A DNA stretch of 64,000 nt from Cryomorphaceae bacterium. GTDB lineage: Bacteria; Bacteroidota; Bacteroidia; Flavobacteriales; Schleiferiaceae. Made by a program: the position numbers and the translations under genes. Shown one piece after another: positions 1 to 64,000 of the stretch. The DNA lies in assembly GCA_003566715.1 (NCBI GenBank), contig PXCF01000135.1:1-64000 (forward strand), read 5' to 3'. Under the pieces are notes generated by a model. That model made no database searches. It worked only from the letters and a program-made list of their open reading frames with translations, and was not told the origin of the DNA. Positions within the stretch are counted from its first letter, which is position 1. Every line of letters begins with the position of its first letter.

Positions 1-1332
1 AAAAAAGAATATGACTGTATAACCCTGATTTGCCCAGTCGTCATACGCTTGCTGCCAGGCTTCGTCGATGTCCAAACCGCCATCCGTTAAGTAGCGAATA
101 CTGCCAATCATGTATACCTGACCTTCGTGTTTTGCGTGTACGCCTTTTCCCGTCACCGAGTCAAAGTTTTGCAAATCCACCGCTTTGTGGTCGTCTTTAA
201 GGTAATACTCCACCGCTGAAGCCAAGGGGTGCTCCGATTGTAACTCCATACTCAGCAACACGTCTTTTCTAGCCCCGTCGCTCCAACGTGCATCAATCAC
301 TTTAGGTCGGCCTTCAGTAATGGTACCGGTTTTATCGAGCACCACCGTGTTGACTTTGGCTACCGCCTGCAGAGCTGCCGCTTCTTTCACCAACACGTGC
401 TTTTCTGCCCCTTTACCGATACCAATCATAATGGCCGTGGGCGTGGCCAATCCCAGTGCACACGGACAAGCAATGACCAGTACAGATATGGCCGCTACGA
501 TGCCCAGCGACAAACCGGAGGAACCGGCGGCCATGTACCAAACACCTACGGTCAACACCGAAAGGATGAGAACAACTGGCACAAAAACAGCCGCAATTTT
601 ATCCACCGTGTGTTGAATGGGCGCTTTGGAACCCTGCGCGCTTTGTACCGTCTGAATGATTTGTCCGAGCAGGGTCTCCTCCCCCGCTCCGGTTACCTTC
701 AACACAAAGCTCCCTTTCTGATTGATGGTACCGGCAAAGACTTTGTCGTCTTTGGTTTTTTCCACCGGTATGGGCTCCCCGTTGATGGGACTCTCGTCGA
801 TGTAGCTCATTCCGTCTTCGACTACACCGTCTACCGGTACTTTCTCGCCCGGTTTTACGCGCACCATGTGTCCCGACCGTAACTCAGCAATAGACACCTC
901 TTCTGTTTCCCCGGATTCATTGATTTTCAAAGCCGTTGACGGTTGAAGACCGAGCAATTTTTCAATGGCTTCACCCGATTGTCGCTGGGCGCGAAACTCG
1001 ATGAATTTACCCAAAGAAATAAAGGCAATAATCACCGCCGATGCTTCAAAGTAGATGTAAGCTTCCAGTCCGTACTGCTCAAAGAAGGACGGAAAGAACA
1101 TGGACACCGTCGAATAAACAAAGGCCACACCGGTGCTCAGCGCTACCAAAGTGTCCATATTTGCGCTCTTCAGTTTAAGGCGCTTCCAGGCATTGATGAA
1201 AAAGTGGCGACCGTAATAAAAGGTCACAATACCGGTAAGCAAAAACGATATCCACAGACGGACGTTTGGTCCCGTACCCGCTTCCGGCATAAAAAACATG
1301 CCAATGACAAACACGGGAAACGCGCCAATCAT
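1..1332 (-). CDS. copA: Copper-translocating P1B-type ATPase (CopA), C-terminal part cut by window edge; 5' end probably fuses by -1 frameshift to the HMA ORF at 1383..1622
   Basis: Minus-strand frame is open from about 1390 to position 1. Translation contains LVIACPCALGLATPTAIMIG (CPC motif) and VNTVVLDKTGTITEGRPK (DKTGT motif). First in-frame ATG is at 1332, but family-like sequence (RHSKTYNRLKIRAIAS) continues upstream to the A10 tract. Confidence 0.93.
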   Translation of the reverse strand, partial: MIGAFPVFVIGMFFMPEAGTGPNVRLWISFLLTGIVTFYYGRHFFINAWKRLKLKSANMDTLVALSTGVAFVYSTVSMFFPSFFEQYGLEAYIYFEASAVIIAFISLGKFIEFRAQRQSGEAIEKLLGLQPSTALKINESGETEEVSIAELRSGHMVRVKPGEKVPVDGVVEDGMSYIDESPINGEPIPVEKTKDDKVFAGTINQKGSFVLKVTGAGEETLLGQIIQTVQSAQGSKAPIQHTVDKIAAVFVPVVLILSVLTVGVWYMAAGSSGLSLGIVAAISVLVIACPCALGLATPTAIMIGIGKGAEKHVLVKEAAALQAVAKVNTVVLDKTGTITEGRPKVIDARWSDGARKDVLLSMELQSEHPLASAVEYYLKDDHKAVDLQNFDSVTGKGVHAKHEGQVYMIGSIRYLTDGGLDIDEAWQQAYDDWANQGYTVIFFF

Positions 1333-1382
1333 GGAAGCGATGGCGCGTATTTTTAAACGGTTGTAGGTTTTGGAATGTCTAT

Positions 1383-1622
1383 CTACGAATTTTTTTTTTC
1401 CAGCGCCTCAATGTTGAGGTCGTAACCCAACTTTTTGATTTCAGCTCTCCACGCTTCTAAATCGGCTTTTTCACCGGAGTACTCTACCGTTGCCGTGTGG
1501 TTGGCGTAATTTACCCGTGCATTGTTGACATCGGGAATGTGCTTAAGCATGTTTTCAACAGACATGGCGCAGGAGGCGCAGGTCATGCCTTCGACGGGGA
1601 TATGGATGGTGTTATCGCTCAT
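1383..1622 (-). CDS. Heavy-metal-associated (HMA) domain, 79 aa; frame-0 product ending just after an A10 tract
   Basis: IPVEGMTCASCAMSVENML carries the GMTCxxC copper-binding motif; Met start and TAG stop are visible. Confidence 0.9.
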   Translation of the reverse strand: MSDNTIHIPVEGMTCASCAMSVENMLKHIPDVNNARVNYANHTATVEYSGEKADLEAWRAEIKKLGYDLNIEALEKKNS

Positions 1623-1705
1623 TACGGAGTTTCATTTTTATAAGTGATACAAAAATACAGCTATAAATATGGGTTAGCGTATGCAATTATGGTGGATTTG
1701 TATGG

Positions 1706-2998
1706 TTACAACGAATCCCGATAAATGTACAATCCGTAGGTAATGTCATCGGCAAAAGAACGGTTGTTGATCAATGCACCGGTAGACATATTGTATTCAC
1801 GGATGGACGATCCGTCTGTAACCAACAGCCTGCCTTGGGGTGCATCGTAATCAAACCACCCGGCATTGCCGAGATCGTTTCTGGGGATGGTGCCGGATTG
1901 CTGTGTATTGACTTCCACAAATCCCGATGTGGTTAGAATTAAAAAACGATGGGTACTGATTCTTTCTGCTTTGATGACTTTACCGCCAAAATTTGACCCC
2001 CGAACATCCAGTGGCCCTTCCGGTGTCCAGCGCGCCATTTTTCCGATACCATTATCGTTGTAAAATACCCACCATCGTCCGGCATCAGCGGTGAATGCTG
2101 ATTTGAGTTGTGCATCGGTAAACAGTTCGCCCATATTGGCGCCGGTACGAGGATTATACACGCGCCAAGCATTGAAGAGATTGCCTACGTGGGTTAGATT
2201 GACCAGAATAAAATCATTGCCATGAGCAGTAAAGGTCGAAAAATTATCGGTGGGTAAACTGAAATTATGTACCAAGTGTCCACTACCATCTCGGGTTTGT
2301 ACAAAGCCCAAGTAATTCCCCAAGGTAAAGCGTGTATCGGTAGCACTCAATCCAAAAAAGAATGGAAACTGTCCCTGGGTTTCATCGGCAATGGAACGCA
2401 GTTGATCTCCACTTTTTACGTCAATCACACGCGTGGGACCAAATCGATTGGGCATCAACACCAATTGCTCGGCTTTTTTCACTACCGCAGCTTGAACGGC
2501 CGAGCCATTAAAAGGGCCAAGGTGAAAAGTAGCATTGTTTCTTCTGTAAATACTTGCAGAATAGGCATTGCCCAAATCTCTTACCAGTGCGTATCCGTCA
2601 TTGATTTGTTCATTGCGAATATACTGAATGGGGACTTCAGCACTGGCGTTGTCATCTTCGGTGAAAGCAGTAATGCGCAACAAATAGGATCCCGCAGGCA
2701 TTTGGGTATTGTTAAAAGTCAACGCCCCCTCTAGTTGGTACGTATCACCTGATATGACCCCCTCAACTGGCAGATAGTTGGCCAAGCCATCGGTATCAAT
2801 TACCGATACTCGGAATCTGCTTAATTCGGGATGCCTTAGTGTAGCACGATAAATAAGGTCATCGTTAAAACCCACCATTGCCCCCGCAGCAGGCTCATGG
2901 ATAATAACATCCGGGAATGTGGTATTTTTTTTTGAACAAGCATAAAAAAGCATGCTCAAAAGAAATATTTTCACGACCTTTACCATTGCATTTTTCAA
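1706..2998 (-). CDS. Uncharacterised lipoprotein, 430 aa
   Basis: Long ORF with lipobox-like LLSMLFYACSKK; no recognised domain. Confidence 0.75.
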   Translation of the reverse strand: MKNAMVKVVKIFLLSMLFYACSKKNTTFPDVIIHEPAAGAMVGFNDDLIYRATLRHPELSRFRVSVIDTDGLANYLPVEGVISGDTYQLEGALTFNNTQMPAGSYLLRITAFTEDDNASAEVPIQYIRNEQINDGYALVRDLGNAYSASIYRRNNATFHLGPFNGSAVQAAVVKKAEQLVLMPNRFGPTRVIDVKSGDQLRSIADETQGQFPFFFGLSATDTRFTLGNYLGFVQTRDGSGHLVHNFSLPTDNFSTFTAHGNDFILVNLTHVGNLFNAWRVYNPRTGANMGELFTDAQLKSAFTADAGRWWVFYNDNGIGKMARWTPEGPLDVRGSNFGGKVIKAERISTHRFLILTTSGFVEVNTQQSGTIPRNDLGNAGWFDYDAPQGRLLVTDGSSIREYNMSTGALINNRSFADDITYGLYIYRDSL

Positions 2999-3055
2999 TT
3001 AAAAACACCTACTCAACAAACATTTACTTTACTGAATTAAAAAACGATACGTCGA

Positions 3056-4570
3056 ATGGATGCATCCTTAGAACCAAAGTCTACAACAAATAAACGAAAA
3101 AACGACCAAATCGTTGCCCTATCCGAAGGAAGAATTCCGCCTCAGGCAGTTGATATGGAAGAAGCCGTAATTGGCGCGCTGCTCATCGACAAAAATGCCA
3201 TCAATGAGGTAATTGAGATTTTGGAGCCAAAGGCATTTTACAAGGATGCACACGCGATGATTTTTGAAGCCATTAAGGAGCTTTTTGCCGACTCTCAACC
3301 CATAGACATTTTTACTGTCGCCGATTATCTAAAGAAAAATGGCAACTTAAAAACCGTTGGCGGCGAGTATTACTTGGTTCATTTGAGTCAGCGTGTTTCT
3401 TCTGCAGCACACATTGAATTCCATGCACGAGTGATTGTTGAAAAACTCATTCAGCGAGAGTTGATTAGAGTGTCTGGAGACATCATCAACAATGCCTTTA
3501 GTGAAGAAACCGACGTACTTGAACTACTGGATTCGGCAGAACAGAACCTCTACGAAATTGCCAATGGTACACTAAAGAAAAACTACGACACGTCAGCGGA
3601 CCTCGTAAAAGTGGCCATCAAGGAAATCGAGGAAATGAGTAAGCGCGAAGGTCTAAGCGGGGTTCCTTCCGGCTTTACAGCGGTAGATAAAGTAACCGGT
3701 GGATGGCAGAAATCCGATATGATCATCATTGCGGCTCGTCCGGGTATGGGTAAAACGGCGTTGACCCTCTCTATGGCGAGAAACATGGCCATTGACTATA
3801 ACATACCCGTTGCCTTTTTCTCGCTGGAGATGTCCTCTGTTCAGTTAATCAAGCGTTTGATATCTAGTGAAACCGGACTCTCATCCGAAAAGTTGAGGAA
3901 AGGTAACCTCACCGACAGCGAATGGCATCAATTGGTGACCAAGGTGCAAAAATTAGAGAAGGCGCCATTATATATCGACGATACACCGGCCATTTCCGTC
4001 TTCGATTTACGAGCCAAGTGTCGACGACTGAAATCACAGTACAATATTGGAATCATTGTTGTTGACTACTTACAGTTGATGACTGCCGGCGGACAAAAAT
4101 CGGTTGGTAACAGAGAGCAAGAAATCAGTACCATCAGTCGTTCATTAAAAGGAATTGCCAAAGAACTCAATGTTCCCGTCATTGCTTTGTCACAAGTGAA
4201 CCGCTCGGTGGAAAGTCGCGGCAACTCCAGCAAGCGGCCACAGCTCTCTGACCTACGTGAATCCGGTGCCATCGAGCAGGATGCGGATATTGTGTCTTTC
4301 ATCTATCGACCGGAGTATTACGGTTTGGTGGATTGGGAAGATGGCAGTCCGTGTGAAGGACAAGCAGAATTAATCATTGCCAAGCACAGAAACGGTAGTT
4401 TGGAAGACATTCGCTTGCGATTCCAAGGCTCACTCGCTCGATTCAGCGATTTAGACAACAGCGGCGGCGAAATGATATTACAATCAAAAATAAATGAAGA
4501 CCAGTTCAATGACGACGATGACTATGGCTCAGGGGGCGGTTTACCGGTTGGTGACGACCCTCTTTTTTAA
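3056..4570 (+). CDS. dnaB: Replicative DNA helicase DnaB
   Basis: Walker A AARPGMGKTAL, IIVVDYLQLM, VIALSQVNRSVE, LRESGAIEQDAD. Confidence 0.97.
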   Translation: MDASLEPKSTTNKRKNDQIVALSEGRIPPQAVDMEEAVIGALLIDKNAINEVIEILEPKAFYKDAHAMIFEAIKELFADSQPIDIFTVADYLKKNGNLKTVGGEYYLVHLSQRVSSAAHIEFHARVIVEKLIQRELIRVSGDIINNAFSEETDVLELLDSAEQNLYEIANGTLKKNYDTSADLVKVAIKEIEEMSKREGLSGVPSGFTAVDKVTGGWQKSDMIIIAARPGMGKTALTLSMARNMAIDYNIPVAFFSLEMSSVQLIKRLISSETGLSSEKLRKGNLTDSEWHQLVTKVQKLEKAPLYIDDTPAISVFDLRAKCRRLKSQYNIGIIVVDYLQLMTAGGQKSVGNREQEISTISRSLKGIAKELNVPVIALSQVNRSVESRGNSSKRPQLSDLRESGAIEQDADIVSFIYRPEYYGLVDWEDGSPCEGQAELIIAKHRNGSLEDIRLRFQGSLARFSDLDNSGGEMILQSKINEDQFNDDDDYGSGGGLPVGDDPLF

Positions 4571-5813
4571 GGTATTTGTTCTGCTGATTATCAGTGGATC
4601 CATTCAAGCACGTCAACTTTTAATCCCCATGGATAAGTCTGGGCAGAGACAACACCTCAAAGCCTACGGCATTGCCTTTTGGGTATTGGAAAGTCAGCAA
4701 GATGTTTACTGGTTGCTCAATTACAAAGGTGGAAGCTTTATGACCGATTATCGCAGCGACATCGAACGAGAGTGTCGTGTGCGGGGAGTAGATTTTAAGG
4801 TCATTTCCGATGCAGATGCGGCCGCCATTTTAGACGATATTGCCAGTCCGGAAAAAAACCAAGAAGCCGTCAAGCTAGAAAAAGCGCCAAAAATTGCGGT
4901 CTACTCTCCCCCACACATGGCGCCTTGGGACGATGCCGTTACCTTGGTATTGACCTATGCTGAGATACCTTACGACATTATTTATGACGAAGAAGTTATG
5001 GACGATGAGTTGTCCGGATACGACTGGTTGCACTTGCACCACGAGGACTTTACCGGACAATACGGTAAATTTTACGCTGCTTACCGCAATGCGCCGTGGT
5101 ATATCAAACAAAAAAATGACCTTGAAGCCATGGCCAAGCGACTTGGTTTTAAAAAGGTCAGTCAGATGAAACTTGCCGTGGTCAAAAAAATAAAGGAATT
5201 TACCGTAGGCGGTGGATTTACCTTCGCCATGTGTTCGGCAACCGATACCTACGACATTGCTTTGGCTGCCGAGGGTGTAGATATTTGTGAGTCGATGTTT
5301 GACGGTGATCCGGCGGATCCGAACTACAACAAGAAACTCGATTTCTCCAAGACCTTTGCCTTTAAGAATTTCACTTTAGTGACCAATCCCTTGGAATACG
5401 AATACAGCGATATTGATGTGACCAATACGCGAAATGTCAAGGCAGAGAACGATTTCTTTGGACTGTTTGAATTTTCCGCAAAATGGGATGTTGTACCTGC
5501 CATGCTTACGCAAAACCACACACGGGTCATTAAAGGATTTATGGGACAAACAACCGCTTTCCGCAAGTCACTGATTAAACCAAGTGTTACGATTTTAGGA
5601 GAAAATAAATCGGCCGGTGAAGCTCGATACATACACGGGGAAGTTGGTAAAGGATTTTTCACCTTCTATGGTGGTCACGACCCCGAAGACTATCAGCATC
5701 GTGTGGGTGACCCACCTACAGATTTGTCGCTTCACCCAAACTCACCTGGTTATCGTTTGATTCTCAACAACGTGCTATTCCCTGCTGCGAGAAAGGAAAA
5801 ACAAAAGACTTAG
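4551..5813 (+). CDS. Secreted protein of the dnaB-adjacent Bacteroidota family often labelled asparagine synthetase B; probable GTG start at 4551 (ORF opens at 4494)
   Basis: From GTG 4551 the product starts MTTLFFKVFVLLIISGSIQA, a good signal peptide. The body (IAVYSPPHMAPWDDAVTLVLTYAEIPYDIIYD) has no AsnB motifs I recognise. Confidence 0.7.
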   Translation: MTTLFFKVFVLLIISGSIQARQLLIPMDKSGQRQHLKAYGIAFWVLESQQDVYWLLNYKGGSFMTDYRSDIERECRVRGVDFKVISDADAAAILDDIASPEKNQEAVKLEKAPKIAVYSPPHMAPWDDAVTLVLTYAEIPYDIIYDEEVMDDELSGYDWLHLHHEDFTGQYGKFYAAYRNAPWYIKQKNDLEAMAKRLGFKKVSQMKLAVVKKIKEFTVGGGFTFAMCSATDTYDIALAAEGVDICESMFDGDPADPNYNKKLDFSKTFAFKNFTLVTNPLEYEYSDIDVTNTRNVKAENDFFGLFEFSAKWDVVPAMLTQNHTRVIKGFMGQTTAFRKSLIKPSVTILGENKSAGEARYIHGEVGKGFFTFYGGHDPEDYQHRVGDPPTDLSLHPNSPGYRLILNNVLFPAARKEKQKT

Positions 5814-6169
5814 CGGAGCTTAAGAACATCGGTAGGGTTTTTGCAAACCACAATTTTATTTTTATACATCGCAATCGGTGCCTTGAGCAGGTTGGGGTTA
5901 TTTTTAATGGCTTTAAACCACATTTTCGGCTTGTACTCGTGACCTCGGTGCTTGGCTTGATACTCTGGATCAGCTTTATTGATGAGATCTTTGGCTTCGC
6001 ACCCCAATCTATCAACCATAACTTCAAACATCGTAGCAGAAATATCCATGGAACTCACATCCTGTTTATTGATTTTGGAGCAAATGGTCATGGCGTAGGG
6101 AATCACTTGTTTGTCCCTAGGGTGATTACTGTTATACAACAATGTAATTTCGTTATGATTTAAATGCAT
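5810..6169 (-). CDS. ArsC/Spx-like thioredoxin-fold protein lacking the catalytic cysteine; likely start 6169
   Basis: MHLNHNEITLLYNSNHPRDKQ...LLKAPIAMYKNKIVVCKNPTDVLKL resembles the ArsC C-terminal pattern. Confidence 0.6.
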   Translation of the reverse strand: MHLNHNEITLLYNSNHPRDKQVIPYAMTICSKINKQDVSSMDISATMFEVMVDRLGCEAKDLINKADPEYQAKHRGHEYKPKMWFKAIKNNPNLLKAPIAMYKNKIVVCKNPTDVLKLR

Positions 6170-6314
6170 GTTTTTAGGTTTTTTATTTATTCGACTAAAA
6201 TAACGAATTTTTCTTAATATACCTCGTGATTTTGCATCAAAAAAATCACAACAAAAAGATAACGTCATACTCCGAGTGAAAAAAAGTATTTTAGCTGCAT
6301 AAAAAACAACCGCT

Positions 6315-7625
6315 ATGAATTTTAAAAGCTTTGTATTTTCTACTGTTTTATCTTTGATTTTCATCCCACTAAAGGCACAATGGAATAAATCAGAAGTATT
6401 GACTTCAGGGCCATTATTGGGTTATGCAGAAATGCGGGAGGCCGTTATTTGGATACAAGGTCAAAGAGAAGGTTTTGTGTATATGGTTTATAGTGATGGG
6501 CAAAAGACACAAAAGAGTCAGGAAGTTTACTTAGAAGAAAAGACCGCTTTCACAGCCAAGTTACTGGCAACCGGATTGGAAGACAATACCACATACGACT
6601 ACACCATTTACTTTGATGATATCCCCATAGAGATACCGTATTCAACACAGTTTAAAACCCAGGCACATTGGATGTATCGCTTTGACCCTCCTGCATTTAC
6701 CTTGGCTACCGGCAGTTGCTCCTATTTTAACGAGACGCGTTCGGATCGTCCCGGGCGAGGGTATGGCGGTGAATATGAAATATTTCCCTCCATTGTTGAG
6801 AAAAATCCGGATGTCATGTTATGGTTGGGAGACAACGTATATTTAAGACCATCTGACTGGACCAGTCGCAGTGGTTATATCGAGCGCTACACACACGATC
6901 GCGCCATTCCTGAACTGCAAGAGCTTCTGGCTGCATGTAACCACTTTGCCATTTGGGACGACCATGATTTTGGTCCGAATGATGCCGGAGGATTTTTTCA
7001 GAACCGTGAGGTTGCTTTAGAAGTATTTGATATGTTTTGGCCAAACCCCGTATTAGGGTTTGAAGGAAATAAAGGCGTTGTGACTTCTTTTCAGTATAAT
7101 GACATTCACTTTTTCTTGCTTGATAACCGCTTTTACCGCACACAAAAAACCAACAAAGGCGTGAACCAGATTTTGGGAAAAGAGCAAATAGAATGGCTTA
7201 TACAAGGCTTATCATATAGTCGTGCTCCATTTAAGGTTGTGGCAGTGGGCGGACAAGTTCTCAATTCTGCCGCTGTATACGAAACGCATGCTGTTTACGA
7301 GGAAGAGCGCGCATATTTGCTCAAACGGCTGGAAGAAGAAAACATTGAGGGGGTGGTATTTCTCACCGGTGATAGACACCACAGTGAAATCAGCAAACTC
7401 ACATTACCCAATGGAAAGGTTGTTCACGACATAACCGTTTCCCCCCTTACCTCTGGCGCAAACAAGAATGTGACCGAGGTAAATAAGCATCGTGTAGATG
7501 GCACATTGATTCAGCAAAGAAATTTTGCTACCTTAGAATTTGCAGGGCCTCGTAAAGCACGGACACTTTCCGTGCGGTTTTTCGATAGCAAAGGCGAAGA
7601 AATACTAAACTATACGGTCGAATAA
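6315..7625 (+). CDS. PhoD-like metallophosphatase, secreted
   Basis: GSCSYFNETR, MLWLGDNVYLR, AIWDDHDFGPNDAG, FLTGDRHHSEIS are PhoD-type metal-ligand motifs; N-terminal signal peptide. Confidence 0.88.
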   Translation: MNFKSFVFSTVLSLIFIPLKAQWNKSEVLTSGPLLGYAEMREAVIWIQGQREGFVYMVYSDGQKTQKSQEVYLEEKTAFTAKLLATGLEDNTTYDYTIYFDDIPIEIPYSTQFKTQAHWMYRFDPPAFTLATGSCSYFNETRSDRPGRGYGGEYEIFPSIVEKNPDVMLWLGDNVYLRPSDWTSRSGYIERYTHDRAIPELQELLAACNHFAIWDDHDFGPNDAGGFFQNREVALEVFDMFWPNPVLGFEGNKGVVTSFQYNDIHFFLLDNRFYRTQKTNKGVNQILGKEQIEWLIQGLSYSRAPFKVVAVGGQVLNSAAVYETHAVYEEERAYLLKRLEEENIEGVVFLTGDRHHSEISKLTLPNGKVVHDITVSPLTSGANKNVTEVNKHRVDGTLIQQRNFATLEFAGPRKARTLSVRFFDSKGEEILNYTVE

Positions 7626-7640
7626 GTATTTTATCACCAT

Positions 7641-7675
7641 AAAAAAAGCCAACTGTTTCCAGTTGGCTTTTTTTT
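7641..7675. terminator. Bidirectional Rho-independent terminator between convergent phoD-like gene and nqrF
   Basis: AAAAAAAGCCAACTG-TTTC-CAGTTGGCTTTTTTTT. Confidence 0.9.
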
Positions 7676-7695
7676 ATAAAATATGTAAGGTGAAA

Positions 7696-9006
7696 TTATT
7701 CACCAAAGTCATCAAACGAAACATTCTCTGGTGGAATACCCCAATCATCTACCATCTTGAGTACGGCAGCATTCATCAATGGAGGTCCACAGAAATAGAA
7801 TTCAATTTCTTCAGGTTCGTCGTGCTTGGTTAGATAGTTATCAATAAACGCTTGGTGAACAAAACCTAGGAAACCATCGGCATCGCGGTCATTGATATCC
7901 TTAGCTTCTTTCCAGTTGTCTTCTTCTAGTGGTTCGCTTAGTACAACGTGGAATCTAAAGTTAGGAAACTCTTTTTCAATTTTACGGAAGTGGTCAACGT
8001 AGAACAATTCGCGCTTACTACGACCACCGTACCAATAAGACACTTTGCGATCGGTCTTAAGCGTTTGGAACAAGTGGAAAATGTGGGCACGCAAAGGAGC
8101 CATACCGGCACCACCACCAATGTAGACCATTTCATTGTCTGTTTCCTTGATAAAGAACTCACCGTAAGGTCCGGAAATGGTTACTTTATCACCTGGTTTA
8201 CGATCGAAAACAAACGATGAACATATACCGGGGTTGACATCCATCCATGTATTCTTCGCTCTATCCCAAGGTGGAGTGGCGATACGGATATTTAACATGA
8301 TGATATTACCTTCAGCCGGGTGGTTTGCCATAGAATAAGCACGGAAGATTTCCTCATCATTCTTCATTTTCAGATCCCAAAGATTAAATTTATCCCAATC
8401 GGGTTTAAATTTATCTTCACCTGCTGGATCATCCGGATGTGGTGCAATGTCGATATTTTTGAAGTCAACTTCAATGGGTGGTACATCTACCTGAATATAA
8501 CCACCAGCTTCAAAGTCTAAACTTTCACCTTCCGGTAACTTTACCACAAACTCTTTAATAAAAGTAGAAACGTTGTAGTTGGAGACAACTTCGCACTCCC
8601 ATTTTTTAATACCAAAAATCTCTTCCGGCACTTTGATGGTCATATCGCCACGCACCTTTACTTGGCAGCTTAACCTCCAATTTTCTTGCACCTCTTTACG
8701 GGTGAAATACCCTTCTTCGGTAGGAAGAATACCACCACCACCTTCAGTGATTTGACACTTACACATGGCGCAAGTACCACCACCGCCGCAAGCAGAGGGT
8801 AGAAAAATTTTCTGATTAGACAATGTGGTTAGTAGTGTATCTCCGGAGGAAACTTCTACCTCTTCCCCATTAATTGTAAGTTTAACGGGGCCGCTTGGCG
8901 CTAGTTTTCCTTTGACAAAAAGAAGTACGCCAACCAGAGCGAAAATGATGATTAAGAAAATCGCAATACTGGTTACGACGACTGTTGTTGATGATAATAG
9001 AATCAT
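7696..9006 (-). CDS. nqrF: Na+-translocating NADH-quinone reductase subunit F
   Basis: 2Fe-2S motif [21 protein letters not shown] domain [23 protein letters not shown]. Confidence 0.96.
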
Positions 9007-9026
9007 AGTGAATCGTTCAAATAAAT

Positions 9027-9644
9027 TTACAACTTAATACCCATAAAACTCATAAAAGCAATTCCCATCAAGCCTGTGATAACAAACGTTATCCCCAAAC
9101 CTCTCATTGGGCCCGGAACATTTGAGTAGCGAATTTTTTCGCGAATGGCAGCCAAGGCTACGATGGCCACGAAAAAACCTACACCACTTCCCAATCCAAA
9201 CACAGATGCCTCGGTAATATTGCTGTATGAACGCTCTTGCATAAAGAGAGAGCCACCGAGAATGGCGCAGTTTACGGCAATCAAAGGAAGAAAGATTCCC
9301 AAAGAACTATAAAGTGTTGGAGAGAATTTTTCTACCACCATTTCAACCAATTGTACCATTGATGCAATTACAGCAATGAATAAAATGAACGTCAAAAAGC
9401 TTAGGTTGACGTCGGCATATTGTTCACCCAACCACGTTAGAGCCCCTTCTGCCAAGACGTAATTTTCTAATAGGTAATTGATTGGAACCGTCATACCTAA
9501 TACAAAAATAACTGCAGCTCCCAGACCCAATGATGTTTTAACAGTTTGGGAAACGGCGAGATAAGAGCACATTCCCAAAAAGTACGCGAACACCATGTTT
9601 TCGACGAAAATCGCTTTAGCAAATATGTTAACTAATTCTTGCAT
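9027..9644 (-). CDS. nqrE: Na+-translocating NADH-quinone reductase subunit E
   Basis: Membrane subunit [31 protein letters not shown]; position in nqr operon. Confidence 0.95.
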
Positions 9645-9651
9645 GACTTGT

Positions 9652-10329
9652 TTAGTTTTCTTCGATTAATTTTCTGTTATAAGAACGCTGCACCCAAATA
9701 ATAAGGGCAACAGAAATAAGAGCCATAGGCGGCAACAACATCATTCCGTTATCGGAATAGAAACCACCATTGGACATATACCAAGATTCGGGGATCAATT
9801 GGATTCCCCAAAGTGTACCGGTTCCGAAGAACTCACGGAAAATGGAAACCAAGATAAGGATGACGCCATAACCGGCAGCATTACCTACACCATCAAGAAA
9901 TGATTTCCATACACCGTTACCCATCGCAAAGGCTTCGAAGCGCCCCATAATGATACAATTGGTAATGATTAGTCCTATGAAAACAGATAACTGCTTACTG
10001 ACATCAAATAAATAGGCTTTCAAAACCTGATCTACCAAAATAACCAGTGCGGCAATAACCGTAAGCATTACAATGATACGAACACGCTGAGGAATCATAT
10101 TTCGCAGCAGTGAAATGATGATGTTTCCGGCTGCCATTACGAATACAACACTCATTGCCATAACTACGGCGGGCTTGAGTTGTACGGTAATTGCCAGTGC
10201 CGAACAGATACCCAAAACCTGTACGGTGATTGGGTTATCATCATTCATGGGGTCACTTAAGAGCTTACGGTTTTTCTTGGAAAACAACGGCTCTTTGTCT
10301 TTGGTTTTATCTACAGTTTCTGTACTCAT
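9652..10329 (-). CDS. nqrD: Na+-translocating NADH-quinone reductase subunit D
   Basis: ITNCIIMGRFEAFAMGNGVWKSFLDGVGNAAGYG; operon context. Confidence 0.95.
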   Translation of the reverse strand: MSTETVDKTKDKEPLFSKKNRKLLSDPMNDDNPITVQVLGICSALAITVQLKPAVVMAMSVVFVMAAGNIIISLLRNMIPQRVRIIVMLTVIAALVILVDQVLKAYLFDVSKQLSVFIGLIITNCIIMGRFEAFAMGNGVWKSFLDGVGNAAGYGVILILVSIFREFFGTGTLWGIQLIPESWYMSNGGFYSDNGMMLLPPMALISVALIIWVQRSYNRKLIEEN

Positions 10330-10349
10330 AGTCGTTTGATTTTTATCAT

Positions 10350-11147
10350 TTATACAACTTCCTCTTCTGATTCACCGCTTTGAGGAATATCGATTTGATC
10401 ATCCTCGGTAGGGTCATCCACCTCGATTTCTTCAACAGGAAGCTCTTGGTCGTGTTTGCTTGAGCGAGCTTTGAGATAATCAACGTAGCCCGCTAAACAG
10501 TTTTTAAGCATATCGGTCACTCCATCAGAGGTAACCGTACCTCCGGAAATCCCGTCGACCTGGTGAGGCCCAGAGCCACCGCCTTTTTTCACTTCCACTG
10601 ATTTAAAGACACCTTCTTCGTTTAGAATGTTTTTATCTTGAAATTGGTTATAGAAAAACGACTGATTGATTTCTGCACCGAGACCAGGAGTTTCAGACTT
10701 GTGGTCAAAATTTGCTCCGTAAATGGTAGAAGCATCTTTTTTCAGTGAGATAAAACCCCATATTGGCCCCCATAGTCCGCCACCTCGCAAGGGAATGACA
10801 AAGAATGTTTCACCGTCTTTTTCAGCGACATAAAGAGGGTTTTTACGATCTTCCAAAGGCTTCTTTACTTCATCAGCCAGCACAATTTCTAAAGGGTGCA
10901 TCCCTTCTACAACTTGTCCGTTTTGAATCACAAGCTCTTCAACGATGAATTTGTTATAAGCCTCTTCAGATTCAGCTCTGGAAACGTCTATATTCACTGA
11001 CTTTAAAATATTTTGCCAGCTTTCTTGTCTTACATTTTCTGCTTGTCTGGGCTGAAGTGCTGTTGCTGCTAATGAAAGCAAGGCAGCGACCACGATTACC
11101 ATAACGGCTGAAAAAATGAACGTATATGAATTGCTATTGGTATCCAT
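10350..11147 (-). CDS. nqrC: Na+-translocating NADH-quinone reductase subunit C
   Basis: GGGLWGPIWGFISL, HKSETPGLGAEI, DGISGGTVTSDGV (flavin attachment region). Confidence 0.95.
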   Translation of the reverse strand: MDTNSNSYTFIFSAVMVIVVAALLSLAATALQPRQAENVRQESWQNILKSVNIDVSRAESEEAYNKFIVEELVIQNGQVVEGMHPLEIVLADEVKKPLEDRKNPLYVAEKDGETFFVIPLRGGGLWGPIWGFISLKKDASTIYGANFDHKSETPGLGAEINQSFFYNQFQDKNILNEEGVFKSVEVKKGGGSGPHQVDGISGGTVTSDGVTDMLKNCLAGYVDYLKARSSKHDQELPVEEIEVDDPTEDDQIDIPQSGESEEEVV

Positions 11148-11151
11148 TGGT

Positions 11152-12348
11152 TTAGGCTTTTACGGTTTGAAGTTCTGCGCGCTTCATACGGCGCTTAATA
11201 TTTCCTTGTACAACGTAGTGATCGATAAGCGGTGCAAACACATTCATCAATAGAATGGCCAACATAATACCTTCTGGATAGGCTGGGTTGAATACGCGAA
11301 TCATGATGGCAAAGAAGCCGACCAAGAAACCATAAATCCACTTACCCCTAGGGGTTTGTGAGGCAGATACCGGATCGGTTGCCATAAATACAATCCCAAA
11401 AGCAAAACCGCCCATAATCATTTGTTGCCAGGCAGGTACAGCCATAAAGGCTTGCTGCTCGGGTGAAATTGCGTATTCGGCGAATAGATTAAAAATACCT
11501 CCCATAGCAAGAGCCCCAAGAACGCCTGACAGCATAATTTGCCAAGATCCGATGCCTGCCAAGATTAAAATAAATGCTCCTAAGAGAATCATCACGACAG
11601 ACGTTTCACCAACACTACCAGGAATGAACCCGAGGAACATGTCCATGGCGCTATATTGTGTGGTTCCTGAAGTAGCTAAATCACCCAAAACGGTGGCGCC
11701 GGAAAATCCATCTACGACAGACTGACCCTCAGCGGTTGAGGTATTAATCCACACTTTATCTCCCGACATATAGGTAGGATATGCAAAAAACGCAAAGACA
11801 CGAGCCGTAAGGGCCGGGTTGAGAATGTTCATTCCTGTACCTCCGAAAACTTCCTTACCTATTACCACGGCAAATACCACTGAGATGGCCAACATCCACA
11901 AAGGTAAATCAACCGGCATAATCAAAGGAATAAGCATACCGGTTACCAAATAACCTTCGTTGATTTGGTGACCTTTGTAAATACAAAAAGCAAACTCAAT
12001 GGCCAATCCTACTCCATAAGATATAACGACCATTGGAATAACCTTAATGGCACCAAAGAGGATATTGTCGATAAAAGACATCTCATTGGCTAATCCAAGC
12101 GCTAAATAATGCTGATAACCTACGTTCCACATACCAAAGATAAGCGCCGGAATAAGGGCAACAATCACGGTAAACATGGTACGCTTTAAGTCGATTCCGT
12201 CGCGAATGTGTGCACCGGTATGTGCTGTATGCCCGGGAACCATAGCAAAGGTTTTGAAACCGTCAAAAAGTGGCCAAAGTTTTTCAAACTTAGCGCCTTT
12301 TTCAAAATTTGGTTCAACCTTGTCAATAATGCTGTGTAAAAACTTCAT
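11152..12348 (-). CDS. nqrB: Na+-translocating NADH-quinone reductase subunit B
   Basis: NPALTARVFAFFAYP, DGFSGATVLGDLAT (FMN site), ATDPVSASQTPRGKWIYG. Confidence 0.96.
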   Translation of the reverse strand: MKFLHSIIDKVEPNFEKGAKFEKLWPLFDGFKTFAMVPGHTAHTGAHIRDGIDLKRTMFTVIVALIPALIFGMWNVGYQHYLALGLANEMSFIDNILFGAIKVIPMVVISYGVGLAIEFAFCIYKGHQINEGYLVTGMLIPLIMPVDLPLWMLAISVVFAVVIGKEVFGGTGMNILNPALTARVFAFFAYPTYMSGDKVWINTSTAEGQSVVDGFSGATVLGDLATSGTTQYSAMDMFLGFIPGSVGETSVVMILLGAFILILAGIGSWQIMLSGVLGALAMGGIFNLFAEYAISPEQQAFMAVPAWQQMIMGGFAFGIVFMATDPVSASQTPRGKWIYGFLVGFFAIMIRVFNPAYPEGIMLAILLMNVFAPLIDHYVVQGNIKRRMKRAELQTVKA

Positions 12349-12382
12349 AGTGCAATCAATTTATCTTCATTGTTATAACAAA

Positions 12383-13738
12383 CTACCCCAATTCTTGTTT
12401 GGCCAAATCCAAGCCCTTGCGCAAGGTTTCTTGCACTGGAATTTTGGATGTACAAACAACTTCACAGAGCGCCATATCCTCTTCTATCAACTCGTAGATA
12501 CCGAGTTTTTCCATCTGCTCTATGTCTTCAATCATTATAGACTTCAGCAACTGAACAGGGTAAATATCAAAAGGAAACACCCTTTCGTATTCTCCGGTTA
12601 CAACAAAGGCTCTTTCTTCTCCGTGCATACTGGTATCCAAATTGAGTGTTTTCTTAGGAAATACCCAAGTAAAGAGTGACCTGGAAATTGAAAATTTGTT
12701 GCCTCCCGGCTTAATCCATCCAAATATTTCGGGTTCATTTCCTTCCTCCAATACCGTAATTTCCTCGTCATAAAAACCTAAAAAGCCTTCATGAGATATT
12801 TTTGAACCAGTTAACACATCACCACTAATATATCGGTTGTTGTTACCCTCTACTTGTCCGTCGACGTAAGGGGTGATTTGTGCACCAATCAACATTTTAT
12901 AGTATCGCGGATTTTTAACCTTTGGTCCGGTCAAAGCAACAACTCTGGTAGGGTCGTATTTCCCTTCCTTGAAAAGTCTCCCTATGATGATGACATCCTG
13001 CGGATTTAAGTACCAAACTTTATCCGAGTTTTTGAGGATGGGATCAATTTGATGAATATGAACCCCTACGTTGCCTGCCGGGTGTGGTCCACTAACTTTG
13101 TGAATCTCAACACCCTTGGTTTTTTTGAAAACGTCTGATGGTGTGCTCATTCCCGTAACGGTCAAATGCACTTTCCCGTCGGTTAGCTTTTTCAAAGCTT
13201 CAATACCGGTATGAAAATTCTCCTCTTGTCCGTGTACCACAAAATCTTGATCCGCAGACAAAGGAGCTGTATTGATACAAGAAATAAATATTGACTTAGG
13301 TGTGTCGTCGGGCGAAGCGATTGTCCCGTAAGGACGCTGACGCAAGAAAGGCCAGCATCCACTGTCAAGTAAACGCTTTACAATGGCCTCTCTAGCCATC
13401 TCCACTGGCGATTCTACCGGAAACTCGCGGTAACTTGTGTTGCTGTCTGCAAGAATCTTAACCGCCAACATTTTGCGTTTGTCGCCACGCTCAATTTCCA
13501 CGACTTCTCCACTTACGGGACTCACCCATTGGATTCGGTTGTCATCCTTTGAATAAATCAGTGGGTCACCGGCTTTCACCTCTACACCTTCTTTCACGTG
13601 TAACTTGGGGAACAAACCAACGAAATCTGTAGGCTTAACAGCAAATACTTTGGGCTGATCGGCATTGCCAATCAACTGCTCTGCTTTTCCCTTTAACGGG
13701 ATGTTGACACCCTTAGTAATCTTTAGGTCTTTTGACAT
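12383..13738 (-). CDS. nqrA: Na+-translocating NADH-quinone reductase subunit A
   Basis: ITKGVNIPLKGKAEQ, PKLHVKEGVEVKAGDPL, HPAGNVGVHIHQIDP; first gene of operon. Confidence 0.96.
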   Translation of the reverse strand: MSKDLKITKGVNIPLKGKAEQLIGNADQPKVFAVKPTDFVGLFPKLHVKEGVEVKAGDPLIYSKDDNRIQWVSPVSGEVVEIERGDKRKMLAVKILADSNTSYREFPVESPVEMAREAIVKRLLDSGCWPFLRQRPYGTIASPDDTPKSIFISCINTAPLSADQDFVVHGQEENFHTGIEALKKLTDGKVHLTVTGMSTPSDVFKKTKGVEIHKVSGPHPAGNVGVHIHQIDPILKNSDKVWYLNPQDVIIIGRLFKEGKYDPTRVVALTGPKVKNPRYYKMLIGAQITPYVDGQVEGNNNRYISGDVLTGSKISHEGFLGFYDEEITVLEEGNEPEIFGWIKPGGNKFSISRSLFTWVFPKKTLNLDTSMHGEERAFVVTGEYERVFPFDIYPVQLLKSIMIEDIEQMEKLGIYELIEEDMALCEVVCTSKIPVQETLRKGLDLAKQELG

Positions 13739-13761
13739 AGGGACTATTTATTTTTGGTGGA

Positions 13762-13799
13762 CAAAATTAGTGACCAGAAATAATATTGATGGTCAATAT
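13762..13799 (-). promoter_or_regulatory. Putative nqrA promoter -7 box (TAATTTTG, 13769..13762) with palindrome ATATTGA-TGG-TCAATAT (13783..13799) upstream
   Basis: Bacteroidota TAnnTTTG consensus match, with a perfect 7-3-7 inverted repeat near the expected -33 region. Confidence 0.5.
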
Positions 13800-13964
13800 A
13801 TCTATTTAGAACTGTTAAAAACTACCAAAAACAAATCACGTTAAATTATTAAAAACAAACAAATTACAACATCAGGATTTAGGCATGAACCCATTAAAAG
13901 AATTAAAAAAATTATTCAGTCCTAATTTTCAGTGCTTTATTGAAAATTAAATAGATTTGTCATG

Positions 13965-13972
13965 TATATTTG
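13965..13972 (+). promoter_or_regulatory. Putative -7 box TATATTTG for lipoprotein gene at 14002
   Basis: Exact TAnnTTTG match; TTG 22 nt upstream (13940..13942). Confidence 0.6.
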
Positions 13973-14001
13973 CGGTATTACTAACATTTTAATACATTAA
14001 C

Positions 14002-14496
14002 ATGAAGAGATTTTCTGCTTTTTTGATGATTTTTAGCGCGCTTACTTTTTCCGCTTGTAGCGATGATGACGATGGTGATAATGGGAACGGGAACGGTGGC
14101 GACCTATCCGTAGGCACTTTTGAAGCAACCGTAAGCGGTGACATTAACGAAGACATCAATGGAATTGCCTACTACGAAACGGTAGACGGCGAAGTTGCCA
14201 TCACTCTGTTTGTGTCTTTTACCGAATGGCCATTTATCACCTTTTTATTCAACCCTCCGGTGGAAGAAGGTATTTACACTGCCATCGGGACAGCTACTGG
14301 ACAGGAAGATGATGAAACAAATGCGAGTGCGAGCAATGGCAATTTTCTTTTCTTTGGCAATGGCGGGTCGGTCACCATCACCAATGTTGCATCCGAACAA
14401 ATAGACGGCGAATTTACCGTCAATTTTGAATACTCTGATGGCACAGAAGAGGTCAATATTGTTATTGACGGTAGTTTTTCTGCCGAAAAAGACTGA
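14002..14496 (+). CDS. Small lipoprotein, 164 aa
   Basis: Lipobox SALTFSACSDDDDGD; preceded by a promoter-like box. Confidence 0.8.
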   Translation: MKRFSAFLMIFSALTFSACSDDDDGDNGNGNGGDLSVGTFEATVSGDINEDINGIAYYETVDGEVAITLFVSFTEWPFITFLFNPPVEEGIYTAIGTATGQEDDETNASASNGNFLFFGNGGSVTITNVASEQIDGEFTVNFEYSDGTEEVNIVIDGSFSAEKD

Positions 14497-14528
14497 TTGG
14501 GGACTTTTCTGAAAAAAATTCAATCACT

Positions 14529-14565
14529 AAAAAAGGGGCGGAAGTTTTATTCCGCCCCTTTTTTA
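14529..14565. terminator. Bidirectional Rho-independent terminator
   Basis: AAAAAAGGGGCGGAA-GTTTTA-TTCCGCCCCTTTTTT between convergent genes. Confidence 0.9.
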
Positions 14566-15504
14566 TTCCTTTCGCTTTGGCGATAAAACAACCCCTTCAT
14601 TGGTTAGTAATTTTTCAGGCACATTGTTTTGCACCACACGTTTTAATGCACTGATGAGGTGCGTTTTTAAATGACCGTGCTTAAATATCATACCTATCTC
14701 TCTAACCGGCCTGGGTTCAGCCAATGGTTTTGTCCACTTTTTGTCGCTCTCATTTAATTCCATTACCGCTAAATAAGGAAGTAATGTCATACCATATCCA
14801 TGCTTTACCAACCTTATTAAAGTTTCAAAACTCCCACTTTCTAAAGAAAGGTTGTTATGAATAATATCTTCTTCATAATGACACATATTAAGTACTGAGT
14901 TTCTAAAGCAATGACCTTCTGACAACAACAAAAGATCTTTGGGGTTAAGTTCTGAGTTGAGTATGAATGCGTCTTTCGACAAGCGATGTGAAGGGTGAAC
15001 AAAGGCAATAAATGGTTCGTAGTACAGCGGTTCTTCGTCCATTCCCAACTCACCTAAAGGTGTGGCCAATATTGCCACATCTATTTCTTCATCTCGAAGT
15101 TTTCGCAAGAGCTCATCAGTGGTTGATTCTTCAAACAAACACTTCACATCCGGGTACAAGGCTTGAAATGGCTTGATGATTCGATGGAGTAAATAAGGAC
15201 TTATCGTTGGTATAACACCAATTTTAAATACTCCCTGAAAAGCACCTTTGGTAGATTCCACAAAATCATCCATTTTTTTCACTTCTCTGAGAATAATACG
15301 CGCTTGAGCAACCACCCACTCGCCTGTTTTGGTGGGTAATATTGGCTTATGCGTCCGATCAAATAATCGAACATTCCACGCTTCTTCTAATTTATTTATT
15401 TGCATACTCAACGTCGGCTGTGTAACCTTGCAGTGCTTGGCTGCTTTGCCAAAGTGTCTAAAGTCATCAACAGCGATGATGTATTCTAATTGTGTAATCG
15501 TCAT
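14563..15504 (-). CDS. LysR-family regulator, OxyR-like
   Basis: MTITQLEYIIAVDDFRHFGKAAKHCKVTQPTLSMQINKLEE; LLLSEGHCFRNSVLNMC resembles the OxyR redox-Cys region. Confidence 0.88.
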   Translation of the reverse strand: MTITQLEYIIAVDDFRHFGKAAKHCKVTQPTLSMQINKLEEAWNVRLFDRTHKPILPTKTGEWVVAQARIILREVKKMDDFVESTKGAFQGVFKIGVIPTISPYLLHRIIKPFQALYPDVKCLFEESTTDELLRKLRDEEIDVAILATPLGELGMDEEPLYYEPFIAFVHPSHRLSKDAFILNSELNPKDLLLLSEGHCFRNSVLNMCHYEEDIIHNNLSLESGSFETLIRLVKHGYGMTLLPYLAVMELNESDKKWTKPLAEPRPVREIGMIFKHGHLKTHLISALKRVVQNNVPEKLLTNEGVVLSPKRKE

Positions 15505-15663
15505 AGATGCGTATTAAAATATGATTCCACGTAGTGGCGAAGCCACTATGCATTGAGGAGAGGTTATTGGCAATCGTTCATTTGCGAATGCTGAACTTGG
15601 TATACAAGTGTCGATCAAGGGTCAAAAGTATCACAATATTGGCAAATAAAATAAACATCAACG

Positions 15664-15671
15664 TACCTTTG
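15664..15671 (+). promoter_or_regulatory. Putative -7 box TACCTTTG for NUDIX gene
   Basis: TAnnTTTG match; TTG at 15639 with 22-nt spacer. Confidence 0.55.
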
Positions 15672-15690
15672 TCATGTTTAAAATAGTTTT

Positions 15691-16323
15691 ATGGTAAAAG
15701 AGGAAATATCCTTTTGGAAAAATCAATTAGAACAACCTTTACCGGGTGATGCTGCACACCGAAAGTTCTCTCCGCCAAAGCGATTGGTTCCCGATGAGCA
15801 AACACTAAAAACTCTAGCCCCCAAAGAAGCAGCAGTCCTGATAATGTTATTTAAGGATCAGAAGAACAACACAAACACGCTTTTGATGGAGCGGGTAGCA
15901 TACAATGGTGTACACAGTAAGCAGATTAGTTTTCCCGGTGGAAAAAAGGAAGAAACCGACGCCGACTTTTTCCAAACCGCCAAACGTGAAGCACAGGAAG
16001 AAGTTGCTGCCAATCCCAACAGTATTGAGTTTTTGGGATCTTTAAGTCCCTTGTATATTCCACCCAGCAATTTTTTGGTCTACCCTTTCGTGGGATGGTA
16101 TCACGAACCCCCCAATTTTATAGGGAGTCCGGCCGAGGTTTCAAAACTAATTACCGTTGAATTGGCATCCCTTCGCAATCCGGATAATGTCACTTACAAA
16201 CACATTACGGTAAAAGACCAGTTACTGAAATGCCCTGCCTATTACGTTAAGTCTCGCTTGGTGTGGGGCGCAACGGCGATGATCATAAGCGAGCTCTTGG
16301 AAATAGGGTCTATCAACAAATAG
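15691..16323 (+). CDS. NUDIX hydrolase (CoA pyrophosphatase-like)
   Basis: ISFPGGKKEETDADFFQTAKREAQEEVA is a NUDIX box. Confidence 0.92.
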   Translation: MVKEEISFWKNQLEQPLPGDAAHRKFSPPKRLVPDEQTLKTLAPKEAAVLIMLFKDQKNNTNTLLMERVAYNGVHSKQISFPGGKKEETDADFFQTAKREAQEEVAANPNSIEFLGSLSPLYIPPSNFLVYPFVGWYHEPPNFIGSPAEVSKLITVELASLRNPDNVTYKHITVKDQLLKCPAYYVKSRLVWGATAMIISELLEIGSINK

Positions 16324-16357
16324 ATAGAAATTACGTGACATGTATTACTTTTGCGCC

Positions 16358-17110
16358 ATGCGTCTACCGTTTAAAACCCACGATGCGTTTGGCAACAGTT
16401 TGCTTATCAAGCGCTTCATCATCTTTTATTTTGGACTGATTACCTGGTATCGTTTTAATTGGGTAAATAAAACGTCTATTGAAGGTGCTGAAAAACTGAA
16501 GCATTTACCCAAGCAAAGCGTTTTGTTTGTCAGCAATCACCAAACATACTTTGCCGATGTTGCCTGTATGTACCACGTATTTGGTTGCGCCAAATGGGGA
16601 ATATTTAACCGCATTAATTTTATTTGGTTTTTACTCAACCCTCCACTCAATGTTTATTTTATTGCCGCTCAAGAAACTATGAAATCCGGCTTACTGCCAA
16701 AGCTTTTTGCATATGTGGGAAGTGTATCCATCAAACGAAGTTGGCGAGAGGCAGGGAAAGAAATTAATCGGGGTGTTGATCCTCGAGACATTCGAAAAAT
16801 TGAAACGGCTCTCAACTCCGGTTGGGTCATTACTTTTCCGCAGGGAACAACCAGACCTTACGCTATTGGGCGACGAGGAACCGCACAATTAATAAGAAAC
16901 AACAACCCGATTGTTATTCCGGTGGTCGTAGACGGGTTTAGAAGAGCCTTCGACCGCAAAGGGTTGTTGGTGAAAAAACGCGGCGTGGAACTGAGTATGA
17001 AGTTTAAAGATCCGTTGGATTACTCGAAAGAAGACTCTCCTCAAGTCATCCTTGAAAAAATAATGGAAGCCATCGAGCAGGTTCCCGCCAATAAAAATAA
17101 CGATAACTAA
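16358..17110 (+). CDS. plsC: 1-acyl-sn-glycerol-3-phosphate acyltransferase
   Basis: VSNHQTYFADV (HX4D-type), FPQGTTRP motif; start likely 16358 (ORF opens 16340). Confidence 0.85.
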   Translation: MRLPFKTHDAFGNSLLIKRFIIFYFGLITWYRFNWVNKTSIEGAEKLKHLPKQSVLFVSNHQTYFADVACMYHVFGCAKWGIFNRINFIWFLLNPPLNVYFIAAQETMKSGLLPKLFAYVGSVSIKRSWREAGKEINRGVDPRDIRKIETALNSGWVITFPQGTTRPYAIGRRGTAQLIRNNNPIVIPVVVDGFRRAFDRKGLLVKKRGVELSMKFKDPLDYSKEDSPQVILEKIMEAIEQVPANKNNDN

Positions 17111-17170
17111 TAGAATGCTGCTTACACGCAATTGTAATAAATGTTACGACAATTCTCGGACATTGTTTCG

Positions 17171-17178
17171 TATATTTG
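17171..17178 (+). promoter_or_regulatory. Putative -7 box TATATTTG for the MbnP-like gene pair
   Basis: Exact TAnnTTTG match about 70 nt upstream of ATG. Confidence 0.5.
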
Positions 17179-17244
17179 TACTATGATTGCAACGTTATAA
17201 CATTTGTTTCTAAAAATGTTTAAGAACTAATTCATCATCAACCC

Positions 17245-18069
17245 ATGACAATAAAACAAATTTTCGGCTGGAGCTTTTTGACAACATTACTTTTGTCAAC
17301 CGTTGCTTGTATGCAAGACGATATTTCTGACCGCATCAATACAGGTGATGCCAACGATAGAGATAAACGCAATGTGATCGTTAGATACAATGCCTATATC
17401 GAAGATCAAGTAATCAATAGAGACACGCTTTACACCAACATCTTTGGTGAAGGTTTCAGACTCGAAGAGGTAGAGTTTATGCTCACCAACTTTCGCTATA
17501 TTTCACAAAACGAAGAAGACACCATTTGGATGGATTTAGAAAACCACGCGTTTTTTAATATCGACGAAAAGTCTACTAAAATCGGTAATCTTCCTCAAGG
17601 CAGTTACAACGGGAGAATCTTTTTTGATATTGGTGTAAACGATAGTCTACACGCCATTTTAAAAGGTGACACCAACTCCATTTTCATGTCGGACTCGCTC
17701 TTTATTATCGATGAGCCGAGCTTTTTGGCCAATAACCTTCTTTGGAACATCGACACCATTGGCTACCTGATGTGTCGCATCAGAGGTCAGGTGTATGACA
17801 CCCTATTTGGTCACCCAGACACCACCACATCGTTCAGCATGCTGGTTGGCGGACCGGCGCACTTTATTGAAATGAGTGTTGAAGCGAACTTCAGCATCAA
17901 CGTGAGTTCGGAAATAGTCTACATTCTTGACTGGGATATTGATGAGGTGTTTAATATTTACCCGCTTCTCTCCTTCCCAGAGATGGGTTCGTCCTTGTTC
18001 AACGCCACACAATTTCAAACCTCAGGCATCATCAGAGATACCCTGGATGGATCATACTTTTTAAGATAA
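17245..18069 (+). CDS. MbnP-like lipoprotein (divergent)
   Basis: Lipoprotein signal TVACMQDD; VEFMLTNFRYIS...LPQGSYNGRIFFDIGVNDSLHA resembles the MbnP core pattern. Confidence 0.6.
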   Translation: MTIKQIFGWSFLTTLLLSTVACMQDDISDRINTGDANDRDKRNVIVRYNAYIEDQVINRDTLYTNIFGEGFRLEEVEFMLTNFRYISQNEEDTIWMDLENHAFFNIDEKSTKIGNLPQGSYNGRIFFDIGVNDSLHAILKGDTNSIFMSDSLFIIDEPSFLANNLLWNIDTIGYLMCRIRGQVYDTLFGHPDTTTSFSMLVGGPAHFIEMSVEANFSINVSSEIVYILDWDIDEVFNIYPLLSFPEMGSSLFNATQFQTSGIIRDTLDGSYFLR

Positions 18070-18081
18070 AAATCATCATTC

Positions 18082-18879
18082 ATGAAACGCTTTAAAATCA
18101 CCTTTCTTTTTTTATCCGTTGGCAGTTTGTTCCTTAGCAGCTGCTCCAGTGACGACGACGCTACTGTTGCGCCTGAAGCAAAGGGGACCGTGCTTTTCGA
18201 TATGAAACTTATTGCCGACAACAATGAAGTTAACAGAGCAGAATTATTCTCTATTGACCAAAGCTACGACTTTCGTATTTTAGAAACCCGCTTCTACGTA
18301 TCCAATGTAGAATTCAAAAACACTACTGGCGACTGGGTAAAAACTGATCCTAAAGTGTTGTTACTCGACATTAGAAACCAAGGGTCAGATGATTTCAAAA
18401 TTTCCGTCCCGGAAGGCGAATACGTAGAGATGCGTTACCTCATCGGACTTGATTCCGCTACCAACCGTTCTTTTCCTACGGACTTTCCACGTGAACACCC
18501 TCTGAGTGCTTTTCAAGCTACCCATTGGAATTGGAACCTTTTCTACCGATTTATAATTGTAGAAGCCCGCGCCAATACATTTGGCAACTTTGTGCCCGAT
18601 ACGGTAACCACCGCTTTTAATACCAATGTTAGTATACACCCCGGTACCGACGAAATGCTGGTTAAAAAAGAACAAACTTTTACCGAAACATTTTCTATAC
18701 AAAAAAACAGCAGTAAGAGACTGGTTTTTCATGTAAATACCAATGATTGGCTTTCTGGTCCTGGTGGAACATGGGATCCCATGACAGAAAATCAAGGGCA
18801 CGCTGAACCACACGATTTTGAACAAACGAAAAAGTTTGGTGCCAATTTTGGCGCGTCGGTCTCGGTGGTCGTAGAATAA
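18082..18879 (+). CDS. MbnP-like lipoprotein
   Basis: Lipobox LFLSSCSSDDD; TRFYVSNVEFKN, VPEGEYVEMRYLIGLDSATNRS, HPLSAFQATHWNWN. Confidence 0.72.
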   Translation: MKRFKITFLFLSVGSLFLSSCSSDDDATVAPEAKGTVLFDMKLIADNNEVNRAELFSIDQSYDFRILETRFYVSNVEFKNTTGDWVKTDPKVLLLDIRNQGSDDFKISVPEGEYVEMRYLIGLDSATNRSFPTDFPREHPLSAFQATHWNWNLFYRFIIVEARANTFGNFVPDTVTTAFNTNVSIHPGTDEMLVKKEQTFTETFSIQKNSSKRLVFHVNTNDWLSGPGGTWDPMTENQGHAEPHDFEQTKKFGANFGASVSVVVE

Positions 18880-18885
18880 TCATTG

Positions 18886-18913
18886 AAAAAGGTCTCGGAT
18901 GAGACCTTTTTTT
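18886..18913. terminator. Bidirectional terminator
   Basis: AAAAAGGTCTC-GGAT-GAGACCTTTTTTT between convergent genes. Confidence 0.88.
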
Positions 18914-19562
18914 ATATCTTATAATTGCTGGTGTAAGACATCATTTCCCCCGTTTTGATGTCTTTAAACGTCAACGTGTGACACAGTAAAGCAATTAACT
19001 CAGGTGGTTTATTGCTTCCATCATACAACGTATCACCATCAATGGGACTGCCCTCGTGACTTAATTGAGCGCGAATCTGATGGTACTTCCCACTCCCTAA
19101 ATGAATTTCGTAAATATTGTTTTCGATGTGCTGATAACGCAAGTCTACGCGCTTACTGTTGTCAACCTTTTTATCAAATATCTGCGCCAACTTACCATCT
19201 GCACTTTTGCGATGCCAGTGCACCAATAACCCTTTATTGGCCTTGAGGGGCCGAACCGTCTTTACCAAGTAGACTTTTTTAATTGTTCTATCCATAAACT
19301 GGGCTTGTAATTCACTAAAGGCTGACTTTTTACGTGCATAAATAACCAAACCCGCCACCGCTCGATCAATAAAATGCAGTGGATGAAGCCCCCACTTTGA
19401 AATTCGCTCCCCCCTACTCAATAATACATTCTCCAGCTTTTTCGTGAGTGAAGGAAAATCGGTTTTACCTGAATCAACAACCAAACCAGCTGGCTTGTCA
19501 ACAACAACATAATCGGCGGTAATGTCTACAATAAATGGATGCTTTTCTGGGTAGGTCTTCAT
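18912..19562 (-). CDS. RluA-family pseudouridine synthase
   Basis: YVVVDKPAGLVVDS; LHFIDRAVAGLVIYARK (variant HRLDxxTSG with Asp kept); SGKYHQIRAQLSHEG. Confidence 0.85.
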   Translation of the reverse strand: MKTYPEKHPFIVDITADYVVVDKPAGLVVDSGKTDFPSLTKKLENVLLSRGERISKWGLHPLHFIDRAVAGLVIYARKKSAFSELQAQFMDRTIKKVYLVKTVRPLKANKGLLVHWHRKSADGKLAQIFDKKVDNSKRVDLRYQHIENNIYEIHLGSGKYHQIRAQLSHEGSPIDGDTLYDGSNKPPELIALLCHTLTFKDIKTGEMMSYTSNYKI

Positions 19563-19574
19563 TGTATGTTTGTA

Positions 19575-20561
19575 TTATAATACCATCAGATTACACCCCC
19601 TGGTATCGGCAGCATCATACCGCCCCAACACCTCAAAGGATTCATCTTCGTTAACGACTCCAATATCATCCACTGCAATGAAAGGCATGCTGTGTCTATT
19701 GGCTAAGTCATAAATATTGAGCAACCCGGGACGGCCAGGCAGGCGTATTTCTTTGGGATCGTGAACGTGTCGCGCAGAAACCTTCACCCAAGGCGGTGCC
19801 CGAAATATTCCGTTAGACAAACTGTATGCCTGAGATAACATTTCGGTCATTCCATATTCAGAGTGCACCTGGTCAATTCCAAAAGAAGACTTCAATTCAT
19901 CGTGAAGTTCTTCACGGGTGATTTCCTTCCTTCTCCCTTTCATACCGCCGGTTTCCATCACTATCACATTTTCAAAAACAGTTCTATCTGGATTGGTTTC
20001 TGCCAAATCCAGCAATGCAAAACTAACCCCAATAAGAACAACCTGTCGTCCCGAATTCTTATATTCTACTATATCTTTCTTGAGCTGATCAAGGTTGTTT
20101 AAATAAAAGTCTCCCGCGCCAGAAACCTCAATAAAGTGCTTACACATGTGAATCAACGAAGATCCGGTTCTTTCTAAATAAGATGGCAGCAAACAACAAA
20201 ATGCAAACGCGTTGATGTCACCATAAAATTCTTCAAATCCCCGCAAACAAACCTGGTGATAGTACCCCAAATCGTCTATTTGATGTCGGGAGGTGAAAGC
20301 GCCGGTTGTACCTGAACTGGTGAATACCGCTGCGGATTCTCTTTTGTGTAGATACAAATCGTGCGTTTTGAAAAAGGAAACGGGCAAACAAGGGATTTCT
20401 TTCCAATGCTTTGGCCTAACATCCTTCGCAAACATGGAAACAAACGTATTGTACAGAGTGTTTTTACGATAATGCAAATCAAATAATTTCAATGCATACG
20501 CGTTAAAATCTTGCTCATTTTTTATGCAAAAAATCGTATCTTTGTTGTCTAAATCCAGCAT
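19575..20561 (-). CDS. LuxE-like acyl-protein synthetase / adenylate-forming enzyme
   Basis: AAVFTSSGTTGAFTSRH (AMP-binding P-loop-like), VHSEYGMTEMLSQAYSL; start MLDLDNKDTIF at 20561. Confidence 0.8.
   Translation of the reverse strand: MLDLDNKDTIFCIKNEQDFNAYALKLFDLHYRKNTLYNTFVSMFAKDVRPKHWKEIPCLPVSFFKTHDLYLHKRESAAVFTSSGTTGAFTSRHQIDDLGYYHQVCLRGFEEFYGDINAFAFCCLLPSYLERTGSSLIHMCKHFIEVSGAGDFYLNNLDQLKKDIVEYKNSGRQVVLIGVSFALLDLAETNPDRTVFENVIVMETGGMKGRRKEITREELHDELKSSFGIDQVHSEYGMTEMLSQAYSLSNGIFRAPPWVKVSARHVHDPKEIRLPGRPGLLNIYDLANRHSMPFIAVDDIGVVNEDESFEVLGRYDAADTRGCNLMVL
20537..20544 (+). promoter_or_regulatory. Putative -7 box TATCTTTG for lipoprotein gene at 20563
   Basis: TAnnTTTG match; TTG at 20511..20513, 23-nt spacer; lies inside the opposite-strand CDS. 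Confidence 0.55.
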
Positions 20562-20562
20562 T

Positions 20563-21042
20563 ATGCGGAAAGTTTTCGTAGGCTTCGTATGTTTTGTTGT
20601 CCTCTTGTCATGCGAGAGTGACAACGACTTTTCTGATATTCCATTTCTGGAATATGTAAGCCACGAATTTAAGGCAAAAGACGAACAACGTTTCATAGAA
20701 ATGAAACTTTACTTCAATGATCGAGACGGAAACATCGGTCTCGAGCCGTGGGATACGGTAGCACCATTCAATCAAGGCAGTATATACTTTAACAATCTGT
20801 GGGTTACGGCTTATTTAGTGAGAAACGGCATCCCTACTGACACCTTCCCCGGTTTTGATGGACGCATTCCGAATCTTACGCCAGAGGGTCAAAACAAGTC
20901 TTTAGAAGGTCACATTTTTTACGATATACGAATAGAACCGACGGCTTTAGGGGATACTATACTTTTTGATTTTGTATTGGTTGATCGCGATCTCAACAGA
21001 TCAGATACAGCGAAAACACCACCCATCAGAATTGAAATATAA
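20563..21042 (+). CDS. Lipoprotein, about 159 aa
   Basis: MRKVFVGFVCFVVLLSCESDND lipobox; ORF opens at 20524 but the signal peptide starts at 20563. Confidence 0.78.
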   Translation: MRKVFVGFVCFVVLLSCESDNDFSDIPFLEYVSHEFKAKDEQRFIEMKLYFNDRDGNIGLEPWDTVAPFNQGSIYFNNLWVTAYLVRNGIPTDTFPGFDGRIPNLTPEGQNKSLEGHIFYDIRIEPTALGDTILFDFVLVDRDLNRSDTAKTPPIRIEI

Positions 21043-21050
21043 TGATACTT

Positions 21051-22382
21051 TCATGACCTTCCTTTCAAAGAAACGAAGGTTTTTTGAGGTTTTACTTTAA
21101 ATAACAAGTAAAGCATCAGCAGAATGGATATCACAAAGAAGACGGCTAACAAAAGAGCCGCTTGCCGCATATCACCGTCATAAATCTGTATGGCCAACCC
21201 AAAAAATAATGTACCAAAAACAATGGCTATTTTTTCTGTTACATCGTAAAAACTAAAAAAACTGGCGGTATTTACCGTTTCCGGCAACATTTTACTGTAG
21301 GTTGAACGGGCCAGTGATTGAATGCCTCCCATGACCAGTCCTACCACACCACCAAGCACGAAAAATTGTATCAGCACGCGAGGGTCATCTGGATTCATTA
21401 AATACGCCGCAATGCAGACCAAGCCCCAAATGACGACGGCAATCATCAAAGACTGTAAATTACCCCATATTTTGGATAAGTAGGCAAATAAGAAGGCTCC
21501 GGCGATAGCAACAAATTGAATGATTAAAATGGTCATAATCAATTTATCAGCCGAGAGTCCCAACTGCTTACTACCGTACAGACTGGCCATCAATATAACC
21601 GTTTGCACCCCCATACTAAAGGCAAAAAAAGCCGCGAGAAACCAATTGAGGTGTGGGGCTCTCTTGATGATTCCCCATACCCGGTTCAAACGTTGATAGC
21701 CCGTCCAGAGATATCCTTTGGTGCCGACCTTCTCCCCCTTCCTTCCGGGTAAGCGAGAAAAGGTGACTTGGGCAAAAGAAGCCCACCAAATACCCACCGT
21801 TGCAAAACTGATGCGTGAGGCTGCTCCGGCATCTTTTAATCCAAATGCTTCCGGCATCTCAATCATAACGAGGTTTAAAATCAACAACAACGCTCCCCCA
21901 ATATAGCCCCACGCAAAACCTTTGGCACTCAGCGCATCGTGATGTTCTTGCGGTGCAATCTCCGGTAAATACGCATTGTAGAAAACAATACTTCCCCAAA
22001 AACCAATACTGGCCAACATACTGGCTATTATGGCATACCAAATGGATTGATTCCCCGTAAAAAACGCAAGGGAAAAACAAGCTGTGGCCCCCAGATAGCA
22101 AAAAAACTTCATGAAACCTTTCTTATTCCCCGTGTGGTCGGCCAGACCAGATAAAAGAGGAGAAATGGCCGCTACAATCAAAAAAGACGCTGATAAAGAA
22201 TAAGAATACAAGGCTGTATTGGCAAAATCACGTCCGAATAAAGAGAGCGACTCCGGTGTTACAGCTTCAAAATAAATAGGGAATACAGCTGTAGCGATGA
22301 CCAACGAATAGACCGAGTTGGCCCAGTCGTAAAACGCCCATCCATTCTGTGCTTTGGTGTATCGACTTTTTCTAAATTGCAT
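21051..22382 (-). CDS. MFS transporter, UMF1 (Atg22-like) family
   Basis: AFYDWANSVYSLVIATAVFPIYF is the UMF1 N-terminal signature; multiple TM segments; start MQFRKSRYTK at 22382. Confidence 0.88.
   Translation of the reverse strand: MQFRKSRYTKAQNGWAFYDWANSVYSLVIATAVFPIYFEAVTPESLSLFGRDFANTALYSYSLSASFLIVAAISPLLSGLADHTGNKKGFMKFFCYLGATACFSLAFFTGNQSIWYAIIASMLASIGFWGSIVFYNAYLPEIAPQEHHDALSAKGFAWGYIGGALLLILNLVMIEMPEAFGLKDAGAASRISFATVGIWWASFAQVTFSRLPGRKGEKVGTKGYLWTGYQRLNRVWGIIKRAPHLNWFLAAFFAFSMGVQTVILMASLYGSKQLGLSADKLIMTILIIQFVAIAGAFLFAYLSKIWGNLQSLMIAVVIWGLVCIAAYLMNPDDPRVLIQFFVLGGVVGLVMGGIQSLARSTYSKMLPETVNTASFFSFYDVTEKIAIVFGTLFFGLAIQIYDGDMRQAALLLAVFFVISILLMLYLLFKVKPQKTFVSLKGRS
21056..21085 (+). terminator. 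Rho-independent terminator of lipoprotein 20563..21042, inside the 3' end of the UMF1 CDS
   Basis: ACCTTC-C-TTTC-AAA-GAAA-C-GAAGGT followed by T5. Confidence 0.65.
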
Positions 22383-22600
22383 TTGACAAATGTAGGATAC
22401 AGGATTTTTTTTGGTAACAATAAATTCCTCATTTGTCACAATTTGTTATGAAAATTAATGACCTTGAAGCATAACAAATCGACTTTTCAAGATATTATTA
22501 ACCCCTAAAACTCATAAAAATCAACTAATAAACACAACATACTTGCAAGAAATTTAAGAATACCATACTTTAGTAGCATTAATCAAATAGAAACACAAAT

Positions 22601-23668
22601 ATGAATATTTCATTTGTTGAAGACCTTATCAAAGGCGCCTCTTACCCGAGCATTACCGTAACCTTTAAAACACACCGCACCTCTCCGGGGGTAACTCAAG
22701 ACCCCATTGTTTTAAAAAATCTTCGAAATGAATTAAAAGAGCGACTCGAAAACGAAATGGACAAAAAGGATGCCCAGCAGTGGATGGAGCGCTTTGATAA
22801 ATTTTCTTCCATGGTAGACCACCAAAATAATCTCGATGGCATGGGGATTTTCTTGGGTGAAAAAGTCGGTATGATCAAACGCTTTCCCTTTGATTTACCC
22901 AACCGCGTTGTTGTAGATAAGAACTTTGCTACGCGTGACTTACTGGTAGGAATAAGCAAGAGCTTGAGATACTACGTAGTCGTTTTATCAAAGGAAACCG
23001 TTGATGTATTTGAAGCCAATGAAGACCGATTTGGTGATTTGGCCGAAATTGAAGGTTTCCCAATGGAAAACCCACGTATACACGCCGACTCTCTGGAAAA
23101 GAGCTTCTCGGATACAGAAGACCGCTACACGGAAGAGTTTTTTAGAGAAGTTGACGAAGCACTGGGTAAAGTTATGCAAAATGAACCTCTGCCTTTAGTT
23201 ATTGTAGGGGTGCGAAGAGTAAGAGATTACTTCATCAAGAAAACCAAGTTTGCCAAAGGCATTATTGCGCAGCTCGATGGATCACGTGATGCTGGAAATG
23301 CTTCTAAATGGCTAGGCGATATTTGGAAAGAAGTGGGAAAAAACATGCGCGAACAAAAAACGCAAATTTTAGAGGAAGCCTTAAATAAAACGAAGCCCGA
23401 GCAAATCACCAACCTCGTATCTGATGCCTACAAGCTTTCAGAGCAAGGACGTGTTCAGCAAATCATTGTCAATCAAGACTTTTTTCAACCTGCCAGAATA
23501 AACAATGGCAACATTGAGCTTTTGGATAAAGCTACAGATGCCAGTGACTACGACGACATCATTGATGAGATCGCTGAACGCACGCTACTTAATGGTGGTA
23601 ATGTGAGTTTTGTGAAAAACGGCGATGTTAATACCGACGCACCTTTCACCGCGATACTGAGATATTAA
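22601..23668 (+). CDS. eRF1-related bacterial protein (baeRF family 3-like; putative ribosome hibernation factor)
   Basis: VVVLSKETVDVFEANEDRFGD; PLVIVGVRRVRDYF; C-terminal DIIDEIAERTLLNGGNVSFV...APFTAILRY. Confidence 0.7.
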   Translation: MNISFVEDLIKGASYPSITVTFKTHRTSPGVTQDPIVLKNLRNELKERLENEMDKKDAQQWMERFDKFSSMVDHQNNLDGMGIFLGEKVGMIKRFPFDLPNRVVVDKNFATRDLLVGISKSLRYYVVVLSKETVDVFEANEDRFGDLAEIEGFPMENPRIHADSLEKSFSDTEDRYTEEFFREVDEALGKVMQNEPLPLVIVGVRRVRDYFIKKTKFAKGIIAQLDGSRDAGNASKWLGDIWKEVGKNMREQKTQILEEALNKTKPEQITNLVSDAYKLSEQGRVQQIIVNQDFFQPARINNGNIELLDKATDASDYDDIIDEIAERTLLNGGNVSFVKNGDVNTDAPFTAILRY

Positions 23669-24150
23669 TGATAGACATCATCTGGATTATTTTAGGAGGA
23701 CTTTTCCTTCTTGGCGGCATTGCGGGCTCGGTACTTCCCATTTTACCGGGCCCGCCCATCGCTTATGGTGGCATCGTGTTTTTTCAACTATCAAAGTACG
23801 TTGATATATCGTCCAAATGGATGTGGATTCTTGGCCTAGCCGCATTAATTATTACCGTTATTGACTATTTCATCCCCTCCTACTTCACTAAAAAATACGG
23901 GGCACATAAACTGTCTACCCTACTATCGCTGATAGGTATGATTGTAGGATTGATATTTTTTCCCCCGTTAGGATTAATTATCGGACCGTTTATCGGTGCG
24001 TTTCTAGGAGAAATCATCGTTGGACGCGTTTGGCGTCAAGGCCTAAAGAGTGCCTGGGCAACCTTCATTGGTTTTGTTTTTGGCACAATGATGAAGCTCA
24101 TTTATGGAAGTTACTGCATCTTTGTCGTCATTAAATATTACAACGTCTAA
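23668..24150 (+). CDS. DUF456-like membrane protein
   Basis: SVLPILPGPPIAYGGIV, KKYGAHKLS, GLIIGPFIGAFLGE. Confidence 0.85.
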   Translation: MIDIIWIILGGLFLLGGIAGSVLPILPGPPIAYGGIVFFQLSKYVDISSKWMWILGLAALIITVIDYFIPSYFTKKYGAHKLSTLLSLIGMIVGLIFFPPLGLIIGPFIGAFLGEIIVGRVWRQGLKSAWATFIGFVFGTMMKLIYGSYCIFVVIKYYNV

Positions 24151-24197
24151 ACGAATTTTCATTCCTCGTAAAAATCATCAACTAAATCCCCCAATCA

Positions 24198-25055
24198 ATG
24201 AAACCATTTTATTTTACTAGCCTTGCTTTTTTAGCAATCATCACTTGGTCCTGTGAGAACTTTAAAGACGAAAATGAATCTCTCAAGCTCGAACTTGAAA
24301 AAGCCCAAAACCGAATGCTTGAGCAAGAAGATCTCATCAATGATTTCAGTGAAACCATGTTTGTGGTACAACAGAATCTATCAGAAATCAAACAACGCGA
24401 AAAGAGCATTCAAGATGCAGCTACGCTGGGGTCTGAAAACCTTAAAAATGCACGCCAAGATGTAATCAATGACCTTGAAGCTATTGCTTTAATGATGGAT
24501 GAAAACAAAGAGACCATTGAAGATCTCAATCGCAAGTTTCGCGCATCTGGTAGTCAGAACAACAAACTCAAAAAAGTCATTGACCAAATGACCGCCGACA
24601 TCGCACAAAAAGACTCTTCTATTGTAGTTCTAAGGAGAAATTTGGAAAAAAGCAACTTCCGAATTGCCGAACTACAAAGCCAAATGGATGTTTTGAGAGA
24701 AAAAAAAGAGCGTGAATTGGCCAAAAAAGAAGATGAGCTAAACAAAGCCTTTTATATTGCCGGTGACTACAAAACACTGGAAGAAAAAGAAGTCGTAGAC
24801 AAAGCCGGTGGGTTTATCGGCATTGGTCGTGTAAAAACATTGCAAGATGATCTCAATAAAGATGTGTTTACCGAGATCGATAAACGTACCTTTGAACGTC
24901 TTACTTTAGATGCACGCAAAGCGGAACTTTTAACCACCCACCCGACCGGTTCTTACGAATTTGAAACAGAAGACAAACAAATTAAAGCATTGGTTGTAAA
25001 AGATAAGGATGCTTTTTGGCGAAGTTCTTCAACACTTGTTATCCTTTTGAAATAA
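24198..25055 (+). CDS. Coiled-coil lipoprotein
   Basis: Lipobox AIITWSCENFK; heptad-rich body. Confidence 0.75.
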   Translation: MKPFYFTSLAFLAIITWSCENFKDENESLKLELEKAQNRMLEQEDLINDFSETMFVVQQNLSEIKQREKSIQDAATLGSENLKNARQDVINDLEAIALMMDENKETIEDLNRKFRASGSQNNKLKKVIDQMTADIAQKDSSIVVLRRNLEKSNFRIAELQSQMDVLREKKERELAKKEDELNKAFYIAGDYKTLEEKEVVDKAGGFIGIGRVKTLQDDLNKDVFTEIDKRTFERLTLDARKAELLTTHPTGSYEFETEDKQIKALVVKDKDAFWRSSSTLVILLK

Positions 25056-25059
25056 CCTT

Positions 25060-25956
25060 ATGCAAACTGTTCTCATTACCGGAGGCACAGGCTTGGTTGG
25101 CCAATCGATATCTGACCTTCTGAAAAAGGAAGGTTTAAATGTACGAATCCTTTCTACCAACAAACCTTTGGCCGATAAGCACAAACACATATTTTATTGG
25201 AATCCAGAAAAACTGGCCATTGATGAGCTCGCGCTAAATGAGGTAGATGCCATCGTCAATTTGGCGGGAAGCTCCATCAATCAACCTTGGACAAAAAGCG
25301 GAAAAGAACAGATTGTCAATAGCCGTGTAAACAGTTGCCAAACACTGGCAAATGCACTAAATGGAAAGAAAATCAAGTGCATTATTTCGGCTTCTGCTGT
25401 GGGTATTTACCCCGATAAAAATGAGCAATGGTTAACGGAAGATGCCCCAGCAGATACTGGTTTTTTAGCTGAAACGGTGGTAAAGTGGGAAGGCGCTTCC
25501 GCCGAATTTAAAAAGCACTGCGAAAGACACATCAGCTTGAGAATTGGCGTTGTTTTATCCGACAAAGGTGGGGCGCTTCCGGTTATTGCAAAGCCTGTTA
25601 AATTTGGTATTGGTAGTGCAATTGGCTCAGGAAAACAATACATGTCGTGGATACACATTCAAGATCTGGCTAGAATGGTTCACTTTGGTCTAAACAACGA
25701 AAAGATCAAAGGAACGTACAATGCCGTGGCCTCTAACCCCGTAACCAACGATGTTTTCACCAAAACACTGGCTAAAACCCTTAAAAAGCCTTATTTCTTT
25801 CCCAAAGTACCATCCTTTGTGATGCGTATTATTCTTGGAGAACGCGCCGACATTGTTCTCAAGGGAAGTCGGGTTTCCAATGAAAGGTTTAAAAAACACG
25901 ATTTCCAGTTTGAATTCGACCAAGTTGATCGTGCCTTTCAATCGTTTAATCTGTAA
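25060..25956 (+). CDS. TIGR01777-type NAD(P)-dependent epimerase
   Basis: VLITGGTGLVGQSI; YMSWIHIQDLARMVHFGL; GERADIVLKGSRVSNERFK. Confidence 0.92.
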   Translation: MQTVLITGGTGLVGQSISDLLKKEGLNVRILSTNKPLADKHKHIFYWNPEKLAIDELALNEVDAIVNLAGSSINQPWTKSGKEQIVNSRVNSCQTLANALNGKKIKCIISASAVGIYPDKNEQWLTEDAPADTGFLAETVVKWEGASAEFKKHCERHISLRIGVVLSDKGGALPVIAKPVKFGIGSAIGSGKQYMSWIHIQDLARMVHFGLNNEKIKGTYNAVASNPVTNDVFTKTLAKTLKKPYFFPKVPSFVMRIILGERADIVLKGSRVSNERFKKHDFQFEFDQVDRAFQSFNL

Positions 25957-26020
25957 TTATCAACCATAATCAAACTTCCGTATCCTCGTGATTGCGGGAA
26001 CGTTGTTCAAAAACTATCCT

Positions 26021-26908
26021 ATGAAAAAACAACTTTTTGCTTACGCATTAACCATTTCTCAGCTTTTTGTATTTGCCCAAATACCCGAAGGAACTGCTCT
26101 CTTCAATCGCGATGGCAGCACAGTTGAATACAGCACCCTTGTCGATAGATTGAAAGACGCTCAAATCGTCTTATTTGGTGAACTTCACGGAATAGAAGCC
26201 ACGCATGAACTAGAGCAAAATATAGCGAAATCACTTTTTAATGCCAAAGGTGATAAACTTATTCTCGGTGGTGAAATGTGGGAATTTGACCAGCAAGTCA
26301 TTGTCAATGAATACAAAAACAAACTGATCAATCACAAACAATTTGTAGCCGATGCGCGCTTATGGCCCAATTACAGCAAAGATTACCGTGGTTTTATCGA
26401 CGTTGCTCGTGAGAACAACCTTGACTTTATTGCCACCAACATACCTCGCCGTTACGCCTCTGTGGTTTATCACAATGGCCCCGACGCTCTATTGAAATTT
26501 GAAAAGTCAACGCGTAAGTCTTTACCCAAACTTCCTTTTACATTTGACAAAGACTTGCCCATTTACGCTGATATAGCCGAGCAAGTAGGTGGGCATGGCA
26601 GTGAAAACTTGGCTGCCGCTCAAGCCATTAAAGACGCCACTATGGCCAAGTATATTTTGGACAACACAAAAAAGAAAAACCTGTTTTTTCATATTCACGG
26701 AGAGTATCATTCCAAAGAATTTCAAGGTATTTACAATTACATCAAACAAGAAAAAGGCAAATGGGACGTGGTAAGCATCAGCTCTGTCATGCAAGAAGAG
26801 ATAGACAAACTTGAAGATGATCATTATGCTCGTGCCGATTTCATTTTTGTTGTAAAAGCCATAAAAGAAGACAGCACCATCGAAAGTGAGGAACCCTCAG
26901 AAGAATAA
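26021..26908 (+). CDS. ChaN-family (haem-binding) lipoprotein-like protein
   Basis: IVLFGELHGIEATHELEQ; LGGEMWEFDQQ; IHGEYHSK. Confidence 0.82.
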   Translation: MKKQLFAYALTISQLFVFAQIPEGTALFNRDGSTVEYSTLVDRLKDAQIVLFGELHGIEATHELEQNIAKSLFNAKGDKLILGGEMWEFDQQVIVNEYKNKLINHKQFVADARLWPNYSKDYRGFIDVARENNLDFIATNIPRRYASVVYHNGPDALLKFEKSTRKSLPKLPFTFDKDLPIYADIAEQVGGHGSENLAAAQAIKDATMAKYILDNTKKKNLFFHIHGEYHSKEFQGIYNYIKQEKGKWDVVSISSVMQEEIDKLEDDHYARADFIFVVKAIKEDSTIESEEPSEE

Positions 26909-26911
26909 TCT

Positions 26912-28006
26912 ATGAAACTTGTCGATATAATTGATGCCCTAGAACAATGGGCACCAAAGAACCTTCAGGAAAGTTACGACAACAGTGGACTGCAAATTGG
27001 CAGTCGCAATAAAAGCGTTAAAAAAGCACTGTTCACGCTCGATGTTACGCCGGAAGTTGTAGAAGAAGCAAAAAACAAGGGCTGCGACCTCATCATTGCA
27101 CATCACCCACTCATTTTTAAGCCGCTAAAAAAATTGACCGAGTCCAACTTAGTTGAAAAATGTGTGTCACTCTTAATCAAAAACGACATTGCTCTGTACA
27201 CCATCCACACCAATTTAGATAATATAGATACCGGTGTTAATTACGAAATAGCACAGCAGTTAGGTATTGACTCGCCAAAAATCCTACAACCCGGAAAATC
27301 AAAACTCAACAAGCTGGTCGTGTTTGTTCCGGTAAAAGATACAGATACAGTGGCTGACGCGATGTTTAAAAATGGTGCAGGTCATATTGGCAAGTACAGC
27401 GAATGCAGTTTTCAGTCGAATGGAACCGGAACATTTAAGCCCAACGAGGACGCCAACCCTCATGTAGGCAAAAGAGGGAAAAGACATTTAGAAAGTGAAA
27501 CAAAATTAGAAGTCATAGTTCCCGACTACAAAGTATCATCGGTTATCAAAGCAATGAAGCAAGCCCATCCTTATGAGGAAGTTGCTTATGATGTCTTAGT
27601 TCTGGACAATACATTTGAGCGCATTGGTTCCGGAATGATTGGTGATTTACGCGAACCCATGGATGCTACGGCATTTTTAGATAAGTTAAAGGAAACGTTT
27701 AACTGTGGAGTGGTTAAATACACCCGTAACGGACCAAAATTGATCAAACACGTGGCTTTTTGTGGGGGCTCCGGAAGTTTTCTCATCCATGCTGCGAAAC
27801 AAGCAGGTGCGGACATATTTATTACCGGAGATGTCACTTATCACAGCTTCTTTGACGCCACCGAAACCTTTATGATTGCAGACATTGGACATTACGAAAG
27901 TGAGCAATTTACCTCCCAACATTTAATGCGGTATATAAACAAAAAATTCCCTACTTTTGCCACACTTTTGACGACCGTTCAAACAAACCCCGTAAATACC
28001 CATTAA
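26912..28006 (+). CDS. Nif3-like dinuclear metal centre protein (YbgI/YqfO family)
   Basis: NSGLQIGSR; DLIIAHHPLIFK; YTIHTNLDN; FITGDVTYHSFFDA. Confidence 0.95.
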   Translation: MKLVDIIDALEQWAPKNLQESYDNSGLQIGSRNKSVKKALFTLDVTPEVVEEAKNKGCDLIIAHHPLIFKPLKKLTESNLVEKCVSLLIKNDIALYTIHTNLDNIDTGVNYEIAQQLGIDSPKILQPGKSKLNKLVVFVPVKDTDTVADAMFKNGAGHIGKYSECSFQSNGTGTFKPNEDANPHVGKRGKRHLESETKLEVIVPDYKVSSVIKAMKQAHPYEEVAYDVLVLDNTFERIGSGMIGDLREPMDATAFLDKLKETFNCGVVKYTRNGPKLIKHVAFCGGSGSFLIHAAKQAGADIFITGDVTYHSFFDATETFMIADIGHYESEQFTSQHLMRYINKKFPTFATLLTTVQTNPVNTH

Positions 28007-28008
28007 CT

Positions 28009-28782
28009 ATGGCTAAAGAAGTCACCACAGAAGATAAACTACGCGCATTATACGATTTACAAATAATTCACTCACGCATCGATGAACTTCGCTCTGTTAG
28101 GGGCGAATTGCCACTTGAAGTCGAAGATTTGGAAGATGAGATTGCCGGTTTGGAAACCCGTCTTAACAAAACCAAAGCGGAATTGAACGACATCAAAAAC
28201 GACATTTCGGACAAAGAGAACTTAATTGCCGATTGCCGTGAAAAAATTACTAAGTATGAAGAGCAACAAAAGAACGTGCGTAACAACCGTGAATTTGAAG
28301 CCCTCAACAAGGAAATAGAATTTCAGCAATTGGAAATTCAATTGGCAGAGAAGCGCATTCGTGAATTTGGTGCGCGAATAGATGCCAAAGAAGAAGTCAT
28401 CTCCGGGATTGAGAAAAAATTGGAAGAGCGCAGCTCCCACTTGGGTTTCAAAAAATCAGAGTTAGAAGGCATTCTCAAGGAAACACAAAAAGAAGAAGAG
28501 CTATTAAATAAAAAGGCTTCAGAGTTTGAAAAAAACATTGAAGCCCGTTTATTGGAAGCCTATAAGCGCATCAGACATCGTGCGAAAAACGGCTTGGCTG
28601 TTGTACCCATTGAGCGCGGTGCATCTGCCGGTTCATTCTTTACCATTCCTCCTCAAAGACAAATGGAGGTCGCGGCAAGAAAACGCATCATAACCGATGA
28701 GCACTCTGGACGTTTTCTGGTTGATGCCGAATTGGCGCGCGAAGAAGAAGAAAAAATCAATGGTCTTATAGCCAAGGCATAA
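28009..28782 (+). CDS. Coiled-coil protein of the C4 zinc-ribbon (CdsZ-like) family, without zinc ligands
   Basis: Long coiled coil followed by ERGASAGSFFTIPPQRQMEVAARKRIITDEHSGRFLVD. Confidence 0.8.
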   Translation: MAKEVTTEDKLRALYDLQIIHSRIDELRSVRGELPLEVEDLEDEIAGLETRLNKTKAELNDIKNDISDKENLIADCREKITKYEEQQKNVRNNREFEALNKEIEFQQLEIQLAEKRIREFGARIDAKEEVISGIEKKLEERSSHLGFKKSELEGILKETQKEEELLNKKASEFEKNIEARLLEAYKRIRHRAKNGLAVVPIERGASAGSFFTIPPQRQMEVAARKRIITDEHSGRFLVDAELAREEEEKINGLIAKA

Positions 28783-28789
28783 TTTAAAC

Positions 28790-30262
28790 ATGATTTTTGT
28801 AAGGTATATAACGAATAAAAGGACAGCCCTATGGTTGTCCTTTTTTGTTTTATTGACGTCGCCTCAGAGCCTCAGAGCCCAGTACTCGAGCACATTTAGT
28901 GAGGCATATCTCAGCATCTGGTCGTTAAAACTCGAAGCGGCGCGCGCACATCAAAAGCTTACCGCCAACGAAAAACTATACATCCATGCTTTAGCGGACT
29001 TCATGGAAGCGTATACCTCTGATAGAGAGTCGCTTGCTGAAAGTAAGGCAAAAAGCATGGCCAAGCATATTTCTGAGCTTGAACGCTCAAAAAATGAGCA
29101 AGCACTTATATTTGCCGCTGAGCTTTATATGCTAAAAGCTGCGCTTCGTGCCAAGCACAACAGTCGCGTTGGTGCAGGTTGGGATTTTTGGAAGGGATAT
29201 CGCCTGGCAAAACTCAACACACAAAAAAACCCCAACCATCCCCAAAACATGCTTCATTGGGGCATCATTGAGTGTGGCATTGGCAGCATGCCGGAAGACC
29301 TTCAACGATACCTTTCCTGGCTCGGATTTAGCGGTGATCTAGACAATGGGCTTTCTCTGCTCTACGATGCCCATGTAGCATCCAAAAGTAAAACTGCATT
29401 TAAACACCTGCAAATTATCACAGGTATGGCATTTGTTTCGTCGGAAGTACAACTCAACAACAACAAACAAATCCGACTGGAAAAACTGGGACTTAACCCC
29501 AGCGAATCGCCCATTATGTGTGTGGTTGAGGCAAAAATTCTCTTCGACCAAAATAAAGCGCAAACAGCGTTTGACTTGTTGGACAATAGAAAAGTCTACA
29601 CCGAAGAATACCCTTTCCCCTACCTCTCATATTTAAAAGGAAGGATTGCTGTAACCATTGAACACAAAGATGCAGCGAATATTCTTAAGCGTTTTTTAGA
29701 GGAATCCGAAGGGTCTTTTTTTGTAGCCTCTGCGCATCGGTACCTATGGTGGTATTATCACTTAAACAACAACCCGCAAAAAGCTTCGTTCCACCGACAA
29801 CAAATTTCCAATGTTGAAACAAAGAAAACCGGTGCCGATGAACTGGCAGCTTACGAAGCAAACTTTCCACTCAATACCCATTTACTTCGAGCTAGACTTC
29901 TTTTTGATCAAGGAAAGTTCAAGCAATGTTTAACCCACATCACTTCCAAGCTTTCCGACGATGTTTGCAATAACAATCGCGAAAAAGGTGAGTACTTTTA
30001 TCGGATGGGAAGATGCCACCAAAGCTTAAATCAACCTCAAGAAGCCATCAAGCGACTAGATCAAAGCATCGGTTTTTACGGCGATATGGAAACCTTTGAA
30101 CGCGCCAATGCACTCCTTCAAGCGGCAATGCTCTACGAAGCGCGCAAGGAGTGTGGAGTTGCTTCCGACTATTTCAAACAAGTTTTGTCATTTTCAAGTT
30201 ATCCCTTTTACGAAGGCATTCACCAAAAAGCCAAATCTGGTTTAAAAAGATGTAAATCATAA
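28790..30262 (+). CDS. TPR-repeat secreted protein
   Basis: Signal peptide MIFVRYITNKRTALWLSFFVLLTSPQSLRAQ; TPR-like repeats toward the C-terminus. Confidence 0.75.
   Translation: MIFVRYITNKRTALWLSFFVLLTSPQSLRAQYSSTFSEAYLSIWSLKLEAARAHQKLTANEKLYIHALADFMEAYTSDRESLAESKAKSMAKHISELERSKNEQALIFAAELYMLKAALRAKHNSRVGAGWDFWKGYRLAKLNTQKNPNHPQNMLHWGIIECGIGSMPEDLQRYLSWLGFSGDLDNGLSLLYDAHVASKSKTAFKHLQIITGMAFVSSEVQLNNNKQIRLEKLGLNPSESPIMCVVEAKILFDQNKAQTAFDLLDNRKVYTEEYPFPYLSYLKGRIAVTIEHKDAANILKRFLEESEGSFFVASAHRYLWWYYHLNNNPQKASFHRQQISNVETKKTGADELAAYEANFPLNTHLLRARLLFDQGKFKQCLTHITSKLSDDVCNNNREKGEYFYRMGRCHQSLNQPQEAIKRLDQSIGFYGDMETFERANALLQAAMLYEARKECGVASDYFKQVLSFSSYPFYEGIHQKAKSGLKRCKS
28817..28846 (+). terminator. 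Terminator/attenuator-like hairpin within the signal-peptide codons of the 28790 gene
   Basis: AAAAGGACAGCC-CTAT-GGTTGTCCTTTT plus T tract; 12-bp stem with one G.U. Confidence 0.7.
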
Positions 30263-30265
30263 TTC

Positions 30266-32272
30266 ATGGAACACCCGGACTTTTCCTTTCTCAATGATCT
30301 GGTTATTATTTTAGGATTGGCTGCAGTTGTTAGCCTTGTTTTTAAGCGCTTTAAAGCACCTACCATCATTGGTTTTTTGATTACCGGGATTGCCTTTGGT
30401 CCAGCGGGTATAGGATTGGTAAGTGCATCTGAAGGCGTAGAGACCCTTGCTGAAGTGGGCGTGATTCTTCTGCTCTTTATCATTGGGCTGGAGTTTTCGT
30501 TAAAAAGTTTGGCAGCCATTCGCAAGAGTGTTTTTGTTGGTGGAGGGCTTCAGGTGGGTATCACCATAACACTGGTGACAATTATCTTCATACTTTTAGG
30601 AAAACCATCCAACCATGCAGTATTCGCTGGATTCCTTATAGCACTTAGCTCCACCGCTATTGTCCTTAAACTTTTGCAAGAAAAAGGCGAAATCCACTCA
30701 CCTCAAGGTAAAATGGCTTTGGCTATTCTTATTTTTCAGGACATCATTGTGGTGCCCATGATGCTGTTTGCACCCATTCTCGCAGGCGAAGCAGATTCTC
30801 CACTAAAGGATTTAAGTTTTTTGCTGCTAAAGGTGGTTTTGTTGGTAGGGGCTGTTCTCTTTTTAGCCCGTTACGTATTTCCACGCATTCTTTTTGAGGT
30901 TGCAAAAACCCGAAGTCAGGAGTTGTTCATACTGGTTATCTTAGTTACCTGCTTTGCCGTGGCAGGTATTAGCGCTGAGTTAGGGCTGTCGCTTGCATTA
31001 GGGGCCTTTTTAGCGGGACTGATTATTTCTGAATCAGAGTACAGTCATCAAGCCATTGCCCAGGCCATCCCCTTCAGAGAAATTTTCATGAGTGTGTTCT
31101 TTATCTCCATCGGCATGTTGGTGGATTTGACATTCTTTTTCCTAAATGCACACTGGATTATTCTTCTTACTTTGGGCGTTTTCTTAGTCAAAACATCAAT
31201 CGTTGCGTTCGTTGTGTACCTCTTAAAATATCCGGTAAGAACGGCCATTCTCACCGGATTGTCACTGTTTCAAGTTGGAGAATTTTCATTTATCCTTGCT
31301 AAAGTAGGCATCAACTTCGAACTACTTGACGACAACACCTACCAATACTTTCTCGCGATGAGTATTTTAAGCATGGGTATTACGCCTTTGGTGCTGAATA
31401 AGAGAGAGCGAATTTGTCAGCTGTTTGAAAAAACCGGCATCCCCAAACGTGCTGAATCTGCTCGTCGCTCGAGTAATGGCAATGAAGAACTCAATGAGGC
31501 TGCGCTACAGGATCACATTATAATTATTGGATATGGCATCAATGGCAAAAACGTCAGTAAAGCTGCAGAATTTTCTAAGATACCTTATTTGGTTGTAGAA
31601 ATGAATCCACAAACCGTCAAAACTGAAAGAGAAAAAGGCGTGCCCATACTATTTGGAGATGCCGCTCATCCGCATATCTTAGAACACGCAAACTTTGCAA
31701 AAGCTAAAGTCATTGTGGTGGCCATATCCGACCCGCAATCAACCAGACAAATCATTACCAATATCCGCCAATACAATCAACGCGTTCACTTAATTGTGCG
31801 CACGCGGTTTGTCAAAGAAATTGAAGAGAACATTCGCTTAGGCGCGGACGACGTTATTCCCGAGGAGTTTGAAACCTCCATTGAAATTTTCACCCGTGTA
31901 TTACACAAGTTTATGGTGCCCATTCAGGAAATTGAACGGTTTACCGAGGCCATACGTGGTGACAACTACAAAATGCTACGACCGGACAATAGCAAACAAC
32001 ACCTACCAGAATTGCATATACCAGAGTTTAACATCGCCTCTATCCTGGCAGAAAGAGCTAAACCTTTGTTTGGCGGACAAGGGTTGGCCAAAAGTGGACT
32101 ACGCGATAAATTTGGGGTTCAATTATTGGCCATAAAGCGCGGTGATGAATATATTTACAACCTCCACGGAGAAACCGTTATAGAAAACGAGGACGTATTG
32201 TACGTAGCCGGAAAAAAAGACAATATTCAAGCTCTTTATAGAGAGTTGCGTATTGACAAAGGATATGAATAA
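30266..32272 (+). CDS. CPA2-family cation:proton antiporter with TrkA-N domain (KefB/C-like)
   Basis: IIGFLITGIAFGP, FIIGLEFS, AGLIISESEYSHQ, then IIIGYGINGKNVSKAAEF Rossmann domain. Confidence 0.92.
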   Translation: MEHPDFSFLNDLVIILGLAAVVSLVFKRFKAPTIIGFLITGIAFGPAGIGLVSASEGVETLAEVGVILLLFIIGLEFSLKSLAAIRKSVFVGGGLQVGITITLVTIIFILLGKPSNHAVFAGFLIALSSTAIVLKLLQEKGEIHSPQGKMALAILIFQDIIVVPMMLFAPILAGEADSPLKDLSFLLLKVVLLVGAVLFLARYVFPRILFEVAKTRSQELFILVILVTCFAVAGISAELGLSLALGAFLAGLIISESEYSHQAIAQAIPFREIFMSVFFISIGMLVDLTFFFLNAHWIILLTLGVFLVKTSIVAFVVYLLKYPVRTAILTGLSLFQVGEFSFILAKVGINFELLDDNTYQYFLAMSILSMGITPLVLNKRERICQLFEKTGIPKRAESARRSSNGNEELNEAALQDHIIIIGYGINGKNVSKAAEFSKIPYLVVEMNPQTVKTEREKGVPILFGDAAHPHILEHANFAKAKVIVVAISDPQSTRQIITNIRQYNQRVHLIVRTRFVKEIEENIRLGADDVIPEEFETSIEIFTRVLHKFMVPIQEIERFTEAIRGDNYKMLRPDNSKQHLPELHIPEFNIASILAERAKPLFGGQGLAKSGLRDKFGVQLLAIKRGDEYIYNLHGETVIENEDVLYVAGKKDNIQALYRELRIDKGYE

Positions 32273-32345
32273 TAAGTTTCTTGGTCGCACTAACTTTACC
32301 AACTAAACGTAATTCGTTTATTTAACCATCATTAAAAAAACACGA

Positions 32346-34511
32346 ATGAATAAGCATTTTTTCATACTAGTATTAACCGTATTAGCAACACTCAATGGTG
32401 TTGCCCAAGAAAAAAAAGCCGTTTCTGTTAACGATATTTGGGGGAATTATCAATTCTACACCCAAGGCGTCAGTGGATTGCGCTCAATGGCCGATGGTGA
32501 GCATTTTACCACCAAAAAAAATGCAGCTGGCCAAACGCTCGTTCTTAAACACAGCTACAAAACTGGGAAAGTCGTGGATACCATATTCAGCACTTCTCAA
32601 TTAGAAGACAATGTTTCCTTCGACAATTATGCTGTGAGCTCCGACGAGCGCTTTATTATCCTTTTTAGCGAAACCGAAGGTATTTATCGCTACAGCAGCA
32701 AGAGCATTGTGAGAGCCGTTGATTTAAACACCAACAACAGCTACCTCATAAGCAAGAACAAAATTCAACTCCCAGTGGTTTCTCCGGATGCCAAGTATGT
32801 TTCTTATGTTTACAAGAACAACCTTTATTTGTACAACTTAGAAAATAAGTCAGTAAAGGCACTTACCGACGACGGGGAGCACAACAAAATCATTTATGGG
32901 GCTACAGACTGGGTTTATGAAGAAGAGTTTCAGTTTGACCGCGCATATGAGTGGTCTCCCGACGGAAAATACCTGGCCTATTACCGATTTGACGAAACAG
33001 ATGTACCCGAGTTTTCGATGGACGTTTACGGCGATGGCTTATACCCCACCCAAGATCGATTTAAGTATCCCAAAGCCGGTGAAGTAAATGCCGAAGTGAG
33101 CATTTTCACTTACAACCCGGAAAGCAACACCCATAAACCGATTACCATTGAAAACCAGCCGGAATACATAGGCCGCATCAAGTGGAGAAGCAAGGATGAT
33201 TTAGCGCTTTTTTCTCTCAATCGTCACCAAAATGAGCTTATTATCTTTAATCACAACGTAAAGACCAATAAAACAGAACAATGGTATAAAGAAACCGACG
33301 AAGCATTTGTAGAAATGGACGACAACCAATTTTTCTTATCCAATGGAGAGTTTATTCGCTTGAGTGGAAAAGACGGTTATTATCACCTTTATCACATCAA
33401 TAATAGAGGCAACGAAAAACAAATTACTTCCGGCACTTGGGACATTACCGAACTATATGGCTATAATCCCTCCAGCAAACGATTGTACTTTCAAGCGGCC
33501 AAAGACAATCCAACCGAGCGGGGCATTTACTCCATTAAACTCAATGGGAGATCCTTAAAAACCCTGCATAACGAACGTGGCTGGAACAGCGCTGAGTTCA
33601 GTGAGCAATGCAAGTACTTCATCAACAACCACAGCACCACAGCACGAGTTAACCGTCACGATTTATACGACGAAAACGGCAATCACATACGCAACCTGCA
33701 AGACAACAAACCTGTCCAAGATCGCATCGACAACCGTTTTAAATTAAGCACAACCGAATTCTTCACCTTTACCACTGAAGAATCTGTTGATCTAAACGGA
33801 TACATGATCAAGCCATTGGATTTTGACGAAAGTAAAAAGTACCCCGTGTTGATGTTTGTCTATGGTGGTCCGGGGTCACAAACCGTAAAAAACAGCTTCG
33901 ACGGATTCAATCATTTTTGGTATCAACACTTAGCGTCCAAAGGATACATTATCGTATCCGTTGACAATCGCGGTACCGGGGCTAGAGGACGAGACTTCAA
34001 AAAAGTTACTTATCAGCAGTTGGGTCATTACGAGTTAATCGACCAAATGGAGACGGCACGTTGGCTTGGCAAACAAAGTTACGTTGACCCATACCGCATT
34101 GGTATTTGGGGATGGAGCTATGGAGGTTATATGTCGTCATTGGCGATTACCCGCGCGGCCGACTTATTTTCAACGGCCATAGCTGTTGCTCCCGTAACCA
34201 CATGGCGATATTACAACACCATTTACACCGAGAGATACATGCGAACGCCGCAGGAAAACCCGGGAGGTTACGACGACAATTCTCCGGTTAATTACGCAAA
34301 AAAATTAAAAGGTAAGTACCTTTTGATTCACGGAACTGCAGACGATAATGTGCACGTACAAAATGCCATGCAAATGATCAATGCATTAATTGACCAAAAT
34401 GTACCGTTCGAGCAGTTTATGTATCCAGACAGAAATCACGGTATATACGGTGGCAATACGCGGTTACACCTATATAATATGATGACAAAGTTCATTGAAG
34501 AAAATCTTTAA
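32346..34511 (+). CDS. S9 family peptidase (dipeptidyl peptidase IV-like)
   Basis: GIWGWSYGGYMSSLA (GWSYGG nucleophile), HGTADDNVH, DRNHGIYGG. Confidence 0.95.
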   Translation: MNKHFFILVLTVLATLNGVAQEKKAVSVNDIWGNYQFYTQGVSGLRSMADGEHFTTKKNAAGQTLVLKHSYKTGKVVDTIFSTSQLEDNVSFDNYAVSSDERFIILFSETEGIYRYSSKSIVRAVDLNTNNSYLISKNKIQLPVVSPDAKYVSYVYKNNLYLYNLENKSVKALTDDGEHNKIIYGATDWVYEEEFQFDRAYEWSPDGKYLAYYRFDETDVPEFSMDVYGDGLYPTQDRFKYPKAGEVNAEVSIFTYNPESNTHKPITIENQPEYIGRIKWRSKDDLALFSLNRHQNELIIFNHNVKTNKTEQWYKETDEAFVEMDDNQFFLSNGEFIRLSGKDGYYHLYHINNRGNEKQITSGTWDITELYGYNPSSKRLYFQAAKDNPTERGIYSIKLNGRSLKTLHNERGWNSAEFSEQCKYFINNHSTTARVNRHDLYDENGNHIRNLQDNKPVQDRIDNRFKLSTTEFFTFTTEESVDLNGYMIKPLDFDESKKYPVLMFVYGGPGSQTVKNSFDGFNHFWYQHLASKGYIIVSVDNRGTGARGRDFKKVTYQQLGHYELIDQMETARWLGKQSYVDPYRIGIWGWSYGGYMSSLAITRAADLFSTAIAVAPVTTWRYYNTIYTERYMRTPQENPGGYDDNSPVNYAKKLKGKYLLIHGTADDNVHVQNAMQMINALIDQNVPFEQFMYPDRNHGIYGGNTRLHLYNMMTKFIEENL

Positions 34512-34535
34512 TGATTGTTATTTCAATCTTAACGT

Positions 34536-34543
34536 TATATTTG
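34536..34543 (+). promoter_or_regulatory. Putative -7 box TATATTTG for lipoprotein at 34569
   Basis: TAnnTTTG match; TTG at 34515..34517, 18-nt spacer. Confidence 0.6.
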
Positions 34544-34568
34544 CACTTAATCTTAAACTAAACCCATC

Positions 34569-35117
34569 ATGAAAAAAATTCTTTTAGCCGGACTAACCAT
34601 CTTCAGCCTCGCTATCATGCCTTCTTGTTCTAGTGACGACGATGATAATGGCAGTTCCGTACACCCCATTGTTGGCACTTGGAACTTAGATGTATTTGAT
34701 GCTTCAGGAGATGGCATGTTAGATCTAGGATTTGCGTCTGTACCTTACGATATAAGCCAGAAAAAAGTTGGTGGATCCGGCACATTACAGTTTAGTGAAA
34801 ACCCCAACAAAATTGTTGGTAATGGCACCATTGAAATGGAGACTGAGTTTGATATAGAATTACCTATTGTAGGTCCTGTCAATGATTCATACACCGAAAG
34901 TGAAGACCTAGGAGAGTCGTTTGCCGATGCTACTTACCAAATTCTAGAAGGCAATAAAATTCGCATCACCATAGATGGTGAAAGTCAAACATTGGATTAT
35001 GCATTCAGTGGAAATGAAGTAACACTTTCCGGAAAATCTTTCATTAGAGAAGAAAATCCCGCCGGAGGTGCTGACTTAGAGTTTGAAGTTGACGTCATGA
35101 TTAAATTATCCAAATAA
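34569..35117 (+). CDS. Lipoprotein, 182 aa
   Basis: Lipobox LAIMPSCSSDDDD; VGTWNLD lipocalin-like start. Confidence 0.8.
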   Translation: MKKILLAGLTIFSLAIMPSCSSDDDDNGSSVHPIVGTWNLDVFDASGDGMLDLGFASVPYDISQKKVGGSGTLQFSENPNKIVGNGTIEMETEFDIELPIVGPVNDSYTESEDLGESFADATYQILEGNKIRITIDGESQTLDYAFSGNEVTLSGKSFIREENPAGGADLEFEVDVMIKLSK

Positions 35118-35146
35118 TCATTTCACAGCTTAGTGATCATATTTTG

Positions 35147-35170
35147 AAGCCCGGTTTTTACCGGGCTTTG
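35147..35170 (+). terminator. Rho-independent terminator-like hairpin
   Basis: AAGCCCGGT-TTTT-ACCGGGCTT, then TGTTTATTT. Confidence 0.75.
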
Positions 35171-35214
35171 TTTATTTATACACCTTACATTTGTGCCTTC
35201 AACCAACACATGAC

Positions 35215-37197
35215 GTGACAGCGCAATTGGCTTTATTTTCAATCACTTTTAAAAGACCTTCGCTCCTACCCAACCACGGGTATAAAGCACTGTTGTGCTT
35301 GTTTTTTTGTCTCCTTTTTTCTACTTTACATGCACAGCAAAGATTTCCGAAAAACGATGCCGACAAAGCTTTTATGGAGTTTCGCGAAGGCGAAGACTTA
35401 AGAATGATTGATACGGGATTGAGCATTCAAGAATACATCAACCTCACACTTAGCGGAGAAGATGAATTTGGCATGATTCACCTTGGTAATTTAGGTGCAC
35501 CCACACAGATGCTCTTGTTTGACTACCACAAAACACCTCGCCTTCAGTGGGGACTAAACCCCTACCCAGTTGGTCGACAAAGCACCGAAAACATCAAGTA
35601 CTACAATGTAAAAGCGCCCCTAGTTACTGCCAGGTACCTACAAGGATACGATAGAGGTCAATCGTTCGACGTCAACGCCAGACTGAATGTGCACGAGCGA
35701 TTGAATTACAACATTCGCTTTCAACGCCTAAATTCAAATGGAAATTATTTGCGTCAACTCGCAGAGTTCAACAATTTCACCATAAGCTATAACTACAGAA
35801 CATCTAACGACAGACTTCGAATTCTTGGGCATTTTGATAGTTTTTCTCGAAGAAATCAAGAAAATGGAGGAGTAGAAGATATTGCATCGGTGACTGATAA
35901 CCAGCAACCCAATCGAGAACTGATTCAGGTACGACTAGACGAACACCGTTCGGCGACAAAACAGCGAAGATTTTACACCACAGCGCAATACGATTTAGGG
36001 TACTTTAAAATCAAACCGGAAGACATTCCAAAAGATGAAGGTGATACACTTTCTCAAATAAGAGATACAGTCATAACTGCTGAGCTGGATTCATTGATAC
36101 CCGACTCTTTAAAAACATTTGTACCTCTATTGATGGTTGGTTCAACCATAGAATACAATCGTTATTCTTACGTATTTAATGGTGCAGCAAACAACATTTT
36201 TTTTGAAAACGCCTTTTTTGATTTTCAGAATACTTATGACTCAACAAGATTCGAAACCATTGAACAACGCTTTTTTATTGGCTCACCCGATAGAGAATCT
36301 TTCAACTGGTTGGGTGGTGCCGGATATGAATTTGCTACCTATGGGGGATTAAATTTCACCGTACCGCAATCCAATGTTTTTGTGTTTGGAAATGGTCGTC
36401 TTGACTGGCGTGGTTTGGACATTAAAGCCCATTCACAAATCAACTTAGCCGGCTCACAAATTGGGAACTTTTTACTGGAAGGAGAAGCGGGGTATAAAAA
36501 TAAAGATGTTGAAGTTGCCGGTATACTTGACCTAAGCTCTATAGATCCGGGTGTTTTCTATCGTCGTTTACTTAGCAACCACTTTGTATGGGAAAACCCG
36601 GATTTCTCTCCCGTCAATCATCAATACCTCGGAGGTCGTGTAAAAGTTGGTAAATGGCTAGAAGGACGCGCGGGATACCACCTATTTCAAAACTACACCA
36701 CACTGAACCAACAAGCCAAGCCTCAACAGTTTGAGGGTGTCACTCAACTGGTGCAAGCCGTTGCAAAAACAAAACTATATTGGGGGAAACACCTGGGATG
36801 GATCAATGACATCAGCTATCAACGCACCAACGATGCCTTAGGTCCAATAAGAGTGCCTGAACTTTACCTTCGCTCCATTCTCTACACCAACTTCAAGGTA
36901 AGAAGATTAAATAACATGAATGTTATGCCCGGTGTGGAAGCCCACTACTTCAGCAGCTACTACGCACCGGACTGGATGCCTGCCACCGGAATGTTTCACC
37001 TGCAAGATGACCGAATGATTGGCAACTTCCCCTACTTCAACTTCTTTATCAACTTTGAATTAAAACGCGCGCTCTTCTTTCTGAAATTTGAAAACATCAC
37101 CGAAGAGTTTTTACCGCGTGAGTATTTTATCGCTCCGGCTTATCCTTTGCCGGATTTTGTATTCAGGTTAGGTATCAAATGGGATTTTTATAATTAG
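35215..37197 (+). CDS. Putative Bacteroidota porin; start uncertain (no ATG before the signal peptide; GTG 35215 plausible)
   Basis: Signal peptide LLCLFFCLLFSTLHAQQ; beta-rich body, C-terminus FVFRLGIKWDFYN typical of an OM beta-barrel. Confidence 0.75.
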   Translation: MTAQLALFSITFKRPSLLPNHGYKALLCLFFCLLFSTLHAQQRFPKNDADKAFMEFREGEDLRMIDTGLSIQEYINLTLSGEDEFGMIHLGNLGAPTQMLLFDYHKTPRLQWGLNPYPVGRQSTENIKYYNVKAPLVTARYLQGYDRGQSFDVNARLNVHERLNYNIRFQRLNSNGNYLRQLAEFNNFTISYNYRTSNDRLRILGHFDSFSRRNQENGGVEDIASVTDNQQPNRELIQVRLDEHRSATKQRRFYTTAQYDLGYFKIKPEDIPKDEGDTLSQIRDTVITAELDSLIPDSLKTFVPLLMVGSTIEYNRYSYVFNGAANNIFFENAFFDFQNTYDSTRFETIEQRFFIGSPDRESFNWLGGAGYEFATYGGLNFTVPQSNVFVFGNGRLDWRGLDIKAHSQINLAGSQIGNFLLEGEAGYKNKDVEVAGILDLSSIDPGVFYRRLLSNHFVWENPDFSPVNHQYLGGRVKVGKWLEGRAGYHLFQNYTTLNQQAKPQQFEGVTQLVQAVAKTKLYWGKHLGWINDISYQRTNDALGPIRVPELYLRSILYTNFKVRRLNNMNVMPGVEAHYFSSYYAPDWMPATGMFHLQDDRMIGNFPYFNFFINFELKRALFFLKFENITEEFLPREYFIAPAYPLPDFVFRLGIKWDFYN

Positions 37198-37270
37198 TGT
37201 TTAGGCAAAATTCAGCCTTAACGTCAGAAAAACACGTTCATCATGCAAAAAAATCACATTCTAAATTTCA

Positions 37271-38365
37271 TCAAACGTTAAACCTAAAATGCATCACATC
37301 ACCGTCTTTAACGATGTATTCTTTGCCTTCTACACGTAATTTACCGGCTTCTCTAGCGGCGGCTTCTGAACCAAATGCTGCATAGTCATCGTAGGCGATA
37401 ACTTCAGCGCGGATGAAGCCTTTTTCAAAATCGGTATGTATGACGCCCGCAGCTTGGGGTGCAGTAGATCCAACGGGAATAGTCCACGCGCGAACTTCTT
37501 TAACACCGGCAGTGAAATAGGTTTGTAAATTGAGTAATTTGTAGGCTGCTCGTATTAATATATTAACGCCCGGCTCTTCCAAACCGAGGTCTTGCAAAAA
37601 CATTTCGCGCTCCTCGAAAGTCTCAAGTTCTGAAATATCAGCCTCGGTAGCCGCTGCCAAGACAATGACTTCCGCGTTTTCGTTGGCCACAGCTTGGCGT
37701 ACTTGTTCAACAAAAGCGTTGCCGTCCTTGGCTGATGCCTCGTCAACATTGCATACGTACAGTACGGGCTTAGAAGTAAGCAATTGTAGATTTTTCAACC
37801 ACAAAGCCTCATCGTCGCCCTCTACATCAACGCTTCTGGCAGACTCACCAGACTCGATGTGGTTTTTTAAACGGGCGTAAAAATCGGCTTCCTTCTTCAT
37901 AGCCTTATCTCCAACACGAGCGGCTTTATTGGTTTTATCCCAAGCCTTTTGTACTGTTTCCAAGTCCTTAAGTTGAAGTTCAATATCTATAACTTCCTTG
38001 TCTCTAACCGGATTAACCGAGCCATCGACGTGGGTGACATTCTCATTTTCGAAGCAACGCAACACATGAATAATGGCATTGGTCTCACGGATATTTCCCA
38101 AAAACTGGTTTCCCAGACCTTCACCTTTACTGGCCCCCTTGACCAAGCCGGCAATGTCTACGATCTCAACGTTGGCGGGAACAACGCGCTCCGGATTGAC
38201 CAACTCCTCGAGTTTTTCCAGGCGATAATCGGGTACATTGACCATGCCTACATTGGGTTCAATGGTACAAAATGGGTAATTGGCCGACTGTGCTTTGGCA
38301 CTCGACAAGCAATTAAATAGGGTGGATTTACCAACATTAGGCAATCCTACGATACCACACTTCAT
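37271..38365 (-). CDS. ychF: Redox-regulated ATPase YchF
   Basis: MKCGIVGLPNVGKSTLFNCLSSAKAQSANYPFCTIEPN; DIAGLVKGASKGEGLGNQFL. Confidence 0.97.
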   Translation of the reverse strand: MKCGIVGLPNVGKSTLFNCLSSAKAQSANYPFCTIEPNVGMVNVPDYRLEKLEELVNPERVVPANVEIVDIAGLVKGASKGEGLGNQFLGNIRETNAIIHVLRCFENENVTHVDGSVNPVRDKEVIDIELQLKDLETVQKAWDKTNKAARVGDKAMKKEADFYARLKNHIESGESARSVDVEGDDEALWLKNLQLLTSKPVLYVCNVDEASAKDGNAFVEQVRQAVANENAEVIVLAAATEADISELETFEEREMFLQDLGLEEPGVNILIRAAYKLLNLQTYFTAGVKEVRAWTIPVGSTAPQAAGVIHTDFEKGFIRAEVIAYDDYAAFGSEAAAREAGKLRVEGKEYIVKDGDVMHFRFNV

Positions 38366-38403
38366 CTGTATATTGTTGTATTAATGATTGTAAGAATCTG
38401 ATC

Positions 38404-38426
38404 GTTACATATGGACCATATGTAAC
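38404..38426. repeat. Perfect palindrome GTTACATATGG-A-CCATATGTAAC
   Basis: 11-bp arms, 1-nt centre, in the folD-ychF intergenic gap. Confidence 0.9.
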
Positions 38427-38452
38427 TTATATTAAACGGCGGCAAAGATAGG

Positions 38453-39331
38453 TTAAACCCCTCTACGCCTTGCCGCTATCATGGTATTTTTCAATAGTGA
38501 GGCAATGGTCATCGGTCCAACCCCTCCAGGAACGGGGGTAATAAAGGCTGCTTTTGGTGAAACTGTGTCAAAATCAACATCTCCAACCAAGCGATAACCT
38601 GATTTTTTGCTGGTGTCAACCACGCGAGTAATGCCCACATCAACCACCACGACGCCATCTTTTACCATATCGCCGGTAACAAATTTTGGTCGACCTACAG
38701 CGGCAATGATGATATCGGCGGAACGGACAATATCGGGTAAGTTTCGCGTGTGACTGTGGCAAATGGTCACCGTACTGTTGCCCGGGTATGCATTGCGCGA
38801 CATAAGAATACTCATGGGCAATCCCACGATATGACTACGCCCCAGTACCACACAGTGTTTTCCGCCGGTTTCAATATTGTATCTATCCAAGAGCTCAACA
38901 ATACCGGCAGGTGTTGCAGGAACAAATGCGTGCATGTTCAACGCCATTCGTCCAAGATTTTGTGGGTGAAAGCCATCAACGTCCTTCTTTGGGTCTATGG
39001 CCATGATGACTTTATCTTCTCTGATCTGATCAGGTAAGGGAAGCTGTACAATAAAACCGTCTATGCTTTCATCGGCATTGAGCTTTTTGACTTCATTGAT
39101 TAGTTCAGCCTGACTAATGGTGTCGGACAAACGAATCAAAGTGGAAGCAAAACCCACTTCTTCACAGGCCTTTATTTTTGCATTTATATAAGTAACGCTG
39201 GCGCCGTTGTTACCCACCAAAATGGCTGCCAAGTGCGGAGGTCGGTTGTCTTTGGCGACAAACTTTTCTACTTCTTCAGCGATTTCATTGCGAAGTTGCT
39301 GTGAGGTTTCTTTTCCGTCTAGTAATCTCAT
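38453..39331 (-). CDS. folD: Bifunctional methylenetetrahydrofolate dehydrogenase/cyclohydrolase
   Basis: DGFIVQLPLPDQI; DVDGFHPQNLGRM; VVLGRSHIVGLPM; TPVPGGVGPMTIA. Confidence 0.97.
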   Translation of the reverse strand: MRLLDGKETSQQLRNEIAEEVEKFVAKDNRPPHLAAILVGNNGASVTYINAKIKACEEVGFASTLIRLSDTISQAELINEVKKLNADESIDGFIVQLPLPDQIREDKVIMAIDPKKDVDGFHPQNLGRMALNMHAFVPATPAGIVELLDRYNIETGGKHCVVLGRSHIVGLPMSILMSRNAYPGNSTVTICHSHTRNLPDIVRSADIIIAAVGRPKFVTGDMVKDGVVVVDVGITRVVDTSKKSGYRLVGDVDFDTVSPKAAFITPVPGGVGPMTIASLLKNTMIAARRRGV

Positions 39332-39458
39332 TGGGTTTTTTTAAGTGAATGTCTGTATTGGATGAGGGTTGAGTTAGAAGGTTGAAAAACGCGTGTTAAC
39401 GCAGTGATTTGTTGACGCACATGTAGGCACAAAGTGAGTTAACAAAAGGCACCCCCTA

Positions 39459-40808
39459 CTACGGCCGACCAAATGGCATTCCGCCGCCTCCGCCCATCAT
39501 TTGAGCCATTTGCTTCATTTTGCCACCTTGCATTTTCTTCATCATTTTGCTCATGTCTTCAAACTGCTTCACGAGTTTGTTAATTTCGCTAACGTCGCGA
39601 CCACAACCTTTAGCTATGCGTAGCTTGCGGCTTCCATTCATCAATTTGGGATTTTTGCGCTCTTCGGGAGTCATGCTTTGAATAATGGACTCTACACCTT
39701 TAAAAGCATCGTCATCGATGTCTACATTTTTCAGCATTTTACCCATACCCGGCATCATACCGAGTAGATCTTTCATGTTACCCATTTTTTTGATCTGCTG
39801 AATCTGCTGATAAAAGTCTTCGTAATCAAAGGTATTAGTGGCAAATTTTTTGGATATTTTACGGGCTTCTTTTTCGTCGAACTGCTCTTGTGCACGCTCA
39901 ACCAATGACACCACGTCACCCATGCCCAAAATTCTGTCGGCCATACGATCGGGATGAAACACATCGAGTGCATCCATTTTTTCTCCGGTACCGATAAATT
40001 TGATGGGCTTGTTGACCGTTGCTTTAATGGTAAGTGCGGCACCACCACGGGTATCACCGTCGAGTTTGGTTAGCACTACCCCATCGTAATCGAGCACATC
40101 ATTAAAGGCTTTAGCGGTATTCACCGCATCTTGTCCGGTCATAGCGTCAACCACAAATAGCGTTTCTGATGGCTTGACTGCTTTATGTACCGCAGCAATT
40201 TCTTCCATCATTTGCTTGTCGACCGATGTACGACCGGCGGTATCGACAATGACTGTATTAAATCCGTTGGCCTTTGCATGGGCAATGGCCTTTTGGGCGA
40301 TATCAACCGGACTTTTATTATCTTCATCGGCGTATACCTCCACACCAATTTGTTCACCAAGCACTTTTAACTGTTGAATGGCCGCCGGACGATACACATC
40401 ACCCGCAACCAACAAGACCTTACGTGATTGTTTGCGCTGAAGAAAGTTGGCCAATTTTGAACTAAACGTTGTTTTACCAGAACCTTGCAGACCAGCCACC
40501 AAAACCACAGCCGGTTTGCCTTCGAGCTGAATATGCTCAGCTTCACCACCCATCAACTCAGCCATTTCATCGCGCATGACCTTCACCAACACCTGTCCGG
40601 GCTTAAGCGAAGTCAATACCTTTTGACCGATGGCTTTTTCCTTGACTGTCTTGGTGAAATCCTTAGCAATTTTAAAACTCACATCGGCATCCAAAAGTGC
40701 TCGACGCACTTCCTTCATTGTTTCCGCTACGTTGACTTCAGTAATTTGTCCATGTCCTTTTAAAACATGAAGCGCATTCTCTAATTTTCCGGATAAGTTA
40801 TCAAACAT
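39459..40808 (-). CDS. ffh: Signal recognition particle protein (SRP54)
   Basis: LVAGLQGSGKTTFSSKLA; VDTAGRTSVDKQMM; LTKLDGDTRGGAAL; Met-rich M domain. Confidence 0.97.
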   Translation of the reverse strand: MFDNLSGKLENALHVLKGHGQITEVNVAETMKEVRRALLDADVSFKIAKDFTKTVKEKAIGQKVLTSLKPGQVLVKVMRDEMAELMGGEAEHIQLEGKPAVVLVAGLQGSGKTTFSSKLANFLQRKQSRKVLLVAGDVYRPAAIQQLKVLGEQIGVEVYADEDNKSPVDIAQKAIAHAKANGFNTVIVDTAGRTSVDKQMMEEIAAVHKAVKPSETLFVVDAMTGQDAVNTAKAFNDVLDYDGVVLTKLDGDTRGGAALTIKATVNKPIKFIGTGEKMDALDVFHPDRMADRILGMGDVVSLVERAQEQFDEKEARKISKKFATNTFDYEDFYQQIQQIKKMGNMKDLLGMMPGMGKMLKNVDIDDDAFKGVESIIQSMTPEERKNPKLMNGSRKLRIAKGCGRDVSEINKLVKQFEDMSKMMKKMQGGKMKQMAQMMGGGGGMPFGRP

Positions 40809-40884
40809 AAAATCTGTGGTTTTTGGAGTGCAAAGTTAGTGATTTTGGACGAATGGTCGTATTAGCCCATGGATTTAATATTCA

Positions 40885-40935
40885 GTTTGGCGTGTTCAGT
40901 TTGCAACACGTTTGGCGTGTTCAGTTTAGTGACAC
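40885..40935. repeat. Two-copy direct repeat, GTTTGGCGTGTTCAGTTT at 40885..40902 and 40910..40927
   Basis: 18/18 identical core, 25-nt period. Confidence 0.85.
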
Positions 40936-40946
40936 ATTCCAGCATC

Positions 40947-41525
40947 CTAAACCTCGTCAACCCCTTTGCGCATTCCTCGGTGATTGGATTTAAACTGAGT
41001 GGGAGTCAGTCCGGTATGCTGTTTAAACTGAGTGGAGAGAAACTGTCCGCTGCTGTATCCGAGCGCGTGCGCCATTTGAGTTATACTCATTTCGTCATAC
41101 AGGAGGAGCTCTTTCACCCTTTCAATTTTTTGCAAAATGATGAAGTGTTCAATGGTAACGCCTTCCAATTGCGAAAAAGTTTTGCTCAACCCAGTGTATT
41201 CACGATTTAGTTTATCCGATAAAAATGTTGACCATTTATGAGGCCATTCACTTAAATCTTCATTTCGAATGGTGGTGATGACCATTCTTTTCAATTCTTC
41301 TACCAATCTTTTATCAGTGTGCATTACCTCTTCAAAACCCAATTCCTCAAGTTTATCTACCATCATTCGATGCACATCGTCACGGATTGGTTGTGCGAGA
41401 TAAATGGCACCTAAGTCAACCTCATCGAAGTCTATACCCTGATCATTGAGAAGATTTACCACCGCTAAAACACAGCGATGACAAACCATATTTTTGACAT
41501 AAATTATCGGTTTATTTTGGTGCAT
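40947..41525 (-). CDS. AraC-family regulator with N-terminal HMA-like domain
   Basis: IIYVKNMVCHRCVLAVVNLL followed by a C-terminal AraC HTH (MSITQMAHALGYSSGQFLSTQFKQHTGLTPTQFK). Confidence 0.85.
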   Translation of the reverse strand: MHQNKPIIYVKNMVCHRCVLAVVNLLNDQGIDFDEVDLGAIYLAQPIRDDVHRMMVDKLEELGFEEVMHTDKRLVEELKRMVITTIRNEDLSEWPHKWSTFLSDKLNREYTGLSKTFSQLEGVTIEHFIILQKIERVKELLLYDEMSITQMAHALGYSSGQFLSTQFKQHTGLTPTQFKSNHRGMRKGVDEV

Positions 41526-41579
41526 TTTGTTTTTTTTCAAAAATAGCATGCAAGTAGTTAATCATTCCATACTTTATGT

Positions 41580-41587
41580 TATTTTTG
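41580..41587 (+). promoter_or_regulatory. Putative -7 box TATTTTTG for 41656 operon
   Basis: TAnnTTTG match upstream of 41656. Confidence 0.45.
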
Positions 41588-41655
41588 CGCCCCGTGAATA
41601 ATATTGTTAATCAACGTGTCAATACAAACGCGTTTAAATACCGAGCGACCGCATT

Positions 41656-42339
41656 ATGGCAAAGAACAAGAAAAAACAAGAGGAAGAGATTTTGGTTGAC
41701 TTAGACACCAAAGTCAGTTCTGCAGAAGCATGGGTTGAGAATAATAAAAATTACCTAGTCGGATTTATTGCAGCAATCATCATTGGTGTTGCCGGTTATT
41801 TGTCGTTCACCAGGCTATACATCGCCCCTCGCGAAAAGGAAGCACAATATGAACTTTATCTCGCTCAAGAGCTTTTTGAAGACGAAAACTTTCTTCAAGC
41901 CATTGAAGGCGACGGCAATGCTTTAGGTTTTTTGGCCATAGCAGAAGAGTATCGCTGGACAAAGGCGTCGAATTTAGCAAGATACTATACCGGTGTTAGT
42001 TATTTAAACTTGGCTGATTATAAAAATGCGATCAAGCACTTAGATAAATTCTCTACCAAAGATGATATTTTAGGCGTAGTCAAATATGGCGCCATAGCCG
42101 ATGCTTTTTTAGAGTTAAACCAACCTAAGGAAGCGCTCGATTACTACACCAAAGCAACAAAGCAAAGCAGCAACTCCTTGGTTACGCCCATTTATTTAGA
42201 GCGCGCAGGTCAAACTGCCTTTTTGCTAGAAGACCACAAAAAAGCCATGGGTTTCTTCACGCGTTTGAAAAAAGAGTTCCCCGAAAGTAATGAAGCCCGA
42301 AGCGCTGAAAAAATGGTAGCCAAACTCTCAGCGAAATAA
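41656..42339 (+). CDS. YfgM-like/TPR membrane-anchored protein
   Basis: Single TM (YLVGFIAAIIIGVAGYLSF) followed by TPR-like repeats. Confidence 0.78.
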   Translation: MAKNKKKQEEEILVDLDTKVSSAEAWVENNKNYLVGFIAAIIIGVAGYLSFTRLYIAPREKEAQYELYLAQELFEDENFLQAIEGDGNALGFLAIAEEYRWTKASNLARYYTGVSYLNLADYKNAIKHLDKFSTKDDILGVVKYGAIADAFLELNQPKEALDYYTKATKQSSNSLVTPIYLERAGQTAFLLEDHKKAMGFFTRLKKEFPESNEARSAEKMVAKLSAK

Positions 42340-42830
42340 TGGCAACTGCTGGAACAAACCTATCAGAATTCAGTAAAGAGGACTTGCCTTCGGTCGACGA
42401 TTTGGGTTTTGGAATCATTACTGCTGAGTGGAACAATGACATCACCTACAATTTAGAAAAAGGTGCCGTTGATACCCTGAAAGAATTGGGCGCAAGTGAT
42501 AGAAACATTGAGATCAAACGCGTTCCCGGTAGTTTGGAACTCATCTTTGCGGCCAAACATATGGCTGAAAACTCTCATATTGCATCGGCCATTATCATCA
42601 TTGGATCTGTCATAAGGGGAGAAACCGCCCATTTTGATTTTGTTTGTCAGTCGGTGTTTCAGGGACTTGCCATTTTAAATAGCAGTCTAAATGTTCCGGT
42701 TATTGGTTGCGTTTTAACCGATGATAACCGCCAACAGTCGATCGATCGATCTGGAGGGGCTCACGGAAACAAGGGCGTTGAAGCCGCCGTTGCTGCCGTT
42801 AGGATGGCTGCAATGGCGCAATCTCGTTAG
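42339..42830 (+). CDS. ribH: 6,7-dimethyl-8-ribityllumazine synthase
   Basis: VPGSLELIFAAKHMA; GSVIRGETAHFDFVCQSV; NVPVIGCVLTDDNRQQSIDR. Confidence 0.96.
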   Translation: MATAGTNLSEFSKEDLPSVDDLGFGIITAEWNNDITYNLEKGAVDTLKELGASDRNIEIKRVPGSLELIFAAKHMAENSHIASAIIIIGSVIRGETAHFDFVCQSVFQGLAILNSSLNVPVIGCVLTDDNRQQSIDRSGGAHGNKGVEAAVAAVRMAAMAQSR

Positions 42831-42834
42831 AACA

Positions 42835-43806
42835 TCATTCTGACAACCAGTATACCAACTCTTCTAGGCTTCTGTTAATACTCCTATTGTGCTTAACCGC
42901 TTTGGATAAAGGAATCTCCATGGCTTTTCCGCCAGATCTTCCAATCATCACACCTGTGGTACCTCTGCGTATGGTGCGTACCGCCCATGACCCCAATTCA
43001 CTGGCTAAGACTCTATCATAAGCAGATGGACTCCCCCCTCTTTGAATGTGACCCAGTATCGTTACTTTGGTATCGAAATGAGGAAAGCGTTGCTTAACCT
43101 TTTCTGCAAGTTTATGCGCACCTCCACTATCATCTCCCTCGGCTACTATTATAATGGCACTCGACTTTTCGCGATTCCAACCATTTTGCAATCGATCCAT
43201 CAACACATTATCATAGGTTTCAGTCTCCGGAATCAATACAGCTTCTGCACCACAGGCTATCCCCGAACGCAGGGCAATAAATCCGGCATCTCTACCCATT
43301 ACTTCTACAAAGAACAGTCGATTGTGTGAATCAGCCGTATCACGGATTTTATCTACGGCAGTAACCACATTATTTACGGCAGTATCATACCCGATGGTCG
43401 CTTCTGTTCCGTACAAATCGTTGTCAATGGTACCAGGTATGCCAATTACCGGGAGTCCAAACTCATCTTGAAGGGCTAAGGCCCCCTTAAATGAGCCATC
43501 ACCTCCAATCACAACCAATGCTTCAACGCCATTATCTAAGAGGTTATGATAGGCCCTTTCCCTTCCTTCACGTTTCATAAACTCCGGACTTCTGGCTGTT
43601 TTCAACACCGTTCCTCCTCGATGAATGATATTACTAACGTCGTTGGGTGACAAAATCGTCATGTCGTTTTCTATCATGCCCTGATACCCTCTTCTTACTC
43701 CAACGACCTCCATTTTGAAGTGATTGGCTGTGCGCACAACTGCGCGCACACAGGCGTTCATCCCAGGGGCATCCCCTCCTGACGTAAGTACGGCTATTTT
43801 ATTCAT
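42835..43806 (-). CDS. pfkA: ATP-dependent 6-phosphofructokinase
   Basis: IAVLTSGGDAPGMNACVRA; GGDGSFKGA; PGTIDNDLYGTEATIGYDTA; VMGRDAGFIAL. Confidence 0.97.
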   Translation of the reverse strand: MNKIAVLTSGGDAPGMNACVRAVVRTANHFKMEVVGVRRGYQGMIENDMTILSPNDVSNIIHRGGTVLKTARSPEFMKREGRERAYHNLLDNGVEALVVIGGDGSFKGALALQDEFGLPVIGIPGTIDNDLYGTEATIGYDTAVNNVVTAVDKIRDTADSHNRLFFVEVMGRDAGFIALRSGIACGAEAVLIPETETYDNVLMDRLQNGWNREKSSAIIIVAEGDDSGGAHKLAEKVKQRFPHFDTKVTILGHIQRGGSPSAYDRVLASELGSWAVRTIRRGTTGVMIGRSGGKAMEIPLSKAVKHNRSINRSLEELVYWLSE

Positions 43807-43885
43807 TGGAAGTATCTATGTTTAAACATTCATCAAAAGTAAGCAATGAACACAATCTTTAGAAAACATTTCGCTCTTTGTATTG

Positions 43886-43893
43886 TAATTTTG
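43886..43893 (+). promoter_or_regulatory. Putative -7 box TAATTTTG for subtilase gene
   Basis: TAnnTTTG match 32 nt upstream of ATG 43925. Confidence 0.5.
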
Positions 43894-43924
43894 TAAATAA
43901 TTATAACAATTTAATTTTGATTAA

Positions 43925-46900
43925 ATGAAGCGTGAATTCTATTTAGCAGCTATATTTTTCCTTTCGTCTCTTTTACTCTTTTCACAGCCAAAAATTCTTT
44001 TAAACAACGGAGTTGTTGAACTAAGAGAAAACGTTGAAGAGCACAATATCCAAAACAATGAGCTTTTCAACGGAAAAGCGGTTAGAGTGATTCAATTTAA
44101 CCGGATTCCTGACGCCAAAACATTGGCTACGATAAAGACCTCCGGCATAGATTTACTGGATTATCTCCCGCACAATGCGTATCTGGCTGCCATTCCGTCA
44201 AACATATCGCCTTCTCAACTCAAACTAATGGGTGTTCGGTCGTCGGTTGTACCCGATGAGGTTTTCAAATTATCACCCAATCTCTTTAAAGGGAGAATAC
44301 CAGAACATGCCGATATGGGTAATGATCGCGTAGAAGTGGTTGTTGTACCTTACAAACACATTCCTGTTCAAGCCCTCCATTCGTTTATTAATGAGCTTCC
44401 AATGTTTGATATTTTGGAAACGCAAGACAACGACCTGCAATACATTGAAGCCATATGCCGCATAGAAGATTTACCAAAACTAGCCAATCACCCATACATT
44501 GGTTTTATTCAGGAGGCAGAAGTTCCCGGTGAGCCTGAGAACAATACCGCCATTACGAGTCATCGCGTCAATACTGCCAACGGAACCGATGCCCCCGGGT
44601 ATGGATACACCGGCGCAGGTGTAAAGGTATCGCTTGGCGATAACGGAGCCATTGGTCCACACATTGACTATGCCGGCAGATTAGACCAATCAAGAGCAGG
44701 TCCAAGTTCGGGCGATCACGGTGACCACGTAGCGGGCACAATTTTTGGCGCCGGTAACCGCAACCCGAGAGGACGTGGCATGGCGCCCGGATCGGAGATG
44801 CTTTACTATACCTATCCCGCAAATCTCAACAATGCAGCCAGCGACTATGTCAACGACAACATAAGAATTACCTCTTCCTCATTTAGTAATGGCTGTAACG
44901 CAGGATACACCAATTTTGCTCGAGTCATGGATCAAACATCGCATCAACTAAGTGGTCTGTTGCACGTTTTTTCTGCCGGAAACAACGGCACCAGTGATTG
45001 TAGTTACGGAGCTGGTGGTGGCTGGGGAAACATCACCGGTGGTCATAAACTGGGAAAAAACGTCATCGCCGTAGCCAACGTTACCAGGCTGGACAATATT
45101 GCTTCCAGCAGTTCAAGAGGCCCCGCTACCGACGGAAGGCTAAAACCCGAAGTAGCTGCCGTTGGAACACAAGTATTTTCTACCACTTTTCCTCATAATT
45201 ATACCACCAAAACAGGAACATCCATGGCTTGTCCGGGTGTTTCCGGTGCGCTTACGTTGTTGTACGAAGCCTATGAAGATTTAAACTCCGACAGCGCAAA
45301 TGGCGGACTTATGAAAGCCCTTTTAATGAATGGCAGCGACGACTTGGGTAACCCAGGTCCCGACTTCATTTATGGATACGGAAGAATAAACATCCGCAAA
45401 TCACTCAGAATGATCGAGGAAAACTGGTTTACCAGCGGATCCGTTGCACAAAATGACAGCAATACACACGTCATCAACGTTCCTGCGGGGACATCTTCTA
45501 TGCGGGTCATGTTGTACTGGGTTGATAGAGAAGGAAACCTTAGCGCTTCAAAAGCCTTAGTCAACGATTTGGACTTAAAACTTCATCAAGGCGCTAATAC
45601 CTTTTTACCTTTTACTTTAAACCCAACGCCTAATGTGGCAGCACTCAATGCCAACGCTGTACCGGGCATCGATACACTCAATAACTCTGAGCAAATTGTT
45701 ATCAATAACCCATCGGCAGGAAATTATACCGTTTCCGTAAAAGGAACGGCTATTCCTTTTGGCGCTCAGGCGTATTTTATTACGTACTATTTTGAAGACG
45801 AACCACTAACACTTACACACCCAGTTGGTGGGGAAACGTTTACACCGGGAAGCTCAGAGATTATTCGCTGGGATGCACCTTCTAACAGTGGAACATTTAC
45901 TCTACAATACAGCACCAATAGCGGAAGTAGCTGGATTAATATCAACAGCTCGGTTGCCGGGTCAAGTAGAAACTTTACTTGGACCGTACCTAGTACACTT
46001 AACGACCAGATAAAGGTGCGCATTACCCGCGGTAGCGAAATTTCCGAGAGTGGAAATTTAGTCATAGCGCCGGTTCCCAATAATTTAGCCATTAATCAAA
46101 TTTGTCCAGATACAACAACCATTACCTGGGGTGCTGTGAATAACGCAACAGGATATGTGGTTTATAAACTGGGGAATATGTACATGGACTCCATTGGTTA
46201 TACAACGTCGACGAGTTTTACCATTCCCAATGTCAGTGCCTTTGACGAAAACTGGTACAGTGTGGCTACAGTAGCCAGCAACGATGGTATTGGTCGCAGA
46301 GCAAACGCTGTACAAGCAGATGGTAGTGGGCCGGTTAACTGTATCGTCAATAATGATATTGCAGCTTTAGCACTGTTGAGTCCCAGTTCAGGTCTTGCGC
46401 CTTCGTGTGTCTCCGACTCATTACCGGTAGAAATTTGGGTTAAAAACAACGGCATCAACCCCATCAGTGAATTTACTTTATCATTTAGAATAGACAGTGG
46501 ATCCATTACCACCGACTCCATAACTATGGCAATCCCTCCGGGTGATTCTGTTTTGGTTAGCGGGCCCAACAAGATTGTTCCTCTAAGTGGTACCCTTAAC
46601 AATATCAAAGTATGGGTTAATATCCCCAATGATCAAAGTTTGCGAAACGATACAGTTTACAGTACAATCCAGCTTTACGGAACAGGTAGCGTAAATATTC
46701 CATTTATTCAAAACTTTGATAGTGATGGCAATTGCTCAACCGCTTCCAATTGCGAACAAGAAATTTGTCCGCTCACACAAGGGTTTATCAATGCCGAAAA
46801 TGGCGTATTTGACGATATAGATTGGCGCGTTAATAACGGAACAACCCCATCGAACAATACAGGGCCAAATGTGGATAATACCTTAGGTACATCCGCCGGA

Positions 46901-48802
46901 AAATACATTTACCTTGAGGCTACTACTTGCTTTGATAAAGTAGCCGAATTGTATACACCTTGTATTGATTTAGACGGCACTTCGTCTCCTATTCTAGAGT
47001 TTTATCACCACCGAAGAGGCAACTCTATTGGCCCACTTCATGTTGATGTTTTCCACGAAGGCAAATGGAAACAACTCATGCCAAGTATTACGGTAAACAC
47101 CGGTAATAGCTGGGTTAGGTATGAGGCCAATTTGGTTCCCTACGTAGGAGAGAAAATTGCCATACGCTTTGTCGGGGAAACCATAGGGAGTTGGCAAGGA
47201 GATATTGCATTGGATGACATCGCCGTGATTGAGAGTACCGATATCCCCACAGCTGATTTCAGCGCGAATACCACGGTTGCGTGTCCAAACATACCTATAT
47301 CGTTTACCGATCAAAGTACAGGCGCTCCAAACAACTGGGCTTGGAGCTTTAGTCCTTCGTCAGGGGTATCTCCAGCAGCAGGTAGTTCATTTACCGATCC
47401 TGATCCCGTCGTTGAATTTCAAAATACAGGGTTTTACAATGTCACATTGATTGCAACAAATAACAATGGTGGTGACACCCTTACAAGAAGCATGTACATA
47501 GAAATCACCAACGGTGATACCCTTCCCTACTTTGGTATATACACAACCAGCACAACCGGAGATGCACTTCCTGGATGGAGCATTGATAATCCGGATAACG
47601 ACGAAACTTGGGAGCGCGTTCTCAATACACCAAACCCCGCAAGTAATGTGGCCGTTAGAGTAGATAACTTCAGTTACAATGCCCCAGGCGAGCGTGATCA
47701 CCTCATTACTCAGCCGTTTGATTTAAGTCAAAAGCAAAATGCCTTTTTATTGTTTGACTTTGCTTACGCGCCATTTAACGTAAACTTTACGGATTCCCTG
47801 GAAATCTCCATTGCCGTAGGATGTGAAGGGTCGTTTGATACCGTTGTCTACATCAATGGCGGCATGAACTTTTCGTCCATAGGTGGTGCCCAGAATAGTT
47901 TGTTTATTCCCACGGCCAGTCAGTGGAGTACAGATACCCTCGACTTATCAGTCTTTACCGGAAATAGCATCAGAGTGCGCTTTACCAACATCAATGGGTT
48001 TGGTAATGCTTTGTATTTGAATAACTTTCGCTTAACAGATACCTTGGCACAATCCCCTACCGTTGATTTATCGGTTAGTAGCAGCGATGCATGCGTGGGC
48101 GCAGCCGTAACCTTTAGTCAAACGTCCAGTAATGCACAAAACTTTCAGTGGTCGTTTGGCAACAACGCAACACCCTCTACGGCTACCGGGCCAGGTCCAC
48201 ACAGTGTTACGTATAGCAGTACGGGGAACCGAACTGCAACGATTACCGCTTTGAGTGCTGGAGGACAAGCGCAGGATCAGATAGCCATATCCGTGGTGGA
48301 CCGTCCTTTTGCGGCGTTTTCCGAAAGCATCAACCAGTTGACGGTAGACTTTACGGATGCATCCATCGGAAACCCCACTTCATGGATATGGGACTTTGGT
48401 GATGGCGACAGTGCCTTCGTACAGAACCCTTCGCATACCTATGCCTCATCAGGAAGCTATACCGTTGTGCTTACAGCCCTTAACGACTGTGGAGGAAGAA
48501 GCTTTACACGTACGGTAAACGTACAAGGTTTGTTTAACGAAAGCTTCAACAATCGTGCAGAGTGGAATCTCTTCCCTAATCCGGGAGCAGGCGTGTTCAC
48601 CGTTGAAATACCATCAAACGCAGACGTTTTCCGCATTCAAATGGTAGATATAGGCGGACAAACCCTTATGGATAATATGATAACAGTTCCTTCGGAAACA
48701 GCTGATTTTTCTGTTGACCACCTGGCCTCCGGCGTTTACATCGTTAGGCTCTATCACAGATTTGGCGTTAAGTCGTTCCGCTATACCCTCACCAACAAGT
48801 GA
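43925..48802 (+). CDS. S8 (subtilisin-like) serine protease with PKD domains and T9SS type-A sorting tail
   Basis: Asp region VSLGDNGAIG, His region SGDHGDHVAGTIFG, Ser region TKTGTSMACPGVSGA; PKD-like repeats (WIWDFGDGDSAFVQNPSHTYASSGSYTVVLTA); C-terminal NLFPNPGAGVFTVEI. Confidence 0.94.
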   Translation: MKREFYLAAIFFLSSLLLFSQPKILLNNGVVELRENVEEHNIQNNELFNGKAVRVIQFNRIPDAKTLATIKTSGIDLLDYLPHNAYLAAIPSNISPSQLKLMGVRSSVVPDEVFKLSPNLFKGRIPEHADMGNDRVEVVVVPYKHIPVQALHSFINELPMFDILETQDNDLQYIEAICRIEDLPKLANHPYIGFIQEAEVPGEPENNTAITSHRVNTANGTDAPGYGYTGAGVKVSLGDNGAIGPHIDYAGRLDQSRAGPSSGDHGDHVAGTIFGAGNRNPRGRGMAPGSEMLYYTYPANLNNAASDYVNDNIRITSSSFSNGCNAGYTNFARVMDQTSHQLSGLLHVFSAGNNGTSDCSYGAGGGWGNITGGHKLGKNVIAVANVTRLDNIASSSSRGPATDGRLKPEVAAVGTQVFSTTFPHNYTTKTGTSMACPGVSGALTLLYEAYEDLNSDSANGGLMKALLMNGSDDLGNPGPDFIYGYGRINIRKSLRMIEENWFTSGSVAQNDSNTHVINVPAGTSSMRVMLYWVDREGNLSASKALVNDLDLKLHQGANTFLPFTLNPTPNVAALNANAVPGIDTLNNSEQIVINNPSAGNYTVSVKGTAIPFGAQAYFITYYFEDEPLTLTHPVGGETFTPGSSEIIRWDAPSNSGTFTLQYSTNSGSSWININSSVAGSSRNFTWTVPSTLNDQIKVRITRGSEISESGNLVIAPVPNNLAINQICPDTTTITWGAVNNATGYVVYKLGNMYMDSIGYTTSTSFTIPNVSAFDENWYSVATVASNDGIGRRANAVQADGSGPVNCIVNNDIAALALLSPSSGLAPSCVSDSLPVEIWVKNNGINPISEFTLSFRIDSGSITTDSITMAIPPGDSVLVSGPNKIVPLSGTLNNIKVWVNIPNDQSLRNDTVYSTIQLYGTGSVNIPFIQNFDSDGNCSTASNCEQEICPLTQGFINAENGVFDDIDWRVNNGTTPSNNTGPNVDNTLGTSAGKYIYLEATTCFDKVAELYTPCIDLDGTSSPILEFYHHRRGNSIGPLHVDVFHEGKWKQLMPSITVNTGNSWVRYEANLVPYVGEKIAIRFVGETIGSWQGDIALDDIAVIESTDIPTADFSANTTVACPNIPISFTDQSTGAPNNWAWSFSPSSGVSPAAGSSFTDPDPVVEFQNTGFYNVTLIATNNNGGDTLTRSMYIEITNGDTLPYFGIYTTSTTGDALPGWSIDNPDNDETWERVLNTPNPASNVAVRVDNFSYNAPGERDHLITQPFDLSQKQNAFLLFDFAYAPFNVNFTDSLEISIAVGCEGSFDTVVYINGGMNFSSIGGAQNSLFIPTASQWSTDTLDLSVFTGNSIRVRFTNINGFGNALYLNNFRLTDTLAQSPTVDLSVSSSDACVGAAVTFSQTSSNAQNFQWSFGNNATPSTATGPGPHSVTYSSTGNRTATITALSAGGQAQDQIAISVVDRPFAAFSESINQLTVDFTDASIGNPTSWIWDFGDGDSAFVQNPSHTYASSGSYTVVLTALNDCGGRSFTRTVNVQGLFNESFNNRAEWNLFPNPGAGVFTVEIPSNADVFRIQMVDIGGQTLMDNMITVPSETADFSVDHLASGVYIVRLYHRFGVKSFRYTLTNK

Positions 48803-49494
48803 TCAAAGAGCTGTTTTTCGATTTAGATCACACGTTGTGGGATTTTGATAAAAATTCCCGTGAAACCCTATATGAGCTTTTCTGCGAGGTAAAACTTGCA
48901 GAAAAGCTCATCGTATTTGACGACTTTATCAAAGTCTATAACGAGATAAACGACATCCTTTGGAATGAATATCGGTACGGACGAATTTCTAAAGATAAAT
49001 TACGGCATGTTCGATTTGAAAAAACGTTGAAACAAATCGGAGCGTATGACAAGGCAACCGAAACATTTTTTACCGAAGAATACATCAACCGTTCTCCATT
49101 GAAGAAAAATCTAATACCGGGGACACTTGAAACACTAAACCTGTTAAAAAACAGAGGGTACAATATGCACATCATCACCAATGGGTTTAGTGAAGTTCAA
49201 CACACCAAGTTATCTCGCACTGGACTCGCTCCATTTTTTGATGCTATAGTAACCAGCGATGAGATTGGGGTCAACAAACCAGACATCAAAATATTTCACG
49301 CAGCACTTAAAAAAGCAAACGCCCGTCAAAGGGAAAGCATGATGATAGGCGATCATTTAATGGCCGATATCATAGGCGCCAGAAGAGCTGGTTTACAACA
49401 AGGGTATTTCAATCCCACAAACAAGCCGCACAAGGAAAAGGTAACTCTTGAGTTTTCGCAGATGAAGGTTCTCCCGGAGTTACTCTTGAGATGA
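48799..49494 (+). CDS. YjjG-like HAD nucleotidase
   Basis: LFFDLDHTLWDFDKNS; IITNGFSEVQ; MIGDHLMADIIGA; GTG start overlaps upstream stop. Confidence 0.92.
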   Translation: MIKELFFDLDHTLWDFDKNSRETLYELFCEVKLAEKLIVFDDFIKVYNEINDILWNEYRYGRISKDKLRHVRFEKTLKQIGAYDKATETFFTEEYINRSPLKKNLIPGTLETLNLLKNRGYNMHIITNGFSEVQHTKLSRTGLAPFFDAIVTSDEIGVNKPDIKIFHAALKKANARQRESMMIGDHLMADIIGARRAGLQQGYFNPTNKPHKEKVTLEFSQMKVLPELLLR

Positions 49495-49917
49495 TGATCC
49501 CTTAGGGGTGTCTCGACCTCCGATGACAACATATTCAAATACTTGCCAGTTTACTCGATCACCATCCACTTTACTGGGGTCTCCTAGCAACTGACAACTT
49601 ATGATATCTCCTTGTTTAATTCCGGGAAAGTCAAAACCTAGATTCTCGTATTTTGGCTGTTGCCTGGTTGGTTTGGTGGTATAGTGAAACGTCACCATTA
49701 CAAACTCGCCAACTTGAGGTTTAAATTTACTTCCTTCCGATAAGCGACTTACCTCTTTTACGTGCACGACAGCATGTTCATCAGATTGCGGCACCACATT
49801 TATGACCTCTAAAGTAACCTTGTGAAACTCTTTATTGAGGTTTCTAACTGAATTATTTTGACCATAAGCGAAGGCAGCGGTCATCATAAGTGCAATCAAA
49901 GTAAATGCGTTACGCAT
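49480..49917 (-). CDS. Small secreted protein
   Basis: Signal peptide MRNAFTLIALMMTAAFAYGQ. Confidence 0.7.
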   Translation of the reverse strand: MRNAFTLIALMMTAAFAYGQNNSVRNLNKEFHKVTLEVINVVPQSDEHAVVHVKEVSRLSEGSKFKPQVGEFVMVTFHYTTKPTRQQPKYENLGFDFPGIKQGDIISCQLLGDPSKVDGDRVNWQVFEYVVIGGRDTPKGSSSQE

Positions 49918-50063
49918 GAAGATCAAGGTTTAGATATAGAATGTCAAACTTAGTACATAATGCTGAGCTATCGTGCACATTTTAGGCCAAATATTGTTGA
50001 ATCAATAACAATAATCAAAAAGGGTTTCGAGTTCCCTTTTGTTATTCCTACTTTTGGCACGTT

Positions 50064-50711
50064 ATGAACCGTATACAAAACACAGATATTCCCGGATATT
50101 TAGGCAAACGAATCGCTGAAGGAGAGCACCAACAGCAAGACTTTAAATTTGCCATTAACGACGCGCGAAAAATAGCCGAAACGCTATCCGCATTTGCCAA
50201 TACCGATGGCGGTCGCCTACTGGTAGGAGTCAAGGACAATGGCAAAATAGCCGGGGTGAGAAACGACGAAGAAATGTACATGATCGAAGGCGCTGCTGAT
50301 TTGTACTGCAATCCGCCGGTAAAAATGGAGTTTCAAGTATGGGAGATCGACAGTAAACGCGTACTCGAGGTTTGGATCAACGCATCGCCTAGTCGACCAC
50401 ACAAAGCGAAAACCGAAGACGGAAACTGGCGGGCTTTTATTCGCGTAAGAGACGAAAATTTTATAGCCTCTCCCGTTCACCTTGAGCGTTGGGCACACGA
50501 AGACAAATCGGAGACACCTCCGGGTGCATTTACCGAAGACGAAAAAACACTTCTTAAAATCATACGTGAAGAACCACTTACGCTTAATCAACTCTGTAAA
50601 AAATCTGAATTCTTTCGTCGAGACGTTATCCGTTCCTTGGGTGCTTTTTTTCGTTGGAACCTTATCAAGTTGTTTAGGGAAAAGGGTAAGTGGATGATTG
50701 ATATCGTTTAG
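50064..50711 (+). CDS. AlbA_2/Schlafen-type putative nucleic-acid-binding protein
   Basis: EHQQQDFKFAINDARKIAETLSAFANTDGGRLLVGVKDNGKIAGV. Confidence 0.85.
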   Translation: MNRIQNTDIPGYLGKRIAEGEHQQQDFKFAINDARKIAETLSAFANTDGGRLLVGVKDNGKIAGVRNDEEMYMIEGAADLYCNPPVKMEFQVWEIDSKRVLEVWINASPSRPHKAKTEDGNWRAFIRVRDENFIASPVHLERWAHEDKSETPPGAFTEDEKTLLKIIREEPLTLNQLCKKSEFFRRDVIRSLGAFFRWNLIKLFREKGKWMIDIV

Positions 50712-50816
50712 TAGTTGTCTATAAGTTCTGATAGATGCGGAACAGGATAATAGTAGCTTCCAACATTCATTTTCAAAATGCCTTAATTAATGTCATTGTC
50801 GCTTATTTTTGCCGAT

Positions 50817-51470
50817 ATGATCATAGCACAGGGCATTTACAAATCTTTTGGAGACCTTACCGTTTTAAAAGACGTAAGTCTAACCGTTGAGAAAGGCGAA
50901 GTGGTTTCATTGGCTGGCGCCTCCGGTGCAGGAAAAACAACTTTACTGCAAATTTTAGGCACCTTAGACACGCCGGACAAGGGACATGTTTTTTTAGAAG
51001 GCAATGAAGTAACCAATCTCAATGACAGCGACTTGGCGCAATTTCGCAACCGACGAATAGGTTTTGTGTTTCAGTTTCACCATCTACTTCCCGAGTTTAC
51101 CGCATGGGAAAATATTGCCATCCCTGCCATGATTGGAGGCATGTCGCGCAAAGAGGCTCATAAAAAGGCCTTAGAAAAGCTGTCTTTGGTCGGCTTGAAA
51201 GACCGCGCCGAACATCGTCCGGGTGAACTATCCGGCGGTGAATGTCAACGTGTGGCTGTGGCCCGGGCGCTTATCAACGACCCGGCCATTATTTTGGCCG
51301 ATGAGCCCACCGGTAGTCTGGACTCGCAAAACGCCTTACAAATCCATGAGTTGTTTCTCAAGCTTCGCCAGGAGCTCGGACAAACGTTTTTAATCATTAC
51401 CCACAACGAAAAGTTGGCACAAATGGCTGACCGCACCATTCACATCAAAGATGGGCGTATTGCACCATGA
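50817..51470 (+). CDS. lolD: Lipoprotein-releasing ABC transporter ATP-binding protein (LolD-like)
   Basis: [48 protein letters not shown]. Confidence 0.88.
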
Positions 51471-52231
51471 AACACGTTCACAAACGCTTATTGGAATGGG
51501 CTGAGTCGCGCAACACCACCGACTTCATACCCGACGATCCCATAGAAATACCCCACCGGTTTTCCCGGAAAGAGGACATTGAGGTTGCAGCTTTTTTTGC
51601 GGCCCTATTTGCTTGGGGACAAAGAACCACCATCCGTAAGAAAACCAACGACTTGCTCAGCCGAATGGACAACGATCCTTTTGCGTTTGTGATGCACGCC
51701 TCTACTGATGACCTTCGCGTGCTTGATGGCTTTGTTCACCGCACCTTCAATCATCACGACATTGTTGATTTATTGATGGCTCTGAGAGCCACTCAGAAGG
51801 AAACAAATGATTGGTCTATACTCTTCACACCATCAGAAAGCGAAATTAATTATGGTCCGGCCATTTCCCGCTTTCGCACACGCATGCTTCAACACGTAAG
51901 CAATCCTCAACGGGTATCGCGCTTTTTATCCGATCCATTAAAAGGCAGTGCCGCCAAGCGCCTCGTCATGTTTCTTCGCTGGATGGTAAGGCGCGACAAT
52001 GTCGGTGTAGATTTTGGCATTTGGACGCAATTACCCATGCATAAATTGTCTTGCCCTCTGGATGTGCACACCGCCAGAACTGCGCGACACCTCAAACTCA
52101 TTTCCCGAAAGCAAAACGATTGGGCGACCGTGGAAGAACTCGATGCTGCACTGAGAAAAATCGATCCCAAAGACCCGGCGAGATTTGACTTTGCTCTGTT
52201 TTCCATGAGTGTAGAGGGGTTTCCTGATTAA
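51467..52231 (+). CDS. TIGR02757 family protein
   Basis: [53 protein letters not shown]. Confidence 0.88.
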
Positions 52232-52242
52232 GGTCTTTTTAC

Positions 52243-52273
52243 TTGTAAAAACCAGGGCAAAAACTTACCTTTG
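52243..52273 (+). promoter_or_regulatory. umuDC promoter: TTG (52243..52245), 20-nt spacer, TACCTTTG (52266..52273)
   Basis: Close match to Bacteroidota -33/-7 elements. Confidence 0.65.
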
Positions 52274-52361
52274 TTGCACAACTACACAGCTGTATACGCA
52301 CCGCATTCACGGCTTTAAAAAGTGTATAACACCATCTTACCATACACGAAATGAAAGGAAT

Positions 52362-52802
52362 ATGAGTAGAAAGCCTTCAAATAGCATAGAAATATATCAC
52401 GTTGATACTGCAACCGAATTGGAACTGCCTTTGGTCACCGAAGGCATCAGTGCCGGCTTCCCCTCCCCTGCCCTTGATTTCGTAGACCAGACCATTGATT
52501 TGAACAAGCAGCTCATTCGCCACCCCTCGGCCACCTTTTACGGCCGAGTAAAGGGCTTGTCGCTCAAAGATGCCGGTATCGACGACGATGACTTGCTGAT
52601 CATCGACCGCAGTTTGGAACCGGAAAGCGGAAAAATCGCCGTGTGCTATATCGACGGGGAATTTACCGCCAAACGCATTGAAGTTAAAAATAAAGAGCTC
52701 TGGTTAATGCCGGAGAATGAAGCCTATCCGCCTTTGAAGGTATCCGAAGACAGCAACTTTGTCATTTGGGGAATTGTTACTCACGTCATTAAATCTCTGT
52801 AG
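52362..52802 (+). CDS. umuD: UmuD-like S24 peptidase
   Basis: AGFPSPALDFVDQTIDLNKQLIRHPSATFYGRVKGLSL; IDGEFTAKRI. Confidence 0.93.
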   Translation: MSRKPSNSIEIYHVDTATELELPLVTEGISAGFPSPALDFVDQTIDLNKQLIRHPSATFYGRVKGLSLKDAGIDDDDLLIIDRSLEPESGKIAVCYIDGEFTAKRIEVKNKELWLMPENEAYPPLKVSEDSNFVIWGIVTHVIKSL

Positions 52803-52803
52803 C

Positions 52804-54063
52804 ATGTTTGCTCTCGTTGACTGCAATAACTTCTATGCTTCTTGTGAACGCATCTTTCGTCCGGACTTAGAAAACAAGCCCATCGTCGTATTGTCTAATA
52901 ACGACGGATGTGTGATTGCCCGCAGCAACGAAGCCAAAGCCCTCAACATTCCCATGGGCGCTCCGGCCTTCGAATACGCCAAAGTATTTGAACGACATGA
53001 CGTCAAGGTGTTCTCGGCCAACTTTGCCCTTTACGGAGACATGAGTAATCGGGTGATGAGCATTTTGAGCGGCTACAGCCCAGACGTTGAAATTTACAGC
53101 ATCGATGAAGCATTCTTGAAGTTCAGTGGTTTTACGCACTTTAATTTAACCGAGCAGGGGCTATCTATGCGGAAGCAAGTGGCGCAGTGGACCGGCATTC
53201 CCATCAGTGTAGGGATTGCGCCCACAAAAGCCCTTTCTAAAGTGGCCAACCGCATTGCTAAGAAGTTTCCGGAACGCACAGAAAGCGTGTACGTTATCGA
53301 TAGCGAAGAAAAGCGCATCAAGGCTCTAAAATGGCTGGCTATTGAAGATGTATGGGGTATAGGGCGAAGACATGCCAAGCGACTAAAAGCATTGCACATT
53401 CACACCGCTCTCGACTTTACCGGCCTTGACGATGCCTGGGTACGCAAGCATATGTCGGTCGTGGGACTGCGACTAAAGCACGAACTACAAGGCTTATGCC
53501 GCCTCGACCTAGAAGAAGTTCAGGCCAAAAAAAGCATTGCCACCACGCGATCGTTTGAAACGCTTTATACCGAGTTTGCGGATCTCAAAGAACGCGTTAC
53601 CACCTTTGCCGTTTCCTGTGCAGAAAAGCTCAGAAAACAGAAAAGTTGCTGCAATGCGTTGACGGTATTTATTCATACCAACCCCTTTCGCTCCGACCTT
53701 CCACAACACAGCAGAAGCGTAACACTTAAACTTCCCTTCGCCACCAATTCCAGTATTGAATTAAGCCAGTTTGCCCTGCAAGCCCTCCGACAAATATTTA
53801 AATCGGGGTACCACTACAAAAAGGCGGGGGTGATTGTCCACGACTTTAGCCCGCACGAGAATCAACAATTAAAATTGTTTGAAAATCGCGATCTGCGCCA
53901 CATTCCGGTAATGGAAGCCATTGACGCAATTAACCAGCGCTTTGGCCAACAAAAAGTGCGCTTGGCGGCACAAGATCAAAAGCGGATATGGAAAATGAAG
54001 CAACAACGACTTTCGCCCTGTTATACCACCAATATCCGTGATGTCATCACCATTAACGTGTGA
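52804..54063 (+). CDS. umuC: Y-family DNA polymerase V catalytic subunit
   Basis: FALVDCNNFYASCERIFRPDLENKPIVVLSNNDGCVIARSNEAK; YSIDEAFLKF. Confidence 0.96.
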   Translation: MFALVDCNNFYASCERIFRPDLENKPIVVLSNNDGCVIARSNEAKALNIPMGAPAFEYAKVFERHDVKVFSANFALYGDMSNRVMSILSGYSPDVEIYSIDEAFLKFSGFTHFNLTEQGLSMRKQVAQWTGIPISVGIAPTKALSKVANRIAKKFPERTESVYVIDSEEKRIKALKWLAIEDVWGIGRRHAKRLKALHIHTALDFTGLDDAWVRKHMSVVGLRLKHELQGLCRLDLEEVQAKKSIATTRSFETLYTEFADLKERVTTFAVSCAEKLRKQKSCCNALTVFIHTNPFRSDLPQHSRSVTLKLPFATNSSIELSQFALQALRQIFKSGYHYKKAGVIVHDFSPHENQQLKLFENRDLRHIPVMEAIDAINQRFGQQKVRLAAQDQKRIWKMKQQRLSPCYTTNIRDVITINV

Positions 54064-54127
54064 CGAAATTCCAATGTGACACAACCACCTTTTTGTTGTA
54101 ATTTAGTGCAATAAAATTCATCTGCGA

Positions 54128-56254
54128 ATGAAAGTAAACATATACGCATGCTTGCTCGTTGCTTTGACCATCCCGTATGCCGTTAATGCGCAAAAAATTG
54201 ACTTCAAGGGAGAAAAAGTCTACGTATTTTCTCCAAAAGAAGCCATTGTAGATTTTGAAGCACACATTCAACACTTAGAAGCACCGGCACCTGGAGGTGA
54301 CACCTATCGCGGCTATTTACGCGAGCAGAGAAAAAAGGTGGCCGAAACACACCCGCCAAGACCACCACGCAAAACCTTTCAAATGAGAGACAGCACACTG
54401 AACCCCTTTGTTGAATGGGGGCAGCGTAAGTTTCGTGTCTTTAGAAACGGCGTTGAGCAAACCATTGTGGGTGGCATACCTAATGACAACACCTTAGCCA
54501 TCAGCAACGGCGGCATCATGCTTTCTGCCATCAACTCGTTGGTATACGCCTACGACACAAAAAACGATACCAACTTATTTGAAAACTTCACCGTTCCGTT
54601 ATCTCAATACGCACCCCCAACGGGCTCTGGAAACTTTTTCTACGACCCCAAACTGCAGTATGACCCGGAAGCCGATCGATTCATACTAACCTTTCTCGCA
54701 AACAATCAACCAAGTAATTCATTTCTCATCTTTGCATTTTCTTCGACCAATGACCCACGCGATGATTGGCACGTATACCGATTGCCGGGAAATCCACTCG
54801 ACAACAACCGTTGGACAGACTTTCCTTGTTTATCCGTTACTAAAGACGAAGTGATATATACCGCCAATCTCATCATACCAGATACCAGTTGGCAAGCAGG
54901 TTTCGACGGGAGTGTAATATGGCAAATTGACAAACACGCAGGATTTAATGGCGAAGATAGTCTACCGGCAAGATTATGGCACGACGTTAGACACAACGGG
55001 CGGTTTGTGAGAAACTTACATCCCGTCAATGGCGCCGAAGGTATTGCTGATGATGTTTACTTATTGTCTAACCGAAACTTTGACATAGCCAACGACACCT
55101 TTTTTGTCGCGCACCTTCAAGGCTCTTTATACGATGATGACGCAACTCTCACGGTAAAAGCCGCTGTAAGCAATAAGCCTTACGGACTTTCGCCTAATGG
55201 CCGACAGGCCAATTCTGATCCGAACGACCCAACCGACGGTTTGGATATCAACGACTCTCGTGTGCTGGGGGCGTTTTTAGAAAGTAATCGCATTCAATTT
55301 GTGGGCAACAGTGTAAATCCGGAAACAGGCTTGGCCGCCATCTACCACGGATTTGTAGAAAATCCCGATGGTGCCCCTAAAGTGACCGGGAATATCATTG
55401 GTCACGATACCAGAGACTTGGGATACCCCAACATCGCATGGACCGGCCAACAAAACCGGCAAGCTCAGGCTATCATTGGTTTTAACCACACCTCTCCTAC
55501 CGATTTTGCCGGTGTGAGTGCCATCTATTTTTCGAACGACTCCAAATACTCGGAAATTATTGAGTTAAAAGCTGGACTCGATTATGTCAGTCGCATTCCA
55601 GGTACATACGACCGCTGGGGAGATTACTTCGGTCTGCAGCGTGTTTACAACGAGCCGGAAGTTGTCTATTCTGCAGGGTTTTACGGCATCGGCTCTCCGG
55701 GAGGAATAAAACCCAGCGGAACGTGGTTTAATCGTTTGGTAAGTCCGGATACATCTAGAATGTTTGTACGTATTAACCCAATTAAAACAGGAGCCATTTG
55801 TGAAGGCGAATGTGAGGCCTTGGTTACCAATGGCAAAGCACCATACACCTACAATTGGCTGTCACACAATATCGATGACGGCAATGAAGTTTTACAAGAT
55901 GTCTGTAGAGCCGATACCGTTGTTTTAGAGGTGATCGACAGCAGAGGCACCCGTGTTTTAGATACCCTGATAATGCCTCTTTTTGAAGCAGATTATGAAC
56001 CGATGGCCTATCCCAATCCGTTCAGTGATAGAATTGCCATTCAATTCAATATGCCTGAGCGTGCTGAAGTGAGTATCTATCTCTATCACGTATCTGGTCA
56101 AATTGTAAAAGAAATCATTAGAAGGCCGGTAAAGGAAGGTTTAAATGAATTTTCTTTTCGCACCGCTCCACTTACGCCCGGACAATATGTGATTCGAGCG
56201 TTTAGTAACGACGACGAATTGTTTGTTAAGAAAATTACCAAACCTGCTTACTAA
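54128..56254 (+). CDS. Secreted protein with T9SS type-A sorting domain, 708 aa
   Basis: Signal peptide; C-terminus MAYPNPFSDRIAIQFNMPERAEVSIYLYHVSGQIV. Confidence 0.85.
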   Translation: MKVNIYACLLVALTIPYAVNAQKIDFKGEKVYVFSPKEAIVDFEAHIQHLEAPAPGGDTYRGYLREQRKKVAETHPPRPPRKTFQMRDSTLNPFVEWGQRKFRVFRNGVEQTIVGGIPNDNTLAISNGGIMLSAINSLVYAYDTKNDTNLFENFTVPLSQYAPPTGSGNFFYDPKLQYDPEADRFILTFLANNQPSNSFLIFAFSSTNDPRDDWHVYRLPGNPLDNNRWTDFPCLSVTKDEVIYTANLIIPDTSWQAGFDGSVIWQIDKHAGFNGEDSLPARLWHDVRHNGRFVRNLHPVNGAEGIADDVYLLSNRNFDIANDTFFVAHLQGSLYDDDATLTVKAAVSNKPYGLSPNGRQANSDPNDPTDGLDINDSRVLGAFLESNRIQFVGNSVNPETGLAAIYHGFVENPDGAPKVTGNIIGHDTRDLGYPNIAWTGQQNRQAQAIIGFNHTSPTDFAGVSAIYFSNDSKYSEIIELKAGLDYVSRIPGTYDRWGDYFGLQRVYNEPEVVYSAGFYGIGSPGGIKPSGTWFNRLVSPDTSRMFVRINPIKTGAICEGECEALVTNGKAPYTYNWLSHNIDDGNEVLQDVCRADTVVLEVIDSRGTRVLDTLIMPLFEADYEPMAYPNPFSDRIAIQFNMPERAEVSIYLYHVSGQIVKEIIRRPVKEGLNEFSFRTAPLTPGQYVIRAFSNDDELFVKKITKPAY

Positions 56255-56257
56255 AAA

Positions 56258-56273
56258 GACGTTTTTAAACGTC
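56258..56273 (-). terminator. Terminator-like hairpin overlapping the stop codon of the YopX-like gene
   Basis: On minus strand GACGTTTAAAAACGTC followed by TTTTT. Confidence 0.6.
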
Positions 56274-56672
56274 CTCTAACCCCAGGTGGTTCATTATATT
56301 TGGGTTGAGAAAAAGGTACGAATACACCTCTAAATCAGAGTATTTAAACAGGTTTATGCCTTCAATGGCAAAGGGGATAAAACCAGTTGTATTGATACGC
56401 TTAATGCCAAAACACTTATCTTTGGTATTCCAGAGAATCACCCCTTCTTCTTTTCCATCTTCCGGTGTTAAAACAAAGCGCACTATGTCCCATTCATAAA
56501 TGGGTGTTTTATTCTTGTCGTAGAACCCTGTAAACTCATCAATTTGCTTGTGACCTATAGACTGACCGTTCCACCAAAATTCATTCTTGGAGTAAAAAAC
56601 CATTCTTGTGGATACCTCTCTTTTGTATCCAACAATTTTTTCATCTATGCGTAAACGAAATCGCTTTTCCAT
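56265..56672 (-). CDS. YopX-like protein
   Basis: IDEFTGFYDKNKTPIYEWDIVRFVLTPEDGKEEGVILWNTKDKCFGI matches the YopX pattern (FTGLxDKNGxxIYEGDIV). Confidence 0.75.
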   Translation of the reverse strand: MEKRFRLRIDEKIVGYKREVSTRMVFYSKNEFWWNGQSIGHKQIDEFTGFYDKNKTPIYEWDIVRFVLTPEDGKEEGVILWNTKDKCFGIKRINTTGFIPFAIEGINLFKYSDLEVYSYLFLNPNIMNHLGLEDV

Positions 56673-56725
56673 ATGTCATTAACAAAGAAATAACTGTATC
56701 GTTTAAAAAACCATTCTTTGATTGC

Positions 56726-58069
56726 CTATTGCAACCAAGCCTGCGGATCTAGTACTTCCATATCACGCCAAATTTCGAAGTGCAGCTGGGTTTTTCCGGA
56801 TTCTTCGTCGGAATAAATCTTACCCAATTTTTGTCCAATTTTCACTTTATCGCCTTTGGACACATAAATATCGGTAAGGTTGCTGTAAACTGTAAAGTAA
56901 TTTCCGTGACTGATGAGTACTGCCTTATTGGCTCCGGGGATACGTACAATTCTCGTGACCTCTCCATCAAATACTGCCTTGGCATCAGAACCCTTTTGCG
57001 TAGCGATATCAATCCCCTTATTATCAATGACCACCTGCTTGGCAACGGGGTGATTCTGTCGGCCAAACCGGTTGATTACCAATCCGCGTTCAACCGGCCA
57101 TGGCAATTTCTTTTGATTGGCATTAAAGTTTGCCGCCAATTGCTGACTCTCAACCGTCAAACTTGGCAACGACTCCTCTGGTGATTTATCACCTGCAGCT
57201 TCACGCTCTTTTCGCTTTTTCGCAATTATATCTCTCAATAAAGCGTTGGATGTTTTGGAAGAAAAATCACGACCCTTTACCAATCCAATGGATTGAGCAT
57301 CTTTTTCCAATGAACGCCTCTCGGCCTCTTCTTTGGCTCTCTTTATTTCGGCGGCAATCATTCGTTCAATTTCTTTATTCAACTGATCGCGCTGTTGCTG
57401 CTTCTTTTTAATATCAGATTCTATTTCTTTTTCCTTACCCTTAAAAGATGCCAATTGTTCTTCTTGCTGTTTTTTCTCTAGCTGAAGAGATTCTTTTTCA
57501 TTTTTTTGACGTTCAACTACCCTGGTTTTTTCTTGCTGTTTACGTAGAATTTCTTCGCGTTGTTTGGCAATTAGTGCCTGTGTTTCTTTAATTCGCTCAA
57601 TCTGTTGCTGCCTTGCCTTGGCAATTTGTTTGAGGTACTGTATCCGTTTGGCCGCTTGAAATACATCACGAGAACTCAAGATGAACATCATCAACGTTGT
57701 ATTGCTTCGTTGCGCATACGCTTTGCGAATCATATCTGCGTAAACTTGCTGTTGCAGCGCCAAATGCTCTTGAAGCTCACTGAAACGCTTTTCTTGTAGT
57801 TCTGCCTCATCCTGGAGCATGATGATTTCTTTACTTAAGGTTCTGATCAACTGCTCTCGAATGCGCAGTTTTTGATTCAGTGCCTCCAATGACGATAAAC
57901 TTTCTTTTCTATCATCACGCATTTCTCTCAAAATGACATTGGCCAATTTAATTTCATCTTCTAAACGCGTTTTCTGCTCTTGTAGCTTTTCTTTGGACTG
58001 ACCAAAGGTGCCCAAAGAGAAAACTAAGAACAGAAGCAAATAAAAGGACTTATAAAGACTTGTATCCAC
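56726..58069 (-). CDS. EnvC-like murein hydrolase activator (M23 peptidase domain)
   Basis: N-terminal coiled coil; C-terminal NKGIDIATQKGSDAKAVFDGEVTRI...HGNYFTVYSNL...LHFEIWRDMEVLDPQAWLQ. Confidence 0.92.
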   Translation of the reverse strand: MDTSLYKSFYLLLFLVFSLGTFGQSKEKLQEQKTRLEDEIKLANVILREMRDDRKESLSSLEALNQKLRIREQLIRTLSKEIIMLQDEAELQEKRFSELQEHLALQQQVYADMIRKAYAQRSNTTLMMFILSSRDVFQAAKRIQYLKQIAKARQQQIERIKETQALIAKQREEILRKQQEKTRVVERQKNEKESLQLEKKQQEEQLASFKGKEKEIESDIKKKQQQRDQLNKEIERMIAAEIKRAKEEAERRSLEKDAQSIGLVKGRDFSSKTSNALLRDIIAKKRKEREAAGDKSPEESLPSLTVESQQLAANFNANQKKLPWPVERGLVINRFGRQNHPVAKQVVIDNKGIDIATQKGSDAKAVFDGEVTRIVRIPGANKAVLISHGNYFTVYSNLTDIYVSKGDKVKIGQKLGKIYSDEESGKTQLHFEIWRDMEVLDPQAWLQ

Positions 58070-58832
58070 GGGGTATGGTAAAAGGAAATGATATTGCTGA
58101 TTGACTGTCTATTTGATCAAAAGAGATTTCCAACTCCACATCTTGTCCATTGACAACGGTGGAAAAAATCAACACTTCGGGTATGGTCGAAGAGGTATTC
58201 CGATAGGTAGCCGACAGACCCTGTTTTTCTTTAGGGAAATTGACACTCTGCTGGATTAATGAATGGTTATCTGCATCAAACCACATGGTTATAACTCTCT
58301 CCGAACTGTTTTTTACGAATATCCAAGCGCCTTCATCCTTGGCAATTTGCTTGATATTTTTGGGCAACTCCATTGGTCTTCCGGTAATCATGGCTTGTAA
58401 GTCATGAAAACCTACCGGACCATCAATGAGTTTTTGTAATTCAGCAACCGATCCTGTTAAATATGTTTTATCAAGTTTGTTGTAGAACTGTACGCTATCC
58501 CGGGTTACCATAAGTCGGGCCACTTTTATACCGAGTAGATTTGCACTTACATCAATCCAAATAACACTATCTACTCTATGTCTTAGATCGATCTTAAAAC
58601 CTTGCCCAATGCCCACGCCTTTCAACTTTCCTTTTCCTCTTGCCTGAACGGTGCTTACGGGTAAATTTGCTTGATTAATGGCAGGTAGCACGTCTATCAA
58701 TTCGATAGGAACATCATCATCTACAGTTTTCTTTTTGGATTTACAGGCATTGGCAATCATCATTACGGTCAATGAAACAACCATGACACGAGCGACCATT
58801 TGTTGGGTTATCTTCAAACTCATCGATCTCAT
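58050..58832 (-). CDS. DUF4292-like lipoprotein
   Basis: MIANACKSKK lipobox; GKGKLKGVGIGQGFKIDLRHRVDSVIWIDVS, LMVTRDSVQFYNKLDKTYLTG. Confidence 0.8.
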   Translation of the reverse strand: MRSMSLKITQQMVARVMVVSLTVMMIANACKSKKKTVDDDVPIELIDVLPAINQANLPVSTVQARGKGKLKGVGIGQGFKIDLRHRVDSVIWIDVSANLLGIKVARLMVTRDSVQFYNKLDKTYLTGSVAELQKLIDGPVGFHDLQAMITGRPMELPKNIKQIAKDEGAWIFVKNSSERVITMWFDADNHSLIQQSVNFPKEKQGLSATYRNTSSTIPEVLIFSTVVNGQDVELEISFDQIDSQSAISFPFTIPRGYKSL

Positions 58833-60559
58833 TTCTGATCAATTTTTTTCTGAAGTTCATCTTCATTACCACCAAACTCTATGGCTTTTTTCCATTCCAC
58901 CACTGCTTTGTCTTTTTCACCTAAGGCATTGAGTATATCTCCATAATGTTCTCTTACCTCAGGGTCGTCGGCACCGCCTAAATCCACAACACGCTCTAAG
59001 ATATTTCTCGCTTCTTTGAATTCTCCTTTCTTGAAGAGTACCCACGCCCAAGTATCGAGATATACGGGATTATTAACCGATATATTGTTGCTTTTCACGG
59101 TCATTTCCAAAGCTTTATCCAACTTCTCACCTCTTACCGAAAGATAGTAGGCATAATTATTTAAGGTCAGGGCATCTTTGGGGTTATTTTTTAAATAGGC
59201 ATCGAAATGGTGATCACTTGCTTCGTAAAAACCAGCACGATGATTGGCTTCTCCGAGTAAGCGATGAAATTCATTTTTTAGTTCCAAATTGCCAAAAGTA
59301 ATGTCTAGTCCTTCTTGTAAAATGACCGTAGCCATACTGTCTTGACCTGTTTCCATAAGCCCTACACCGGCAAAGTAATGAAATTGATTTTGATTTGGAT
59401 AATAGGTAACAGCCTCTTTGCCAAATTGTGCCAATTCTTCAAAATCCAGTCTTTCTAAATGTATACGCAATATTTGCATGTACACCTCTTTTTTTCTACC
59501 GCCTTCTAATTCCAAAGCCCGCTTGTACGATTTTAATGCTTTATCCACATCTTGTATCGAAATATAGTAGTCGCCATAAAGTGCTTGAATTTTAGGAGAA
59601 TTGGGGTGAAATTTCTCCGCGTAAAGCAACATATCTTCGATGTTGGATTTAAGCTCTGGTGCTCTCGTAGAAGCATTGATGGTAGACAAGATAACATCTA
59701 GTCTAACATCCTCTTCCACGTCCGGACTTCTCATACCTTCACGCAAATGATACATGAAAGCTTCTATATCGTTCTTTTGGCGATATATTTCTGCTAAATT
59801 AAAATGAGCTCTCGGTTCACCCGGCTCGTACTCTAAGAGCATCTCAAAGGCGTCTATGGCTTTATCTGATTTGTTGTTGGCACGGTAAAAATTGGCCAAT
59901 ACGCCCCAAAACTGAGGTACATCTGGATATGCTTTTACCAATTTCTTTAATTCACGTTCGGCTTTTTTTGGCTTATTTGCGGCCAACCATATATTCTTTT
60001 TCCTCTCGGCCAAATCGGGAATGACACCATAGGATTTCTCTATTCGATTAAGGGTTTTAATGGCCTTTTTATAATTCCCTAACGCCGCTTGTGATTCGCT
60101 AATTTTTAAATCATACTCGAGGTCATTGTCGTCTAATCTCTTTAATTCTTCCAAAACAACGATGCGGTCTTCCCACATTTCATTCATTCGCAGCAAGGTA
60201 GAAAAGTGACGTAGCATCCAAATATTTGATGGTTCAAGTTCTACCGCTTTATACGCGTGGTGCAGGGCCTCATCGACATCTCCTTCTTCAGTCAATACTT
60301 TTGACAACTCGAAGTGCACGATGGCTTCGTCATCGTAAACATCTAAAGCTTCTCGTAATTTTTTTATTTGCTTTTGAGGGTTTTCCGTAGCTCTTGCAGT
60401 AAAGGCATCAAATAAACGATCTTCAAACAACAATCGCTTGCTATCTTCACGCCCGTCTCTACTTGTATCGGCAAGAGTTACGGGTGGATTTTGAGCAAAA
60501 CCGATTGCTGCAAAAGCAAGAAAGAAAACTGTAAAAACGTACTTACCCTTTGGATTCAT
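58829..60559 (-). CDS. TPR-repeat secreted protein
   Basis: Signal peptide MNPKGKYVFTVFFLAFAAIGFAQ; many TPRs. Confidence 0.88.
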   Translation of the reverse strand: MNPKGKYVFTVFFLAFAAIGFAQNPPVTLADTSRDGREDSKRLLFEDRLFDAFTARATENPQKQIKKLREALDVYDDEAIVHFELSKVLTEEGDVDEALHHAYKAVELEPSNIWMLRHFSTLLRMNEMWEDRIVVLEELKRLDDNDLEYDLKISESQAALGNYKKAIKTLNRIEKSYGVIPDLAERKKNIWLAANKPKKAERELKKLVKAYPDVPQFWGVLANFYRANNKSDKAIDAFEMLLEYEPGEPRAHFNLAEIYRQKNDIEAFMYHLREGMRSPDVEEDVRLDVILSTINASTRAPELKSNIEDMLLYAEKFHPNSPKIQALYGDYYISIQDVDKALKSYKRALELEGGRKKEVYMQILRIHLERLDFEELAQFGKEAVTYYPNQNQFHYFAGVGLMETGQDSMATVILQEGLDITFGNLELKNEFHRLLGEANHRAGFYEASDHHFDAYLKNNPKDALTLNNYAYYLSVRGEKLDKALEMTVKSNNISVNNPVYLDTWAWVLFKKGEFKEARNILERVVDLGGADDPEVREHYGDILNALGEKDKAVVEWKKAIEFGGNEDELQKKIDQK

Positions 60560-61562
60560 ATACCATTTGTGTGTAATCGCCAACACTTAGACGGTTCCAT
60601 CTACCATCGACGTGTGCATTATTTCCAATCATTGACTCAGTCAAACAAATATTCTGGACAACACTATGGCTCATAACCATACTGTGATCTATTACTACCT
60701 CATTAAGCTCTGAATTGCTGCCAATAGAGACATAAGGTCCAACGGTGCAATTATTAAGCCGAACATTTTCCCCAATAAAACACGGCTCGATAATCTTTGT
60801 GTTGCTTTGCTCTAAAGAGGGGTGGATAAGTGTTTCTTTGTCTTTTACAAACCCTAATATCATTTGATTGGTCTGTAATACAACCGCTTTGTTGCCACAA
60901 TCCATCCAATCTTTAACCACACCTGTTTTAAATCGCTGCCCTTTGTTCTTCATGTTTTCAAGCGCATCCGTGATGGAGTACTCCCCTTTGTGGGTGATTT
61001 TGTTGTCTATCAAGTACTGCAATTCACTACGCAAGTTTTCGCCGTCGCGGAAAAAGTAAATACCTATGATGGCCTCATTGGAAACAAATGTTTGTGGCTT
61101 TTCAACAAAGTCGGTAATCACGCCAGCGGCATCCATTTTCACTACGCCAAATGCACTCGGGTCCTCAACTTCTTTGGTCCAAATAACGCCATCCGCAGAT
61201 GTGTCGAGCGTGAAATCTGCACGAAAAAGGGTATCGGCGAAGGCAACCACCACCGAACCACGGAGCACCTCTTTGGCACACAAAATGGCATGTGCTGTGC
61301 CCAGCGGGGAATCTTGATAAAATATATGGCCATTTGCACCCAGTGATTGGGCAATGGTGAGAAGTTCTTCTTCTACTTCTTTTCCAAAATCACCAATGAT
61401 AAAGGCAATATCTTCTACTGTTTCTTTGCTAATATCGGCAATGTCTTCCACCAATCGTTGCACGACCGGTTTACCGGCTATAGGAGTAAGCGGCTTGGGT
61501 ACTGTTAGTGTATGAGGTCTTAGTCGGGAACCTCGTCCGGCCATAGGAACAATAATTTTCAT
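60543..61562 (-). CDS. Sugar-phosphate nucleotidyltransferase
   Basis: MKIIVPMAGRGSRLRPHTLTVPKPLTPIAGKPVVQRLVEDI. Confidence 0.92.
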   Translation of the reverse strand: MKIIVPMAGRGSRLRPHTLTVPKPLTPIAGKPVVQRLVEDIADISKETVEDIAFIIGDFGKEVEEELLTIAQSLGANGHIFYQDSPLGTAHAILCAKEVLRGSVVVAFADTLFRADFTLDTSADGVIWTKEVEDPSAFGVVKMDAAGVITDFVEKPQTFVSNEAIIGIYFFRDGENLRSELQYLIDNKITHKGEYSITDALENMKNKGQRFKTGVVKDWMDCGNKAVVLQTNQMILGFVKDKETLIHPSLEQSNTKIIEPCFIGENVRLNNCTVGPYVSIGSNSELNEVVIDHSMVMSHSVVQNICLTESMIGNNAHVDGRWNRLSVGDYTQMVYESKG

Positions 61563-61615
61563 AAGAATGAGTAGTTATGAGTTAATGTTAAATTATTTCA
61601 ATGCACAGAGGTTGG

Positions 61616-62059
61616 TTAAAGTCCGGTGTGTCCAAAACCGCCATCACCTCTGCTTGTTTGGTCGAGTTCATCAACTTGATGCCAATTTACGCGTTCATAC
61701 TTTGCCACAACCATTTGTGCTATTCGGTCTCCACTTTGAACCGTGAAGTTTTCTTTGCCATGGTTGATTAATATAACGCCCACATCTCCACGATAGTCAG
61801 CGTCAATGGTGCCTGGCGCATTTAGTACGGTGACCCCCTTTTTCAAAGCCAATCCACTACGCGGGCGAACTTGTGCTTCAAGTCCTTCAGAAAGAGCCAA
61901 GTGCAAACCGGTGGGGATCAGTTTCCACTCACCTGGAGCAATGACCACATCGCCATTAGGCAGCCAAGCACATAAATCCATTCCGGCCGATTGCACAGTT
62001 TGGTATACCGGCATGGGATTGGCGGAATTATTTATGATGCGAATTGTGTTGTTATCCAT
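61616..62059 (-). CDS. dut: dUTP diphosphatase
   Basis: SAGMDLCAW; VRPRSGLALKKGVTVLNAPGTIDADYRGDVGVILINHG; GDRIAQMV; RGDGGFGHTG. Confidence 0.97.
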   Translation of the reverse strand: MDNNTIRIINNSANPMPVYQTVQSAGMDLCAWLPNGDVVIAPGEWKLIPTGLHLALSEGLEAQVRPRSGLALKKGVTVLNAPGTIDADYRGDVGVILINHGKENFTVQSGDRIAQMVVAKYERVNWHQVDELDQTSRGDGGFGHTGL

Positions 62060-63485
62060 TCGAAATAATGCGTTTTACGAGGTGTTTTTCGCGGTACGCC
62101 AAAGCAGCCACAAAAACCAACCAAACGATTAATTTAATCGACATGTGTATGTCTATTAAGCAAAAAGCAAAGGTAACAAATACTGCAAGGAATATGATAA
62201 CGCCATTTACAAAAAAGCGATAAGGCACAAAATACCTCCGTTGTCCCCAATACAATGACAAAGACAGCATGATCAAATGCGAACCCAGGTTGGCCCATGC
62301 TGCTCCAATAATTCCAATTCTCGGAAGGAGAATGAGATTCAATGAGATGGTAATCGCTGCCCCAATAAATGACAAATACATACCGAACCTGGTGGAATCA
62401 GACAATTTATACCAGAGAGCGACGTGCATGATTAGTCCAAAAATCAACTGAGAAACCAATAAATATGGGAGAATATTAATAGCGTGGTGATATTTTGCGT
62501 CGATAAAAAATTTAATAACATCTAAACCAGCTGCGATACCGGTCATGGCGACGACCAAAAACAGCACCAAGACATCAAAAATTCTGGCGTATTGCGCTTT
62601 CGCATCTTTGGTTTCCGAATTGGAAAAAATGAATGGTTCAATAGCGTATCTATAGGCCTGGATTGCCAAAGTCATAAACATTGCCAACTTGATAACCGCC
62701 GCATAAACACCATTATCGAAGTCTCCCAGCACGTGTCGAATAATCATTCGATCGATTAATTCATTGGTTACTCCGGCCAATCCGGCCAACATGAGCGGGA
62801 ACCCATAGATCATCAGTGGCTTTATTTCTGAAAGGGAAAAGGAAGCCTTTTTGTGAGCGGGAATAAACATCAGCACCAACCATATAGAAGATAGTAGGTT
62901 GGCAATGAATATCATTTCTACGTTGTGTTCCCCGTTGAAAAAAGGTACGTTAACCCCCTTACCATGGAGCAAGGGAGCTAGGAGGAAAAAGTACAAGTTG
63001 GTGAGAATATTAATTCCAATGCCCGTAAGTCTAATAAATGCAAACTTCAAGGCACGCATGTCCAATCTCAATTTGGCAAAAGGCACCGCTACCATCAATT
63101 CACCCGAGAGTATACCTAAGGCCATATACAAATATTGCGGTTGCTCAACGTAGCCCATCCAAGAAAGAATAGCGTGACGAAAAACAAGCACCAAAAAGAC
63201 AAAAAGCAGTGTGGTAGCCAATAAAAATCCATGAGCTACCGAGAACAGTTTATTAGGATCTGCCTCTGATTTCGAGGCGTGACGGAAAAAAGCAGTTTCC
63301 AGTCCAAAAGTCAACACTACAGTTAGAATTCCAATGGCTGCATATATATAAGCATTGGTTCCGTAGAGCTCTTCAGGTAGAAATTTGGTATGAAGTGGGG
63401 TGAGCAAAAAATATGAAAACCTCCCTAAAATACTGGAAAGTCCGTAAATTGCTGTTTGACCCAAAAGTTTTTTTGCCGTGCTCAT
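62052..63485 (-). CDS. Polysaccharide/oligosaccharide flippase (MATE/Wzx-like)
   Basis: LLGQTAIYGLSSILGRFSYFLLTPLHTKFL; about 12-14 TM. Confidence 0.88.
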   Translation of the reverse strand: MSTAKKLLGQTAIYGLSSILGRFSYFLLTPLHTKFLPEELYGTNAYIYAAIGILTVVLTFGLETAFFRHASKSEADPNKLFSVAHGFLLATTLLFVFLVLVFRHAILSWMGYVEQPQYLYMALGILSGELMVAVPFAKLRLDMRALKFAFIRLTGIGINILTNLYFFLLAPLLHGKGVNVPFFNGEHNVEMIFIANLLSSIWLVLMFIPAHKKASFSLSEIKPLMIYGFPLMLAGLAGVTNELIDRMIIRHVLGDFDNGVYAAVIKLAMFMTLAIQAYRYAIEPFIFSNSETKDAKAQYARIFDVLVLFLVVAMTGIAAGLDVIKFFIDAKYHHAINILPYLLVSQLIFGLIMHVALWYKLSDSTRFGMYLSFIGAAITISLNLILLPRIGIIGAAWANLGSHLIMLSLSLYWGQRRYFVPYRFFVNGVIIFLAVFVTFAFCLIDIHMSIKLIVWLVFVAALAYREKHLVKRIISNG

Positions 63486-63509
63486 ATTTATCGGGCGAAG
63501 GTAGCACCT

Positions 63510-64000
63510 TTATCTAAATAAAGAAATATGGCCACTAAACCGCATTTCTTCTTGTGGCTCCAGACCTCGGTATACTACTCTTGCTACAAAGAAGTATGTT
63601 CCTTCAGCCGCTGGCCGACCATTTCTCATGTCGTTGCCATCCCATCCTTCTTCAATAAACTGATCAGTCGATTTATTTTTATACATCAAATTCCCCCAAC
63701 GATTAAAGATTTGTATCTCGATATGATTGATATCTCGCGGAGTTGGCACGGGTCTAAAAAAGTCATTCTCTCCATCGCCATTGGGGGAGAAAACATTAGG
63801 GAACTCAATGTCTGGACAAGCGGGAATGCAAAATTCTTCAGAAAAATCGCTTTCTCTCGGTATTTGAAGAGGGTCTATGGGGTTCACCTTAACCACTGTT
63901 ACCCGATAGCAACCACTGAATGGCTTTTGAAAGCCCGTGGCCTCCATATCGCGAATACCACTATATGTTGGAGATTCTGAATATTCATCGCTTTTCTTTT
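63510..64000 (-). CDS. T9SS type-B (gliding motility-associated C-terminal) protein, C-terminal fragment; continues past window
   Basis: FPNVFSPNGDGENDFFRPVP...IEIQIFNRWGNLMYKN...WDGNDMRNGRPAAEGTYFFV; frame stays open to 64000. Confidence 0.93.
   Translation of the reverse strand, partial: KKSDEYSESPTYSGIRDMEATGFQKPFSGCYRVTVVKVNPIDPLQIPRESDFSEEFCIPACPDIEFPNVFSPNGDGENDFFRPVPTPRDINHIEIQIFNRWGNLMYKNKSTDQFIEEGWDGNDMRNGRPAAEGTYFFVARVVYRGLEPQEEMRFSGHISLFR

Follow-up and report, generated by a model that had tools for sequence, protein, structure and literature searches.

An A10 tract splits copA in five genomes of a Bacteroidota genus and probably allows one gene to specify two copper proteins by slippage

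The copper ATPase gene copA in the 64,000-nt stretch of DNA analysed here (the window) seems to be broken: the reading frame of its HMA domain closes just after a run of ten As, and the ATPase lies in the -1 frame. Is this an error, a damaged gene, a pair of separate genes, or a single gene that uses the A tract to make two products? The original prediction had proposed the last of these. Its reading of the junction was confirmed. On the minus strand the HMA frame runs CTG GAA AAA AAA AAT TCG TAG and stops two codons past the tract, which occupies 1390-1399. The ATPase frame, GAA AAA AAA AAA TTC GTA GAT ..., reaches the window edge without a stop, as described, and continues on contig G000:C50 of the same genome up to its own normal stop (the join is a 120-nt overlap, all identical). 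The features of the locus are as follows.

1383..1622, minus strand: 79-aa HMA ORF in the 0 frame, the predicted CopZ-like default product (Pfam HMA, 64.6 bits, residues 9-68)
1390..1399, minus strand: A10 tract in xAA AAA AAA AAT phase; A10T in 5/5 congeners, and dnaX has the same tract and phase
1383..1385, minus strand: TAG, 0-frame stop; an immediate stop is kept in 4/5 congeners
1379..1381, minus strand: TAG, +1-frame stop (TAGATAG); both non-ATPase frames terminate here
1..1407, minus strand: CopA P-type ATPase ORF in the -1 frame, running off the window (Pfam E1-E2_ATPase, 183 bits; TIGR01525)
1650..1657, minus strand: TATTTTTG, a Bacteroidota -7-like promoter motif 35 nt 5' of the HMA ATG (weak evidence)

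The Bacteroidota -7 promoter consensus is TAnnTTTG. No separate promoter has been shown for the ATPase frame.

The ATPase has the features of a PIB1 (CopA-type) enzyme by its Pfam and NCBIfam matches and its motifs: the E1-E2 ATPase domain, CPC (CPCALG) in TM6 and DKTGT. YN and MAGSS (the C-terminal MxxSS) are present in the G000:C50 continuation. Note that the TIGR01511 score of 357 (cut-off 397) was computed on the truncated window part of CopA alone. No other close copper ATPase is encoded in this genome, which is 99.6% complete. The short ORF fits the format of a CopZ-like protein, with 79 aa, a single HMA domain above the Pfam cut-off and GMTCASC (MxCxxC). The NCBIfam CopZ models matched it below their cut-offs (52.8 vs 91 and 49 vs 85), and we therefore refer to it as CopZ-like, not as CopZ. 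Its best PDB matches were ATPase metal-binding domains, closer than CopZ. This is expected from its origin in copA, but it also means that chaperone activity is not assured.

Split copA with exactly A10 followed by T was present in all five genomes analysed for the genus (all drafts of about 150-260 contigs, without reads, RNA or protein data). The junctions read GG-A10-TTCGTAG, GG-A10-TCCTTAG, TC-A10-TCCTTAG, CG-A10-TCCTCTGAACG and TG-A10-TCTTTAG. Joint conservation of the A run and of the immediate 0-frame stop had been put forward as a check on the original prediction; the A run was kept throughout and the stop in four species, the exception being G002, where the 0 frame extends ~12 codons beyond the stop of the other species to give 91 aa. 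In the same proportion of species, a stop of the TAGATAG type closes both the 0 and the +1 frame right after the tract. Over the genus, the ATPase shares 60-89% identity with that of the window, and most pairs are close to saturated at synonymous positions (pS about 0.8). For the closest pair (window vs G001), dN/dS was 0.066 in the HMA frame and 0.065 in the ATPase frame. Purifying selection therefore acts on both frames, which rules out pseudogene decay in either one. The gene order dnaB, lipoprotein-like gene, copA recurs in G001 and G004 as in the window; the stretches retrieved from G002 and G003 did not show it. The sequence criteria for programmed slippage, namely a conserved tract of at least nine A/T at a frame junction and a conserved shifted frame, were met in 5/5 genomes. 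An A11 tract or an unbroken orthologue would have refuted the original prediction; as far as the assemblies can tell, neither occurs among the congeners, each of which has A10 and a split gene. Judged by these comparisons, split copA is neither an assembly error nor an isolated mutation.

The tract is not unusual by its mere occurrence. Dinucleotide shuffles predicted 3.3 A10 runs per 64 kb, against one observed, and 0.8 was expected in the coding sequences of the window with codons randomised. A single A10 is thus not above chance; what exceeds chance is the conservation of A10T at the junction in every congener. The genome-wide survey, which took A10 followed by T and left out A10 before other bases, found 62 A10T sites in the five genomes. 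When their surroundings were compared, only two loci were common to all five: the copA junction and dnaX. The lineage thus keeps A10 where slippage is expected and does not retain its other A10T sites. Only one other A10T locus was common to two genomes of the genus (L131, G000:C59:14266, and L169, G002:C189:15347).

In the source genome the dnaX tract (G000:C79:23274-23284) lies at the gamma/tau junction. The genus dnaX reads GAA GAA AAA AAA AAT GA in frame directly past domain III, in the codon phase of copA. It is of the single-ORF type, and both other frames meet stops soon after the tract. At this junction, most of the Flavobacteriales dnaX loci read (L188-L216) had A10, with A9 or A11 now and then. 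In several genera (e.g. L197, L213, L214 and L216) a stop closes the 0 frame directly behind the tract, so that the default dnaX product flips between genera, from a single ORF in some to a 0-frame stop in others. The G025 dnaX junction, GAAAAAAAAAAGCCTTAG, closely resembles that of copA and has a 0-frame stop right after the tract. Within genus g8, dnaX has A11 in one species (L203, with a 0-frame stop) and A10 in two (L199 and L208, open). In Thermus-type dnaX, slippage at the gamma/tau junction is established, with T. thermophilus showing transcriptional slippage on A9 (PMC5009743, PMC1088944), and transcriptional realignment has been proposed for two-ORF dnaX genes with ten As (PMC3711429).

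Outside the genus, no split copA was found among strong CopA matches at the level of the family (89 genomes) or the order (298 genomes, 110 of them with such matches), or among 62 named-organism loci. Order matches that start near residue 80 belong to a different ATPase type, with ORFs of >830 aa; one match, in G010, ends at a contig end and was left unjudged. None of the fused loci read had an A-run of at least nine at the junction, and the KKK linker was missing from all 28 aligned fused relatives, indicating that the tract was gained in the genus. The five split copA genes formed one clade in the tree (SH-aLRT 100). As strong matches elsewhere are unsplit, the simplest history is a single gain of the split, no later than the base of the genus. 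A literature search, which did not extend to supplements and most subscription journals, returned no report of an A10-split copA.

We found no other cytosolic CopZ candidate in the five draft genomes. Their remaining HMA proteins look exported or lipoprotein-like, or are part of an unrelated 488-aa protein. A lipoprotein-like HMA-like protein with GMTCxSGCKK or GMTCxTGCKK, likely a periplasmic metal-binding protein, occurs genus-wide (G000:C151:4726-4878, L032; L179, L180, L181 and L183). A second exported HMA-like protein, with VDGxCxMCKKRIE, is likewise genus-wide (G000:C75:18825-18995, L033; L182, L184 and L186) and has a conserved HHCCxYR near its C-terminus. In at least two sister genera, a CopZ-like ORF of 72-73 aa overlaps or abuts copA on its upstream side (L143:4117-6525, L144:1315-3699). 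Since sister genera keep this ORF beside copA, the loss of copZ may have accompanied the gain of the split. With copZ-copA pairs in these relatives and no other cytosolic CopZ in the genus, the short copA product is most simply read as filling the CopZ role, although this, including Cu(I) transfer to CopA, is an inference.

These results make it probable that split copA is a programmed slippage gene for two copper proteins; slippage itself, its mainly transcriptional route, the ratio of the products and the role as a chaperone are all inferred. RNA polymerase would generate mRNAs with varying numbers of As on the A10 tract. Transcripts of the templated length (and those differing by three) would encode the 79-aa cytosolic HMA protein, a putative CopZ-like chaperone. 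Those with one extra A (A11) or two fewer (A8) would encode full-length CopA, comprising the HMA domain and the PIB1-type copper-exporting ATPase. The remaining transcripts would stop within a few codons and give the HMA protein as well. As the pump would be made only via slippage, the pump-to-chaperone ratio would be set by RNA polymerase. Ribosomal -1 slippage on the same tract may contribute. If slippage occurs, transcription is the likely main route, because the tract is a full A10, lacks a conserved hairpin and is identical to that of dnaX. The suggestion that one gene yields both a chaperone and full CopA is thus supported by the conserved tract and split and by selection on both frames; expression of the two products remains an inference.

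The same two proteins would arise by programmed -1 ribosomal frameshifting on A_AAA_AAA from a faithfully copied tract. In this codon phase AAA AAA would occupy the P and A sites, where -1 re-pairing is possible, and the -1 frameshift of E. coli copA is a precedent (PMC5009743, PMC9548414, PMC7558416). However, the five species shared no conserved stem-loop near the tract (by single-sequence folds only, without a pseudoknot search), including at the usual downstream spacing, and no conserved upstream element or other stimulator around it. Moreover, all ten As are kept and not merely a heptamer, and A_AAA_AAA is reported to be much weaker than A_AAA_AAG in E. coli (PMC5009743). Ribosomal slippage on this sequence is not excluded, but as the explanation of the locus it appears unlikely. 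Initiation of the ATPase as a second gene, independently or by translational coupling, would dispense with slippage altogether, and every species offers an ATG (1332 in the window) or a TTG 11-24 codons from the tract. Yet the first possible start codons are ATG at +22 in two species and TTG at +14, +24 and +11 in the others, with no start codon conserved ahead of TM1 across the five species; the ATG at 1332 is itself at the start of TM1 and not conserved. The family-like sequence Y.RLK.R precedes most of the candidate starts. With start type and position varying behind conserved sequence, an independent start is improbable, as originally suspected, and the relatives are fused; we regard two separate genes as very unlikely.

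Three further explanations concern the history of the tract rather than its decoding. A linker A-run may have lost one A, with inevitable slippage rescuing the pump and leaving a short product without function. Slippage at poly(A) tracts is reported for the endosymbionts Buchnera and Blochmannia, as cited in PMC5009743. Such an indel could be undone by a single base, but reversion has occurred in no species despite near-saturated synonymous divergence, while in another genus congeners do differ between A10 and A11 at the dnaX tract. The KKK linker is not ancestral, double stops follow the tract, and the genus offers no further cytosolic CopZ candidate. A merely tolerated indel is therefore a doubtful explanation, to which we give little weight. 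A phase-variable contingency gene, switched by slipped-strand mutation between A10 and A11, is conceivable because homopolymers in coding sequences can phase-vary (PMC3711429). All five species nevertheless have the identical 'off' length, although within-species data are lacking, and the genome has no second close Cu-ATPase besides this pump, which is not a surface antigen, making such a switch highly improbable. That the true length is A11 and the split a homopolymer sequencing or assembly error could be entertained for draft genomes, but A10 recurs in the assemblies of five species and the out-of-frame stops are conserved in four; the chance of such an error is close to negligible. Slippage at A10 as a programmed source of two copper proteins remains our preferred reading.

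How does this arrangement relate to known systems? E. coli copA uses a programmed -1 ribosomal frameshift to produce CopA(Z) (Meydan 2017 and Drees 2017, as cited in PMC9548414 and PMC7558416), and this frameshift is stimulated by a slippery site, a pseudoknot and the nascent chain (PMC7558416). The likeness is that both an HMA chaperone and the complete pump would come from a single gene, which switches past an HMA domain. The original prediction was right that the slippery sequence differs, and the difference can now be sharpened. In E. coli the 0 frame encodes the full pump and the frameshift the short form, whereas in the genus the 0 frame gives the short form and slippage the pump; the signal is an A10 tract without conserved structure, and transcriptional rather than ribosomal slippage is favoured. 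Since its 0 frame encodes the short form, the genus copA cannot be classed as -1 frameshifting of the E. coli copA type. Compared with the copZ-copA pairs of sister genera (L143, L144), which have a dedicated copZ upstream of an HMA-containing CopA, no such pair was found in this genus, and the first HMA domain of its copA could replace the dedicated copZ.

Whether a cellular gene of Bacteroidota other than dnaX has acquired an A10 switch for transcriptional slippage that is now fixed, independently re-evolving the production of two proteins from one copA through another mechanism, with the default reversed and a lost copZ replaced, we consider an even call. If true, production of chaperone and pump from one gene has arisen on at least two occasions, each by its own recoding route, suggesting a benefit in the very coupling of their ratio. 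The few genes that need A-tract slippage for their long product would also gain a conserved cellular member. Annotation pipelines would call such a locus a pseudogene or two genes, and similar cases may therefore be hidden.

The closest mechanistic parallel is dnaX. Like two-ORF dnaX genes with A10 (PMC3711429), the genus copA has its A tract at a domain junction, with a short product in the 0 frame and a long one by slippage. It also resembles T. thermophilus dnaX in having an A9-A10 tract at a domain junction, although in a different gene, and reversal of the default product is known for dnaX (PMC5009743). In conclusion, the genus copA resembles E. coli copA in its outcome and two-ORF dnaX in its proposed mechanism, and formally it is neither.
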